A stretch of 64,000 bases of DNA from a virus, in IMG/VR virus record IMGVR_UViG_3300042367_000228, positions 186,001 through 250,000 of that record. The stretch is one strand, 5' to 3'. Made by a program: the position numbers and the translations under genes. The notes under the pieces were generated by a model. That model saw nothing but the letters and a program-made list of their open reading frames with translations, had not been told where the DNA came from and did not search any database. Each line of letters begins with the position of its first letter. Position 1 is the stretch's first letter. Positions 1-64,000 of the stretch are shown here, piece by piece.

Positions 1-120
1 AGGAATGCTTTTTTGTTCAAGCCAACTGCGTATTTGTTGTTGTTGTTTTTCATCTTTAAAAACATACCCGTCAATAGTTGACGGACGATAAGATTCGACC
101 CATAATGATTTTGTTGCCAT
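1..120 (-). CDS. 44: Sliding-clamp loader large subunit, T4 gp44-like (partial)
   Basis: Only the first 40 codons lie in the window; the gene continues past the left edge. The start is the ATG at 120. The N-terminus reads MATKSLWVESYRPSTIDGYV, matching the opening (W-V-E-x-Y-R-P) of AAA+ clamp-loader ATPases of the RFC/gp44 type. The Walker motifs are off the window. In T4, gp44 with gp62 loads the gp45 sliding clamp on DNA. A strong TTGACA/TATAAT promoter sits just upstream. Family assignment rests on the N-terminal box only, but that box is characteristic. Confidence 0.8.
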   Translation of the reverse strand, partial: MATKSLWVESYRPSTIDGYVFKDEKQQQQIRSWLEQKSIP

Positions 121-150
121 ATTAATGCCTTTTGTTTAAGTTAAAAGTGT

Positions 151-179
151 ATTATAGAGTAAAAGACACAACATGTCAA
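151..179 (-). promoter_or_regulatory. Sigma70-like promoter for the clamp-loader gene
   Basis: On the minus strand TTGACA (179-174) and TATAAT (156-151) are separated by 17 bases, 31 bases upstream of the gp44 start. Both hexamers match the bacterial consensus exactly. The same architecture recurs upstream of many minus-strand operons here, suggesting early/middle expression by unmodified host polymerase (inference). Confidence 0.8.
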
Positions 180-198
180 ATGCTGTGTCTTCAAATGA

Positions 199-579
199 TT
201 AGTACATCGGTTGACTAAAGTCAAACTCTTGTACAGTTGATGCGTTTGATGCGCCTAAATTAATGTCTGTAGGTCGATGATCTGATACTGCTAAAATTGA
301 CTTAGTTTCAACTCGTCTAACGGTGAATACAGTATTATTATCTTCTACTTGAACACCACGTGTCCACCGTCCGTGTTCAACTAAGATCCAATCACCAATT
401 TTTACATCGTGTTGATCAGGACCGATTTTATAAACTTTACCCCAACGAGGTTTAATTCCTTCAGTTTTTCCATTATCGCTACTAACAATAATACCGCTAG
501 CGGTTACTTGTTCTTCAAAATTCATATCCGAAACAAGTACATTATCATGAATAGTTTCTAATTGTTCTGTTATAATCAT
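199..579 (-). CDS. GroES-fold cochaperonin, T4 gp31-like
   Basis: 126 residues. The segment from residue 10 (IHDNVLVSDMNFEEQ), ASGIIV, then GKVYKIGP and VKIGDWILVEHGRW follows the GroES beta-barrel order: HDxVLV strand, mobile loop, glycine-hinge GxV, then a GDxV-like strand. The C-terminal ~35 residues are not GroES-like. T4 gp31 replaces GroES to fold the major capsid protein, and a similar role is inferred. A second, textbook GroES is encoded at 49408-49713, so this is probably the divergent head-assembly version. Its start overlaps the stop of the upstream gene by 4 bp, suggesting translational coupling. Confidence 0.7.
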   Translation of the reverse strand: MIITEQLETIHDNVLVSDMNFEEQVTASGIIVSSDNGKTEGIKPRWGKVYKIGPDQHDVKIGDWILVEHGRWTRGVQVEDNNTVFTVRRVETKSILAVSDHRPTDINLGASNASTVQEFDFSQPMY

Positions 580-902
580 TGTTTACCTTTATAGTTGCTA
601 GGCTTTTCTGATTCTTTTACAATCGGGTCGATTAGTGTATCGACTATCGGTGCTGGCTTTATTAATGCCGGTTGCACTCTTTGTTCAACAACTGGTTCAG
701 TTACTATATGACGTTCAACTGGAATTCCAGTTGATGGAACATGTGGAATGTCTGATTGTTTACGAATAATCTGTCCACCTGGACCTAATATATCGCCCCG
801 TGCATTAATTTGCACATTACTAACTGCGACTGCAAGTTCATTTTGACTTACTAGTCTGCCCATATCAATTGTTTTACCTTTAGCTGATTTATATATTGCC
901 AT
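576..902 (-). CDS. Conserved phage protein of unknown function
   Basis: 108 residues. The first ~55 residues (MAIYKSAKGKTIDMGRLVSQ, then QINARGDILGPGG) form a compact, probably folded part; the rest is proline/valine-rich and charged, likely disordered. No catalytic motif is visible. It overlaps the following gp31-like gene by 4 bp (ATGA-type), so the two are probably co-translated. The pattern resembles small conserved proteins near gp31/gp44 in marine T4-like phages, but I cannot name the family. Confidence 0.6.
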   Translation of the reverse strand: MAIYKSAKGKTIDMGRLVSQNELAVAVSNVQINARGDILGPGGQIIRKQSDIPHVPSTGIPVERHIVTEPVVEQRVQPALIKPAPIVDTLIDPIVKESEKPSNYKGKQ

Positions 903-922
903 GTTGTTCTCCTTTATTCTAC

Positions 923-1432
923 TTATCTTAAAAAGTCACGCCAATCTAAATTATATTTAATACTGTTAATCTTATGAACGTCTAACAAATATAAAACAAA
1001 ACTAGAAACACTGGATCCTCGACCTACACCCCATATTATATTTTCTTGTAAACACGTATCTACAAAAAATTTAAGCCATTGTAGCACTCGAATCATTTTT
1101 CTTTTTTCAAATTCTAACAATTCGTCTTTTACTCTAGATTCTTCAAAAGGTGAATTACATTTTGAAATACAATAAGCGTATACATCAAAGGAATAGTATT
1201 CCGTTGGCATAAACCATAAATCTTGTGCGTTGCTATCAAACTCGTCAATTGATAAATCATATAAAGATGGATCAATTTTAGCAAAATTTAATTCTGCAAT
1301 GTTAGCAAGCTGTGAAAGTTCGTAGGTATCTTCAACTACGATATCTGATAAAGCTGTTTGATGTCCTGAGTACAAGACATCAAATATGTCAGCTTCGTTA
1401 AAAATTGGGTTTGCAAATTTATCTAATTTCAT
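923..1432 (-). CDS. DnaE (Pol III alpha)-like palm-region fragment protein
   Basis: 169 residues. The C-terminal third carries WGVGRGSSVSSFVLYLLDV, then KINSIKYNLDWRDFLR. This follows the bacterial DNA polymerase III alpha sequence G-x-GRGSAAGSLVAYxLGI...DPLxYNLLFERFLN. In DnaE this block lies at the start of the palm, just before the catalytic aspartates. Here the protein ends right after it, so it cannot be a complete polymerase. It could be a remnant or a repurposed DNA-binding/regulatory module. The upstream ~110 residues are acidic and unrecognised. The ATG at 1432 is 10 bases after the preceding stop. Confidence 0.6.
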   Translation of the reverse strand: MKLDKFANPIFNEADIFDVLYSGHQTALSDIVVEDTYELSQLANIAELNFAKIDPSLYDLSIDEFDSNAQDLWFMPTEYYSFDVYAYCISKCNSPFEESRVKDELLEFEKRKMIRVLQWLKFFVDTCLQENIIWGVGRGSSVSSFVLYLLDVHKINSIKYNLDWRDFLR

Positions 1433-1441
1433 GCATGTATT

Positions 1442-1672
1442 TTAACTTACATTTATTAGTTTGTCAAGTCCTTTATTCCTCGATTCCATAACTTTATTCC
1501 ATTCTTCACGTTGTCTGTTACTTAATTCTTCTTTGTAAGCATCTAACATGTTAGTAATTTGAGATTGCACTTCAAAATTTGAAGTCATAAAGTATTTTTT
1601 AGTTAAATCGTTTATTTTTGCTTCAATTTCAGCAGTTTTTAACTCTGATAAATTATATATTAGTGGATGCAT
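1442..1672 (-). CDS. Small conserved phage protein, helical
   Basis: 76 residues, mostly helical and charged (MHPLIYNLSELKTAEIEAKI, later EEWNKVMESRNKGLDKLINV). No enzymatic motif or membrane segment. It sits 3 bases downstream of the structural gene at 1676 and in line with it. The sequence is of a type I associate with T4-like marine phages, where its role is unknown. Confidence 0.6.
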   Translation of the reverse strand: MHPLIYNLSELKTAEIEAKINDLTKKYFMTSNFEVQSQITNMLDAYKEELSNRQREEWNKVMESRNKGLDKLINVS

Positions 1673-1675
1673 AAA

Positions 1676-2284
1676 TTACGGAATAGCATAACGACCTAAA
1701 TACTTCACAAATACAGTAGCACCACCGTCATAAGTATAAGCTTCAATAGCATGATATGCTGAATTGTCAATTTCAATTGCCGGAAATGACGCTTCACGGA
1801 TAACAACACCAGCATTAGCTGACGATATTGCAGTTAATTCATGTGAAGACACACCTAAACCAATTAAATGAACTCTTATAGAAGCGTAAACTCCTCTTGC
1901 GTTAACTGGCCAGTTACTAAAACGAAGAGTCGAAGCACGAGCAACTGAAAATAATTGAAAAACGCCGTTATATAATGATGCTTCGAGTATATTATCTCCA
2001 GTATCAGTTAAACTTTGTGAATAAGTAGAACGCACACCGTAAAACTTATTATATCCGCCATTTAAAATTACTCCTTCGCCTAAATCACTTGTAACTGCAG
2101 TAGCAGTGTCACCAATTGACGATTTTAATACTGCTTTATTTTGCAATTCTTCAATTTCAACCTTAGCTACTTGTAATGCAGTTTTGATTGCACCGAAGTT
2201 ATTTCGAAAACCGGCACTATCATTGTCTTGCCCTGCAACCGGATAAAGGGCGTTGATTGTTGTTGTTGTTATATCACTACTCAT
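1676..2284 (-). CDS. Virion structural protein with NNFG/IKTALxxAKxEIxxLQ N-terminus
   Basis: 202 residues. Residues 19-50 contain GQDNDSAGFRNNFGAIKTAL followed by QVAKVEIEELQ, an amphipathic segment resembling the N-terminus of the giant structural protein at 9251 (GNDGTGDSIRDAFRKVNENF). Such segments are typical of fibre or baseplate-attached proteins. The rest is beta-rich. It overlaps the 877-residue structural gene by 4 bp, so they are likely translated together as late proteins. Exact virion location unknown. Confidence 0.6.
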   Translation of the reverse strand: MSSDITTTTINALYPVAGQDNDSAGFRNNFGAIKTALQVAKVEIEELQNKAVLKSSIGDTATAVTSDLGEGVILNGGYNKFYGVRSTYSQSLTDTGDNILEASLYNGVFQLFSVARASTLRFSNWPVNARGVYASIRVHLIGLGVSSHELTAISSANAGVVIREASFPAIEIDNSAYHAIEAYTYDGGATVFVKYLGRYAIP

Positions 2285-4914
2285 TGGAGGTTCCTATTAT
2301 TAAATACAATATATTTATCGGAATCTTCACCGATAATTTTGTTTATTATAAATCTGTCAACTGTATAATCTACCAGTTTAAAATCAAAATTGCTATTTTT
2401 AATGTTTAGCATAACAGTATCTGCACTTCCTACTTTACAAAAACATAAAGGAACTGCTAATATAAATCCTAGTTCCATTCTAGAATCAGATTGGACAGAT
2501 CTCATCCATAATGGAAGATAATCCCATTTTATTTCTCCTAGATTTGAAATTTGAGATCGCCACGAGTTAACGTTATTTTTATTAGATGATGTTTGATACA
2601 TTAACGGGTCAATCATTTTAATGTATATTACTTCGTACACTGGAGTTTTAGTTCCTGGAAGATATGCGGTTGCTTTGTATACATCTTCAAATTGAAACCG
2701 TTTAATAGAATTATTAGTTAATGAACTATAATCTGATAATAATTTTGTTTCAATACCGGCATAAATTAACATTGATAACGAATCCTGAACTCCAAATGAA
2801 GTATCGTATGGTCGATATATCGATGATGATGTAAAAATATCCAAGTTGTTAATAAATTTAGACCAGATATCTCTATGAGTTAGTGTCATAAAAGGTTTAA
2901 CGTATATATTACTGTAATTAAGCTTATTTGGAGTATCAACTGTTATTAAAAACTCACGATTTGAAATTCCTAGTTGATATTGATCAGATGCGGCAACTGT
3001 AAATTTATACACTCGGTCGATTGTAGTAGTGTTGTTATCAAATGTAGTATATTGAGGTAACCGTAAGTCAAATGTTAACAGTCCGACTTTTTTAATTGTA
3101 TCATTAAATGTTGTAAAATATGCCGGTGTAAATGTTGTTAGATTATTATCAAAAATTCGTAACTCTGTTACATTGATTTCAGTTGTATCGTAAAATCTAG
3201 TTAGTAACGTATCTGCTTTTAAAATAGATGTTCCGAATGTTGTAAGGCTTGAATCAAATACGCAGTTATTATTATCAAATGACACATAGTGTATTAATGG
3301 ATTAGAGTCAAATACTGTAGTGTAATTATCAAAGCTAAGATGATTAGAATATTGAGATATCGTTCCGGTAATTTCACCGTCGTATTCTAATTTTAATCCA
3401 GGTGGTAATTTCCCATCAACTATCGTATAAACAACAATTGCATTAGAAAGAGTGGTAGTTGCGTTAATACTTAACACCGAGCTGTATCCTGCATTAATAC
3501 GTCCTAAGTCAGTTGCGGTGCTCCATTGGATGACACTGTCGATTTCACCAATTATATCAACAGTAAACACACGAGAAACACTATTAGTTTCGTCTGTATC
3601 GTTATCTCCAATTCGAATTGCTGTTACTGTAAAGTTGTAAGTATTTGTAATAGCTGATTGTGCAGGAACTCTTCCAAATACATCACCGGTGATACTATCA
3701 AAACTCATCCCTAACGGAAGTTCGCTTTTTGTTCCAATAAAGAATCTAGTACCATTAGCAATATTAACATCTAATGGAGACGACATGGTCAATGTGTATT
3801 CAGTTGAATTGCTTATTGATACTTGAGTGACCTGATTGTATATATTAGACCCGTTAAATTTTATATAATGGCCGACTTGTGGCGCCTTAGTAGTCGATGT
3901 AGTTGATACTGTGTAACTACCAATTCGATTGTCTTGTAACGTTTTTCGATTAGCAATTGCAATTGAATTTGCGTTGACTAATTCTAATTTGTAATATATT
4001 AGCTTAGTATCAAATACATCTAATACAAATGTAAGGTAATTGTTAGCGCGATGTGTTCCTAGATTAGACGGAGTAATCCAAACTGGCTGTTGATTATAGG
4101 TTACGTCTGCTGTAAAGATATTCGAGTTTGAAATTAACGATTCTGAATCAGCTCTAAAATACATTGGATTAATAACATATAATTGAAACTTGCGGTAAGG
4201 CGGAGATAATGTATCACCGTCTGTAACTGCAACTACAAAATCGTAAATTCTATTAAGAGCTCTAGGCTGAGATATAGTAAAATAATCATATCCAAGACCT
4301 GCATAATCATACTTTAAAACATCGTACCCATTTTGTGCTTGTGGGCTTGCAAAATCGTATGGTCCGACACCATAAAAACCGTGATCATATGATCCGTTTC
4401 CTTCTTCAAGCCGTAATGTTGTTACTGAATTAACTTCACCATAAATCACTCCGTCAGGTGTAAGCGATAACCCAGGCGGCAATACTCCTTCTGTTATAAA
4501 ATAAGTTAATGATTGTCCAGCAAGCGTATCAGTATCTATTGCGGTTAGTTGATAGTTAACAACTGAGTTATCAACTACAAATAATTGTTGGTAAGGTCCA
4601 ACGTCTAATAACCCTGTAGGTGTTAAAATTACTGGCGCGTCTGCACCGCTAACAGTAATAGTAAATGTTCTGTCAGCAATTTGATTATTCTTAGTTGCTC
4701 TGATACAGAAAGAAAAATCAGTATCTCGAGCAACTTCAAATGGCGACCCGAGTATATAATCGTTATATAACCATAATCCGCCAGGGAGCTTTCCAGAAAT
4801 AACTGAATATTTGACCTCGTTATCGGGATTAACAGGTAGTTGTAAATTAAAATTAGAGCCTTCTTGGAATATACCAAGAGACCCGGATGGTTGTGTCCAA
4901 ACAGTTAGTGCCAT
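2281..4914 (-). CDS. Large structural protein with repeated putative Ig (He_PIG-type) domains
   Basis: 877 residues. At least four modules carry the signature G-x-LPxGLxLxxDGxIxGxV: SGKLPGGLWLY near residue 40, LPPGLSLTPDGVIYGEV near 145, LPLGMSFDSITGDVFGRV near 395, LPPGLKLEYDGEITGTI near 505. These are putative-Ig/cadherin-like folds used in adhesins and phage fibres. Residues ~525-625 hold a different repeat built on FDNN-x-TxF. The C-terminal ~200 residues are unrelated. A T4-like late promoter lies 19 bases upstream, fitting a late virion protein. The start ATG at 4914 opens with MALTVWTQPSGSLG. Confidence 0.7.
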   Translation of the reverse strand: MALTVWTQPSGSLGIFQEGSNFNLQLPVNPDNEVKYSVISGKLPGGLWLYNDYILGSPFEVARDTDFSFCIRATKNNQIADRTFTITVSGADAPVILTPTGLLDVGPYQQLFVVDNSVVNYQLTAIDTDTLAGQSLTYFITEGVLPPGLSLTPDGVIYGEVNSVTTLRLEEGNGSYDHGFYGVGPYDFASPQAQNGYDVLKYDYAGLGYDYFTISQPRALNRIYDFVVAVTDGDTLSPPYRKFQLYVINPMYFRADSESLISNSNIFTADVTYNQQPVWITPSNLGTHRANNYLTFVLDVFDTKLIYYKLELVNANSIAIANRKTLQDNRIGSYTVSTTSTTKAPQVGHYIKFNGSNIYNQVTQVSISNSTEYTLTMSSPLDVNIANGTRFFIGTKSELPLGMSFDSITGDVFGRVPAQSAITNTYNFTVTAIRIGDNDTDETNSVSRVFTVDIIGEIDSVIQWSTATDLGRINAGYSSVLSINATTTLSNAIVVYTIVDGKLPPGLKLEYDGEITGTISQYSNHLSFDNYTTVFDSNPLIHYVSFDNNNCVFDSSLTTFGTSILKADTLLTRFYDTTEINVTELRIFDNNLTTFTPAYFTTFNDTIKKVGLLTFDLRLPQYTTFDNNTTTIDRVYKFTVAASDQYQLGISNREFLITVDTPNKLNYSNIYVKPFMTLTHRDIWSKFINNLDIFTSSSIYRPYDTSFGVQDSLSMLIYAGIETKLLSDYSSLTNNSIKRFQFEDVYKATAYLPGTKTPVYEVIYIKMIDPLMYQTSSNKNNVNSWRSQISNLGEIKWDYLPLWMRSVQSDSRMELGFILAVPLCFCKVGSADTVMLNIKNSNFDFKLVDYTVDRFIINKIIGEDSDKYIVFNNRNLQ

Positions 4915-4932
4915 ATTTGTTCTCGTTTGCAG

Positions 4933-4940
4933 TATTTATA
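4933..4940 (-). promoter_or_regulatory. T4-like late promoter
   Basis: TATAAATA on the minus strand, 19 bases upstream of the 877-residue structural gene. It is an exact match to the T4 late promoter core recognised by gp55 sigma. It forms a divergent pair with the element at 4974-4982. Confidence 0.7.
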
Positions 4941-4973
4941 AGATTTCTGTGTGTCTGCTACTCGCCGTAATTA

Positions 4974-4982
4974 TGATAAATA
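4974..4982 (+). promoter_or_regulatory. T4-like late promoter (TGATAAATA)
   Basis: TGATAAATA on the plus strand, 18 bases upstream of the fibre-like gene at 5001. It has one substitution from TATAAATA. The same GATAAATA variant precedes the genes at 9251, 54632 and 57150, so it looks like a genuine local consensus. Confidence 0.65.
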
Positions 4983-5000
4983 TTAAAAAGAGACTTAATT

Positions 5001-6458
5001 ATGACACATTTATTTACTATTCAAGACAATACCGTTGTTATTGACAATTTAGTTGTTTCGCAGATTAATAGCGATATTACTATTAATGGAACTACCATAG
5101 CAAACGGTTCGGTTAAGATTACCGGTGATTTACAAACTGCTAATATTACAGCAGGAACTTTAAGAGTTAAGGAGTTAATTTCCGAAACTACTGAGTTTGG
5201 AAATTGGTCAGCAGCAACATTTAATGAACTTAATGGTAAAGGTATTACATGGACTTGCGACGAAGGCAACACTCAATTAATATATCGAACAGGTAATCGT
5301 ATTTGGACTTCAAGTAATGTTGATATTGCAGCCGAATCAACTTACATGATCGATAGCATTCCGGTGTTAAGTTCGACCACATTAGGACAAAGTATTACTA
5401 GAAGTAATCTTAGACAAGTCGGTGCGTTAACTGCATTATCAGTTATTGGCGCAGCATCGATAGGCGGATTTGCATACTTTGATAATAATACAAACCGATT
5501 TGGATTAGGTACATCAGAGCCAAACGCGTCAATTAGCATTGTTGATAACAATGTTGAAATTTCATTAGGAAGTCCTGCATATAATTTAGCAACTGTTGGA
5601 ACATATTCAAATCATGATTTTGCTATTATTACTGATAATACCGCTCGCATAACTGTAAAACAATCAGGTGAGGTTCATATTAGTGATGCAATTAGTAAGT
5701 CTGGAATTTTGCGAGTATATGGTTCAATATATGCAGATGAAATTGTTACAGATACAAGAGTTGCACGTACTTCGTCGTTAGAATTTAACGAAACTAGAGC
5801 AGATAGTATATACAATAAAGGTCTAGTATGGAAAACTGAAACTAGTACAAGACAACTATTGTTAATCAACAACCCGTCTAGAATATGGTCAAGTGAATCA
5901 TTTGATTTAGCTGCAGACAAATCATATTATATTAATGGTAGAGAAGTTATTACACAAACGGCATTAGGCGATACTATATTAAATTCTAGTTTAGAAACTG
6001 TTGGTATTTTAAAAGATTTAACAGTCGATGGCAATATAACAGTAAATGGTAACTTAAATTTAAATAATCCATTAGTTGTTAACTCTTTAGATTTAAATGA
6101 ATTAACATCAGCTAGCTCTATATCAATTAAAGCTGCAGAAACTGATGTATTTTATGCAAACGAATCTGAAATAATTGTTGGTTCAAAACAACAAAGTCGT
6201 CGTCCATTTAAAGTATTTGGGTCAGTATCTATCGGAATTACTAATCCGGATCCGTCAGTTAGTTTAGCTGTAAATGGAGATGTTAGTTTTAATAATAAAA
6301 GATTTATGAATGGTGTGGGAATACCGGTTACTGGTTCGTATGTAAAAGGAGATATCATATGGAGTGAAAATCCAGTAGAAGATGGTTATGTAGGTTGGGT
6401 TTGTATCCGCAGTGGCGCCCCAGGTGAATGGAGACCGTTTGGTGCTTTAGGAGCATGA
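5001..6458 (+). CDS. Fibre-like virion structural protein with internal duplication
   Basis: 485 residues. Two long blocks are homologous. Around residues 60-175: ETTEFGNWSAATFNELN, KGITW, GNRIWTSSNVDIAAESTYMI. Around 250-350: SSLEFNETRADSIYNKG, LVWK, PSRIWSSESFDLAADKSYYI. Each is followed by a GIL-x-x-LTV-type segment and an FGLGT or IGITNP-type segment. This is an internal tandem duplication of ~185 residues. The C-terminus (GDIIWSENPVEDGYVGWVCI) resembles the end domains of phage fibre or baseplate proteins. A late promoter precedes it. Its stop overlaps the next gene (ATGA). Confidence 0.65.
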   Translation: MTHLFTIQDNTVVIDNLVVSQINSDITINGTTIANGSVKITGDLQTANITAGTLRVKELISETTEFGNWSAATFNELNGKGITWTCDEGNTQLIYRTGNRIWTSSNVDIAAESTYMIDSIPVLSSTTLGQSITRSNLRQVGALTALSVIGAASIGGFAYFDNNTNRFGLGTSEPNASISIVDNNVEISLGSPAYNLATVGTYSNHDFAIITDNTARITVKQSGEVHISDAISKSGILRVYGSIYADEIVTDTRVARTSSLEFNETRADSIYNKGLVWKTETSTRQLLLINNPSRIWSSESFDLAADKSYYINGREVITQTALGDTILNSSLETVGILKDLTVDGNITVNGNLNLNNPLVVNSLDLNELTSASSISIKAAETDVFYANESEIIVGSKQQSRRPFKVFGSVSIGITNPDPSVSLAVNGDVSFNNKRFMNGVGIPVTGSYVKGDIIWSENPVEDGYVGWVCIRSGAPGEWRPFGALGA

Positions 6459-6850
6459 TAGAATATGATAACAGAATTAAAATAAAAGATCACACCAACA
6501 AGTTAGAGACGATTTATAAACAACGCAGGATGTGGTTATATTCTAGTTCACTAGTGTATACCGCTGTTATATTTTTAATTTTTGGGTGGAATTATTTAGA
6601 TGCTATGCATGATAGTAAAATTTGGTGGGTTGTTATTTCATTAAGTTTACTAATTAGTGTAAATTGGTGGTATTGGACAATGAAGTCATTATCAGAGTTA
6701 GCGAGTAGCATTGATAGTGAATACAAAATATTGTCTGATATAACAGATAGCATAGAACAGGTAAAGATAATATTAAAATGTAGAGAAGATAACAACACAA
6801 TTTGTAACAAATGTCCTGTTGTCGGTGGTTGTTCTAATAACAAGAAGTAG
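6455..6850 (+). CDS. Small membrane protein with two transmembrane helices
   Basis: 131 residues from the ATG at 6455, chosen because AGGAG lies 5 bases upstream and the codon overlaps the preceding stop (ATGA). An in-frame ATG at 6428 lies inside the previous gene. Two hydrophobic helices (residues ~25-45 and ~55-75) are followed by a cytoplasmic-looking helix and a C-terminal cysteine cluster (CNKCPVVGGC). The cysteines could bind metal. No holin or spanin family is recognisable. Function unknown. Confidence 0.6.
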   Translation: MIEYDNRIKIKDHTNKLETIYKQRRMWLYSSSLVYTAVIFLIFGWNYLDAMHDSKIWWVVISLSLLISVNWWYWTMKSLSELASSIDSEYKILSDITDSIEQVKIILKCREDNNTICNKCPVVGGCSNNKK

Positions 6851-6879
6851 TTGACTTCTTGAAGCAATGATTATATAAT
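6851..6879 (+). promoter_or_regulatory. Sigma70-like promoter for queD
   Basis: TTGACT (6851-6856), 17 bases, TATAAT (6874-6879), 27 bases before the queD start. It is the clearest plus-strand example of the host-type promoter class. Confidence 0.7.
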
Positions 6880-6906
6880 ATAGCTTTTTAATAGACAGGC
6901 AATTAT

Positions 6907-7440
6907 ATGAAATGGGAAATAGATAAAGAGTTTCATTTTGAAATGGGACACAGAGTATGGGCACAAAAATTAAATCATGTTGAGTTAAGTATTTCAACTG
7001 ACTGTGCCTGCAAGCATTTACACGGACACAGCTATTCAATTAAAGTATTTTTAGGTTCTGATACGTTAGATCATTCAGAAATGGTTACAGACTTTAAGAA
7101 TTTAAACTTTATGAAACAATTTGTAGATGATGTGTTAGATCATAAGTTTATGATTGATATCAATGATCCAAACTTTAAGTTAATTACAGGTAACGAATGG
7201 AGCAAAGCCAAACACCCATTTGCAAACTTTACTAACTTAGGAAGTTACAACTGGGTTGGATTAACTGAAGGTGAACAATTACATTATAACAGTTTTGTAC
7301 TAGTAGATTTTGTACCAACTAGTGAAAACATTTGTAAGTATTTGTTTGAATATGCTCAATCACGTATAGGTGATGTAGCAAAGGTTACTGCAGTTGAGCT
7401 GTGGGAAACTCGCAAAAGCCATTGTAGATATACAGGATAA
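6907..7440 (+). CDS. queD: 6-carboxy-5,6,7,8-tetrahydropterin synthase (QueD/PTPS family)
   Basis: 177 residues. Motifs: FEMGHRVW (zinc His), CACKHLHGHSYSIKVFL (catalytic Cys and the HxHG zinc ligands), SEMVTDFKNL, VDDVLDHKFM, then PTSENICKYLF and VTAVELWETRKSHCRY. This is the QueD arrangement. A ~40-residue insertion lies between the DHK and PTSEN blocks. QueD makes the deazaguanine precursor used for queuosine or for 7-deazaguanine DNA modification in phages. No other que/dpd gene is in the window, so the endpoint cannot be decided. It has its own promoter and a terminator right after the stop. Confidence 0.88.
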   Translation: MKWEIDKEFHFEMGHRVWAQKLNHVELSISTDCACKHLHGHSYSIKVFLGSDTLDHSEMVTDFKNLNFMKQFVDDVLDHKFMIDINDPNFKLITGNEWSKAKHPFANFTNLGSYNWVGLTEGEQLHYNSFVLVDFVPTSENICKYLFEYAQSRIGDVAKVTAVELWETRKSHCRYTG

Positions 7441-7441
7441 G

Positions 7442-7469
7442 AAAAAAGGCAGCGTAAGCTGCCTTTTTT
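7442..7469. terminator. Bidirectional intrinsic terminator between queD and uvsE
   Basis: GGCAGC-gtaa-GCTGCC flanked by six A and six T residues. The hairpin lies between two convergent genes and has a U-tract on both strands. Confidence 0.9.
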
Positions 7470-7474
7470 ATTGA

Positions 7475-8470
7475 TTACATAAATTCTTCTTTAAACTGGT
7501 CAAACAGTTCAAATGATGCTAGGTTCTTAGCTTTAGATTCCGCCATCATGTTACCCCATTCAAGATGTGTTAGTGCCCATCTGTTAATATCTTTATTTGT
7601 ATAAAAATCACTATGAGCTCGTAATTTACTTTTAGAAGTAGATTCAAGTAATGTTTCCATAGTTGTCATACCAGTACGAGGTATTAATTCTGATTTTGAT
7701 TGACTGTAATGGAATGTTGGTCTAACACCTTGCCAACTTTCAAGTACACCTTGTATTCTAGGATCAGATGCTTTTATATATTCGCCTGTTTTAATAAAAT
7801 GATGATGTATATCAAGCACGATACCAACCTTGTCTTTCAAAGCTAACAACTCATCTAACCCTTGTTGGTACTCGTCGTTCTCTAATGTTAAGCAGTTACG
7901 CAGTTCTGGACTCATTCGTTGCCATGCAGCATCAAAACCTGCTATACCACGTCTACCACTAACATGTACATTAATCTTAAAATCTAATTTAGACTGACCG
8001 AATCCCATAAATCTTGCCATGTCAGCGTGATATTCAAGTTCTTCCAAAGATCTAGTAATGACATCATCTCTGTCGCTAGCAATGCACACAAACTGACCAG
8101 GATGAAAACTGAGACGAATATTAGAATCTTTAGCATATTGTCCAATCTTAGATAAGTTTTGTTCGATAATTTTGATTCTTGATGGTTCTTGCCAAAAGCT
8201 GCGATATAAATCATGAGTATACATTGGAATAACATCAGACCCGATACGAACCATACGTAAATGTTCATCTAAAGTACCTACCTTTCTAATAAGATTAGAA
8301 GTTGCTGTGAGATTTTGCATAGCAATTTCCCACAGCTTTTTTTCTGCTACTTGTTTAGATTGACGACCTAGCCATGCAACTGTAGTTGCTCCCATGTTTA
8401 ATTCTTTAACATTTTCAAACCCGGTTTTAGTGCTGTCAACATACTTGCAAGCAAAGCCGATTTTTTTCAC
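7475..8470 (-). CDS. uvsE: UV damage endonuclease UvsE (UVDE)
   Basis: 331 residues, close to the usual length. It has the TIM-barrel UVDE signatures: KIGFACKY at the N-terminus, LRMVRIGSDVIPMYTH, RLSFHPGQF (metal His), INVHVSGRRGIAG, LTLENDEYQ (metal Glu), VGIVLDIHHHF (metal Asp/His), PTFHYSQSKSE. UvsE nicks DNA 5' of pyrimidine dimers and starts alternative excision repair. T4 itself uses DenV, so this is a different solution for photodamage. TATAAT sits at about 8490, but a well-spaced -35 is unclear. Confidence 0.92.
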   Translation of the reverse strand: MKKIGFACKYVDSTKTGFENVKELNMGATTVAWLGRQSKQVAEKKLWEIAMQNLTATSNLIRKVGTLDEHLRMVRIGSDVIPMYTHDLYRSFWQEPSRIKIIEQNLSKIGQYAKDSNIRLSFHPGQFVCIASDRDDVITRSLEELEYHADMARFMGFGQSKLDFKINVHVSGRRGIAGFDAAWQRMSPELRNCLTLENDEYQQGLDELLALKDKVGIVLDIHHHFIKTGEYIKASDPRIQGVLESWQGVRPTFHYSQSKSELIPRTGMTTMETLLESTSKSKLRAHSDFYTNKDINRWALTHLEWGNMMAESKAKNLASFELFDQFKEEFM

Positions 8471-8531
8471 AGTAGCACCTCGTAGTTATTATAAAGTAGT
8501 ATAATAACATAATTGTGCAAATATTACAATA

Positions 8532-8861
8532 TTATACTTTGTCTTTCTTAGGACGACCTTTTTTCTTAACCGGTAACGGTTGAACAAGTTGAACAATCTT
8601 TGCAGGTTCGGCTTTTTCTGTAGGTTTTTTAGCAGCGGGTTTTTTAGTAGCAGGTTTAACACCTTTAGCTACAACTGGAGCTTCTACTGGTTTAACTTCT
8701 GTTAATTTAGTCACTTTTGGTTTAGCTTTTTTTGGTTTTACCTCTGCTAAAGCAACTTCTTTAATAACAATACTTTCATTGATGTCGGTATGCACTAGTA
8801 CTGGAGTAGATTGGTCTTCAGTAGTCTTTCTTTTAAATAACGATTTGATAAATTCAAACAT
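8532..8861 (-). CDS. Basic Lys/Pro/Ala-rich protein with C-terminal AT-hook
   Basis: 109 residues. The start opens with MFEFIKSLFKRKT. Residues ~40-100 are low-complexity KPKKAKPK, KPATKKPAAKKP and KPTEKAEP, resembling histone-H1 tails. The C-terminus VKKKGRPKKDKV holds the AT-hook core (GRPK). DNA binding in the minor groove of AT-rich DNA is inferred. A T4-like late promoter lies 16 bases upstream, so it may be a head-packaged or DNA-condensing late protein. Confidence 0.6.
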   Translation of the reverse strand: MFEFIKSLFKRKTTEDQSTPVLVHTDINESIVIKEVALAEVKPKKAKPKVTKLTEVKPVEAPVVAKGVKPATKKPAAKKPTEKAEPAKIVQLVQPLPVKKKGRPKKDKV

Positions 8862-8877
8862 AAAATCTCCTTTCCCA

Positions 8878-8885
8878 TATTTATA
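8878..8885 (-). promoter_or_regulatory. T4-like late promoter
   Basis: TATAAATA on the minus strand upstream of the AT-hook gene. It overlaps the stop codon of the preceding gene. Confidence 0.65.
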
Positions 8886-9168
8886 ATTGGTCTAATGTCT
8901 TTAAACTACTAACTGGCATTTCCCATATTTTTCTACGTTCAACACCTTTGGATTGTGCAAATTGTTTAGCATTACATTTACTACAAACATGATAAAATTG
9001 ATTAGTTAATCTTGCTGGATCCATTGATCCTTTATCACGATTAAATATCCGATTACAATTGTCGCACCTTAATACGATTACAGTTTTTTTTCGAAAGTAA
9101 GTGTGAGATTTTCCATATTTACTAATCCTTGTATACTCAGTAGTAACATATTCTGTAGAAATAATCAT
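8881..9168 (-). CDS. Small zinc-ribbon-like protein
   Basis: 95 residues. LRCDNCNRIF and HVCSKCNAKQF give two CxxC pairs about 30 residues apart, consistent with one zinc site. The N-terminal half is basic and beta-rich (YGKSHTYFRKKTVIVLRC). It could be nucleic-acid binding. No HNH catalytic residues are evident, though zinc-ribbon pieces of this kind also occur in phage endonucleases. Confidence 0.55.
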   Translation of the reverse strand: MIISTEYVTTEYTRISKYGKSHTYFRKKTVIVLRCDNCNRIFNRDKGSMDPARLTNQFYHVCSKCNAKQFAQSKGVERRKIWEMPVSSLKTLDQL

Positions 9169-9200
9169 ACAGTATTTACGTTAAGATTATAAAATTTATT

Positions 9201-9209
9201 TGATAAATA
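9201..9209 (+). promoter_or_regulatory. T4-like late promoter (TGATAAATA)
   Basis: TGATAAATA 41 bases upstream of the ATG at 9251. It is the same variant as at 4974 and probably drives the whole structural block that follows. Confidence 0.6.
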
Positions 9210-9250
9210 CCGTATCAAACAACATTCTCACAAAAGGGGTGACACGTAAT

Positions 9251-12200
9251 ATGAAACAAGAAATTAAAATCGGTGTACAGGGTAACGACGGCACCGGTGA
9301 TAGTATACGCGATGCATTTCGTAAAGTTAACGAAAATTTTAATGAAGTTTATAGTATATTTGGAGAAGGCCGTATAACATTTTCCGAATTAGCTGATGGT
9401 TCTGATTATACAGGAAATCAGCTTATTATGGGCAATGCAGTCGGTGATAGCTTAACCGCAAGAACATTAACAGCAGGTGAAAATATTGCTATCGTAGTTA
9501 GCAGTTCTGCAGTAACTATTGCTTCTAAAGCATCGCAACTTTCAGAAGATACAACACCTCAGATTAAATATCCGTTTAACGTAAATTTAAAAGCAATTGG
9601 TCGTGTGCCGGAACCAAGCGAAGCATTAGTAGATGCGTTTAATGCGGCATGGATCGAACAAACTACACTTGATCAGTTACCAGTTAACGTTGGTTATGCA
9701 AATAAGACTTATCTAGCTGTATATAACGGTGTAATTGGGTATAAAGATAGTACCGGTAATGTAATTCAACCATCATTAACTACAGTTGAAGGACATCTTG
9801 ATACTACTAGTGAATTTTACGATCCAGCATTAACTGGTAATTATTTGTCAACATCAATAGTACCTCGTAAAGATTTAGTTTATCGAGGCGGTGATACGAT
9901 GTCAGGGCCGCTTTATTTGAATGATCATCCAAATGAGTTAGCTGGTATTGTTGGAACCGCAGATAGATCTGAATATCAAGCTGCTACTTCGTTTTATGTT
10001 GATAACAAAACATTTTCTAGTAACGTAAACCTATATGTTACTACAAGTGGTGATGATTTACAATTAACATCACCGCCAGGTAAAGAAGGAAGATTCTGGA
10101 ATTATTCATTTAATACTATCAGTGCAGCATTATTACATGCTGAATCGTTGATTAATGTAGCAAGTCAAGAACCCGGACCGTACACACAACGGGTTTCATA
10201 TTCACTTGGTCCTAATCGTTATTTTTCAAAAATACAAAAAGTTACATTAACTGGGGGCAACGCTGCTAATCCGGGATATGTTGCTGCATTTAACTTACTA
10301 CAAGCAAATAAAGAGTTTATTCAATCAGAAACAATTGCATATATTAATAAAAAATATGTTAATTCATTTTCATATGATCATGAAACATTAACTATTAAAA
10401 TTAACTCGTTATTATCTAATATCGGTGAAGATTTAGTATTAGGTGCAACTAGCCCAGATTCAGATACATCGAGTACTAACTATAATTCATATTGGGAAGG
10501 TGTAAGTTATATTCATGATAATCTTACTAGTGAAGGGTTAATTCAGTGGGTTGAAACTGTTAATTTTGTAAGAGATCAGATCATCGACTTTTCGTATAAT
10601 ACAACAGCATTACAAACATATACTGAGCAGATTATTAATGCACTACTATATGATATGTTGTTTAAAACAAATTACCTAAGTATCCAAACAGGTATAGCAT
10701 TTAAAGATGCAAATACTAAAGTAAGTGCTGAACAGTTAGCATCGATGTTAACAATTAATCCGATTACTATTACTGCAGCAGAGTGCAAAGACGGTAATGT
10801 GATATTGTCATTTAATACACAATCGTCTATTTTATTCCCAATAGGAAGTGAAATTTTACTCAATGCATCGTTTATTAGTAAAACAGTTAGTTCTACACCA
10901 GTAACTATTTCGTCATACAACAACGGAGCAGTTGTTTCGTTTAGTGTTATTGATTCATCTACTTCATCTGTAACATTATCAAACACTAGTCTTAGCTTAG
11001 TTGCTGATAAGTTTACAGTGTCAGGAACAATTGATCGTAAAAATTTAATTAATCAATTATTGTTAATTCCTGCAGTAAAATCTCTTCCGACTGAAACAAA
11101 AACTCTATGGATTATTTCAAACGTTAACATTATTAAAAATTATATTTTAAATGATACTTTGCCAACTGTAACTTTTCCAACTCCATCGAATCCGCTAGTT
11201 GGTTATAATGTAGTAGGTTATAATTCAGCAAAACAATTATTATTAGAAAATATTTCATTTATACAAGCAGAAACGTTATCATTTTTAAATTCAGAGTATC
11301 CGACTGTAATTTATGATAGAGATTTAATTATTCGAGATGTAAATTATATAATTTGGAGTTTAGTATATGATTTAACGTACGGTGGAAACAGTCAAAGTGT
11401 ATACATCGGTAAACACAATTGGGCCACATTATCTAATTTTGTTAATGCAGCTGAATTAGAAGCATGGGTTCAATCAATAAGACACATTAATATCTTAGCG
11501 CAGTCAATTATTACTAATGTGAAATCAGGAGTTACATATCAACAGTCGGTAAGACAATATAGAAATGATACATTAACTAATGGTAGTGTTGCTTCTACAT
11601 CAGTATCTACAAATATTACATTAATTGCAGACATTACATCTGATATTAATAATGTGCCTTCGTCAATTACGTATCCAACAATTACAATCGGTGTTACTGA
11701 ATGGCAATCTGTTTATACTAATACATCAAGAACTATATTTACTACCGGATCGACTACATCAACTTCTTGGTTTATGAACAAGTATTATCCAGTTATTGAT
11801 ACAGAAATTAAACAAACTAAAATTATAAAATTGTTTAAAGTTATAACTGATATTATCGAATCCGGGCAATTTCCGACAACATTGCCAACTTATCCGTTAC
11901 TGGCTCCGGCTATACGAGTTCATAGTGTATCAACAATTACACCAGCAATGACTGCCCAAGCAAGAGATTTATTACCATTATCAGTTATAACTAATATTGC
12001 AACAAATACTAATGCGTATGTTCTAACAACCTATTCTTCTATTACGTATGATCAAACATTGTTTATTAAAGAATTAAAAAGTTTGTTAATTGCGTTATGC
12101 TATGATATAACGTTTGGTGGAACTACTGCATTGTACCGTGCATCTAGTAAATTTACTAAAATTAGTGTTAATTCTACGGTAATTCAAAACATATTTGAAC

Positions 12201-15200
12201 ATGCAAAAACTGTTACAGTTTCTTACATTACTGGTCATATTACAGGTGATACTGTGTCAAATACTGTAGCAGCATTAATTAACTCAAAATTTGATAAAAT
12301 CGTTTATTTTTTAACAACATCGTCAGCAACTAATACATTAGTTCCTATTAGTGTCTTTACAAACAACGATACTAACGATATGTATAGTAATGCAATAAAA
12401 TTAAAAAATCTTATTATAGATAACTCTTCGTTAATTATAAGTAACACTATTTCGTTTGTTGATACTACATTATCAGGTGGGTTTGTATACGACGAGTCGT
12501 TATGTTATAGAGATATTGGATTACTTGTTGATGCAATGTCGATAGACTTGATAACAGGCGGGACATGGCAGGCAATTACATCGGGTAAAAGTTTTTACAA
12601 AAATTCTAGTGCAAGAACAGTTACAGTTGGCGGATCTCATTATATACAATCTTTAGATGGAATCGAGTTTGCTAGAAAAGTTGGTTTACAAGTATTAAAT
12701 AAACAAACTGCGGTTAGATTCCAATCATTACAACAAACAGTAAGTTTTTCATCATTAAATAGCTTGCCATCTACGGGAATTAATATAACAGGTAGCACAT
12801 CAGCAGTTGTTACAGTATCGCAAACAGTAACATTTACTGATTCGGGTAACACTGTTACATTGGCAAATCATGGATTTGCCAATGGTACTACGATAGTATT
12901 TTCTTCTATCACATCAACTACTGGAATTACAACTAATACACCGTATTATATAATTAATTCAGCAACAGATACGTTTAAGTTATCAACTTCGTTAGGCGGT
13001 AGTGCAATTACACTAACAACTAACGGTTCTGGTATTATATATGATCCAATTACGAAATTTACTGAAAGTTTCCAATCAGTCATTGACATCTTAAATTATG
13101 GTATTAGTGTAGCAGCTACACCGTCGTATGGTACAGGATTATGGCATATTGCAATTGATAATGGTGGCAATGGGTACGTTGAACAAGGTGCATCAAACAA
13201 CAATGACTTATTCCCGTCTAAGATTGTAGTCGGGGTCGGATCAACTAATGTTACTGCATCTAATGCACATGGTAGTATTGTAAAATACATTTCGGCTACA
13301 GATACTTCAGGTACGTCGACAGTATTATCAAATGTTGATACTTTACAATTACAATTAACAACTCCGGGGTTTTTCAAAATCTATGAAGAAATTGAATTTG
13401 GTGAGCCAGTTAATGGATTAAACTTTACGATTTTTGTTGAAAGTGGTATTTATTACGAAGATTACCCAATGAGAATCCCGCCAAACGTTACACTTAAAGG
13501 CGATGATGCAAGAAGAACAATTGTTCGACCAAAAGACAGAGCAAGTCAAAGTTCGTGGAAACGTATATTCTTCTATCGAGATTCAATTATCGATTCGATG
13601 GAAATAGGTAATGTTAATTATACTGCTACTTATAGCAGTAGCAATAACCATGCTCCAGCAATCGTAGACAATATTTCAGCTACACTAGACAATACTACTG
13701 GATCTGTAGTAGTTACATTGAGTGGAAACTATCAAGCACCACTTTCATGGATTGGTTTAATATTTGCTGATAATATTACTAGCGGTTTTGGGACAAATTT
13801 AACAGAACGAGGTCGAGCTGTTGTTGATTCAGTTAGTGGTAATACACTAAACTGTACAGTAATTTATCCATTCTCAGCAAGCGGAGTAAAAGCAGCTGGA
13901 TCTTGGTACTTATTTGATTCTCAAAATTACGGATACCATTACTTAACTAATCCTGCCGATATTACAAGTACAGCTAAGAACAATAAAGAACTTGATGTAT
14001 TCTTGTGTAATGAAGGTGTAAGAATTGTTGGATTTACATTCCAAGGACACGGTGGATTTATAATGGTATTAGATCCGACTGGGAATGTTAAAGCAAAATC
14101 ACCATATATTCAGGAATGTACAAGTTTTGCACAGAGCATTAATTCTAAAAGATTTGCCGGAGCTCAATTTATCGACGGTTTTGCAGGAAGATTATACGGA
14201 ACTCTTACTGCAGTAGCAGATGGAGGTATTACTGTTACAGTAACCGGTGGATCAACTAGTGGTTTACATTTACGACCACCTCAACCACCATGTTCGTTTT
14301 ATGTATCAGGTGTTCGCTATCAAATAGACCAAGTATTATCTCATACTATTAATACAACAACTGCAGTATCTGGAATTGCAGCACCAAACGGAACAGTTGT
14401 ATTAAGGTTAGATACAACAACACCATATGCAGGTGCTACAGGTATTGGTATTAACATTGAAACAGGCGGTAACCGTTCAATGTTAGCAAACAATTTATCA
14501 ATGTTTAACGATTTAGGGTACGGTGTTATTGTAACCAATGGTGGTTTCTCTGAACAAGTATGTTCGTTTACATATTATGCTTACACAGGGTATTGGGCAA
14601 ATAACGGTGGTAACATAAGAGCAGTAGGGTGTTCAAATACATTTGGAAAATATGGTTTAAGAGCATCTGGATATGACGTAACTGAGTTACCTGATTCGGT
14701 ATCACTTGTAAATAACCTAGTACAGACTGCAAGGGTTTATAAAACAGGTGCAACTGCATCTGAGATGGCAGCAAATGCAATCAATATTTGGATTAGCGAT
14801 TATGATTATATTCCAACTAATGTATCTGAATTAGAAATTAATCATATTACATCTGGCGGGACAATTACACAGTATTCTGTTTCGTCGGTAACTACAACGT
14901 CGATTACCGTTAACAGTAAACTTGTATTAATGTTAACGTTAAACACATCGGGTAGAACTAATTCTGTTGGTTCTACAGGATTAACTTACCCGTTGTATCA
15001 TGACCAGTTACTTATAATTCGAATTTCTCAAAACTTTAAATTTTCAGGAATTGACAATGTTAAACCAACTAGACCGTCAACTGCTTTACAATTTGTTGAT
15101 AAGTTAAATGAAGTTTATCGTATCGGTTCGTATAATTTAGTCGATTCGTTAGGTACGCAATTACCTGCAAACACATCTATTTTACAAAGTGATGTAAATT

Positions 15201-18200
15201 TCTCATATTATAAATTTTACACTGATACTACTAATATTACAACAACTGATACCGGTAGTAAAACATGTGGTTCAAAAATTGGTGATACTAAGATTGCTAT
15301 TCTTGCACTAAGTTTAACTGAAGATGTTGCTACAATTAACCAACTTGCAAAAGGTACATATATTGTAGCATGGAATGGTAGAATCCATAAAGTATTATCA
15401 TACGGTACAACACCAGTACCACATTTATTAATCGATAGCACTCCGGTATTGGATAATGCGTCAAATTCAATTTCATCGTTAACGTTAACATTTGTATCTA
15501 CTTCGTCAGGTACAGTAATTGGATCACAATATGCAGTATTTTCGTTCGCATCAGGAACTGCTCCGTTAGTTGATACGTTTATGGTGTTAACTGGCAATGC
15601 ACGATATAGTGGAACATACCAAGTTACTGGAAGTACTACGACCAGTGTAACATTATATTATCCAGCTGGTGTTGGTAGTTCAGGTACAGGTACGATTACT
15701 GCATCAAGCAATAATAATACTGGTATTAGTTTAGCATTTGATCCAACTACTGCAACAATATTAAAAGTTGGTTATGCAGCAAATGCACCAGCTATTGTTA
15801 CTACTCGAATTAGTACTTGCCGTGCAACCGGTCATGATTTTTGTGATATCGGTACAGGAAGTTATAGTACAACGAATATTCCATATTCGATTTATGGTGA
15901 CCCAACTAACCCACGTGATTCAACACTTGAAGTATTAGAGCAAGGTGTGGGTCGGTGTTTTTATGTATCTACTAACCAAGACGGTATATTTAGAGTCGGT
16001 AGATTCTTTTCAGTTGACCAAGGAACAGGAACAGTTTCGTTTAGCTCAAAAATTGCATTAACAAACGTTCAAGGTTTAGGGTTTGATCGAGGCGTAATTG
16101 TAAGTGAGTTTAGTGCGGATTCGTCGTTTAACAACAATGCATCTGATGTTGTTCCTGTTATAAGTGCAATTAGAGGATATATTGATAAAAGATTAGGTAT
16201 TACTCATTCTGGTTCAGTCTTATTGCAACCATCAAGAGTAGGTCCGGGGTTTGTTGCATTAAACGGAAGCACACCGATCGAAGGTTCGCTAGCAATGCAA
16301 GGAAATCTAATTACTGGATTAGGCAATCCAGTAAGCGATCAAGATGCTGCAACTAAATGGTTTGTAGTAAATCAAGTTTCATCAAGAGATGCTGTTTCAA
16401 AATTAGGTGATGTTAAAATTGGAACTTCACAATCTGCAGAAGTATTAACTTATTCACTTGGTCCAACAGATAGTGGTTCATCAACTGAGTATAAATGGCG
16501 TAATAAAACATTAAATGGAGATGTAACACTTTCTGTAGTGTACGATGCACCGTCATTATCTTATAATTTAACATCGACTATCGGTTCTGGTAAAATTCTT
16601 AATAGCATGGTAAGTAGCTCGGCAGCGATTGCACAAAGTAAATTATCTTTATCATATGCTACTACAAGAGCATCGGCTGATGGTGTCCTGCAGGAAAATT
16701 TAGGAGTTGCTAGTTTTAACGATAAAATATTTACATCAACAAGCGGTTGGGTAGATTTAGTTGATTCATCGTCAACTAGTACAGGTGTATTATTAACTAA
16801 ACTTCAGTATATTGCAAAATCTACAATTTTAGGTAATATAGATGCCGGAACAGGATCCGGTATAGTAAAAGCATTAACTCCATTATCGGTTGTCCAAGCC
16901 GGTGACGGTATTACAAATTCGTTATTTACGTCATCTGGTGTGTTAACTGTTGCATATAGTTCGTCAACTACTAATAACGTTTATAGTGTTACCGCTGTAA
17001 CTACATCTGCATCGTCTACTGACGGTGGTAAATTAGTAAAAACTAAATCAAGTGGCGAAATCGATGTAGCGCAACTACAAATTGATACCTATAAAATTAT
17101 CGATACAGTTGCAGGAACAGGAACAGCATCAACTGCAAAAGTAGTGTTTACTACACCAGGACAGTCAGAATTCTTAACTGCTACTGGTGGTTCTGATAAT
17201 GCAATTGTTGTTAAAGTATCTGGAACTTTAGATGTAACAGGTACTAATAATAGTTTAAAAACTACATCGATTACAACAGGCAGTTCAACAACAACAGGTG
17301 AACTTATTGGTTCATGGACAGTTCCTGCAGGCAGTGAGTTAAAAGTACCAGGTGGTATTAATGCGTCAGGTGAAGGATTAACAGCAAGTTCACTAAGACC
17401 ATTAATAAAACCATTAGTATTATTTGATTTTGCTAATGCAAAAACATTGGATCCTAGAATTACATTTGCTCGCAATTCGATAGGCACATATTATAATTCT
17501 GCAGGAATATTAACAACTGCGATTGCTAACCAACCTAGATTTAATTTTAATCCAACTACAAAAATATCAGAAGGATTACTAGTTGAAGAATCGCGTAGAA
17601 ATTGGATAGTTTCGTCGGCTGCATTTGCAACATCCGGTGGATCACAAAACTGGACTTATACAAACGTAACTAGATCAACATCAACTACTATTGCACCTGA
17701 CGGTACCACTGCATATCAATTTACATCAACAAGTGCAATGGCAACAATGATGTTTGCTGGAGGGACGTCAACTGGGCCTACCTTAAGAACATTTTCAGTA
17801 TGGATGAAACGTATTAATGGTTCAGGTAATATTAAGTTTACTATGGATTCTAATACTCCGGTAGTAGCTGGTATTTCATCACCAACATGGTATACAATTC
17901 CAGTAACAACTACATTAACACGACATGTATTTACAAATGCAACATCAGATCATGTAGGTATACGAATTGAAACATCCGGTGATGTTGTAGTAATATGGGG
18001 TGCGCAATTAGAAGATGGCGGTATGGAAACAAGTTATATTCCAACTACAACTACTGATGTATTAAGAGCTGCTGACACAGTTTATGTAGATAGTACTAAT
18101 TTCTCAAGATGGTATAATCAAAATGAAGGAACTATTTTAATTTCGCATGCAGTAACTGCAGTTGACACAACGACTGATCCAAGAGACTATGGTGGATTTG

Positions 18201-18580
18201 TTGTTATAAATTCTACACCAACTTCATCAATGGGGGTAAGATGTTATTCAAACGGTGCAAGTGGAATAACATTCGATGCGTACTCTTCGATATCGGGATC
18301 CACTCAGTTTGATTTTACTGGATTAACATTTCCATTTCCGCCTACTCTTCAAAATCCGCGAGTAAATACATTTGTTACTCATGCATTAGCGTATTCAACT
18401 AATTCATGTTCACATAGTTATAACAATATAACAGCAGAAGTAGATTCAGTTGCAACAATATCAACTGATATGATTAGATTAAACATAGGTAATGAAATTG
18501 GTACGCAAACGATTGCTAAAATTGCATATTACCCAATAAGATTAAGCAATACAGAAATACAAACGATTACAACTCAATAA
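9251..18580 (+). CDS. Giant virion structural protein (beta-helix, repeats, lectin-like end)
   Basis: 3,109 residues from the ATG at 9251; an upstream in-frame TTG at 9200 is less likely. Order: N-terminal attachment segment (GNDGTGDSIRDAFRKVNENF); a region with at least four divergent repeats of the form YDxxLxxRDIxxIIxxLxYDLxxGG (around residues 385, 690, 930, 1075); a pectin-lyase-like right-handed helix from ~1395 (VFVESGIYYEDYPMRIPPNV, TLKGDDARRTIVRP); then LYPLYHDQL, KYTF-like linkers, and a C-terminal sugar-binding type unit (EGLLVEESRRNW, SVWMKR, LEDGGMETSYIPTT). Such proteins are tail fibres or baseplate-attached adhesins. It heads a late operon. Confidence 0.8.
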   Translation: MKQEIKIGVQGNDGTGDSIRDAFRKVNENFNEVYSIFGEGRITFSELADGSDYTGNQLIMGNAVGDSLTARTLTAGENIAIVVSSSAVTIASKASQLSEDTTPQIKYPFNVNLKAIGRVPEPSEALVDAFNAAWIEQTTLDQLPVNVGYANKTYLAVYNGVIGYKDSTGNVIQPSLTTVEGHLDTTSEFYDPALTGNYLSTSIVPRKDLVYRGGDTMSGPLYLNDHPNELAGIVGTADRSEYQAATSFYVDNKTFSSNVNLYVTTSGDDLQLTSPPGKEGRFWNYSFNTISAALLHAESLINVASQEPGPYTQRVSYSLGPNRYFSKIQKVTLTGGNAANPGYVAAFNLLQANKEFIQSETIAYINKKYVNSFSYDHETLTIKINSLLSNIGEDLVLGATSPDSDTSSTNYNSYWEGVSYIHDNLTSEGLIQWVETVNFVRDQIIDFSYNTTALQTYTEQIINALLYDMLFKTNYLSIQTGIAFKDANTKVSAEQLASMLTINPITITAAECKDGNVILSFNTQSSILFPIGSEILLNASFISKTVSSTPVTISSYNNGAVVSFSVIDSSTSSVTLSNTSLSLVADKFTVSGTIDRKNLINQLLLIPAVKSLPTETKTLWIISNVNIIKNYILNDTLPTVTFPTPSNPLVGYNVVGYNSAKQLLLENISFIQAETLSFLNSEYPTVIYDRDLIIRDVNYIIWSLVYDLTYGGNSQSVYIGKHNWATLSNFVNAAELEAWVQSIRHINILAQSIITNVKSGVTYQQSVRQYRNDTLTNGSVASTSVSTNITLIADITSDINNVPSSITYPTITIGVTEWQSVYTNTSRTIFTTGSTTSTSWFMNKYYPVIDTEIKQTKIIKLFKVITDIIESGQFPTTLPTYPLLAPAIRVHSVSTITPAMTAQARDLLPLSVITNIATNTNAYVLTTYSSITYDQTLFIKELKSLLIALCYDITFGGTTALYRASSKFTKISVNSTVIQNIFEHAKTVTVSYITGHITGDTVSNTVAALINSKFDKIVYFLTTSSATNTLVPISVFTNNDTNDMYSNAIKLKNLIIDNSSLIISNTISFVDTTLSGGFVYDESLCYRDIGLLVDAMSIDLITGGTWQAITSGKSFYKNSSARTVTVGGSHYIQSLDGIEFARKVGLQVLNKQTAVRFQSLQQTVSFSSLNSLPSTGINITGSTSAVVTVSQTVTFTDSGNTVTLANHGFANGTTIVFSSITSTTGITTNTPYYIINSATDTFKLSTSLGGSAITLTTNGSGIIYDPITKFTESFQSVIDILNYGISVAATPSYGTGLWHIAIDNGGNGYVEQGASNNNDLFPSKIVVGVGSTNVTASNAHGSIVKYISATDTSGTSTVLSNVDTLQLQLTTPGFFKIYEEIEFGEPVNGLNFTIFVESGIYYEDYPMRIPPNVTLKGDDARRTIVRPKDRASQSSWKRIFFYRDSIIDSMEIGNVNYTATYSSSNNHAPAIVDNISATLDNTTGSVVVTLSGNYQAPLSWIGLIFADNITSGFGTNLTERGRAVVDSVSGNTLNCTVIYPFSASGVKAAGSWYLFDSQNYGYHYLTNPADITSTAKNNKELDVFLCNEGVRIVGFTFQGHGGFIMVLDPTGNVKAKSPYIQECTSFAQSINSKRFAGAQFIDGFAGRLYGTLTAVADGGITVTVTGGSTSGLHLRPPQPPCSFYVSGVRYQIDQVLSHTINTTTAVSGIAAPNGTVVLRLDTTTPYAGATGIGINIETGGNRSMLANNLSMFNDLGYGVIVTNGGFSEQVCSFTYYAYTGYWANNGGNIRAVGCSNTFGKYGLRASGYDVTELPDSVSLVNNLVQTARVYKTGATASEMAANAINIWISDYDYIPTNVSELEINHITSGGTITQYSVSSVTTTSITVNSKLVLMLTLNTSGRTNSVGSTGLTYPLYHDQLLIIRISQNFKFSGIDNVKPTRPSTALQFVDKLNEVYRIGSYNLVDSLGTQLPANTSILQSDVNFSYYKFYTDTTNITTTDTGSKTCGSKIGDTKIAILALSLTEDVATINQLAKGTYIVAWNGRIHKVLSYGTTPVPHLLIDSTPVLDNASNSISSLTLTFVSTSSGTVIGSQYAVFSFASGTAPLVDTFMVLTGNARYSGTYQVTGSTTTSVTLYYPAGVGSSGTGTITASSNNNTGISLAFDPTTATILKVGYAANAPAIVTTRISTCRATGHDFCDIGTGSYSTTNIPYSIYGDPTNPRDSTLEVLEQGVGRCFYVSTNQDGIFRVGRFFSVDQGTGTVSFSSKIALTNVQGLGFDRGVIVSEFSADSSFNNNASDVVPVISAIRGYIDKRLGITHSGSVLLQPSRVGPGFVALNGSTPIEGSLAMQGNLITGLGNPVSDQDAATKWFVVNQVSSRDAVSKLGDVKIGTSQSAEVLTYSLGPTDSGSSTEYKWRNKTLNGDVTLSVVYDAPSLSYNLTSTIGSGKILNSMVSSSAAIAQSKLSLSYATTRASADGVLQENLGVASFNDKIFTSTSGWVDLVDSSSTSTGVLLTKLQYIAKSTILGNIDAGTGSGIVKALTPLSVVQAGDGITNSLFTSSGVLTVAYSSSTTNNVYSVTAVTTSASSTDGGKLVKTKSSGEIDVAQLQIDTYKIIDTVAGTGTASTAKVVFTTPGQSEFLTATGGSDNAIVVKVSGTLDVTGTNNSLKTTSITTGSSTTTGELIGSWTVPAGSELKVPGGINASGEGLTASSLRPLIKPLVLFDFANAKTLDPRITFARNSIGTYYNSAGILTTAIANQPRFNFNPTTKISEGLLVEESRRNWIVSSAAFATSGGSQNWTYTNVTRSTSTTIAPDGTTAYQFTSTSAMATMMFAGGTSTGPTLRTFSVWMKRINGSGNIKFTMDSNTPVVAGISSPTWYTIPVTTTLTRHVFTNATSDHVGIRIETSGDVVVIWGAQLEDGGMETSYIPTTTTDVLRAADTVYVDSTNFSRWYNQNEGTILISHAVTAVDTTTDPRDYGGFVVINSTPTSSMGVRCYSNGASGITFDAYSSISGSTQFDFTGLTFPFPPTLQNPRVNTFVTHALAYSTNSCSHSYNNITAEVDSVATISTDMIRLNIGNEIGTQTIAKIAYYPIRLSNTEIQTITTQ

Positions 18581-18589
18581 GGAATTAAT

Positions 18590-18649
18590 ATGAGACAAAA
18601 TTATAATTTTTTAAAAAATACAAACACATTTTCTAAGGAGTTGCAATAA
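18590..18649 (+). CDS. Possible 19-residue leader peptide between structural genes
   Basis: ATG at 18590 follows AAGGAAT and opens MRQNYNFLKNTNTFSKELQ. Its stop overlaps the ATG of the next gene (TAATG). It may be a translational-coupling leader or chance; its AAGGAG also serves as the ribosome site of the next gene. Confidence 0.3.
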   Translation: MRQNYNFLKNTNTFSKELQ

Positions 18650-21600
18650 TGAGTAGTTTTATTGGAACAGGTCCAAATCAAGTACCATCTAATAGTGATC
18701 TTGGCCGATTAGCGTATTTAGATTATACAGGATTGCAAGATGTAGGTACATATATACCTACAATTGCATCAGCAACTAGTATTTCACCGTTAACTGAAAT
18801 TGTATTTGTTTCTGGTACTACTACTATTACCACAATTGTTCCCCCTCCATTATTTGTAAATGGTGGCCGTATTACATTAATACCAACTGCAAAATTTAGT
18901 ATTGCAGCGACCGATAACGTTGCTATTGCAATATCTGCAGAGGTATCAAAACCTATTATACTAACGTATGTTGCATCACAAAGCAAATGGTATCCAAGTT
19001 ATGGAAACACTGTTAATCGTGTTACAGTTACAGCTCCTGCTACTGGATCAACATTAACTATTGCAGATAATAAAACACTAACAGTTAATAATACATTAAC
19101 ATTTTCAGGAACTGATAGTAAAACATTAACTGTAAATAAAAATGTTACACTAGACGGTGTAGATGGTAAAACATTAACTTTAAATGCTGGTATAACGGTT
19201 AACACTACTTCTAGTAATGCAGTAATAGTTGACTTTGTTACAGGTGGAACAGTAGTGTTTGCAACGGCAGGGATAAATCAGTTTGCTGCTTCGTCAACAA
19301 CGTCAGCCCAGTTAGCAGGTGTTATGTCAGATAAAACTGGAACTGGCTCATTAGTATTTGGAACTAGTCCAGCATTTACTACGTCAATAACTACTGCATC
19401 TACTAGTTTTGATTTGTTTAATACTGGTGCTACTACGTTAAACATAGGCGGTGCTGCTACTACTTTAAAATTGGGAGCAAGTTCTGGCAGTACTTATATC
19501 GGTAATTCAATGTTAGTCGGTGCTTCAACTGGCACAATAACTGGTAAATTACACTTAGTAACTCCTGCTCTTACTGGTGCTGTTGGTGATCGACAAACTA
19601 TAGCAAGATTCCAAACTACTCAAAGCGGGAACACTTCATTGTTAGATATCTCAAGTTTTAGAGATTCTACTAGTGTAATTGGAACAAACGGTACTGTAGC
19701 TGTAGGTGATTGGGTTACTGCTGGCACTCGAATTCAACAACAAATTGATAGTACCTGGATGGCGTGGCAGCAATTTAATGGAACACTTAATCCACAAGGA
19801 ATTGCGTGGGGCACTGGAAATAGCACAGTATCACCTCAAGCTGTTACAGAGAAAATGCGATTAGATAATAACGGTACTTTAGGACTTGGTACTGGTAGTT
19901 CAACACTTGCAACTAGTGTAACACATTTGCAATTGCCAACCGGTGCAGTTATTACTGCGTCAACTGGGAACCAGTTGACGATAGGTTCAAACGCAGTATG
20001 GAATTCCGCATGGAAATATGCAACTACATCAGCTGCTGCATATTATCAAGTGTATAACGGCGGCCATTCTTGGACTACTGCAGCATCTGGAACTGCAGGT
20101 TCAAATATAACGTTCAACGAAATAATGAAACTTGATTCTAGCGGAAATTGTTACCATATTGGGTCAGCTTTAGAACTTCGCCAAATTAATAATAGTCTAA
20201 GAATACGGGCAGTAAATTCAAGTTCAGAAACAACTAGATATCCAGGTCTAGAAGCATTTAACTATTCAGGTAATTTAGCAGCAACTGCCGATAATGGCGG
20301 GTTTCCAGTATTAGAATTGTACAGAAGTAGAGGTACTGAGGCAGCAAAACTTCCAGTAGCAATTAACGATACATTAGGAAGTATGACCGGATGGGGTTGG
20401 GATACATCAGTGTTTAACGATGTATGTCGAATAAATTTCTTAGCAGACAATACATTCAGTGCAGCTGATGCACGTGGTAGAATTGAATTCCAAACACAGA
20501 CCGGTACTACACTATCTACTAAAATGATTATCGATTCTAGTGGTAATGTTGGTATCGGAACCACCGGGTCTTTATCTCCTAAATTTCAAGTTGTAGGTTC
20601 GTCAACTTTCTCTAGTCAACCAAATGTTGCAGCAGTTTTCGGATCAGCAGTTACATCTGATTTGCTTTTAGGTTCAATTAATGGTAATGCTCCGTTTATT
20701 GCATCACAAGGTGCATATCCGTTATTGATGTATACTAATGCAACAGAACGAGTACGTATTGATTCTACCGGTAATGTTGGTATTGGAACAACTACACCAG
20801 GTTATAAACTTGATGTTGTTACAACTGGGGTTAGATTTCAAAGCGGTACTGCTGAAACTAATATTATATTAGGACCTCAAACTAATCAAGGATATGTGTA
20901 TGGTAATAGCACACAAATTGGATTTTATAGCGCAACTACTAGCGCCAATTTTTCAGTAAGCAAAGATTCTGCTAACCCTGGAATTGGCATAAATTCCGGA
21001 ACAAATGGCGATATAACATTTTCTTCTTCTAATACTACTAGAGCTAGAATAGTTGGAACAAATGGTAATTTTTTAATTGGCACAAATACTGATGGCGGTT
21101 ACAAACTTCAAGTAAACGGTACATTTAATGTTAATAACACAGTAACATTTACCGCAACTACTACTGCAACAAGCACTTCAACTGGCGCACTTCGAGTATC
21201 AGGTGGTGTTGGTATTGCTGAAAATGTATATGCTGGTGGTTCTATATCTGCAGTTGGTACTATTTATTCAGGAAGTAGTGCTACGATTAGTACGGATTTA
21301 AGTGTTGGAGGCAGATCATTATTGGCAGTAACGCCAAAATATATTAATTCATTTACAATTGGAGCAAACGACACCACTTGGTGGCGAATTGCGTCAATGG
21401 ATGGAAATAACCAACCTAGGTATTCGAGGTTTATATTATCTACTACTAACCATTTAAATATGGAATTTATTTTCTCTAACGGTGCAGGTGGTGATAATGG
21501 CCATGTTGAAGTTAGAGTCCGAGGGCATTATTCATATTGGTCATCATATCCATGGTATGTTAGATACAATCCAACAGGAACTAATTTACCATCGTATGTA

Positions 21601-22674
21601 GAGATAAAAATGCCATCTAGCAATGTTGAAAATACATTTAGCATGTATGAATTAGAATCATATGCAGACAGTGATATTTATGTAACATATCCAATAGCAA
21701 CAACTAACAGTTCAGCTGCTGCATTAAATGGAACTAATTTACAATTCTTTAATAGTACTTCAATTTTACGTAGAGATGGATATCTAGGAGCTAGTGTTAC
21801 TAGAGAAATTTCTGTACCAGCTGCAGGAACTAGTGGTAATTTATTAACTAGTAATGGGTCAACATGGGTTAGTTCAGTAGCTCCAAAATCCGGTTTAGGA
21901 TCTACACCAATTAAAACATCAGTATCACCTGCTTATACTGCATCAGCATACGATTTAGTTAGATGCGACACTACAACTGCTGCATTTTCAATTACATTTC
22001 CAGCTTCCCCTACTGATGGTGATTTAATTGGGGTTGTTGATGTTGGTGGAACATTTGCTACAAAGAATTTAACAATTAATCGAGGAGGAACAACTACGAT
22101 TGAGGGCGATACTTCGGTTATATTAGATATTAGCAATGCGTATGTTGAATTTGTATATAACTCAACAGGCACTAATTGGAAATTATTAGAAACACCAGTT
22201 AACGTAGCAGGAGCAGTATCCACATCAGTTACGTTATCGAGTTTAACTAAAGGCACTGGATCAGTATTAACTAATGCAATAGCTGGAACAGATTATGTTG
22301 CACCTAATGTTGCAACGTTATTTACAAAACCACAACGTGCATCTTTATCAACTGAAACTGCACCTAGTTCCGGTACAGTTACATGGGATTTAACATCAGA
22401 TCAAGTTTTTAGGATTAACTTAAATTCTAATATTACTACATTTTCTGTAACTGGTACATTAAGTTCATTGATAGGGTATCAGTATCAAGTTATTGTTAGA
22501 TACAATGGAGGAACATCGATAGCGTGGAACAATAATATGAAATGGCCAAGTGGAGCTTCACCGATGCTAACTGGAATTTCTAATAAAGTTGATGTGTTAA
22601 CATTTATCGTAACTTCGATAGACGGTACTAACTATTATCTAGTTAATACCGGTATTAATCAGAATGTGGGGTAA
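18649..22674 (+). CDS. Tail-fibre protein with chaperone-style beta repeats
   Basis: 1,341 residues. It contains several RIDSSGNVGIGT-type motifs (about residues 625 and 700), each followed by PKFQV or GYKLDV, the stalk repeats common in long tail fibres. Near residue 130, TLTIADNKTLTVNNTLTFSG repeats as SKTLTVNKNVTLDG. The segment after residue ~890 (WWRIASMDGN, HVEVRVRGHYSYWSSYPWYV) looks like a globular receptor-binding insert. The C-terminal ~80 residues (SGTVTWDLTSDQVFRINLNS) form a separate domain. SD AAGGAG precedes the ATG. Receptor binding is inferred. Confidence 0.72.
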   Translation: MSSFIGTGPNQVPSNSDLGRLAYLDYTGLQDVGTYIPTIASATSISPLTEIVFVSGTTTITTIVPPPLFVNGGRITLIPTAKFSIAATDNVAIAISAEVSKPIILTYVASQSKWYPSYGNTVNRVTVTAPATGSTLTIADNKTLTVNNTLTFSGTDSKTLTVNKNVTLDGVDGKTLTLNAGITVNTTSSNAVIVDFVTGGTVVFATAGINQFAASSTTSAQLAGVMSDKTGTGSLVFGTSPAFTTSITTASTSFDLFNTGATTLNIGGAATTLKLGASSGSTYIGNSMLVGASTGTITGKLHLVTPALTGAVGDRQTIARFQTTQSGNTSLLDISSFRDSTSVIGTNGTVAVGDWVTAGTRIQQQIDSTWMAWQQFNGTLNPQGIAWGTGNSTVSPQAVTEKMRLDNNGTLGLGTGSSTLATSVTHLQLPTGAVITASTGNQLTIGSNAVWNSAWKYATTSAAAYYQVYNGGHSWTTAASGTAGSNITFNEIMKLDSSGNCYHIGSALELRQINNSLRIRAVNSSSETTRYPGLEAFNYSGNLAATADNGGFPVLELYRSRGTEAAKLPVAINDTLGSMTGWGWDTSVFNDVCRINFLADNTFSAADARGRIEFQTQTGTTLSTKMIIDSSGNVGIGTTGSLSPKFQVVGSSTFSSQPNVAAVFGSAVTSDLLLGSINGNAPFIASQGAYPLLMYTNATERVRIDSTGNVGIGTTTPGYKLDVVTTGVRFQSGTAETNIILGPQTNQGYVYGNSTQIGFYSATTSANFSVSKDSANPGIGINSGTNGDITFSSSNTTRARIVGTNGNFLIGTNTDGGYKLQVNGTFNVNNTVTFTATTTATSTSTGALRVSGGVGIAENVYAGGSISAVGTIYSGSSATISTDLSVGGRSLLAVTPKYINSFTIGANDTTWWRIASMDGNNQPRYSRFILSTTNHLNMEFIFSNGAGGDNGHVEVRVRGHYSYWSSYPWYVRYNPTGTNLPSYVEIKMPSSNVENTFSMYELESYADSDIYVTYPIATTNSSAAALNGTNLQFFNSTSILRRDGYLGASVTREISVPAAGTSGNLLTSNGSTWVSSVAPKSGLGSTPIKTSVSPAYTASAYDLVRCDTTTAAFSITFPASPTDGDLIGVVDVGGTFATKNLTINRGGTTTIEGDTSVILDISNAYVEFVYNSTGTNWKLLETPVNVAGAVSTSVTLSSLTKGTGSVLTNAIAGTDYVAPNVATLFTKPQRASLSTETAPSSGTVTWDLTSDQVFRINLNSNITTFSVTGTLSSLIGYQYQVIVRYNGGTSIAWNNNMKWPSGASPMLTGISNKVDVLTFIVTSIDGTNYYLVNTGINQNVG

Positions 22675-22680
22675 TTGGAT

Positions 22681-25635
22681 ATGTTTACATTAATAGCAAA
22701 CGGTAAATTAAATGCTCCTTACGTAGACGATGTATTTTCAACTTATTTATATACTGGTACTGGTGCTGCAAACACTATTAATAACGGAATTAATTTATTA
22801 ACATACTCGGAATCTATTCAATTTAATACACCAACGACAATGAACAATTCTACTTCGGCTGTAACACTAAATTCAGTAGCATATAGTGCGAGCCTAAATA
22901 TATTTGTTGCTGTTGGATATAATGGTGCAAATTATCCAGTGTTTGCAACATCAACCGATGGGTCTACTTGGACTACTCCGGCATTAATGAATGGTTCTAC
23001 TACAATTGCATATTTAAGAGCTGTATCATTTACTTATGGTATATTTATTGCTGTTGGTTTTAACAACAGCACTATGCCAGTATATGCAACGTCAGCTAAC
23101 GGAACTTCGTGGACAACTCCGGCTTCTTGGGGAACCATAGCTGACAACGGAGCTGCTAGAGCAATTGCAGTAAATAGCTCTGGTAAGATGGTTGTAGTTG
23201 GGTCTAATTCTATGGGAGAACCTGTATTTTCAACATCTGTTAACGGAACTTCGTGGACAACAATGGCACGAATGAACGGTTCTACTACGGCAGCAACTAT
23301 GAGGTCAGTAGCTGTTAATAGTGCTGGTAAATTTGTTGCTGTTGGGTATGATAATTCAAGTTATCCAGTTTTTGCAACATCAACCGATGGGTCTACTTGG
23401 ACTACACCAGCAACAATAAATGGTACAACTACAGTTACATACATGTTTTCAGTAACATACAGTTCAGTGTTAAATAAATTTGTCGCAGTTGGAAGAAATT
23501 CAACAATGCAACCAATGTTTGCAACATCAACTGATGGGTCTACTTGGACTACGCCGGCAGTGATGAATAATTATAGTTTATCTGCATCTATGATGTCGGT
23601 AATAGTTAATAGTGCTGGTAAATTTGTTGCTGTTGGGTTTAATAATTCAACTTATCCAGTTTTTGCAACATCAACCGATGGTTCTACGTGGACAACGCCA
23701 ACTGTGTTTTCTTCTTCTACATTAGCTGTAAGTTCTGCTGTATTAAAAACTGGATATAATGATATTGTTGTTGTAGGAGTTACTACTCAATCATATCCTG
23801 CAGTAACAATCGGAACTTACCCTTCACTTGGTACGTATTCTGGAGGATTAGTTTGGATTAAAGATAGATCACGTGCAACAGCTGGTCATGTATTATATGA
23901 TACTATAAAAGGTGGTGGTTATTTTTTAACACCATCTGGAAGTCCTAATGGGTCAATCGCAAGTACTGCGGCATATAGTTATGGTGCAGGTAGTACAGAT
24001 ATTAGCTTTACGTCATCCGGTTTTAAACTTGGTACTGATACAGCATGGGCAGTTAATAACTATTACACTAGTGATCAATATGTCTCATGGACATTTCGCA
24101 AAGCCGCAAAGTTTTTTGATATAGTAACTTATACAGGGGATGGAACAATAAGCAAATTACTCAACCATTCACTTACAGTTGCTCCAGGAATGGTTATTAT
24201 AAAAAATATAAGTACAACTTCAAATTGGGGCGTATGGCATGCTCAAGGTCGAGGTGCAGGGTTGGATGGAGCGTTAGCATTAAATTTAATAGATGCTGCA
24301 ATCATACCATCGTTTAGCGTATCTGAAACTACATTTAGAGTGTACCAAGGTACATCTAATTTTAAAATGGACGCTAACATTTCTGGGAATACTTACGTCG
24401 CCTACTTATTCGCTCACGACACGTCAGCTAATGGGGTCATTCAGTGTGGGTCGTTTACTACGGGGGTGGCAGGAACTACAACTTCAGTGAATTTAGGATG
24501 GGAACCACAATACGTTCTAATAAAAGGCGTCGGCGCGTCAAATTGGTTAATTATTGACGCGATGCGAGGATGGTCAAACTCTTTAAATGCAGACCAAATG
24601 ATTCAAGCCAATAGTAGCGGTGCAGAAAATGTAGGGAATGAATACGGTAATCCGACTGCTGTTGGTTTTGATTTGCCAGTTTCATCTTTTGGTGCTGCTA
24701 CGACATGGATCTACATGGCAATCCGTCGCCCAAACAAGCCGCCTACAACGGGGACGCAGGTGTTTAACGCAGTGTCATGTTCATCATCCGCTCAAGTTGT
24801 ATTAAGCGGGTTTCCGATTGACACGGCTTTTTGGAAGGCAACTAATATTAGCGAACTATTTGCTTTTATGGATAGGTTAAGAGGGAGTAATGTGACACTT
24901 GCGTCAAATTCAAGTCAAAGTGAAGCAGATTTAGCTTATTTCACACCGGCAGGATATTATGGGTTTGACCAAAGCAATGGGTTTAGACGAGGACTTGGTT
25001 CTGGGAGTTACATCAATTATTTCTTCAAACGCGCCCCCGGATTCTTTGATGTGGTTTGTTATACAGCGACTGCAACTACTGTAAAATCTCATTCACTTGG
25101 AGTTCCTCCTGAATTCGTACTAGTTAAAAATAGATCACAAATCTCAAATTGGTCTGTTGCTCATTTTGGTTCTGATAAAGCATTATATTTAGAAAGTAAT
25201 ATAGCATCTTACGGTTTAGCATCAGCTACTGGAATATCTACACCAACTGCATCATCTATAACCTTAGCATATAGTGCAGTCAATAATGTTGGGGATAATT
25301 ACGTCGCCTACCTATTCGCCACACTCGCTGGTATCAGCAAAGTGGGTTCTTATACGGGTAATGGAACAAGTCAGAATATTAATTGTGGATTTGCAGCAGG
25401 CTCAAGATTTGTCCTAATAAAACGTACAGATTCTACTGGTGACTGGTATGTTTGGGACACAGCTCGTGGCATTGTAACAGCAAACGATCCACATCTTTCA
25501 TTAAATACTACCACAGCCGAAGTAACTACAGACGATTCAATTGATCCATATTCTGCAGGATTCACAGTAAACCAAGTAGCAGCAACCAATATTAACGTCA
25601 CATCAGCAACATATATCTATCTAGCAATATCATAA
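22681..25635 (+). CDS. Receptor-binding fibre protein with BNR-like and DUF7483-like repeats; mosaic
   Basis: 984 residues from the ATG at 22681; a TTG two codons earlier is the alternative. Residues ~50-360 hold about seven copies of a ~45-residue unit (ATSTDGSTWTTPAxMNG ... KFVAVGYNNS), like Asp-box/BNR propeller blades. The second half has repeats of VLIKN-x-x-x-x-SNWxVxD and YVAYLFA (residues ~505, 620, 835, 920), which resemble DUF7483 of phage tails. Base use changes abruptly at ~24.4-24.8 kb and at ~25.03 kb, where G/C-ending codons dominate. This suggests recombination of receptor-binding cassettes. Confidence 0.72.
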   Translation: MFTLIANGKLNAPYVDDVFSTYLYTGTGAANTINNGINLLTYSESIQFNTPTTMNNSTSAVTLNSVAYSASLNIFVAVGYNGANYPVFATSTDGSTWTTPALMNGSTTIAYLRAVSFTYGIFIAVGFNNSTMPVYATSANGTSWTTPASWGTIADNGAARAIAVNSSGKMVVVGSNSMGEPVFSTSVNGTSWTTMARMNGSTTAATMRSVAVNSAGKFVAVGYDNSSYPVFATSTDGSTWTTPATINGTTTVTYMFSVTYSSVLNKFVAVGRNSTMQPMFATSTDGSTWTTPAVMNNYSLSASMMSVIVNSAGKFVAVGFNNSTYPVFATSTDGSTWTTPTVFSSSTLAVSSAVLKTGYNDIVVVGVTTQSYPAVTIGTYPSLGTYSGGLVWIKDRSRATAGHVLYDTIKGGGYFLTPSGSPNGSIASTAAYSYGAGSTDISFTSSGFKLGTDTAWAVNNYYTSDQYVSWTFRKAAKFFDIVTYTGDGTISKLLNHSLTVAPGMVIIKNISTTSNWGVWHAQGRGAGLDGALALNLIDAAIIPSFSVSETTFRVYQGTSNFKMDANISGNTYVAYLFAHDTSANGVIQCGSFTTGVAGTTTSVNLGWEPQYVLIKGVGASNWLIIDAMRGWSNSLNADQMIQANSSGAENVGNEYGNPTAVGFDLPVSSFGAATTWIYMAIRRPNKPPTTGTQVFNAVSCSSSAQVVLSGFPIDTAFWKATNISELFAFMDRLRGSNVTLASNSSQSEADLAYFTPAGYYGFDQSNGFRRGLGSGSYINYFFKRAPGFFDVVCYTATATTVKSHSLGVPPEFVLVKNRSQISNWSVAHFGSDKALYLESNIASYGLASATGISTPTASSITLAYSAVNNVGDNYVAYLFATLAGISKVGSYTGNGTSQNINCGFAAGSRFVLIKRTDSTGDWYVWDTARGIVTANDPHLSLNTTTAEVTTDDSIDPYSAGFTVNQVAATNINVTSATYIYLAIS

Positions 25636-25645
25636 AGGAAATAAA

Positions 25646-26128
25646 ATGGAAATTATATTCACAAAAACACAACAAGTAGTTTCTGAACAAGAATTTAGAA
25701 ACATGTATCCAAATACAAGTTTTCCATCGGTGTTAACAGCTGATGTATTAGCTGATTACGAAGCAGAGTCAGTTTTTGAAGGAAAACAAGTTAATCCATT
25801 ACCGCCATATGAATATTCATTTCGTAACGGAGTTGAAAAAATTAATGGTAAGTATTTTACTAAGTACAGTATAGGACCAATTTTTATAGATACTGATGAT
25901 AAAACTGCAGACGATCAACAAGCAGAATACAAAGCAACAATAGATGCGCAATTAGCATCTGGCATTAGAAATACTAGAAATCAATTATTAAAAGATAGTG
26001 ATTGGACTCAGATTTCGGATGCAACGGTTGATAAAGATGCATGGTTAGCATATAGATGTCAGTTAAGAGATATCACATTACAAAAAGGGTTCCCATTAAC
26101 TGTAAAGTGGCCAGCTGAACCAGTTTAA
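25646..26128 (+). CDS. Tail-fibre assembly chaperone-like protein
   Basis: 160 residues. The C-terminal block (RNTRNQLLKDSDWTQISDAT, then WLAYRCQLRDITLQKGFP and VKWPAEP) is the classical signature of phage tail-fibre assembly chaperones (RxxLLxxSDWTxxPDxxxxxxxWxxYRQxLRDI). These bind the newly made fibre C-terminus. It lies immediately downstream of the fibre genes, with AAGGAA before the ATG. Confidence 0.75.
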   Translation: MEIIFTKTQQVVSEQEFRNMYPNTSFPSVLTADVLADYEAESVFEGKQVNPLPPYEYSFRNGVEKINGKYFTKYSIGPIFIDTDDKTADDQQAEYKATIDAQLASGIRNTRNQLLKDSDWTQISDATVDKDAWLAYRCQLRDITLQKGFPLTVKWPAEPV

Positions 26129-26156
26129 GTATAACAAAAATTTATAAGGAATAATA

Positions 26157-26753
26157 ATGGCAAAATCACTTTCAACACTTTTAGGTGCAACACCGGCTTC
26201 GTCGATATTAGTATCGTCACTTGCTGCTACTGGGACAAGAGATGCTACAACATACTTAGCAGGCGACGGTACATGGAAATCTTTATCGTTTGCTAATATT
26301 GCTGTAACAGGTACAAGAGATGCTACAACATACTTAGCAGGTGATGGTACTTTAAAATCGACTAAAGAAACATCTTATACAGTTAATGGAACCGGATCCG
26401 GAGCAATTTCTTTTAACGTAGATTTATCAGCAATAAATAATAGTACTACAATTATTATTAATTTAGCATCCGGCGTTACTGGAGCTACTATTACATTTAC
26501 TAATTTAACAACCCAAGCAACAAGTGGAACAGTGTTTTCATTTTCGGTAATTTTATCTCATGTAACTGCATTAACAACTACTGCATCGGTTGTATTTAAA
26601 CATGGTGCAGCAGTACTACCAAAATGGACTGGAAATATTGTTCCGCCTAGTACAGTTACTGCAAATGCAATCGACATATGGACATTTTTTACTTATGATG
26701 CAGGGACGTCATTAGTAGGTAGTTTATCAATGGCTGATGTTAGAAATGCATAA
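26157..26753 (+). CDS. Small fibre-like structural protein
   Basis: 198 residues. The N-terminus has a perfect duplication: TGTRDATTYLAGDGTWKS then TGTRDATTYLAGDGTLKS, a motif common in phage fibre stalks. The rest is a beta-rich domain (VNGTGSGAISFNVDLSAINN). AAGGAA lies before the ATG. Probably a distal fibre or accessory protein. Confidence 0.6.
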   Translation: MAKSLSTLLGATPASSILVSSLAATGTRDATTYLAGDGTWKSLSFANIAVTGTRDATTYLAGDGTLKSTKETSYTVNGTGSGAISFNVDLSAINNSTTIIINLASGVTGATITFTNLTTQATSGTVFSFSVILSHVTALTTTASVVFKHGAAVLPKWTGNIVPPSTVTANAIDIWTFFTYDAGTSLVGSLSMADVRNA

Positions 26754-26762
26754 GGACATATA

Positions 26763-27563
26763 ATGTTTAAGAATTTTATTAAAAATTTATTTAAAGAACC
26801 GACAAATGTTGCTGATATTAGTCCGGTTACATTTAATTCTCCCGGAACATATAATCCTAGGTATGGAAAAGCAAAAGTAAAGTTTGTTGGTAGAGGCGGT
26901 TCTGGAAGTTACTCTCCAGGCTACCTAACTGGTTATTATAATACTTCTACTCAAAATGTAAATCAAACTACAAATTATATATCAGATGTTACATTCGTTG
27001 GCCACGCTAGTATAATTGCATATACTGCAAATGGTGTAGTTGCATATACAGACAGTGTTAATTCAAATCCAGGATCGATTGGAGCTCAAGCTGCTACTGG
27101 CGCCACAACAAATTCCGGTAACTGGGGACTGTATTATAGTTGGCCAAATGCTACTCCTGCAGCAGCTATAAATACAAGTAGTGTATGGACAATAACGTAT
27201 ACTAATAATGGTAATTCATCAATTGTATTCACACCCGGTTATTCAAATTCAAACTTTCCTAATGGTGGAAGGCTTGATCAAACTATTTCTGTTAATGTTG
27301 CATCTGCAGTACCACCTATTTCGATAGTACTAGGTGGAAATCCGGGAAATTGGAACCCATCTACTTTTGTACCAACTGGGTATCAACCAGAATCGGCATA
27401 TACCGGGGCGGCTTACACGTTTGACGGTATATCTGTTCCCGGTGGGTACGGTGGACAAGCTACTGATATTTCTATGGTTTCATTACCATATCGCGATTTA
27501 TGGTTGTCAACAACCGTAACTATCCCTAGTGGCGGTTATGCCACTATAAATTTTTCATTATAA
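26763..27563 (+). CDS. Glycine-rich fibre-tip-like protein
   Basis: 266 residues. The N-terminus MFKNFIKNLFKEPTNV precedes a beta domain opening FNSPGTYNPRYGKAKVKFVG. Gly/Ser/Asn/Tyr-rich stretches (GRGGSGSYSPGYLTGYY, VPGGYGGQATDISM) recall the glycine-rich host-range segments of gp38-type adhesins. Assignment as a tip protein is inference from composition and position. Confidence 0.5.
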   Translation: MFKNFIKNLFKEPTNVADISPVTFNSPGTYNPRYGKAKVKFVGRGGSGSYSPGYLTGYYNTSTQNVNQTTNYISDVTFVGHASIIAYTANGVVAYTDSVNSNPGSIGAQAATGATTNSGNWGLYYSWPNATPAAAINTSSVWTITYTNNGNSSIVFTPGYSNSNFPNGGRLDQTISVNVASAVPPISIVLGGNPGNWNPSTFVPTGYQPESAYTGAAYTFDGISVPGGYGGQATDISMVSLPYRDLWLSTTVTIPSGGYATINFSL

Positions 27564-27572
27564 GGAGCTTTT

Positions 27573-27776
27573 ATGATAAAATATATTTTGTTTAATGAAG
27601 ATAATACAGAAGTTATTAATACAATTTTGTGTGACTACGAGTTAGATAACGCTACATTTGATGTAACTAGATTAGTTAAACTTCAATCAACCGAGCACTG
27701 GGATCAAACTACATCTACTATAGAAACGTCTATAAGACTAACAACGGCTGTTGCTACATCTGATACTCCTAGATAA
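27573..27776 (+). CDS. Small protein of unknown function at the end of the fibre operon
   Basis: 67 residues (MIKYILFNEDNTEVINTILC). An SD (AAGGAG) stands 6 bases before the ATG. The first half looks like a small folded domain; the tail is Thr/Ser-rich. No family recognised. Confidence 0.5.
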   Translation: MIKYILFNEDNTEVINTILCDYELDNATFDVTRLVKLQSTEHWDQTTSTIETSIRLTTAVATSDTPR

Positions 27777-27797
27777 TATCCTATGTAAAATAATATT

Positions 27798-27805
27798 AAT
27801 AAATA
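27798..27805 (+). promoter_or_regulatory. Late-promoter-like element (AATAAATA)
   Basis: AATAAATA, one substitution from the T4 late consensus, 74 bases upstream of the oxygenase gene at 27879. It is followed at once by strong hairpins. Confidence 0.4.
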
Positions 27806-27806
27806 T

Positions 27807-27860
27807 AGTACATGTCTATTAGACATGTACTATGCATGTTTAGGTAAGCATGCATTACCT
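27807..27860 (+). repeat. Two adjacent inverted repeats in the intergenic leader
   Basis: First repeat: AGTACATGTC (27807-27816) and GACATGTACT (27822-27831), a perfect 10-bp stem with a 5-base loop. Second: ATGCATG (27832-27838) with CATGCAT (27849-27855), overlapping an alternative pairing of AGGTAA with TTACCT. No U-tract follows, so an operator or mRNA-stability element is as likely as a terminator. Confidence 0.6.
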
Positions 27861-27878
27861 ACATTTTAAGTAAAAATT

Positions 27879-28478
27879 ATGTTTACAATACCAGATATAC
27901 ACTCAGCACTTGAGCCACTAGTTTGTTGGTCAGGTGCATTTACAGATGAAGAAATTGAAGAAATTATTAATATTGGTGATAATTTAGAATTCCAGCAAGC
28001 TAAAGTTGGAAATAACGGATTAGGAGAGGAAGACTTAAAAGTTAGAAATAGTTCAATTTCATGGATTGCTCCTTCTGAACATACACGTTGGCTTTTTAAT
28101 AAGATGGCAGAAATCGTTGCTAGAGTTAATACAGATAAATTTCAATTTGATCTATCCTATATTGATTCGTTTCAATACACCACATATGAAGTAGGTGGCT
28201 ATTACAAATGGCATATTGACGGTGATGCAAAAGATACGTATGGACCACAACATCGAAAATTAGGAATATCAGTAGTTCTATCTGAACCAGAAACCGAGTT
28301 TACAGGCGGCGAGTTCCAGATCATACCATCGGGTAATCCTGAACAAATAAATAGTACAAAAGTTAAAAAAGGAGATATACTAATGTTTCCTGCATTTGTA
28401 CCGCATCAAGTAACTGAAATTTTATCAGGTAAACGTAAAAGTTTAGTATGTTGGGTACTCGGTCCAAAATTTAAATAA
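27879..28478 (+). CDS. 2OG-Fe(II) oxygenase, prolyl-hydroxylase/PiuC-like
   Basis: 199 residues. Double-stranded beta-helix motifs: YEVGGYYKWHIDGD (HxD iron ligands), LGISVVLSEP, FTGGEF, KGDILMFPAFVPHQV (distal His) and the 2OG Arg/Lys near GKRKSLVCWVLGP. Such enzymes hydroxylate proteins, bases or small molecules; the substrate is unknown. They are frequent in marine T4-like phages. A second one is at 43141-43749. Confidence 0.82.
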   Translation: MFTIPDIHSALEPLVCWSGAFTDEEIEEIINIGDNLEFQQAKVGNNGLGEEDLKVRNSSISWIAPSEHTRWLFNKMAEIVARVNTDKFQFDLSYIDSFQYTTYEVGGYYKWHIDGDAKDTYGPQHRKLGISVVLSEPETEFTGGEFQIIPSGNPEQINSTKVKKGDILMFPAFVPHQVTEILSGKRKSLVCWVLGPKFK

Positions 28479-28493
28479 CACTCAGAAGGGTAT

Positions 28494-29213
28494 ATGCCAT
28501 TAATTTCTATTTTTAAATCACCAATAATTGAATTCTTAACAACAGCAGAATTTGCAGACGTATTAATACCTCCTGCACCTGCTAATAAGTTTATTCCAGA
28601 TTGGTACAAATCTATCCCGTCACATTCTAAATCTAAGAGAGATGTAACCGGTGCACTAGCAATGACTGCTAAAAAATGTTTACCAATGTTAGACGCTATG
28701 ACACACGGTTATATTATCCCGTTAGCAGGAGATGTTCATATTAGAACAAACGACGATGCGTCATTAATTGATATTACCGAAAATCAGTTTATTAAACAAA
28801 CAGAAGAACATTCACAAGAGCAAGTAAGTCCTAATTTTCCATTTCCTAAAAAGCATTTAGTTAAGTTTATTAATCATTTTGTGATTAAAACTCCTCCCGG
28901 ATATTCATGTTTGTTTGTTTCTCCTATTAATCATTTAGAAACAAGATTTACAACATTAGGTGCAGTAGTTGATACTGATAAGTATGATAGAGAAATAAAT
29001 TTTCCTACAGTATGGATGGCTAATAATTATGATGACACTGTGCTAGCCGGAACTCCTATAATTCAATGTATTCCATTTAAACGTAGTACAACAATTGAAA
29101 AATATGAAGTACGACCATATACACCTGCAGAATGGCATAATCGAGAAGTTACACGATTAAAACAATCAAATCAATTGAGTTATTATGTTAAAAATCTTAG
29201 AGTAAAAAAATAA
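28494..29213 (+). CDS. Unknown protein, first of a tandem paralogous pair (DUF6065-like)
   Basis: 239 residues. KKCLPMLDAMTHGYIIPLAG, then VIKTPPGYSCLFVSP, VVDTDKYDREINFP and AGTPIIQCIPFKR form an ordered set shared with the next gene. The pattern resembles DUF6065-type proteins of unknown role (from memory). No catalytic motif is clear. The final codon overlaps the next start (TAATG). Confidence 0.6.
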   Translation: MPLISIFKSPIIEFLTTAEFADVLIPPAPANKFIPDWYKSIPSHSKSKRDVTGALAMTAKKCLPMLDAMTHGYIIPLAGDVHIRTNDDASLIDITENQFIKQTEEHSQEQVSPNFPFPKKHLVKFINHFVIKTPPGYSCLFVSPINHLETRFTTLGAVVDTDKYDREINFPTVWMANNYDDTVLAGTPIIQCIPFKRSTTIEKYEVRPYTPAEWHNREVTRLKQSNQLSYYVKNLRVKK

Positions 29214-29965
29214 TGCCAATATTATCTAGTATTAAATCAATGATTGTTGATATAGTAAATCCTCAACCTATGATTAAATTTAAATGCGATGTACCGGGAT
29301 ACGAAATTGGACAACCGGTTTGCCGTGCGATGGACGTAAAACCTGAATGGCTAGTTAATCAGATTAAAACTGCTGAAAAAAACAAGACTGTTAAATTTTC
29401 AGCATGTCCCGGAATGCATGATTATTATCGAGCTGGGTATATTATTCCAGCATGGGAAGATTTTGAAATTATAGTTACTAATAAAAAAGCAAATATTATT
29501 ATCGGAACCGGACACAATGCAGTATCTAAATCATTCGAACAAATGGACTACCGAGTAGTTGCAGGAGCTGCAAATATCGATGATGATATTGCGCATCATG
29601 CATTAAAGCTACCGTGCCCGTGGAAGGTATTTACTAAACCCGGGTATTCGGCATTTGTAATGCCTGCATTGTATCATTCTCCTTTTTTAAGAGATTTATT
29701 TTTATATCCCGGAATTAACGATTATGACGCGTATCACACTATTAACGTAATGTTTTCTCCATTAAGAGAAATGCATGTTAAGATATACGCAGGTACTCCA
29801 ATGTTGCAAGTAATCCCTTATAAACGAGAAACCATTACTGCCGAAGTTGGGTTAATCACTCAACAAGAAAATGGAATTGCAAATTTTACATACAGAACTA
29901 AAGCACCTGGGTTTTATAGAAAATGGCTTTATAAAAAGAAAACTACGGAAATTAATTACATTTAA
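29213..29965 (+). CDS. Unknown protein, second of the tandem pair
   Basis: 250 residues. It shares with its neighbour ACPGMHDYYRAGYIIPAWED (versus CLPMLDAMTHGYIIPLAGD), TKPGYSAFVMPALYH (versus TPPGYSCLFVSPINH) and YAGTPMLQVIPYKRE (versus LAGTPIIQCIPFKRS). This indicates an old duplication. Starts inside the preceding stop codon. It converges with the minus-strand gene ending at 29962, overlapping by 4 bp. Confidence 0.6.
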   Translation: MPILSSIKSMIVDIVNPQPMIKFKCDVPGYEIGQPVCRAMDVKPEWLVNQIKTAEKNKTVKFSACPGMHDYYRAGYIIPAWEDFEIIVTNKKANIIIGTGHNAVSKSFEQMDYRVVAGAANIDDDIAHHALKLPCPWKVFTKPGYSAFVMPALYHSPFLRDLFLYPGINDYDAYHTINVMFSPLREMHVKIYAGTPMLQVIPYKRETITAEVGLITQQENGIANFTYRTKAPGFYRKWLYKKKTTEINYI

Positions 29966-31167
29966 CCAATCTTTAACAAAATAGTATCTTCATTAATGCG
30001 ACCGGTCAATTTAGTATCAGTTGCATTAATATCTTCTATAAACTTCCTTAACATTATTTTATTAGCAGCTTTAAACTCTTTAAGTTTTTCTTCTGGCTTA
30101 CGTATAGTCTTTTGAATACTCTTATGCTCATCATAACCTAAAATTGCAGCACCTTTTACAGTTAAAGGTCCTGTCATTTCATCTGCTATAAACTTACCTA
30201 ATTTTCTATTCTTAGTGTTGTATACCCATAATTCTTTAGCACCTATAATTTCTGTAGGATTAATAGAAACAAGTTTTAATGGTTCGAACGTTTTTAAGTA
30301 TTTTAATTTTTCAACTAGTTTATCTTTTGGTACAGATTTTTTAGCACGCGGTGCTTTGTTAACTTTACTTTCTTCAATTAACATAGTACACGCAGATTCG
30401 ACTTCTTTGTAAAATGCAATTAAACTTTTAATTTCTCGTTTACTTTTATGATTATATGCTTCTTGTAACTGTTCATACGCATCGTGCTTTTCTTCATCAG
30501 CAGGTTTACCAGCAGCAAGTTCTTCTAATTCCAACAAATTACGCGAGTACATGTCTTTAATAATACGTGCATGCGCTGCTTTTGCTTCCTTAGCTTTAAG
30601 CGCATTTATTACTTTAATAGCTTTAGGATCAAACGTAGCTGTGTTAGTTATCCATTGGTCTACAGCATCTTCAATGACTTCTGTCATACCAATTGCGGCT
30701 TCTTTTACACGAGCTTGTATATTAATAACTGCAGCTGGCTTTTTAACTTCACTTTCTTCATCTGGTTCAATGTCTACTTCACCTGCTTCAATTGTAGCAG
30801 CAATAGCATCTCTTAGCCAAGCAGCCGCATCTCTTCCGTTATTAAAAGTGTCATGAACAGCTGGCATACCTCTGAGGAGACAAGAAGCAATAGAACCCAT
30901 AGTAGTACTTGTGCGCCAATCTTTAGTAGCTTTATAAGTGTTAATATATTCTGTGTTACAGCCATTTAGTGTCATCCATTTAACAACTGCAGGTTTTAAA
31001 TCTTTTACGCTAAACTGCAGGTTATAGTATTGCATAGCGTTATGCCATTTTTTTCTATATTCAGTAGGCGTCCAATCTTCCCAGTTGTCCCAAACAGGAC
31101 TGCTATCCTTTTTAGCATTTTCACGTATTGTAACAGAGGTTACTTTTGTTTTTTTCTTAAGTGCCAT
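29962..31167 (-). CDS. Conserved phage protein of unknown function (401 aa)
   Basis: The C-terminal ~90 residues are the most structured part (AKELWVYNTKNRKLGKFIAD, then MTGPLTVKGAAILGYD and SIQKTIRKPEEKL). The middle is Lys/Glu/Ala-rich and probably helical (residues ~140-280). No enzyme motif is visible. I recognise this C-terminal pattern as common in T4-like marine phages, but its role is unknown. It heads a minus-strand run after the 266-residue gene. Confidence 0.6.
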   Translation of the reverse strand: MALKKKTKVTSVTIRENAKKDSSPVWDNWEDWTPTEYRKKWHNAMQYYNLQFSVKDLKPAVVKWMTLNGCNTEYINTYKATKDWRTSTTMGSIASCLLRGMPAVHDTFNNGRDAAAWLRDAIAATIEAGEVDIEPDEESEVKKPAAVINIQARVKEAAIGMTEVIEDAVDQWITNTATFDPKAIKVINALKAKEAKAAHARIIKDMYSRNLLELEELAAGKPADEEKHDAYEQLQEAYNHKSKREIKSLIAFYKEVESACTMLIEESKVNKAPRAKKSVPKDKLVEKLKYLKTFEPLKLVSINPTEIIGAKELWVYNTKNRKLGKFIADEMTGPLTVKGAAILGYDEHKSIQKTIRKPEEKLKEFKAANKIMLRKFIEDINATDTKLTGRINEDTILLKIG

Positions 31168-31174
31168 ATTATTC

Positions 31175-31975
31175 CTATGTCCACATGTGATGTCTAACTT
31201 TAATGAGTCTAATCATCATATCTTCGTCTTCTTGTTCTTGTGCTAATTCAATATCATTACTAAGCATTAATAATTTTAATGATTTTTCTTCTTCCTCTTT
31301 AGTACGGTTATTGTTAAACATTGTACCATACTTTTCTTCTTCGTAATTGTAAAAATCACCAAGACCTGATTCGTCTATTGGATCTTTACGTTTAGGATAT
31401 TCTTCAGTCCACCATAAGTACAATTTTTTTATTTCAATTGCAGCAAGTGCTTGTGGAGATAGATCATAATGTGTTTTATCTTTATTTTCGTAAACTAACT
31501 CTGATGCCCAATCTAAGTAATCTAAACCAGCTTGTTTACTACGCCATGATCTCCAATGAAAGTTTGGAACATTGTACTTTTCGTATTGTGCTTTATCATC
31601 CCAACGAATAAAATTCCAAGCAAGTTCAACTTCAACAAAGTCAACTAGTTCATTAAACATACAAGGTAAAAATCTATAACCAACATCACACCAGTCACCT
31701 GGTTTAATGTCTTTAGGATGTGCAGTTAACCCGTGTGTACGACTAACCCATCTGTTTTCAACATAATATTTAATATTGTAAAAAGTATCTGATGGAAACA
31801 TAACAATATCTTGAAGTTTATCAAGTAGTTCTTCTGCAATCCAAAAGCGAAGTGGGTGGGTGGCCTTTGCAAGTTTTTGAATAGAGACCCACCCTTCACT
31901 AGACTCATATTCTGGATATTTTGTACCGCGGATCCAATCCGCAAAATCACCGCATGACCAATAGTTACTTCTCAT
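31175..31975 (-). CDS. Trp/acid-rich conserved phage protein of unknown function
   Basis: 266 residues, rich in Trp and acidic residues (MRSNYWSCGDFADWIRGTKY; HWRSWRSKQAGLDYLDWASE; EIKKLYLWWTEEYPKRKD). A charged coiled tail ends in LIKVRHHMWT. No known domain is assigned. It lies 4 bases after the MazG-like gene in the same operon. Confidence 0.6.
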   Translation of the reverse strand: MRSNYWSCGDFADWIRGTKYPEYESSEGWVSIQKLAKATHPLRFWIAEELLDKLQDIVMFPSDTFYNIKYYVENRWVSRTHGLTAHPKDIKPGDWCDVGYRFLPCMFNELVDFVEVELAWNFIRWDDKAQYEKYNVPNFHWRSWRSKQAGLDYLDWASELVYENKDKTHYDLSPQALAAIEIKKLYLWWTEEYPKRKDPIDESGLGDFYNYEEEKYGTMFNNNRTKEEEEKSLKLLMLSNDIELAQEQEDEDMMIRLIKVRHHMWT

Positions 31976-31979
31976 TTGT

Positions 31980-32495
31980 TTATCCTCTTGTTAAAAATGG
32001 TGTTAGTTCAGGAGCGGAATATGTAGCTGGTTTTAGAACCTTGCCATCTTCCCTTTTAATAACTTTACCAGTCGCTGGATCTACTTTAGACATATTTGAT
32101 CTAATTACTTCATTCCATGCACCTTCGGCATCTGCACCTAATGAATGTAACGCGCCTACAACTACAACTAAAATATCAATCAATGCATCAAGTTGTTCAA
32201 CTTTATCATCTTGATCAACTGCGTCCTGTAGTTCTTGTACTTCTTCTTTGATTAAGTCTAAGTACATATTATATTGTGATTTGTTATAATTGTCAACTGT
32301 TTGATCACCGGCAATCATAAATTTTTCTTGGTCTTTGAAAATAGACATAGTGTTCCTCTTGGTTTGTTTTTGTATCTGCTTTATTTTTTCTTGTGTTGCT
32401 CGTAAATCTTCTATAATTAATTTATCTAGTTCGTAAGTTATCTCTTTTTTTAGATCTTTTAATATACGTTCTTCAATAGTTGGTTTACGTTTCAT
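31980..32495 (-). CDS. MazG-like nucleotide pyrophosphohydrolase with N-terminal helical extension
   Basis: 171 residues from the ATG at 32495, chosen because it overlaps the stop of the Imm-like gene (ATGA). An internal in-frame ATG at 32348 has a better SD (AGAGGAAC) and would give a 122-residue enzyme alone. The core has DLIKEEVQELQDAV, EQLDALIDILVVVVG and SNMSKVDPATGKVIKREDGK, the MazG/PRA-PH all-alpha motif (ExxE12-28ExxD). Such enzymes hydrolyse (d)NTPs and clean dNTP pools or alter ppGpp signalling. The first ~49 residues are Lys/Glu-rich coiled coil. Confidence 0.75.
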   Translation of the reverse strand: MKRKPTIEERILKDLKKEITYELDKLIIEDLRATQEKIKQIQKQTKRNTMSIFKDQEKFMIAGDQTVDNYNKSQYNMYLDLIKEEVQELQDAVDQDDKVEQLDALIDILVVVVGALHSLGADAEGAWNEVIRSNMSKVDPATGKVIKREDGKVLKPATYSAPELTPFLTRG

Positions 32496-32686
32496 CTTCT
32501 TACGTTGTCTGTGAATGCCCAGCCTAAGCAAATAATCCATATTACTACAGACCAGCCGGCTAAGAAGTTAAAAATAAAAATTGGCATAAAATTATTATGT
32601 CCACGTTCGCTTGCTATAAGTGTCGGAGCAAAGTATATAAAAAATGTCAATATTGCCGCAAACAGGATTATAATATCAATCATCAT
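32492..32686 (-). CDS. Superinfection immunity (Imm-like) membrane protein
   Basis: 64 residues. Two hydrophobic helices. YFAPTLIASERGHNNFMPIF followed by NFLAGWSVVIWIICLGWAF fits the superinfection-immunity family (T4 Imm): YFLPTIIAxxRxHxNxxxIxxLNxxxGWTxxGWIxALxWA. T4 Imm sits in the inner membrane and blocks DNA injection by a second phage. It overlaps both neighbours. Confidence 0.8.
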   Translation of the reverse strand: MMIDIIILFAAILTFFIYFAPTLIASERGHNNFMPIFIFNFLAGWSVVIWIICLGWAFTDNVRR

Positions 32687-32774
32687 CTTCCGGTTCCATT
32701 GCTGAGTATATTAACGCGCATTCTTCTAACATTTTAAATTCTCTTTGCATACTTGTCAATTCTTCTTCATTCAT
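32676..32774 (-). CDS. Very small acidic protein (32 aa)
   Basis: ATG at 32774 overlaps the stop of the upstream zinc-ribbon gene. The protein (MNEEELTSMQREFKMLEECA and an EPEDDD end) stops 11 bases inside the Imm-like gene. The unbroken chain of overlaps (32958/32961, 32767/32774, 32676/32686, 32492/32495) supports it as a real coupled gene. Function unknown. Confidence 0.5.
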   Translation of the reverse strand: MNEEELTSMQREFKMLEECALIYSAMEPEDDD

Positions 32775-32961
32775 TTTTAATGTCTTTAGTTAGGGTTGGT
32801 GTAACACATCCAACTGGTTTAGGTCGGACGTATGGTTCTTTTATAAACTCTACGTGGCAATCCACGCATATAAACATATCCCTAGATACTATTATTAGCA
32901 TCCCAGCGCCGCAACGCGGACACTGGTTCCCTGTTACTTCATCATATGACTGTGTGGTCAT
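32767..32961 (-). CDS. Zinc-ribbon protein
   Basis: 64 residues. CPRCGAGMLIIVSRDMFICVDC gives CxxC-x15-CxxC, a single zinc ribbon of the kind found in small nucleic-acid-binding proteins. The tail is basic and proline-containing. It overlaps the ligase stop by 4 bp and so is translationally coupled to it. Confidence 0.65.
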   Translation of the reverse strand: MTTQSYDEVTGNQCPRCGAGMLIIVSRDMFICVDCHVEFIKEPYVRPKPVGCVTPTLTKDIKNE

Positions 32962-34316
32962 TTAGTCTTTCCCATTGCACTATCAAACTGATCCTGAACT
33001 CTTTCTAATGAATCAGCTTCTGTTTTGTCTTTACGGAATTCTACAAATCTTGGTAAAAACAAACTGTAATACACATTGCTTGATGTTGGCGGCATAATGT
33101 TGTTGGATCTAACTGTTACAATTGTTCCATATAATTCATCTTTGCGATTAAAGATGTCTTTACGTAAATCATCTGTAAATCCTGATACGTTAACTACTAA
33201 CTTGCTATCTGATGATTGACATGTAATAGATCCAAACAATGCAGCATTCTTACCATTACCTTCTGTAAATGCTACAATTTCTAAATCAACATCTACTTCA
33301 AGTTTAAGTTTAACTTGATCTTTGCTTGTACCGTCACGCCATTTAGCATCTGGACGTTTAATAATAGTACCTTCAAGTCCTTGTTCTACTAACTCAAGAT
33401 AATGGTTAAATGCTTCTTCCCATGAAAACACTAATTTTGTTTCAATCATTTGTACATGTTGTGGATCAGTTACTGCTTGCGATGCAACTTGATTTTTTAA
33501 TGGATAGTATCTATCAGCATATTCTACAGTGCCTTTACCTTTTGGTACAGCTTCAGATAACGGAATTTGATCCCATATTAAAAATAAAGGTTCTTCATTT
33601 TCAGCAAACGAACCACCATCTGCTATACTGTTTAAGATACCATTGCCTATTTCACGTGGCAAAATAACACCATCACGCTTTACAACAAGTTCACCATGTG
33701 TTTGTGTATTACAATGCATTTTACGTTGCATGTAATCAATGATGTTTTTAAACGGTTCTAATGGCATTGGATTACCACTTCTGCTTAATAACTCAATAGA
33801 CAAGTCTTCATAGAAGTTAGCATTGATATACATGCCATCTGCTTTTAACTGTGAATACACGCCTTTAGACCATGGCCAAGTATCAAGTTTAACATGTTTA
33901 GGTAATGAGCAACGTTGATATGGAAACTCTGGAATTAATCCTTTCCATACTTTATTTACTGTAGCTGCTTGTACACCGCAACGTAAGTCTTTATTTATAA
34001 CTTTGATAACGACTTGTGCATCACTTTCTGTTACAGATTCTAAAATATTTTTAAGATGATCAATGCCTGCGTAACCTGTATAAGTACGGTCAGCTAATGC
34101 ATGTAAGTGAACAATAGCTTCGTCAAGAAGCATTGTAGGTGTTCCTGTATTAGGAATGTAATCAGGAATTTTTTTGATGTTAAAAGGAAGTAATTTATTA
34201 GTGGCACAAAAGCACACATCTTTCAATAATTCATTAGTGCTATTGTTTTTAAGAATGTCAATTTTGCTGTTAGTTTTTGGTTCATTAGCTAACTGTTCTA
34301 AAATTGCAGTGATCAT
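32958..34316 (-). CDS. 30: ATP-dependent DNA ligase, T4 gp30-like
   Basis: 452 residues, similar to T4 ligase. Motif I is SQLKADGMY with the adenylated Lys at about 158. HGELVVKRDG and PLFLIWDQIP correspond to motifs III/IIIa, EGTIIKRPDAKWRDG to motif IV, and QVKLKLEVDVDLEIVAF to motif V. The N-terminal ~120 residues (DLRCGVQAATVNKVWKGLIP) match the ligase N-terminal domain. It seals Okazaki-fragment and repair nicks. A consensus promoter lies upstream and it heads the overlapping operon down to 31980. Confidence 0.9.
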   Translation of the reverse strand: MITAILEQLANEPKTNSKIDILKNNSTNELLKDVCFCATNKLLPFNIKKIPDYIPNTGTPTMLLDEAIVHLHALADRTYTGYAGIDHLKNILESVTESDAQVVIKVINKDLRCGVQAATVNKVWKGLIPEFPYQRCSLPKHVKLDTWPWSKGVYSQLKADGMYINANFYEDLSIELLSRSGNPMPLEPFKNIIDYMQRKMHCNTQTHGELVVKRDGVILPREIGNGILNSIADGGSFAENEEPLFLIWDQIPLSEAVPKGKGTVEYADRYYPLKNQVASQAVTDPQHVQMIETKLVFSWEEAFNHYLELVEQGLEGTIIKRPDAKWRDGTSKDQVKLKLEVDVDLEIVAFTEGNGKNAALFGSITCQSSDSKLVVNVSGFTDDLRKDIFNRKDELYGTIVTVRSNNIMPPTSSNVYYSLFLPRFVEFRKDKTEADSLERVQDQFDSAMGKTK

Positions 34317-34345
34317 GTGTACTCCTAGTAATTAATTAAAATGCT

Positions 34346-34374
34346 ATTATACAACAGTACACATAACTTGTCAA
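34346..34374 (-). promoter_or_regulatory. Sigma70-like promoter for the ligase operon
   Basis: TTGACA (34374-34369), 17 bases, TATAAT (34351-34346), 30 bases upstream of the ligase start. Confidence 0.85.
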
Positions 34375-34380
34375 CTGATT

Positions 34381-35049
34381 TTACATATAATGTGCTCTAT
34401 GCACTGCATCTGTATAACCAACATCAATTACAACTGGTTTACCGTTAAATATACCCCAATTAGCTGTTCTTACGAAGTCAAATAACCCGATATTAAAATT
34501 AACTGCAAGCTCAGTTAATGCCTGTGCATATTCTTCGCATAACTCAACATCTTCGTCTGTGTAATTAAAGCGTTCTGATTGTAATTCACGGATAACTTCA
34601 TTGTGACTTAATATCAGACCTTTTGCATCGGTACTAGCTGCTGCCATTGAAACTAATAACTGTAATGTACCGCACTTCATTATGTTACACAATTGTTTTT
34701 CAGTAGCTTTCTGTGCTTTTTCCATATGAATCCAAACAGGAGCATCATGCGCTTCGTCATAATCAATAATTGGAATAGTAATACCTAATTGTTGCACATA
34801 ACCATCATCTAATATATTTGCTTCTGCTTTGTTTTGTGCCATGCCTTTTATATTATGGGCAACTTTAAGAACAGTAGTCCTACCTAGGTATTCTATTTCA
34901 AATGCAGTCCTTGATGAGCCCCTGCCTAACTTTTGAGCTCGTGCTGCAGTATAATCCATTCTTTTTTTGTAAGTGTTATCCGGAGTAAATACATTGCTAT
35001 CCCAATCCGGAGGTAAGGGAGCTTCGTTGAGTAATTCTGATATTTTCAT
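34381..35049 (-). CDS. Protein-kinase-fold-like protein with capsid-targeting-type N-terminus
   Basis: 222 residues. The N-terminus MKISELLNE|APLPPD matches the T4 internal-head-protein signal (MKTYQEFIAEA) and the prohead-protease site L/I-x-E|A. After it, LGRGSSRTAFEIEYLGRTTVLKVAHN resembles a kinase glycine loop and VAIK strand, KAEANIL an alpha-C Glu, WIHMEKA a hinge, and NWGIFNGKPVVIDVGYTD a catalytic-loop/DFG-like end. Canonical HRD is not seen, so it may be a pseudokinase or an atypical kinase. An injected modifier, analogous to T4 Alt, is inferred. Confidence 0.55.
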   Translation of the reverse strand: MKISELLNEAPLPPDWDSNVFTPDNTYKKRMDYTAARAQKLGRGSSRTAFEIEYLGRTTVLKVAHNIKGMAQNKAEANILDDGYVQQLGITIPIIDYDEAHDAPVWIHMEKAQKATEKQLCNIMKCGTLQLLVSMAAASTDAKGLILSHNEVIRELQSERFNYTDEDVELCEEYAQALTELAVNFNIGLFDFVRTANWGIFNGKPVVIDVGYTDAVHRAHYM

Positions 35050-35057
35050 ACTATTAT

Positions 35058-35150
35058 TTAGTCATCACAATCTAATAAAACCATTAATGTTATAATTGTA
35101 AAAATTATCGCAATCATTACTGCTCCAAATTCGTCTGCTATGTTAACCAT
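35058..35150 (-). CDS. Tiny single-span membrane protein (30 aa)
   Basis: ATG at 35150 with a strong SD (GGGGGAA, 4 bases upstream). The peptide begins MVNIADEFGAVMIAIIFTII and ends in LLDCDD: one transmembrane helix. It lies between a terminator and the kinase-like gene. Function unknown. Confidence 0.5.
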   Translation of the reverse strand: MVNIADEFGAVMIAIIFTIITLMVLLDCDD

Positions 35151-35167
35151 ACTTTTCCCCCTTAGAC

Positions 35168-35195
35168 AAGAAAGGGGACCTAAGTCCCCTTTCTT
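35168..35195. terminator. Strong hairpin terminator
   Basis: AAGAAAGGGGAC-ctaa-GTCCCCTTTCTT: a perfect 12-bp stem with a 4-base loop. It ends the ClpP/lipoprotein transcript on the minus strand. Confidence 0.85.
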
Positions 35196-35254
35196 AAAGT
35201 ACTTAACTATTAATATTTATTAAGCAGATAAGTCTTGTTTTAGAAATTTTGAAT

Positions 35255-35428
35255 TTATCTTTCTTTGTGATGTTCTAAAGGAAGATGATGTCCTGGATGT
35301 TTGTAGTGTCGCTTGTAGTAGTGATCAAAGTTACCATCACGTAAATACTCACGATGTACAGGCTGTTCAGTACAGCCTGTAGTTAAATATGCCGCTAAAA
35401 ATATACTAGCGACGAGTAATAATTTCAT
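35255..35428 (-). CDS. Small histidine-rich lipoprotein
   Basis: 57 residues from the ATG at 35428, inside the 3' end of clpP. Signal peptide [19 protein letters not shown] with a lipobox (L-T-T-G-C), then a short exported tail ending [20 protein letters not shown]. Histidines could bind metal. Size and lipobox would also suit an outer-membrane spanin subunit, but no partner is seen. Two earlier in-frame Met codons exist (35440, 35461). Confidence 0.6.
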
Positions 35429-35987
35429 CAACAAGTCCATAATCCACACTCTCTTGAGCACTCATAAAATAGTCACGACTCATATCTTGTTTGAGTTTAT
35501 CAAACGATTGACCAGTATTTTTTACATACACTTCTGTTAAGTAGGTATTTAACTTCAATGTTTCTTCAAGTGCAATTTGCATGTCAATAGCAGTACCGCG
35601 TGTACCTGAACTAACTTGATGGATCATGTGTCTTGCGCTTGGAAGAATTTTACGTTTACCTTTAGCACCTGAGCTAGCAAGTAAGCTACCCATGCTGCAT
35701 GCTTGACCCATTACAATAGTTGAAACATCAGGTTTGATAAAGTTCATTGTATCAAGAATAGCAAGTCCTGCCGTAACTGAACCGCCTGGACTGTTAATAA
35801 AGAAACTAATATCTTCGTTGCCTTGACTTTCTAAAAAAAGCAACTGAGCAACAATAATACTTGCAGAATGCTCGTTAACATCTGAATCAAGCATAAGAAT
35901 TCTATCTTTAAGCAATCGCGAATAAATGTCATAGGATCGTTCGCCTTTTGCTTCTGACTCTACAACCATTGGGATTAAAGCTGGCAT
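35406..35987 (-). CDS. clpP: ClpP-type serine protease
   Basis: 193 residues, the family length. Catalytic triad: Ser98 in [10 protein letters not shown], His123 in [10 protein letters not shown], Asp172 in [22 protein letters not shown] and the C-terminal VDYGLVDEI are also typical. ClpP forms a barrel protease fed by AAA+ unfoldases. A phage copy may redirect host proteolysis or act in virion maturation; no Clp ATPase is in the window. It has its own consensus promoter. Confidence 0.93.
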
Positions 35988-36020
35988 ATATGTATCTCCT
36001 TGTTAAGTAATAAAAATATA

Positions 36021-36049
36021 ATTATACAGTAAATGTTACAGTTTGTCAA
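36021..36049 (-). promoter_or_regulatory. Sigma70-like promoter for clpP
   Basis: TTGACA (36049-36044), 17 bases, TATAAT (36026-36021). It lies 34 bases upstream of the clpP start. Confidence 0.85.
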
Positions 36050-36051
36050 CA

Positions 36052-36285
36052 CTAACGTTTAGCGTTGACAACCGTAATATCAGGTCCATTACTAACAAAA
36101 CTTAGTTGTCCCATATATCCTTCAAACTGATGACCATTCCACTCAAGATGTAATTTAACATTTTTATCAATTACTACGTTAAGGTGTTTCTTTTCCTTAA
36201 ACGATGCAACCTCTGCAACCATCTTTTTACCGTTATCTTCACAGATAATTTCGCATGTGTCATCTACATATTCTCGTCTTTGCAT
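36052..36285 (-). CDS. Small beta-rich protein of unknown function
   Basis: 77 residues (MQRREYVDDTCEIICEDNGK, ending TVVNAKR). Alternating beta strands and many charges. Its ATG overlaps the stop of the preceding small gene (TAATG). No family recognised. Confidence 0.5.
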   Translation of the reverse strand: MQRREYVDDTCEIICEDNGKKMVAEVASFKEKKHLNVVIDKNVKLHLEWNGHQFEGYMGQLSFVSNGPDITVVNAKR

Positions 36286-36449
36286 TATTCCCCCGATACA
36301 GCGTTATGAAGTTCGACTAGTTGTGCTTCTAATGTTGCAATGTAGTTTTCAAGTTTATCAATGTGATCTGCAACTTGAGTTAAAAAAGTGTTAGTATTAG
36401 TTGATGTTGTTCTAATCATCTCACTAATTGAAATTTTTTCTTCTGTCAT
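36285..36449 (-). CDS. Small coiled-coil protein (54 aa)
   Basis: ATG at 36449 (MTEEKISISEMIRTTSTNTN). The second half is a heptad-like helix (LTQVADHIDKLENYIATLEA). It is joined to its downstream neighbour by a TAATG overlap, and AAAGGAT precedes the start. Possibly an oligomerising partner of the adjacent regulator. Confidence 0.5.
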   Translation of the reverse strand: MTEEKISISEMIRTTSTNTNTFLTQVADHIDKLENYIATLEAQLVELHNAVSGE

Positions 36450-36457
36450 AATATCCT

Positions 36458-36790
36458 TTATAGTTGAATGTTAAGTTCAGTTACTTTTTTAGTTATAGTA
36501 TTACGACCATACCCTAAAACTATAGCTGTTTCTTGACGTCTATTTTCATTAAACTCAAGTGCAGTTTTGATTAACACATGTTCTGCATCAGCTCCGATAT
36601 TTTTAATCGCAGGATCTTTATTAACTAACAATTGAATAACTTCGGCACGCAATAAATCTTTCCAAGATTTATTAGGACCGGTTACAAGTTGTTGATAGTC
36701 TTTTACTTGACTTTCGAGAGATTTAATTTTGTCTTCTAGCCCGTTAATATAATCGTCAATTTGTGCTAGAGTTAAATTTTTTGTATCCAT
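36458..36790 (-). CDS. Fis/NtrC-type helix-turn-helix DNA-binding protein
   Basis: 110 residues. The N-terminal ~35 residues are coiled coil (LAQIDDYINGLEDKIKSLES). The C-terminal 38 residues (LIKTALEFNENRRQETAIVL, GYGRNTITKKVTELNI) match the HTH_8/Fis motif (ALxxTxGNxxxAAxLLGxxRNTLxxKLxELxI). Probable transcription regulator or nucleoid-type DNA binder; target unknown. It sits within the metabolic minus-strand operon. Confidence 0.7.
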   Translation of the reverse strand: MDTKNLTLAQIDDYINGLEDKIKSLESQVKDYQQLVTGPNKSWKDLLRAEVIQLLVNKDPAIKNIGADAEHVLIKTALEFNENRRQETAIVLGYGRNTITKKVTELNIQL

Positions 36791-36799
36791 AATAACTCC

Positions 36800-37579
36800 T
36801 TAAATAGTAATGTATTGTAACTTAAACTTATCATGCATGTGTTCTCCAGGATATCCTCTAGAATTGTTTAGCATAACACATTCGTTAACAATTGGTGTTT
36901 TTGGATCGTGTTGATGTCCAAAGAAAGCATAATCAAAATTAGTTAATAAATGATCTAAATTAGATCCAAACAACCCATTCATAATAGGATCATTTTTATA
37001 ATGATCAGCAGTTGTTTGCATCGATGGTGAATGATGAGTAATTAAAATATTGTTGTCATAACCAGCCTTGTCAACATGTTCCACCCATTTAACAAAGTGT
37101 TTATGACGTGCAAGTATGTCGGGTACACTAACACGAGCTTCGCCATTAAAAATAACTCGATAGTCATTTATTAATGTAGGTGCGCGTATTAATGTAAATG
37201 GATCTTCATTATTATAATCAGTCCATAATGTACCGCCTACAAACAAGTTATTATCGATGACTATATAGTCACCGTTGAGAATATGAAAGTTTTCGTATGG
37301 AAGTAATTCTTTCAATGTATCTATTGCTTCGTCAATCGACGAACCATAATATTCATGATTTCCCATAACCATAAGCACATGCTTAAACTTATCAGTAACA
37401 GTATCAAAGAAATTTGTAATATCGTCACCATCACTTGTTCTAGTTGATTCTGTAATTCTTTTAAATCTTGATACATTAAGTATATCTCCAGCTAAAATTA
37501 GCACATCTGCAGGTTCAATATCGTCTAAGATTAATGGTTCAAATTCAAAATGTAAATCTGATGCATAAGCAATTTTCAT
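36800..37579 (-). CDS. Calcineurin-like metallophosphoesterase
   Basis: 259 residues. All five motifs are present: DLHFEF, LAGDIL, MGNHEYYGS, ITHHSPS, FGHQHDP. Dinuclear-metal phosphoesterase; substrate unknown (nucleotide, RNA or protein phosphate). A second member is at 38207-38737, and a P-loop kinase lies nearby, so a role in end-healing or nucleotide metabolism is possible. Confidence 0.85.
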   Translation of the reverse strand: MKIAYASDLHFEFEPLILDDIEPADVLILAGDILNVSRFKRITESTRTSDGDDITNFFDTVTDKFKHVLMVMGNHEYYGSSIDEAIDTLKELLPYENFHILNGDYIVIDNNLFVGGTLWTDYNNEDPFTLIRAPTLINDYRVIFNGEARVSVPDILARHKHFVKWVEHVDKAGYDNNILITHHSPSMQTTADHYKNDPIMNGLFGSNLDHLLTNFDYAFFGHQHDPKTPIVNECVMLNNSRGYPGEHMHDKFKLQYITI

Positions 37580-37587
37580 ATTCTCTC

Positions 37588-37806
37588 CTACAATCTATAA
37601 ACAACTCTACCCTTGTTAAGATCGTATGCGCTAACTTCGATCTTAACTTTGTCACCAGCAATAACTCTAATCTTGTGCCGTTTAAGCTTCCCGCTTGTAT
37701 AGCACACTAATTCATGTTCAGATTGATCTATTTTAACTCTAAACATGTTACCCGGTAACACTTCATTTACTTTTCCTGTAAATTCAATTATATCTTCTTT
37801 GCTCAT
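37588..37806 (-). CDS. infA: Translation initiation factor IF-1
   Basis: 72 residues, exactly the length of bacterial IF-1. KEDIIEFTGKVNEVLPGNMF, then RVKIDQSEHELVCYTSGKLK, RHKIRVIAGDKVKIEVSAYD and LNKGRVVYRL align end to end with the OB fold of IF-1 (KEDxIExxGxVxExLPNxMFRVxLxNGHxVxAHISGKMRKNxIRIxxGDxVxVELxPYDLxKGRIxxR). IF-1 binds the 30S A site during initiation. A phage copy is very unusual and fits the other translation-related genes here. Confidence 0.92.
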   Translation of the reverse strand: MSKEDIIEFTGKVNEVLPGNMFRVKIDQSEHELVCYTSGKLKRHKIRVIAGDKVKIEVSAYDLNKGRVVYRL

Positions 37807-37818
37807 ATATCTCCAATG

Positions 37819-38148
37819 TTAGTATTTGTGAAAGCTGCCTTGAAAGCAATGACGAAGTTCATGTCCAAATGTCCAGTAGTCTGGAGTTCTTGATGTCATA
37901 ATAAGACATGAATCGCCAAATATTGTAGTAGTCCAAAATGAACACGCTTCGATCGGTTTAGGATAACCACTAAACCCTCGACGTTTACTTTCTTTGTCGC
38001 ACCCTGCTCTAATATCATCTACTTGAACCCATTTGACAGTTGTTTTATCTGTAAGATTAGTTTTTGCAGAAAACTTATCATATGGTGATTCAGCGGCAGT
38101 TGCAGTAATTGCAGTTAAGAACAATGTAGCAAAAAAAGCATGTTTCAT
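37819..38148 (-). CDS. Secreted protein with HExxH zinc-peptidase motif
   Basis: 109 residues from the ATG at 38148, chosen for SD GGGGTAA and an immediate signal peptide (MKHAFFATLFLTAITATAA). The mature part has four Cys and ends in GHELRHCFQGSFHKY, where HELRH fits HExxH. It resembles small exported proteins of mobile elements, though I cannot name the family. A periplasmic or lysis-related role is possible. Confidence 0.6.
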   Translation of the reverse strand: MKHAFFATLFLTAITATAAESPYDKFSAKTNLTDKTTVKWVQVDDIRAGCDKESKRRGFSGYPKPIEACSFWTTTIFGDSCLIMTSRTPDYWTFGHELRHCFQGSFHKY

Positions 38149-38181
38149 AGTAGTTACCCCGTGTGCTGTAAATAAAGTAAT

Positions 38182-38210
38182 ATTATAGTACATTTTGTGT
38201 GCTACGTCAA
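38182..38210 (-). promoter_or_regulatory. Sigma70-like promoter
   Basis: TTGACG (38210-38205), 17 bases, TATAAT (38187-38182), 34 bases upstream of the secreted-protein gene. It overlaps the end of the phosphoesterase gene. Confidence 0.75.
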
Positions 38211-38737
38211 ACTTTATTTAGCTCTTTTACTTGTGCAATCATATCATTTAATAACACTGGTCTATAGTCATGATGCTCAACACAAACATTAACATATCTA
38301 GGATCAGGAACATCACCGTCCATTACTAGGTTACTATGCAAATGACCATGTAGCTGTCCGCTCCATCTATTCAGTTCACTTGGGTGAATTGGAATATGAC
38401 TCATTAACACATTTTGTTGAACATGGTATGCTCTAATATCTCTAAAGTAAGGAGTATACTCATTAAGTCTAAAGATATCGTGGTTGCCTTTGATAAGAAC
38501 CATATCTTTACAATGTAATCTTGCTAACGTTGACAACGCTCTGCGATTAATTGCAACATCACCAAGAATGTACAATTTGTCAGTTGGTTTAACAGTTTCG
38601 TTGAACCGTTTAATAAGTTCTTCATCCATCTCTTCGTAGTTATCCCACGGACGAACTGGTTTACCAGTTGATGATATAAATTTACAAATTCCAACGTGTC
38701 CAAAGTGAGGATCAGACGTTACCCATACATCTTGCAT
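38207..38737 (-). CDS. Calcineurin-like metallophosphoesterase (second copy)
   Basis: 176 residues from the ATG at 38737 (AGGAGAAC upstream). Motifs: TSDPHFGH, LGDVAIN, IKGNHD, SHIPIHPSE, LHGHLHS. This is the short YfcE-like type, not a close copy of the protein at 36800-37579. It is 8 bases from the P-loop kinase gene, so the two are probably co-translated. Confidence 0.85.
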   Translation of the reverse strand: MQDVWVTSDPHFGHVGICKFISSTGKPVRPWDNYEEMDEELIKRFNETVKPTDKLYILGDVAINRRALSTLARLHCKDMVLIKGNHDIFRLNEYTPYFRDIRAYHVQQNVLMSHIPIHPSELNRWSGQLHGHLHSNLVMDGDVPDPRYVNVCVEHHDYRPVLLNDMIAQVKELNKV

Positions 38738-38745
38738 TAGTTCTC

Positions 38746-39207
38746 CTATACATGCCAAATTTCAGCAAAGCCTTCTTCTTCAGATGGCATTTGAAAAATA
38801 CTAGTCATCGATGCAATAACTGCATCGGATATGTTTTTGCCTGGACGACTTGCTAATCGTCTTGTAAGTTCATCAGGGTCTGGTGTAGAAAATACTACAG
38901 CAATCTTTTTATAACATAGAAACAGTTTTAACTTGTTAGCTCGCGACTTAACTGTTAAATTAGTTTGATCCCATATTGCATCGGTTTCTGCCACATTTGT
39001 AGTGATTGCTCGTTTGTTTAATAGTTGAGTTGCAGTTTTAACATAATCATCAAAAACTTCATTGTATGTTTTTCCAACTGACACTGCATACTCCTCTATA
39101 AACTTGTCTGAGCTAAGATACACACAATTCTTAGCCCAACTTTGATTGTTAACCCATGTAGACTTACCTGAACCAGGTACACCTACTAACATATAAAGTG
39201 TATTCAT
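38746..39207 (-). CDS. P-loop polynucleotide/nucleotide kinase (PNK N-domain-like)
   Basis: 153 residues. Walker A GVPGSGKSTW at residues ~8-17, lid-like WDQTNLTVKSRANKL, and TPDPDELTRRLASRPGK. This is the layout of the T4 Pnkp 5'-kinase domain and of related zeta-toxin-like kinases. No phosphatase domain is fused. With the Rnl2-type ligase at 50425 it could heal and seal RNA ends, which matters for the permuted tRNA genes. The substrate is inferred. Confidence 0.7.
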   Translation of the reverse strand: MNTLYMLVGVPGSGKSTWVNNQSWAKNCVYLSSDKFIEEYAVSVGKTYNEVFDDYVKTATQLLNKRAITTNVAETDAIWDQTNLTVKSRANKLKLFLCYKKIAVVFSTPDPDELTRRLASRPGKNISDAVIASMTSIFQMPSEEEGFAEIWHV

Positions 39208-39216
39208 GTTTATTCC

Positions 39217-39645
39217 TTATTGTTTTTTTAATTCCCAAGTTTCCATTGCTAGCTTTGTTGTAACAGGAGACTTACCGTGAATAAAATTAAGTTGGTTACC
39301 GCTATCACTTACAACAAAGTATAATGGATCAGCATTACCGCCCATTTGGCCAACACACGATGTATTATCAAACACATATAATGTTGAACCTGTTACATCA
39401 GGTTGTGCTGGACGTCCGTTACCAGTTGCAGCAAAATACGATCTTACTACAACCATATTAGTATTAGTTACAGTTACCGACATAATTTGACTTTCCATAT
39501 AACCAATAACCGGGATCTTGTTAATAAATTGTTGTTCAGTATATTGGCCGTAGCCTACATATTTACCAATTATTGTTTTAGGACAAGTTGCATGTGCAGT
39601 TAATGTAGTTAATCCAAGTGTTGCTGCTAAAAGTAAACGTTTCAT
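39217..39645 (-). CDS. Exported protein of unknown function
   Basis: 142 residues. Signal peptide MKRLLLAATLGLTTLTAHA followed by TCPKTIIGKYVGYGQY. The mature part is beta-rich, with two Cys that could form a disulfide. It has its own promoter. Probably periplasmic; no family recognised. Confidence 0.6.
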   Translation of the reverse strand: MKRLLLAATLGLTTLTAHATCPKTIIGKYVGYGQYTEQQFINKIPVIGYMESQIMSVTVTNTNMVVVRSYFAATGNGRPAQPDVTGSTLYVFDNTSCVGQMGGNADPLYFVVSDSGNQLNFIHGKSPVTTKLAMETWELKKQ

Positions 39646-39678
39646 GTGCGCTCCTGTGTAGTTATTAAGTATGCATAT

Positions 39679-39707
39679 ATTATATTATTGTACATTGCAA
39701 TTGTCAA
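39679..39707 (-). promoter_or_regulatory. Sigma70-like promoter for the exported-protein gene
   Basis: TTGACA (39707-39702), 17 bases, TATAAT (39684-39679), 34 bases upstream of the start at 39645. Confidence 0.8.
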
Positions 39708-39713
39708 TAAATA
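39706..39713 (+). promoter_or_regulatory. Late-promoter-like element (AATAAATA)
   Basis: AATAAATA 5 bases before the HNH gene start. Transcription from it would begin at or inside the start codon, so it would be leaderless; doubtful. Confidence 0.3.
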
Positions 39714-39718
39714 TTTAC

Positions 39719-40027
39719 ATGAAACCACGAGATTTAAACATCATACTTAATAGATTAAGACAGTCTGCTAAAAAACGCGGAATTGAATTTAATTTAAAAA
39801 CTACTGATTTAGACGAAATTGGAATTCCAATCTCATGTCCTATTTTAGGAATACCGTTACATTGGCATAATGGAAAAGCTGAAGACGATTCTTATTCTAT
39901 TGATAGAATAGATTCAAATAAAGGATATGTGAAAGATAATATACAGTTTATGTCTGTAAAGGCAAATCGCGCCAAAAACAACTTAACAAGCGCAGAACTA
40001 AAGTTACTTAGTACATACTATAAATAA
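39719..40027 (+). CDS. HNH-type small endonuclease-like protein
   Basis: 102 residues from the ATG at 39719 (MKPRDLNIILNRLRQSAKKR). CPILGIPLHW, then SYSIDRIDSNKGYVKDNIQF and ANRAKNNLTSAEL follow a common phage HNH pattern (CPxxGxxL...SLDRIDxxKGYxxxNxxxxxxxxNxxK). It is a lone plus-strand gene amid minus-strand genes, typical of a mobile homing endonuclease. A terminator follows. Confidence 0.7.
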   Translation: MKPRDLNIILNRLRQSAKKRGIEFNLKTTDLDEIGIPISCPILGIPLHWHNGKAEDDSYSIDRIDSNKGYVKDNIQFMSVKANRAKNNLTSAELKLLSTYYK

Positions 40028-40029
40028 AA

Positions 40030-40053
40030 AAATGCGCTTGTTACAGCGCATTT
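40030..40053. terminator. Hairpin terminator after the HNH gene
   Basis: AAATGCGCT-tgttac-AGCGCATTT: a 9-bp stem with A/T flanks on both sides. It separates two convergent genes. Confidence 0.75.
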
Positions 40054-40098
40054 AAATGTTGTTAAATTATAATTATTTTATATGTGTTTACGTTACGC

Positions 40099-40992
40099 TT
40101 ACGGCGCAACATAAAATGCAACATCAGTTGTTTCTAATACAGCGACACCAGTTAACTGGATTGCAAAGTCTGCGACTGTATTGGATGTTGTACTTCCGTA
40201 TAAAATACTTGTATCAGTATCAAACCAGACTTTATGAGCAGCAGGAGAGTTATCAGAACTGAAACCTAACAAGGTAGTAATACCACTTAGATCAATCTTA
40301 TCTTTTTGTGAGTGATTAAAATCAGTGATTACATCACGAGTAGCATTAGTATTAGTTGATGTAATTGAATTAGCAAATACAAATGTATCAGAACCTAATC
40401 CGCCAGTTAACTTATCTAATATCATAGTACTTGTTAAAATATCGTTAGCTGCTGATGTTTGTTTGCTATATGTAATAAATCCAGTTGATTTTGTTTCAGA
40501 TTCTGCATATCCTAATTTATCAGTATAAGACACTGTTAAATTGATATAATTATACGAATTTGCATAATCAGCCGGTTTTACTTTATAGGTCATTTTATCG
40601 CCTAACGTCTCTCCAGCACTGTTTGTCCATTTATAAGACAACGTTCCTAATCCGTCTGCATCTTTAAGACTAGTTGCTGCAGTTAAGGTGTTACCAACGG
40701 TTGTTGCACCATTAATTGATACGGTGCCGGTATGAACGTGATTAAAAATATGAGATGTAGTTGATGTAGTCGGAGTTCCATCTGAATGAACATATAATGC
40801 AGTTACTGAAATATCAGTTTTAAGATCGGCTGCAGTTAAAATATAAGACGAATTAGTTGATAACACAGTATTACCACTTTTCCATTCATATGTAAGATTG
40901 TATATGCCATTGCTATCTGCAAGTGTTCCCGGAGCAACAGTTAATGTACTACCTGCAGTTTTTTTCCCAGTGATTTTTAATGTTCCTGTCAT
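40099..40992 (-). CDS. RTX-type protein: two Ig-like repeats plus Ca-binding/secretion end
   Basis: 297 residues. Residues 1-90 and 90-175 each have the bacterial Ig-like pattern G-x-x-x-G-x-TLT...DxDGxGxLxYxW (GKKTAGSTLTVAPGTLADSN; VGNTLTAATSLKDADGLGTL). From ~190, ILDKLTGGLGSDTFVFANSI and RDVITDFNHSQKDKIDLSGI match the RTX/serralysin C-terminal module, normally the type I secretion signal. There is no Sec signal. This is odd for a phage: it may be an exported effector, an adhesin or a captured host gene. The start ATG (MTGTLKITGKKTAG) follows AAGGAA. Confidence 0.75.
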   Translation of the reverse strand: MTGTLKITGKKTAGSTLTVAPGTLADSNGIYNLTYEWKSGNTVLSTNSSYILTAADLKTDISVTALYVHSDGTPTTSTTSHIFNHVHTGTVSINGATTVGNTLTAATSLKDADGLGTLSYKWTNSAGETLGDKMTYKVKPADYANSYNYINLTVSYTDKLGYAESETKSTGFITYSKQTSAANDILTSTMILDKLTGGLGSDTFVFANSITSTNTNATRDVITDFNHSQKDKIDLSGITTLLGFSSDNSPAAHKVWFDTDTSILYGSTTSNTVADFAIQLTGVAVLETTDVAFYVAP

Positions 40993-41142
40993 AGTTTTCC
41001 TTATTGGTGTATTTGTTAATAAAAGTGTAGTTGTTCTTTTGTGTCAGGTACAACTACTAAACCCCGTGAGAGCAGCCCATTCCAGTCATTTCGCTTCAGC
41101 CGACGCAGAGTACTTAAAGTAAGTGCTGGATCTGCAGAATTG
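40993..41142 (-). other. Intergenic segment, locally G/C-richer and structured
   Basis: Between the RTX gene and the Ro60-like gene. The stretch 41060-41120 is clearly richer in G/C than its surroundings, and TAGTTGT/ACAACTA can form a 7-bp stem near 41025-41055. It may be a 5' regulatory leader of the RTX gene. No known riboswitch was recognised. Confidence 0.3.
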
Positions 41143-42555
41143 TTAGACCGCGTAGCGATCGTTCATAATTGTTTGTAACATAATTGCTTGTGGAGTAAAG
41201 TCATCCATATCAGCTGCAAGTACACTTGTCATAATACTTGGACTAAATCCACTTACTAATGCTGCACCTTTTGCATTATACTTAACTGGCACATTGTCAT
41301 GTGAGTTTAAGTTCCAAAATACAACTTGTGGTACTGTATACCCTGCATCTTCATACTTACGACGAATCATTTTTATTGCAGAATCATCATGTGTTACACA
41401 AGCATCAAATTGCATATCAGATAATATTAAAAGTATCTGTGGCATTTCTTCAACAGGTACATTACCATTAACTGCAACTTCTAAAATCTTAGAAAAAGCT
41501 GCATGTAAGTTAGTGCCCATTTGCCAATCACTTTTTGACATCTGCGCATACTTCTCAACTATATTACCTTTTAGTGTAACTAACTCTGGTTTAGAGCTAA
41601 ATGTTAAGAATGTGTCTTTAAACTTACCAGCATTTTTATCTGCTAAGTATATTCCTAAAGATAATGAAACATCCATACATGTAACAGTTTTGCTTTTACC
41701 TGCAGGACAGCCCATAGAACCTGATACATCAACTAATGGTAAAATACTTGCATCACCGACATAGTTAGGTAACGCGTCCCATTGTGCAATAATGTGTTGT
41801 TTTTCAAGTAGTGATGGTTGAGACCACCAACCACCTAACCCCTTAACAATTTCATATGGATAGATCGCACCTGCGTTAACTTTAACAGTTGGATCATCAC
41901 CTTTAACTAATTTAGCAATGTATTCAGCATACTTATCAGTGTGACGAGCAAATGCTTTTTTGTAGCGTGAAGAAGCTACAGATGGAACATGGCTAAAGTT
42001 AATAGCGTCCCATTGGTTAGCACACATTTGTGTTTCAACTACTTTAGTAAGTGAAACAAGTGTTTTGCGATAACGTTTTGGAGACCAACCTAAGTAGTTA
42101 CGTAATTGTACAGCAGTATCTCCTTTACGTGGAATCCATTTAGCAGCAAGTCCATTTTGCGCTTCTAATGCATCTTTAATTAATCCAAATGCATAGTCCT
42201 TTAAGTTTTGTGTTTTGAACACAAGTAAGTCATCGTAGCGACCGAGTTCAGGAACTTTAGCTGCAAGTTTTTTAGCAGCATCTGGATCTGAGTTTTCAAG
42301 ATGTAATAAAATATCTCTAAACAACTGACGTTCACCTGCACCGCCACGTACATCACGTACCCAAGCTGCAATACGTAATGCAAGATCTCTATCTTCTACA
42401 TAAGCAGCAACAAACTCTGGGGTGATGTTTTTCCCACGTGATGCACCTGCCTTAAAGAAGAGATCAACTAATGCACTTGAGGTTGATTTACGTGCTTTCA
42501 TACCGTTTTCAGTACGTGCTTCTTGATTTGCTATTGCTTCAATAAATGTTGACAT
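41143..42555 (-). CDS. Ro60/TROVE-like protein with von Willebrand A domain
   Basis: 470 residues. The N-terminal ~265 residues are helical repeats (LALRIAAWVRDVRGGAGERQ, LFRDIL, VPELGRYDDLLVF) typical of TROVE/DUF2828 proteins. The vWA domain has an intact MIDAS: DVSGSMG (Asp276, Ser278, Ser280), MGTNLHAAF (Thr348), LILSDMQFD (Asp380). Bacterial Ro60 binds Y RNAs and misfolded or 3'-ended RNAs for quality control, often beside RNA-repair genes. Here it lies beside a structured RNA (42892-43134) and shares the genome with RNA ligase, kinase and many RNA genes. SD GAGGAG; own promoter. Confidence 0.8.
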   Translation of the reverse strand: MSTFIEAIANQEARTENGMKARKSTSSALVDLFFKAGASRGKNITPEFVAAYVEDRDLALRIAAWVRDVRGGAGERQLFRDILLHLENSDPDAAKKLAAKVPELGRYDDLLVFKTQNLKDYAFGLIKDALEAQNGLAAKWIPRKGDTAVQLRNYLGWSPKRYRKTLVSLTKVVETQMCANQWDAINFSHVPSVASSRYKKAFARHTDKYAEYIAKLVKGDDPTVKVNAGAIYPYEIVKGLGGWWSQPSLLEKQHIIAQWDALPNYVGDASILPLVDVSGSMGCPAGKSKTVTCMDVSLSLGIYLADKNAGKFKDTFLTFSSKPELVTLKGNIVEKYAQMSKSDWQMGTNLHAAFSKILEVAVNGNVPVEEMPQILLILSDMQFDACVTHDDSAIKMIRRKYEDAGYTVPQVVFWNLNSHDNVPVKYNAKGAALVSGFSPSIMTSVLAADMDDFTPQAIMLQTIMNDRYAV

Positions 42556-42617
42556 ATTATTCTCCTCAGTTTATGTTGTGTTTTGTGCTGTTAATAAACT
42601 TATTGTTTATGCTGTGT

Positions 42618-42645
42618 ATTATACACTAAAAAAAGTATTTGTCAA
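42618..42645 (-). promoter_or_regulatory. Sigma70-like promoter for the Ro60-like gene
   Basis: TTGACA (42645-42640), 16 bases, TATAAT (42623-42618), 63 bases upstream of the start. Confidence 0.8.
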
Positions 42646-42665
42646 CTATTTTTTAGAGAATAAAA

Positions 42666-42684
42666 AACCGCGTATTAAGCGGTT
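42666..42684 (-). terminator. Hairpin terminator after the 56-residue gene
   Basis: On the minus strand AACCGC-ttaatac-GCGGTT followed by TTTTA. It overlaps the stop codon of the gene at 42684-42854. Confidence 0.75.
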
Positions 42685-42854
42685 TATTCTTCTTCAAATT
42701 CAAATTCCCAACCTTCTGGCATGTTACTTCCTATCCAGTTAGCTTTTTCTAATGTAATCTCACCGGATGCTAATTTTTGTTGAGTTGTTGCAAAAATTTC
42801 TGCAAGATTATCTGGGTCAAGTGTAAAAAATACATCGTCGTCTTTATCGGACAT
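42684..42854 (-). CDS. Small acidic protein (56 aa)
   Basis: ATG at 42854 with SD AGAGG. The sequence opens MSDKDDDVFFTLDPDNLAEI and closes NMPEGWEFEFEEE. Helical with an acidic tail. It lies just downstream of the structured RNA and ends in a terminator. Function unknown. Confidence 0.55.
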   Translation of the reverse strand: MSDKDDDVFFTLDPDNLAEIFATTQQKLASGEITLEKANWIGSNMPEGWEFEFEEE

Positions 42855-42891
42855 AATATACCTCTATAAATTGTTAGTGGAAGGAATAGCA

Positions 42892-43134
42892 GGATAGTTT
42901 GGGCGTTTAGTTGTTTATTTTACAGTCGAGCATTGCCCCTCGACTGATGCTTGCACAATGACTGCTAGTGCAAGCTAATTAGAAAGCTAGTTCTTAGACC
43001 AGCAAATTCTGTTTGCTGAACCTATCCTATTTTTAACGGTATAGTAGTTCTTACTTTTTTTATACTAGGTAAAGAGTCCTAGGGTTGTCTGTGACACCAC
43101 AGACCAGCCATAGTTGTGTTGCAGTATCTATACC
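42892..43134 (-). ncRNA. Two-domain structured RNA beside the Ro60-like gene (pseudoknot-module family)
   Basis: Domain 1: GGATAG (42892-42897) pairs with CTATCC (43022-43027) and encloses hairpins CAGTCGAG/CTCGACTG, GCTTGCAC/GTGCAAGC and CAGCAAA/TTTGCTG. Domain 2: GGTATAG (43038-43044) pairs with CTATACC (43128-43134) and encloses CTAGG/CCTAG and GTCTGTG/CACAGAC. In both, the strand before the distal closing arm reads TTGCxGxxx, as in the modules of the tRNA island. Most stems are perfect. The strand is inferred from the flanking minus-strand genes. No known RNA class recognised; a Y-RNA-like role is one idea. Confidence 0.65.
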
Positions 43135-43140
43135 AAACTG

Positions 43141-43749
43141 TTAACCAACTTTCATTACAAAGTTGATTATAAATCTATTTTTATTAAATCTTGGATTTGA
43201 TGAAGCATGAAATCTATCTGATTCAAAAATTACTGCTCTGTTTCGTTTAGGTGTGACACGTTGATTAAGTGTTAATTGGGTTGGTGGTTGTCCACTAACT
43301 GGATCCCAGAATTCATTAAACAAGAATGTATCGCCGTCTGAATCGTTTACATAGTAAATCATACTGTAATGAGATCCAGTTTTATCATCAGTATGTGGAA
43401 AATTATAATGATCAGCTGATGCATTTGATTGTTTTAATAATAAGTTAACTTTAACTCGATCAACAGAACAAATATCTTTTTCAACGTGTTCACCTGCAGT
43501 AAATACTACTGCTTTAAGTCTTTCAAAATAATCTTTAAACTTAGATTCTTCAGTATATGACGAATTTAATAATGTACAAACAAACTGTCCATAGTCTTCA
43601 CAATTGTCATCTATAACAAATGATACATCACCGTATTGATCAGCTGATGATGTTTTTTCTTTGTATTTGTACATTAATTCAGTTTCAAGTTCATACTGAA
43701 TTTGATTAGCATACATTATTGGTAAAAAATTATCAATTACTTTAATCAT
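43141..43749 (-). CDS. 2OG-Fe(II) oxygenase
   Basis: 202 residues from the ATG at 43749, which overlaps the parvulin stop (TAATG). Motifs: HYNFPHTDDKTGSHYSMIYY (HxD), GDTFLF, RAVIFESDRFHASSNP (distal His) and RFIINFVMKVG (Arg for 2-oxoglutarate). The N-terminal half is a helical support domain. Substrate unknown. Divergent from the other oxygenase at 27879. Confidence 0.78.
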   Translation of the reverse strand: MIKVIDNFLPIMYANQIQYELETELMYKYKEKTSSADQYGDVSFVIDDNCEDYGQFVCTLLNSSYTEESKFKDYFERLKAVVFTAGEHVEKDICSVDRVKVNLLLKQSNASADHYNFPHTDDKTGSHYSMIYYVNDSDGDTFLFNEFWDPVSGQPPTQLTLNQRVTPKRNRAVIFESDRFHASSNPRFNKNRFIINFVMKVG

Positions 43750-44024
43750 TAACCGGTACGTTGAATTAAATGCCAACCAAACTGAGTTTGTACTGGTTTA
43801 CTAAAGTTACCAATGCCTAACGAAAATGCTGCTTCTTCAAATGGTTGAACCATTTGTCCTCGACCAAATGCGCCTAAGTTTCCACCACTTTGACCACTTG
43901 GACATTTACTATTGGTTAATGCTAACGCACCGAAATCTGCACCTTCGTTAACAATTTTATTGTATAAGTCATTTGCTTGTTCTTCAGTTTCTACTAAAAT
44001 GTGTTTTGCTTGAATTGATGTCAT
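43749..44024 (-). CDS. Parvulin-type peptidyl-prolyl isomerase
   Basis: 91 residues, one complete PpiC/rotamase domain: AKHILVETEEQANDLYNKI, GADFGALALTNSKCPSG, GGNLGAFGRGQMVQPFEEAA and TQFGWHLIQRTG. No signal peptide, so cytoplasmic. It may assist folding of virion proteins or of the linked oxygenase. Translation is coupled to the next gene. Confidence 0.9.
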   Translation of the reverse strand: MTSIQAKHILVETEEQANDLYNKIVNEGADFGALALTNSKCPSGQSGGNLGAFGRGQMVQPFEEAAFSLGIGNFSKPVQTQFGWHLIQRTG

Positions 44025-44035
44025 ATTATTTCTCT

Positions 44036-44605
44036 TTAAAATTCGTAATATAAGTTAAAAGTATTAATACCGGTTTCTAATTGATTATTTTGAAAGTCAG
44101 TTTTCTCATTATATATAGGAGTTGATGCCATTTCTTGTAATGAGCTAACTTCATATGTCCACCACTTGCTAGTTTGACGATATGGAGTTCCGTAGGAGTC
44201 AAATGGAATCTCAATAGTTGATCCGCTGTTTTCGTATGCAAATCTTGGAATTACAAAATAATAAAACTTATCAAAAATTCTATCATAAACTTGTACACGT
44301 AATCCGCCAGTTTTATTTTTAAAAGAACTTATAGGAGCACTATAAGTAGTATTAAAGTTTCGACGTCTAACTGTAACCATTTTGCAATCAGAACCATCGG
44401 ATAAATCTGCAAAATCTTTTGATATTACAGTTTGTCCTCCAAGATTTGCTACTGCATATTCTAATGCAGTTGATACTTGAATTAACCCGTAACTTTGCAA
44501 AATACCAAAAGTTTTTTTGCACATTTCTTCCCACTGTGGAAGAAACTCTTTAATATTATCAAGATGTGCATTTTCTAACTCAAGATTTTCTAACTTATTT
44601 GCCAT
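44036..44605 (-). CDS. Protein of unknown function (189 aa)
   Basis: Start chosen at 44605 (MANKLENLELENAHLDNIKE) with AGG 7 bases upstream. A longer in-frame extension to 44686 would overlap the divergent promoter region. The N-terminal ~45 residues are helical; the rest is beta-rich (MVTVRRRNFNTTYSAPISSF; FYYFVIPRFAYEN). No motif recognised. Confidence 0.5.
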   Translation of the reverse strand: MANKLENLELENAHLDNIKEFLPQWEEMCKKTFGILQSYGLIQVSTALEYAVANLGGQTVISKDFADLSDGSDCKMVTVRRRNFNTTYSAPISSFKNKTGGLRVQVYDRIFDKFYYFVIPRFAYENSGSTIEIPFDSYGTPYRQTSKWWTYEVSSLQEMASTPIYNEKTDFQNNQLETGINTFNLYYEF

Positions 44606-44671
44606 ATGTTGCCTATATGTAATAGTTAATTGGAGCGGGAGACTAGTGTTATCTAGTATCCCTAAGTTATG

Positions 44672-44679
44672 TATAAATA
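44672..44679 (+). promoter_or_regulatory. Exact T4-like late promoter core
   Basis: TATAAATA, 5 bases before the ATG at 44685. If used, the transcript would be nearly leaderless or would start inside the gene. Confidence 0.4.
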
Positions 44680-44684
44680 ATAGC

Positions 44685-49407: not shown

Positions 49408-49713
49408 CTAATCTCTTAGGATAGCTAATACTTCATCTTCACGCATAATGATAACTTCATCATCATGTAATTTAATAGGCTCTCCAGCGTGCTTTCCGTA
49501 TAACACTTTATCGCCAATTGCAACTTTTATTTCTCGGAACTGACCATTATCCATATGTTTCCCTGTTCCTATTGCTAGTACTGTTCCAATTACAGATTTC
49601 TCTTTTGAAACAGGTGCAATTAAAATACCACCTTCCGTTATACTTTCTGCAGGATCTTGTCTTACAACAATACGATCGTGCAAAGGAATTACGTTTTCTT
49701 GTGTTACTGCCAT
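49408..49713 (-). CDS. groES: GroES cochaperonin (10 kDa)
   Basis: 101 residues, end-to-end bacterial-type GroES: IPLHDRIVVRQDPAES, TEGGILIAP (mobile loop), GTVLAIGTG, VAIGDKVLYGKHAGEPIKLH, DDEVIIMREDEVLAIL. It caps GroEL for folding. This is the second GroES-fold protein of the window (see 199-579); no GroEL is present, so it would act with the host's. Own promoter. Confidence 0.95.
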   Translation of the reverse strand: MAVTQENVIPLHDRIVVRQDPAESITEGGILIAPVSKEKSVIGTVLAIGTGKHMDNGQFREIKVAIGDKVLYGKHAGEPIKLHDDEVIIMREDEVLAILRD

Positions 49714-49744
49714 GTTGTGTACCTTTGTTGTTTAGTATGTGCAT

Positions 49745-49772
49745 ATTATACACTAATAAAATTGTTTGTCAA
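49745..49772 (-). promoter_or_regulatory. Sigma70-like promoter for groES
   Basis: TTGACA (49772-49767), 16 bases, TATAAT (49750-49745), 32 bases upstream of the start. Confidence 0.8.
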
Positions 49773-49779
49773 GTGTTTT

Positions 49780-49932
49780 TTATTCTTTTGGATATAACAT
49801 TTCACCAATAAGTAAACAACCAAACGATAATATTAAGTAATCAATAGGTGACAACAGGTATCCACTATCATGTATATACATTAATAAAGTTACATAAAAC
49901 AATATACCTGCTGCTAACCCTTTATTGATCAT
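49780..49932 (-). CDS. Small membrane protein (50 aa)
   Basis: ATG at 49932 overlaps the stop of the upstream 36-residue gene (ATGA). Sequence opens MINKGLAAGILFYVTLLMYI and has a second hydrophobic helix (YLILSFGCLLIGEML): two membrane spans. One of four consecutive tiny membrane proteins; function unknown. Confidence 0.55.
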   Translation of the reverse strand: MINKGLAAGILFYVTLLMYIHDSGYLLSPIDYLILSFGCLLIGEMLYPKE

Positions 49933-50039
49933 TTCTTTAACTCATCCAGTCTTTGTATCTCCTTGAAAGCTGCAACTGTTTTAGTAATTGCAATTCCAAA
50001 TAAAGTTCCTACTGCTAACGCTATCGGTACTAGTGGCAT
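49929..50039 (-). CDS. Small membrane protein (36 aa)
   Basis: MPLVPIALAVGTLFGIAITK gives one span, then a charged helix ending DELKK. SD AAGGAG is inside the preceding gene's end. Start overlaps that gene's stop (TAATG). Phage holin-like sizes are possible but not demonstrable. Confidence 0.5.
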   Translation of the reverse strand: MPLVPIALAVGTLFGIAITKTVAAFKEIQRLDELKK

Positions 50040-50272
50040 TATTTTTCTCCTTTTAGTAAATTATATAGTATTTCAAATGGATAATATATTCCAAATGCTA
50101 TAATTAAAAAGAGTGATAGTGGCCAACAAAAGAATCCTATCACAATAAAGTAGTTGCGAAACGGACTATGCTTAACAACTGGTGCATTTGATAAAATTGT
50201 AGCACACCCGGCCCCTAATATTAAGTATGAAATACTTAGCATTCCTATCACAATTACATCTGTTGATACCAT
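50039..50272 (-). CDS. Membrane protein with two to three spans (77 aa)
   Basis: Hydrophobic segments VIVIGMLSISYLILGAGCA and YFIVIGFFCWPLSLFLIIAF, with a short basic end LLKGEK. No family recognised. Part of the tiny membrane-protein group between RNA ligase and GroES. Confidence 0.55.
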   Translation of the reverse strand: MVSTDVIVIGMLSISYLILGAGCATILSNAPVVKHSPFRNYFIVIGFFCWPLSLFLIIAFGIYYPFEILYNLLKGEK

Positions 50273-50275
50273 TAC

Positions 50276-50425
50276 TTAACATCTCCACATTACTACTGGC
50301 CAAAAGACCATGCGGTGTGTCCATGACACTAAACTTCCAGCATCATCACTGTTATCAAATGACAACGTTGCAAAAAGTGCACCTGCTATGTAGTACGCTA
50401 TTGCTATCATTATTAAAAATTCCAT
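50276..50425 (-). CDS. Small membrane protein (49 aa)
   Basis: ATG at 50425 overlaps the RNA ligase stop (TAATG). MEFLIMIAIAYYIAGALFAT is one span; the tail has a second aromatic stretch (MVFWPVVMWRC). Translationally coupled to RNA ligase. Confidence 0.55.
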   Translation of the reverse strand: MEFLIMIAIAYYIAGALFATLSFDNSDDAGSLVSWTHRMVFWPVVMWRC

Positions 50426-51528
50426 TACATTTCCTCTTGGGCTAAAAACCATGTACGTGCTACATATTTAACTCTTGTTATTACATCTTTGATTTCTAGA
50501 TGGCTAGCAACAAGTGTATCAGTTTCTTCTTTAACAACATCGTCTGCAATCCATTTTAAGAATACAGGAGTGCTTTTAGGTTCAATACTGATGTTGTTTA
50601 CTTTTAAGTATTCTAAACCTTGAGTAAGTCTAGATTCAGTAACTACTGTATCAGCAAACTCGTTAATGGAGTTAACTTTTTCTACATCAACACTTGCTAG
50701 TGTTTTAACTTTAGATGAACTGTGTTTTTCACCTTTAACTTTAAACATAAATCGTGATTGTTCATAACCAGGAGTAACACATTTCCAAACAATACCTTCA
50801 CCTACACCTTCAACACCAAAGTGTTGAGCAATTGGACATTGTTGTTCTACTGCAACAGTAAGATCCGCAAGCTTGTTTTGCGCAAGCTCAGGTTCGTTAA
50901 AGTTGATATCCATTGTGTATGTTTGGAAGTCATAAATTGTAAATAAATTTTCAGGCCATGCTTCGGTATTAAAACCTGCAATTTCTTTAGCATACGCAAT
51001 AGTATGCTTAAACTCAGTTGGAGTAAAATAAACGCGTTGAACATCTTCGTCTTCATTTTTACCAGCTGACCATGCAACAATGCCAAAGATAATAAACATT
51101 TTAGGAACATTACTAATTCCTACACCTTTTTGAACACCTTGCCCGCACCATTCGCCAAAGATAGAATAATGTGTTAAGTTGTAATCAACTTTGTGATGTG
51201 CAGCTGAAGTTAATAAGTTAATAAACGTTTCTTTATGTTGTTGTGCATATTTTGCCCAACCATAATTGTCATCATCTATTGTTAAAATACGTTCACGTGA
51301 TTGCGCCCAAAATTCATTATATTTAGGAAACTCGCAAGCAACGCTAGCATTAGTGCCATGTGCCTTAACAGAACCTTCAAACGTTAAAGTTGGCATAGGT
51401 GCAAATGGATCAAAGGTTGGTGCACCATTGTCATCTAACCCTTTAAAGGTAGCACGACTTTTAACTTCTCTAACTACTTGTCTAAATTGATTAATGCTGG
51501 GCCATGATTTGTGTACTTGTTTTGACAT
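50425..51528 (-). CDS. RNA ligase, T4 Rnl2-like nucleotidyltransferase
   Basis: 367 residues. Motif I FEGSVKAHGTNAS with the adenylated Lys55; motif III YSIFGEWCG near 125; motif IV GEGIVWKCV near 255; motif V FMFKVKGEKHSSSKVK near 272. The C-terminal ~95 helical residues fit an Rnl2-type regulatory domain. It seals nicks or ends in RNA, for example after anticodon-nuclease attack. In this genome it could also join the ends of the permuted tRNAs (inference). Consensus promoter upstream. Confidence 0.88.
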   Translation of the reverse strand: MSKQVHKSWPSINQFRQVVREVKSRATFKGLDDNGAPTFDPFAPMPTLTFEGSVKAHGTNASVACEFPKYNEFWAQSRERILTIDDDNYGWAKYAQQHKETFINLLTSAAHHKVDYNLTHYSIFGEWCGQGVQKGVGISNVPKMFIIFGIVAWSAGKNEDEDVQRVYFTPTEFKHTIAYAKEIAGFNTEAWPENLFTIYDFQTYTMDINFNEPELAQNKLADLTVAVEQQCPIAQHFGVEGVGEGIVWKCVTPGYEQSRFMFKVKGEKHSSSKVKTLASVDVEKVNSINEFADTVVTESRLTQGLEYLKVNNISIEPKSTPVFLKWIADDVVKEETDTLVASHLEIKDVITRVKYVARTWFLAQEEM

Positions 51529-51560
51529 TGCGTACTCCTGTGTTAGTTAAATAAAAATAT

Positions 51561-51589
51561 ATTATATAATAAGTGTTAGCACTTGTCAA
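51561..51589 (-). promoter_or_regulatory. Sigma70-like promoter for RNA ligase
   Basis: TTGACA (51589-51584), 17 bases, TATAAT (51566-51561). It overlaps the stop of the FeoA-like gene. Confidence 0.8.
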
Positions 51590-51807
51590 ACTTTATTAAC
51601 AAGTAATTGTGCCGCATCACTTTTCCTTAGTGTTAATGAAAACCCACGTAGCTTAATTTCAATCGGATCTCCTAATGGCGCAACTCTAACTACTTGTACT
51701 TCTGTATTACGAGTAAGTCCCATGGCTAGTAGTTGCTTACGAGATGTTTTGCCTACATATCCAGTAACAACACCAACTTCATTAACCTTTAAGAGATCTA
51801 GTGTCAT
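51586..51807 (-). CDS. FeoA-like SH3-fold protein
   Basis: 73 residues: TGYVGKTSRKQLLAMGLTRN, then TEVQVVRVAPLGDPIEIKLR and GFSLTLRKSDAAQLLV match FeoA (RLxxMGLxPGxxVxVxxxAPxGDPxxxxxxGxxLxLRxxxAxxxxV). In bacteria FeoA regulates ferrous-iron uptake by FeoB. A free-standing phage copy might modulate iron uptake or serve as a protein-interaction domain. Coupled to the upstream gene by TAATG. Confidence 0.78.
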   Translation of the reverse strand: MTLDLLKVNEVGVVTGYVGKTSRKQLLAMGLTRNTEVQVVRVAPLGDPIEIKLRGFSLTLRKSDAAQLLVNKV

Positions 51808-52451
51808 TAGTGTAATTGTGAAATACGTGTTTCGTTAATGTTAATATGTTCTAGATTGTCAAAGTATCCAGTCCATGGCAGATAGCTAAAGTTAATAGAT
51901 TGGCCATCTGAAGTATGTAAATACATTTTAATTTTCCCATGGGAGGTACCTTCATCTGGAATAAACTCATAAGTAACATTGTGCGGCTGATTAACTTCGC
52001 TAATAAGTTTTTCAGCTTGGTACTTAGTTATGCGCCATGCAGATACAATTTTATCATAATATCCCGAAGCTTCTAAAAACGATTCTAATTCAGCTGCTGA
52101 TTTATAATCTTTAAATACAGCAATTGGTTCAGATGAACCGCAATGTGCTGATCCAAATGAATTTCCAGTGGACCACTCAACCCATACTACAATCACGTCA
52201 TCGCCTGCTCTAACATCTAATGTTGTAACGATGTCCGGCATATGATCAGTAAGTTTTACAGTAGATAACATGTTTATATAAGATTCACTCCACTCACCAA
52301 ATTCTTCTTCAGACTGATAATGGTTAGTACAAGTTCTGTTAATCTCAATACTTAAACCAATATTAACTGGTTTGTCTTCAATTTTATGAATATCATAATC
52401 ATCTAATGATGGATCAATATATTCTTCGTGTTCGCCTGTGTACGCTGTCAT
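51807..52451 (-). CDS. Protein of unknown function (214 aa)
   Basis: Start at 52451 (MTAYTGEHEEYIDPSLDDYD) because it overlaps the upstream stop (ATGA). Acidic, mixed alpha/beta; WVEWSTGNSFGSAHCGSSEP and AVFKDYKSAAELESFLEASG are striking but not assigned. Operon with macro-domain and FeoA-like genes. Confidence 0.55.
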   Translation of the reverse strand: MTAYTGEHEEYIDPSLDDYDIHKIEDKPVNIGLSIEINRTCTNHYQSEEEFGEWSESYINMLSTVKLTDHMPDIVTTLDVRAGDDVIVVWVEWSTGNSFGSAHCGSSEPIAVFKDYKSAAELESFLEASGYYDKIVSAWRITKYQAEKLISEVNQPHNVTYEFIPDEGTSHGKIKMYLHTSDGQSINFSYLPWTGYFDNLEHININETRISQLH

Positions 52452-52669
52452 ACTTGCCTCTCTATAAAATTGTGTTGTGGTATTGAAAACCAATCTTTGC
52501 TGCAATAGCATTTTGGATTTATAGTTTGTCCTTGTGTTGGTATCGGCTGATTTGGCATATAATCAAATGCATCTCCGTACTGGTCTGAAAAACCTAACTC
52601 TCTATTAGTAATTGCAACTAAATGTCCTGAAGGACAAAATATAAAAGTACTACGAGGAACATATTTCAT
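52448..52669 (-). CDS. Small Cys-containing protein of unknown function
   Basis: 73 residues (MKYVPRSTFIFCPSGHLVAI; NPKCYCSKDWFSIPQHNFIE). Cys, His pairs (CPSGH, CYC) could bind zinc. It overlaps both neighbours by 4 bp. Confidence 0.5.
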   Translation of the reverse strand: MKYVPRSTFIFCPSGHLVAITNRELGFSDQYGDAFDYMPNQPIPTQGQTINPKCYCSKDWFSIPQHNFIERQV

Positions 52670-53112
52670 TCAAGTCTCACAATAACTACATCTCTATCAA
52701 TTGACCATTCAGAAAGAATTCGCATTATCTTAATTGGATCGCCACCTGCTAATCCGCAACCTATCATTGGAAATCCAAACTTAGTTTCTTTAGGAAAGTG
52801 TTTTCCTATATTATGTAATACATCTTCAAATGCTTGGTAATCAAATGGGGGACCAAATTTTTGTCCGTAATGATACTGTGTATAAGCATTAACTACTTTA
52901 CAACAAGGAGTTTCTGCAACAGTGAATGTTCCGAGCTTGGCTTTGTCAGCCATGTTAGTAGCACGATCAACTTCTGCAACTTGTGGCCATCGTATTGCAA
53001 GTTGTTTAGCAATACCTGCGCCCATTGTATTAAAACAATTACAACCATGCACAATAACATCAAATCGTTCTTGCAATGCTAGTTGTATTAAATCGCCATT
53101 TATTACTCTCAT
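52666..53112 (-). CDS. Macro-domain protein (ADP-ribose-1''-phosphatase/deacylase type)
   Basis: 148 residues. INGDLIQLALQERFDVIVHG, CNCFNTMGAGIA, KQLAIRWPQV, VVNAYTQYHYG and FPMIGCGLAGGDP follow the macrodomain order (GDI, HxxNCxGxMGxGxA, IGCGLxGxxW). The Poa1/Appr-1''-p type removes a phosphate from the by-product of tRNA splicing; others remove ADP-ribose or acetyl groups. Beside an RNA ligase the first is attractive, but activity is inferred. Confidence 0.85.
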   Translation of the reverse strand: MRVINGDLIQLALQERFDVIVHGCNCFNTMGAGIAKQLAIRWPQVAEVDRATNMADKAKLGTFTVAETPCCKVVNAYTQYHYGQKFGPPFDYQAFEDVLHNIGKHFPKETKFGFPMIGCGLAGGDPIKIMRILSEWSIDRDVVIVRLE

Positions 53113-53288
53113 AATTCCTCACATACATAAAAAGATTCAGGGGAATCAACTTCCCCTTCATTGTCCTCTAAGTAAAAATCATATAAGTCATATTCTAATT
53201 CCGGAATATGTTCTTTCTTAGGTTGATGTACTCCTCCTTTACCTAATATAGGCGCAGGATTATGTCCTCTTATGTAATGCGCTTTCAT
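53109..53288 (-). CDS. Small acidic protein (59 aa)
   Basis: ATG at 53288 with SD AAGGAG. Sequence MKAHYIRGHNPAPILGKGGV, then acidic (ELEYDLYDFYLEDNEGEVDS). Overlaps the macro-domain start by ATGA. First gene after the promoter at 53321-53349. Unknown. Confidence 0.55.
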   Translation of the reverse strand: MKAHYIRGHNPAPILGKGGVHQPKKEHIPELEYDLYDFYLEDNEGEVDSPESFYVCEEL

Positions 53289-53320
53289 GATAACTCCTTA
53301 TGTAAATAATATTTTTGCGT

Positions 53321-53349
53321 ATTATATAATGTACTTATAATAAAGTCAA
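53321..53349 (-). promoter_or_regulatory. Sigma70-like promoter
   Basis: TTGACT (53349-53344), 17 bases, TATAAT (53326-53321). It heads the operon 53288 to 51586 and overlaps the end of the HNH gene. Confidence 0.75.
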
Positions 53350-54023
53350 GGTTTAAGTTTGCAATTATTTCCGTGATATCGTTTCATGCCATTAGATTTT
53401 CCTAATTTATTGCAATAAGGGCATATAATTATCTCCATCGGCGATGTTTGAAAAACTTTACCTTTTCTTACAGCACTCATTTTATTGCGAGTCTCTATAG
53501 ATGGAGATTTGCCTTTATTAGGAGGTATCCTTCCTTTATTTGAATTGCTGATTTTAGATTTGTGTTCTTCTGATAAAGGTTTTCCTTTTTTAGCTACAGA
53601 TAATTTAGATTTATACTCTATAGACATGTTTTCTTTAGCTTTACTAATTTTACTTCGAGTTTCGGATGTATGAGTTTTTCCTGTATTTGCTATAGCAATT
53701 TTAGATTTGTGTTCTTCTGATAAAGGTTTTCCTTTATGCATTACACTAACTGCTTTAGCAAATTCTTTTCTAATCCAACCATAACTTTTATTAGTAGCGC
53801 GACCAACTGACATCATATGTGCTGCTTTAATTAATTTATGATTATTTGGATATATCTTTATAAGTACTTGATGTGCTACATAATGAGCTTCAGGTGTTAA
53901 CTTTACTATATTAGTTGCATGATTAGTACCTCCCATACATTTGGGAATGATATGATGCTTTTCTGTATAATCTGCAATCATATCTTTTGCAGTTAATTGT
54001 TCGTATATTTTTTGATAATTCAT
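53346..54023 (-). CDS. HNH homing endonuclease with NUMOD3 repeats
   Basis: 225 residues. EKHHIIPKCMGGTNHATNIV, then KLTPEAHYVAHQVL is the HNH core. Four NUMOD3-like units follow (GKPLSEEHKSKI, GKTHTSETRSKI, GKPLSEEHKSKI, GKSPSIETRNKM). A zinc-like end CPYCNKLGKSNGMKRYHGNN resembles the end of the right-edge GIY-YIG protein, so the two endonucleases share a C-terminal cassette. Confidence 0.88.
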   Translation of the reverse strand: MNYQKIYEQLTAKDMIADYTEKHHIIPKCMGGTNHATNIVKLTPEAHYVAHQVLIKIYPNNHKLIKAAHMMSVGRATNKSYGWIRKEFAKAVSVMHKGKPLSEEHKSKIAIANTGKTHTSETRSKISKAKENMSIEYKSKLSVAKKGKPLSEEHKSKISNSNKGRIPPNKGKSPSIETRNKMSAVRKGKVFQTSPMEIIICPYCNKLGKSNGMKRYHGNNCKLKP

Positions 54024-54113
54024 TTAAATTCCATTTAAGTATAAAAGGCTAAAGCCTAAAACATTCAAAGCTCATATTCACTAACGTTCATATTCACTTA
54101 TCATGTTTTTATT

Positions 54114-54218
54114 TTATTTCTTTTTTAATAATGAATAATTATGAATGCTTTTTATATTCATGTAGATTCTTTGTGTCAATATGATACCTAAAACCGGTAT
54201 CATAAGAAAGGTTTTCAT
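54114..54218 (-). CDS. Possible small membrane peptide (34 aa)
   Basis: ATG at 54218 has a good SD (AGAGGAAC). MKTFLMIPVLGIILTQRIYM is hydrophobic; the tail ends LLKKK. It contains a GATACC/GGTATC hairpin near its start. It could be a coding gene or part of the adjacent structured RNA. Confidence 0.35.
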   Translation of the reverse strand: MKTFLMIPVLGIILTQRIYMNIKSIHNYSLLKKK

Positions 54219-54239
54219 GTGAGTTCCTCTTAGCCTTTT

Positions 54240-54600
54240 TTTAGATAACGGGTATTTTGTTGTGAATTCTGTTGTTTGGCTCTGTCCTTACCATTCCCGC
54301 GACTATTTTTAAGAGCACCTCGTATCATTGTGCTCATACAACATTTAATGAATTCTGTGAATATAACATTCACAACTAATATCACTATTAGTTAACCTAT
54401 TCCAACTACACTAACGTTATCAGTCAAAGGACTGTCGTTTTAAGGCATCTCTAAGAGGTAGAGTGTAGAGGCCTGACTATAGCAATCAGAACTAGCTACC
54501 ATCACACATCAGAATGGATTCACTAACGGTATTACGATTGGCCCGTCAACCTTAAGCTATAATTTCAACTAGTATACACTCACTGTTTTCAAAAGTCATC
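54240..54600. ncRNA. Large structured noncoding region
   Basis: About 360 bases with no credible ORF and many perfect stems: CTACACT/AGTGTAG enclosing CAGTC/GACTG, ACTAATA/TATTAGT, GTGAAT/ATTCAC, GAGCAC/GTGCTC. It lies between a minus-strand HNH gene and a plus-strand late gene, so the strand is uncertain; minus would match the other RNAs. No known class recognised. The flanking 54030-54113 has direct copies of TTCATATTCACT. Confidence 0.5.
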
Positions 54601-54616
54601 TTTCATTTTACCAAAC

Positions 54617-54624
54617 GATAAATA
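54617..54624 (+). promoter_or_regulatory. T4-like late promoter (GATAAATA)
   Basis: GATAAATA, 7 bases before the ATG at 54632; the short leader is odd, but the same variant precedes other late genes. It would drive three successive capsid-targeted genes. Confidence 0.5.
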
Positions 54625-54631
54625 TATTACT

Positions 54632-55021
54632 ATGAAAATACATGAATTATTAGAAAACCACCATGGCTCGTTAGCACGGGATAACGGTGATGTAATCACA
54701 ATCGGTGATGCAAGAATTGATATCGATACTAAAGCACAGTTTTCACCAAGACCACAATCTGTTATTGAATTCTTAGTTCCTAAAGAATTACGCGGACAAG
54801 GAATCGGAACACAGTTACTAACAAAAGCTGTAGCAAAGTATCCAATGTTAGGCGGACAAGTAAGCTCTATAGCATCGTTAAAAGTATTTTGGAATTTAGG
54901 GTTTAGAAATCCAAGAATGCCAGAAGCATCGTTTCAAGATCATGCTGATAGAATGAATGAATACAGTTCAGTGTTTATGGCACGTACTAACGAACACGGA
55001 GTTCCATATGAAAATACATGA
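54632..55021 (+). CDS. GNAT-like acetyltransferase with capsid-targeting-type N-terminus
   Basis: 129 residues. MKIHELLEN resembles the T4 internal-protein signal. IEFLVPKELRGQGIGTQLLT, then KAVAKYPMLGGQVSSIASLK and VFWNLGFRNP follow GNAT motifs A and B (V-x-x-x-x-RGxGIGxxLL, FYxxxGF). The domain is short, so a minimal GNAT. Possible injected acetyltransferase (inference). The end overlaps the next gene by 14 bp. Confidence 0.65.
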   Translation: MKIHELLENHHGSLARDNGDVITIGDARIDIDTKAQFSPRPQSVIEFLVPKELRGQGIGTQLLTKAVAKYPMLGGQVSSIASLKVFWNLGFRNPRMPEASFQDHADRMNEYSSVFMARTNEHGVPYENT

Positions 55022-55412
55022 AATAATCTCTGAAGAAATTAAAACAAGACTTGATGCCAAATGCTGGAAAGGCAAACATAAAGAAGGTACTAAAGTAAAA
55101 GGTGGTACTAGAGTTAACAACTGTGTGCCAAATGAATCAGTAGATGAAGCAGCAGCATGGCAAAAGAAATCAGGAAAGAACAAAAACGGTGGATTGAATG
55201 CTAAAGGTGTTGCTAGTTATCGTAAAGAACATCCTGGAAGTAAATTACAAACTGCAGTAACTACTAAACCGAGTAAACTTAAACCTGGAAGTAAAGATGC
55301 AAAACGCCGTAAAAGTTTTTGTGCAAGAATGGGCGGTATGGAAGGACCTATGAAAGACGAAAAAGGCAAACCAACTAGAAAAGCATTAGCATTGAGAAAA
55401 TGGAATTGCTAA
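55008..55412 (+). CDS. Basic Cys-containing protein with capsid-targeting-type N-terminus
   Basis: 134 residues from the ATG at 55008 (MKIHEIISEEIKTRLDAKCW). After the signal: KGKHKEGTKVKGGTRVNNCV, AAAWQKKSGKNKNGGLNAKG, and SFCARMGGMEGPMKDEKGKP with a WNC end. Strongly basic, conserved Cys; resembles small phage proteins of unknown role. DNA-associated internal head protein is the simplest inference. Confidence 0.6.
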   Translation: MKIHEIISEEIKTRLDAKCWKGKHKEGTKVKGGTRVNNCVPNESVDEAAAWQKKSGKNKNGGLNAKGVASYRKEHPGSKLQTAVTTKPSKLKPGSKDAKRRKSFCARMGGMEGPMKDEKGKPTRKALALRKWNC

Positions 55413-55421
55413 ATTAAAATT

Positions 55422-56615
55422 ATGAAAATACAAGAAATTATAAGCGAAGCAATATCAGGTGCTCACTGGATACACGGATTGCACAATGGGTTAAATGATA
55501 TTTTAGAACAACCGTTAGGACTTACATTTAACTTAGAAACTATAAATGGATTTAATGCCATTGCAGTATACCTTAAAGATATGTCCGACGGCAGGATATG
55601 TAGTTTTTATGAGAAAATGCAACCTAGTGATATTATTTACATGTTAGAAGAGATAGTAAAGATAGCACATTATGTTATACAGCAGAAATATGCTAAAGTG
55701 TGCGCGGATGTAAGTGGAACAAACTTTTCTCATATTCAAATTCTACCTCAGTCTAATAATCCAGGAGCCCTCGCCTCGGCTGGTTATGACTATGTAACAT
55801 TCTATGAAACTGATAAGAATGCTTTCCAACATCGAGATATAGATATGCTAAAAGACTTGTTATATAGTACAGAAGCAATGACTGATGTTAACAGAGGATG
55901 GAGTAATGCTGAACAAAAGAATCTATATGTGCCTGTGATAACTGATATGTTTCAAATCGAACCTGCATTTAGAAATTTGAAACTAGGTGATTTTAGTTTA
56001 GCTGAATTCTTCTTAGACACTAAAAACATAGATACTATGGTTCACGAATTAGTACATATTAGACAACACGCACCTCAATCTAGATATAAAACTAAACGAG
56101 TATTTGATAAAGATACTAAACAGCACAAATTGGTTACTAAACAAGGCACTGAATTTAGAAGTAAAGTAGAGCCAAATCAAGAAAAGTTTTATAATGCAAT
56201 TAGAGATTTAGATAAGTCGCCTGAAAACTATAAAATATATAGTTCGTCGTTACAAGAAATACCAGCACATGCGCATGATGCAGCAGTTAGCGTTATACGT
56301 CATTTAGATTTTGCATGGGGCGGTTCGGTTGATGAATATGGCAGAGACGTGTCACATTTAAAATCTCAAGTAAAAGCACTTAAATTGATTATTGCTAATT
56401 TGTCTAATGGACCAACCGCGTTAAAAGATGTTTATGGTCACCCGATTAAAATTAGAAGATTTGAATATTTCAGTAAGACATTTAATCATCCTAACGATAA
56501 AAAGTTATATCCGGTATATAAAAAATTTGTAAAAATAATGAGTCAAGAATTAATCAATTATTACAATTATTGGAATGAAAAACTTATTAACCTTAGTAAA
56601 TCAAATGGTCAATAA
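55422..56615 (+). CDS. Putative zinc metallopeptidase with capsid-targeting-type N-terminus
   Basis: 397 residues. MKIQEIISE|AISGAH has the I-S-E|A prohead-protease-type site. TMVHELVHIRQHAPQSRYKT at ~205-225 has HExxH with a following His. SLQEIPAHAHDAAVSVIRHL near 285 could supply the third ligand (Glu). The N-terminal ~190 residues are unassigned. A packaged, injected peptidase is inferred. Terminator follows. Confidence 0.62.
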   Translation: MKIQEIISEAISGAHWIHGLHNGLNDILEQPLGLTFNLETINGFNAIAVYLKDMSDGRICSFYEKMQPSDIIYMLEEIVKIAHYVIQQKYAKVCADVSGTNFSHIQILPQSNNPGALASAGYDYVTFYETDKNAFQHRDIDMLKDLLYSTEAMTDVNRGWSNAEQKNLYVPVITDMFQIEPAFRNLKLGDFSLAEFFLDTKNIDTMVHELVHIRQHAPQSRYKTKRVFDKDTKQHKLVTKQGTEFRSKVEPNQEKFYNAIRDLDKSPENYKIYSSSLQEIPAHAHDAAVSVIRHLDFAWGGSVDEYGRDVSHLKSQVKALKLIIANLSNGPTALKDVYGHPIKIRRFEYFSKTFNHPNDKKLYPVYKKFVKIMSQELINYYNYWNEKLINLSKSNGQ

Positions 56616-56616
56616 A

Positions 56617-56638
56617 AAAGCTGCCCTAAGGCAGCTTT
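56617..56638. terminator. Bidirectional terminator between the peptidase gene and tmRNA
   Basis: AAAGCTGCC-ctaa-GGCAGCTTT with A-run on the left giving a U-tract to the minus strand. Ends tmRNA transcription and the plus-strand operon. Confidence 0.88.
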
Positions 56639-56639
56639 A

Positions 56640-57033
56640 GTTGTATTTTGGTTAATAAGGCATACATGCCCCAGAGGGGTAGGTTATTAAGCTACCATGT
56701 CAGCTGCTTCCAAAGAGAAGTCAACTGTCATATACTCGAATTTAGATGCTTTTGCGTCTATAAGTTTTGCGCTGTTTAGGACAGTCACCTCACCTGTTGC
56801 CGTCTCCATTATCTCACCAAGTCGAATCCAATTCATCCCCATTATAAAACACACTATCACTTCCCATTTGAGGGGCAGGAAGTCTACGGCTGTTGCCCCA
56901 CTCCGATACCTCTAATGTGTTTTATGGTGGAGATGTGGGGTTTCGAACCCCAGTGTTTGATGCCGTCACTTTGAAGGAATTACAACAATAATAAACACAC
57001 TAAAATATTTAATGTGCTTATTATTGTTAACTT
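56640..57033 (-). ncRNA. ssrA: tmRNA, circularly permuted (two-piece type)
   Basis: Minus-strand order: acceptor piece first, with T arm TGGGG-TTCGAAA-CCCCA (56952-56936), acceptor 3' strand CATCTCC, A and encoded CCA (56927-56925). After an ~84-base linker bracketed by ATAAAACACA/TGTGTTTTAT comes the coding piece GGGGATGAATTGGATTCGAC (from 56840), the hallmark tmRNA 5' end. GGGGATG pairs with CATCTCC. The tag frame ends ...SLEAADMVA then TAATAA (56689-56684) in the context GCTTAATAACC, as in E. coli ssrA. Tag length is 20-27 residues depending on the resume codon. This order is that of alphaproteobacterial and some other two-piece tmRNAs. Confidence 0.92.
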
Positions 57034-57039
57034 GTGCAT

Positions 57040-57067
57040 ATTATAACATAAAAATAATATTTGTCAA
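57040..57067 (-). promoter_or_regulatory. Sigma70-like promoter for tmRNA
   Basis: TTGACA (57067-57062), 16 bases, TATAAT (57045-57040). Predicted start ~57033. Confidence 0.82.
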
Positions 57068-57075
57068 GTGTTAAT

Positions 57076-64000: not shown

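What the first reader, a model, noticed from the sequence alone, without database searches (positions are those of the whole stretch)
37588..37806. Phage-encoded translation initiation factor IF-1
Full-length infA homologue in an operon of nucleic-acid and regulatory genes. Few phages are known to carry initiation factors. It could favour phage mRNA initiation after host takeover, alongside tmRNA and tRNAs.
Basis: partly seen in the sequence, partly recalled or inferred. Interest (0 to 1): 0.78.

Follow-up and report, generated by a model that had tools for sequence, protein, structure and literature searches.

The report
Jumbo-phage translation initiation factor IF-1
A giant bacterial virus carries its own intact copy of a small bacterial protein that helps ribosomes start making proteins; such copies were already known in huge phages, but here the gene proves old, strongly conserved and often paired with a second ribosome gene.

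Summary
Confirmed. The minus-strand ORF 37806..37588 encodes a full-length 72-aa bacterial IF-1: NCBIfam infA equivalog 90.6 bits (cut-off 61.15), and an AlphaFold OB fold that matches 30S-bound E. coli IF1 (TM 0.92, 1.1 Å). It is not host contamination: it sits in a 372-kb virus record and in syntenic position in 33 other IMG/VR contigs. All eight ClpP-selected related contigs of at least 225 kb also encode an IF-1. It is under purifying selection (dN/dS about 0.02-0.17) and forms its own clade (100/100), at most 54-56% identical to any cellular IF-1 sampled. The C-terminal Arg that E. coli IF1 needs is invariant. The gene lies in an operon behind a conserved near-consensus sigma-70 promoter. 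The genome also encodes bS21, tRNAs and a permuted tmRNA; no IF3 or SmpB was found. Best reading: a working IF-1 that supplements or replaces host IF-1 on 30S subunits. Preference for phage mRNAs is untested. Phage IF1 was reported in huge phages in 2020 and as a core gene of Jug phages in 2025, so this is a new member of a known kind. New here: clade depth, promoter, frequent bS21 pairing, phage-only residues.

The parts
37588..37806 (-). infA homologue, 72-aa IF-1 (ATG at 37806, TAG at 37588)
   Evidence: Family matches; OB-fold model; conserved and syntenic in 33 contigs; dN/dS 0.02-0.17
37811..37814 (-). Shine-Dalgarno-like GGAG of the IF-1 gene
   Evidence: Read directly; GGAG also at this place in L002-L011
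38182..38210 (-). sigma-70 promoter TTGACG-17-TATAAT (11/12) of the IF-1 operon
   Evidence: same site at -397 to -428 from IF-1 in L002-L011; an 11-12/12 promoter 0.3-1.25 kb upstream in 16 of 23 more distant contigs
37819..38148 (-). small protein with signal-peptide-like N-terminus, first gene behind the promoter; start re-assigned to ATG 38148 because the ORF-finder start 38193 lies inside the promoter
   Evidence: homologues upstream of IF-1 in most related contigs
36800..37579 (-). calcineurin-like metallophosphoesterase, next gene downstream (8 bp from the IF-1 stop)
   Evidence: PF00149 8.1e-13; adjacent in L002-L018, further away in L019-L034
36458..36790 (-). Fis-type HTH_8 protein, same operon
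   Evidence: PF02954 1.6e-06
36285..36449 (-). 54-aa ORF, same operon, conserved in relatives
36052..36285 (-). 77-aa ORF, probable last gene of the operon; the next promoter (12/12, 36049-36021) drives clpP
56596..57017 (-). permuted tmRNA, a further translation gene of the same phage, behind a 12/12 promoter (57067-57040)

Best explanation
The gene encodes a functional bacterial-type IF-1 of a jumbo phage. Shown from sequence: full-length family membership, OB fold, kept 30S-contact residues, purifying selection, syntenic retention across related jumbo phages, a consensus host-type promoter and a ribosome-binding site. Inferred: host RNA polymerase transcribes the operon; the protein binds the A site of host 30S subunits (helix 44, S12, A1492/A1493) as host IF-1 does; and it keeps or raises initiation capacity during infection by supplementing or replacing host IF-1, in a phage that also supplies bS21, tRNAs and tmRNA. 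Specific preference for phage mRNAs is not part of this claim.
For: infA equivalog above cut-off; model superposes on 30S-bound E. coli IF1 9fco_I (TMq 0.92, 1.1 A) and Thermus 1hr0_W (0.91, 1.4 A); E. coli R69 = R71 invariant, K65-G66-R67 and Y61-D62 invariant (role of R69 from PMC4611024); dN/dS 0.02-0.17; syntenic in 33 contigs and better conserved than its neighbours; present in all eight ClpP-selected contigs of at least 225 kb; bS21 in the same genome and in 8 of 11 IF-1-bearing records of that set; conserved sigma-70 promoter and Shine-Dalgarno site.
Against: No expression, ribosome-binding or complementation data. Host not identified, so host IF-1 cannot be compared directly. The clade has a long stem and phage-only changes in the loop between strands 3 and 4 (K45, C35, one extra residue near position 29), which could alter function. 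IF-1 without IF2 or IF3 does nothing alone, so host factors must cooperate.
Confidence: 0.72

Rival explanations
1. Specialised (hijacking) IF-1: with its altered loop, and with phage bS21, it remodels the 30S subunit so that phage mRNAs are initiated in preference to host mRNAs.
For: Clade-invariant K45 (E. coli Y43; 0 of 65 cellular IF-1s) and C35 (4 of 65), plus an extra loop residue; frequent co-occurrence with bS21, another initiating-30S component; the idea was proposed for huge phages.
Against: All canonical contacts are kept; the expected behaviour of such a protein is general IF-1 activity. Phage genes carry ordinary Shine-Dalgarno sites (21 of 44 against 7% by chance), so no special leader class is evident. 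The changes may be drift or host adaptation.
Confidence: 0.15
2. Off-ribosome role: an RNA chaperone or transcription antiterminator, as reported for E. coli IF1, acting on structured phage transcripts.
For: E. coli IF1 has RNA-chaperone and antitermination activity and can replace cold-shock proteins in Bacillus subtilis (PMC3017892); basic OB-fold protein, pI 9.4.
Against: The selection pattern keeps the 30S-contact residues, including the C-terminal Arg, which a pure chaperone would not need; genome carries other translation genes.
Confidence: 0.08
3. Host contamination, chimeric assembly or a decaying captured host gene.
For: Some database 'phage' IF-1 hits are bacterial contigs, for example Acinetobacter phage MD-2021a with asd, leuB, leuC and leuD beside infA.
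Against: Synteny with phage genes in 33 contigs, no cellular IF-1 closer than 54-56%, monophyletic clade at 100/100, dN/dS far below 1.
Confidence: 0.02
4. OB domain of RsgA type rather than IF-1.
For: Weak RsgA_N match, E 0.00053.
Against: 20.1 bits against a cut-off of 27, no GTPase domain in a 72-aa protein, infA equivalog at 90.6 bits; the first 14 fold matches are IF-1s.
Confidence: 0.01

Closest known systems
Bacterial translation initiation factor IF-1 (infA, TIGR00008; E. coli IF1, T. thermophilus IF1 in 1HR0)
   Same: Length, OB fold, invariant C-terminal Arg and the KGR motif, family score above cut-off
   Different: At most 54-56% identical; clade-specific K45 and C35, extra loop residue; encoded by a phage in a phage operon
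IF1 genes of huge phages (Al-Shayeb et al. 2020, PMC7162821; Lak phages; Sinorhizobium phage Phosso)
   Same: Full-length IF-1 in a genome above 200 kb with other translation genes
   Different: 35-50% identical to those public-phage IF-1s; own monophyletic lineage and neighbourhood
Jug-phage core initiation factor 1A (PMC12363816)
   Same: An IF-1-type gene kept as a core gene of a huge-phage group
   Different: Gut phages of predicted Bacteroides/Phocaeicola hosts; sequences not compared here
Phage-encoded ribosomal protein bS21 (PMC9723584)
   Same: Phage-encoded component of the initiating 30S subunit, present in this genome too
   Different: A ribosomal protein, not a factor; reported as transcribed with late structural genes, whereas IF-1 here has a host-type promoter

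Membership tests
Bacterial IF-1 (infA) | Scores above the curated infA equivalog cut-off over the full model | tested here: met
   90.6 bits vs 61.15, model positions 1-69 of 69
Bacterial IF-1 (infA) | Single five-stranded OB fold like solved IF-1s | tested here: met
   Model pLDDT 88.9; top PDB matches are IF-1s, TMq 0.89-0.92
Bacterial IF-1 (infA) | C-terminal Arg (E. coli R69) and other conserved contact residues kept | tested here: met
   R71 invariant in 15 of 15; K65, G66, R67, Y61, D62 invariant; R47 is R in 12 and K in 3
Bacterial IF-1 (infA) | Binds the A site of the 30S subunit and stimulates initiation with IF2 and IF3 | not testable with these tools
   Needs biochemistry
Bacterial IF-1 (infA) | Can replace infA in vivo | not testable with these tools
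   Needs a depletion strain
Huge-phage IF1 genes | Encoded in a phage genome above 200 kb, not host DNA | tested here: met
   372-kb virus record; syntenic in 33 viral contigs
Huge-phage IF1 genes | Common descent with published huge-phage IF1s | tested here: inconclusive
   One viral clade neither shown nor rejected, p-AU 0.211; tree with added sequences unresolved
RsgA N-terminal domain | Score above the RsgA_N cut-off and fusion to a GTPase | tested here: not met
   20.1 bits vs 27; 72-aa protein

The most novel reading that the evidence does not exclude
This clade's IF-1 (loop signature CY..G[KR]LK[QR]HK, extra loop residue) together with the phage's own bS21 makes a phage-programmed 30S subunit whose start-site choice differs from the host's and favours phage mRNAs.
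Probability: 0.15. Interest if true: 0.8.

Novelty: new member of a known kind. Interest (0 to 1): 0.4.

Why it matters
It adds an old, strongly conserved lineage to the phage-encoded IF-1s and shows that the gene is usually kept in a wide set of related jumbo phages, often with bS21. The 2020 proposal that huge phages take over the initiation step then becomes directly testable with two small proteins in a reconstituted translation system. The host-type promoter predicts that IF-1 is made without waiting for late phage transcription.

Tried and rejected
Host contamination: rejected by synteny, distance from cellular IF-1s and selection. RsgA-domain identity: rejected. Recent capture from a host: no close cellular donor in a scan of one genome per GTDB species (best about 54%; the scan used two peptide patterns and so is not exhaustive) or in 143 genomes of the class of a betaproteobacterial record (best 54%). 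One versus several viral origins: unresolved with about 70 columns (p-AU 0.211; second tree). The first AlphaFold job with phage sequences only was poor (pLDDT 69.6); a deeper alignment fixed it. IF3 and SmpB searches in the genome found nothing. No paper testing a phage IF-1 was found in the held library. Host identification was not achieved; the tmRNA is of permuted/betaproteobacterial type, a hint only.

Full report
Observation. The finding's coordinates hold an open reading frame on the minus strand only: 72 codons, ATG start, TAG stop, with a GGAG motif just upstream. It is a bacterial IF-1 by every family test: Pfam eIF-1a 72.1 bits, NCBIfam infA equivalog 90.6 bits against a cut-off of 61.15, and phmmer matches to E. 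coli and other solved IF-1s. In PHROGs it falls in phrog_30201, labelled 'unknown function'. The record is a 372,016-bp virus contig with one IF-1.

Is it really the phage's own? Yes. A scan of IMG/VR gave 43 loci. In 33 of them (L002-L034, including one of 372,173 bp) the IF-1 is 63-100% identical, and nearly all of those contigs share neighbours with the window: the small protein upstream, the phosphoesterase downstream, ClpP and others. IF-1 is kept much better than its neighbours; in L012 it is 76% identical while the flanking genes are 35-39%. Pairwise dN/dS, where dS is not saturated, is 0.02-0.17, so the protein is under purifying selection. By contrast, one 'phage' hit in the public collection is plainly a bacterial contig.

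How widespread is it? I selected relatives by ClpP, not by IF-1, and searched 17 of those contigs as whole records. IF-1 was in 11 of 17 and in all eight of at least 225 kb; the six without it are 87-204 kb and may be fragments. Two of the eight (364 and 286 kb) have identical IF-1s and may be the same phage, and the two with the most distant ClpP (54-56%) may not belong to the same group. bS21 was in 11 of 17, and in 8 of the 11 with IF-1. The window's own genome encodes a full-length bS21 at G000:C1:285560-285715, as do five of seven IF-1-bearing relatives tested. No IF3 or SmpB match was found in it.

Origin. On a tree of 90 sequences the 15 IF-1s of the window's clade form one group at 100/100 on a long stem. 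No cellular IF-1 comes nearer than 54-56%. The clade is separate from the Lak, Phosso and other viral IF-1s on this tree, but a single viral origin is not rejected (p-AU 0.211). With about 70 columns deep forks are not resolved; a second tree with ten more IF-1s kept the window's clade (99/99, joined by L263) and scattered the other nine.

Structure and residues. AlphaFold with a 54-sequence alignment gives a confident five-stranded OB fold (mean pLDDT 88.9). Foldseek's best PDB matches are all IF-1s, including 30S-bound E. coli IF1 (9fco_I, TMq 0.92, 1.1 A) and the Thermus IF1-30S complex 1hr0_W (0.91, 1.4 A). E. coli R69, reported essential for 30S binding (PMC4611024), is R71 here and invariant; K65, G66, R67, Y61 and D62 are invariant too. 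The clade differs from cells in and near the loop between strands 3 and 4, described as flexible in E. coli IF1: K45 (E. coli Y43) is in 15 of 15 clade members and 0 of 65 cells, C35 in 15 of 15 against 4 of 65, and most members have an extra residue near position 29. These are the best candidates for any specialised behaviour, but they may be drift.

Expression signals. An 11/12 sigma-70 promoter (TTGACG-17-TATAAT, 38210..38182) stands before the first gene of the operon. It is at the same place in L002-L011, and an 11-12/12 promoter lies 0.3-1.25 kb upstream of IF-1 in 16 of the 23 more distant contigs. Because of it the first gene's start is better read at 38148 than at 38193. The window holds 11 exact 12/12 promoters, all on the minus strand, against 0.26 expected in Markov-1 random sequence; among others they precede the tmRNA, a GroES-like gene, an RNA ligase, the DNA ligase and ClpP. 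That host RNA polymerase reads these genes from the start of infection is an inference.

Mechanism. IF-1 sits in the A site of the 30S subunit between helix 44 and uS12, stabilises flipped A1492 and A1493, and supports accurate initiation (PMC4611024, PMC13345285). The anatomy here fits the same activity on host ribosomes. Whether the phage copy only secures the supply of IF-1 or biases initiation towards phage mRNAs cannot be told from sequence. I put supply or replacement first, specialised preference second and off-ribosome RNA chaperoning, known for E. coli IF1 (PMC3017892), third.

Known or new. IF1 and IF3 in huge phages were reported in 2020 with the proposal that they redirect host translation (PMC7162821). 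Initiation factor 1A is listed as a conserved gene of all Jug-phage groups (PMC12363816), IF3 is noted in other jumbo phages (PMC7824862, PMC11242549), and Sinorhizobium phage Phosso carries an annotated IF-1. I found no paper that tests a phage IF-1. The finding is a new member of a known kind.

Noticed in passing
window 56596-57017 (-): Permuted (two-piece type) tmRNA: Rfam tmRNA_permuted 101.9 bits, beta_tmRNA 90.4 bits, predicted tag AKASKFEYMTVDFSLEAADMVA, behind a 12/12 sigma-70 promoter; no SmpB found in the genome.
   Followed up: partly
window 179-59222 (-): Eleven exact TTGACA-16/18-TATAAT promoters, all on the minus strand (0.26 expected on both strands), mostly in the non-structural half: probably a host-sigma-70 gene set.
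   Followed up: partly
window 199-579 (-) and 49408-49713 (-): Two Cpn10/GroES-like genes in one phage window (1.9e-07 and 1.1e-25).
   Followed up: no
window 60387-62435 (-): CHASE2 domain plus adenylate/guanylate cyclase domain, a bacterial-type signalling protein unusual for a phage.
   Followed up: no
window 41143-42555 (-): DUF2828/DUF7788 protein, annotated as RNA-binding in Listeria phages, conserved next to the IF-1 region in relatives.
   Followed up: no
window 6907-7440 (+), 7475-8470 (-), 43749-44024 (-), 50425-51528 (-): PTPS/QueD-like protein, UvdE endonuclease, PpiC-type prolyl isomerase and RNA ligase genes.
   Followed up: no
L126 (CAKLQH020000005.1): Public 'Acinetobacter phage MD-2021a' record carries asd, truA, ansA, leuB, leuC and leuD around infA and looks like bacterial chromosome, so its IF-1 should not be counted as viral.
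   Followed up: yes
L169 627-932 (+): Divergent IF-1-like gene annotated 'hypothetical protein' near the start of Bacteroides phages DAC16 and relatives (37-39% identity).
   Followed up: partly
window 37588-37806 (-): PHROGs family phrog_30201 ('unknown function') matches this IF-1 at 5.1e-24, so PHROGs-based annotation would miss it.
   Followed up: no
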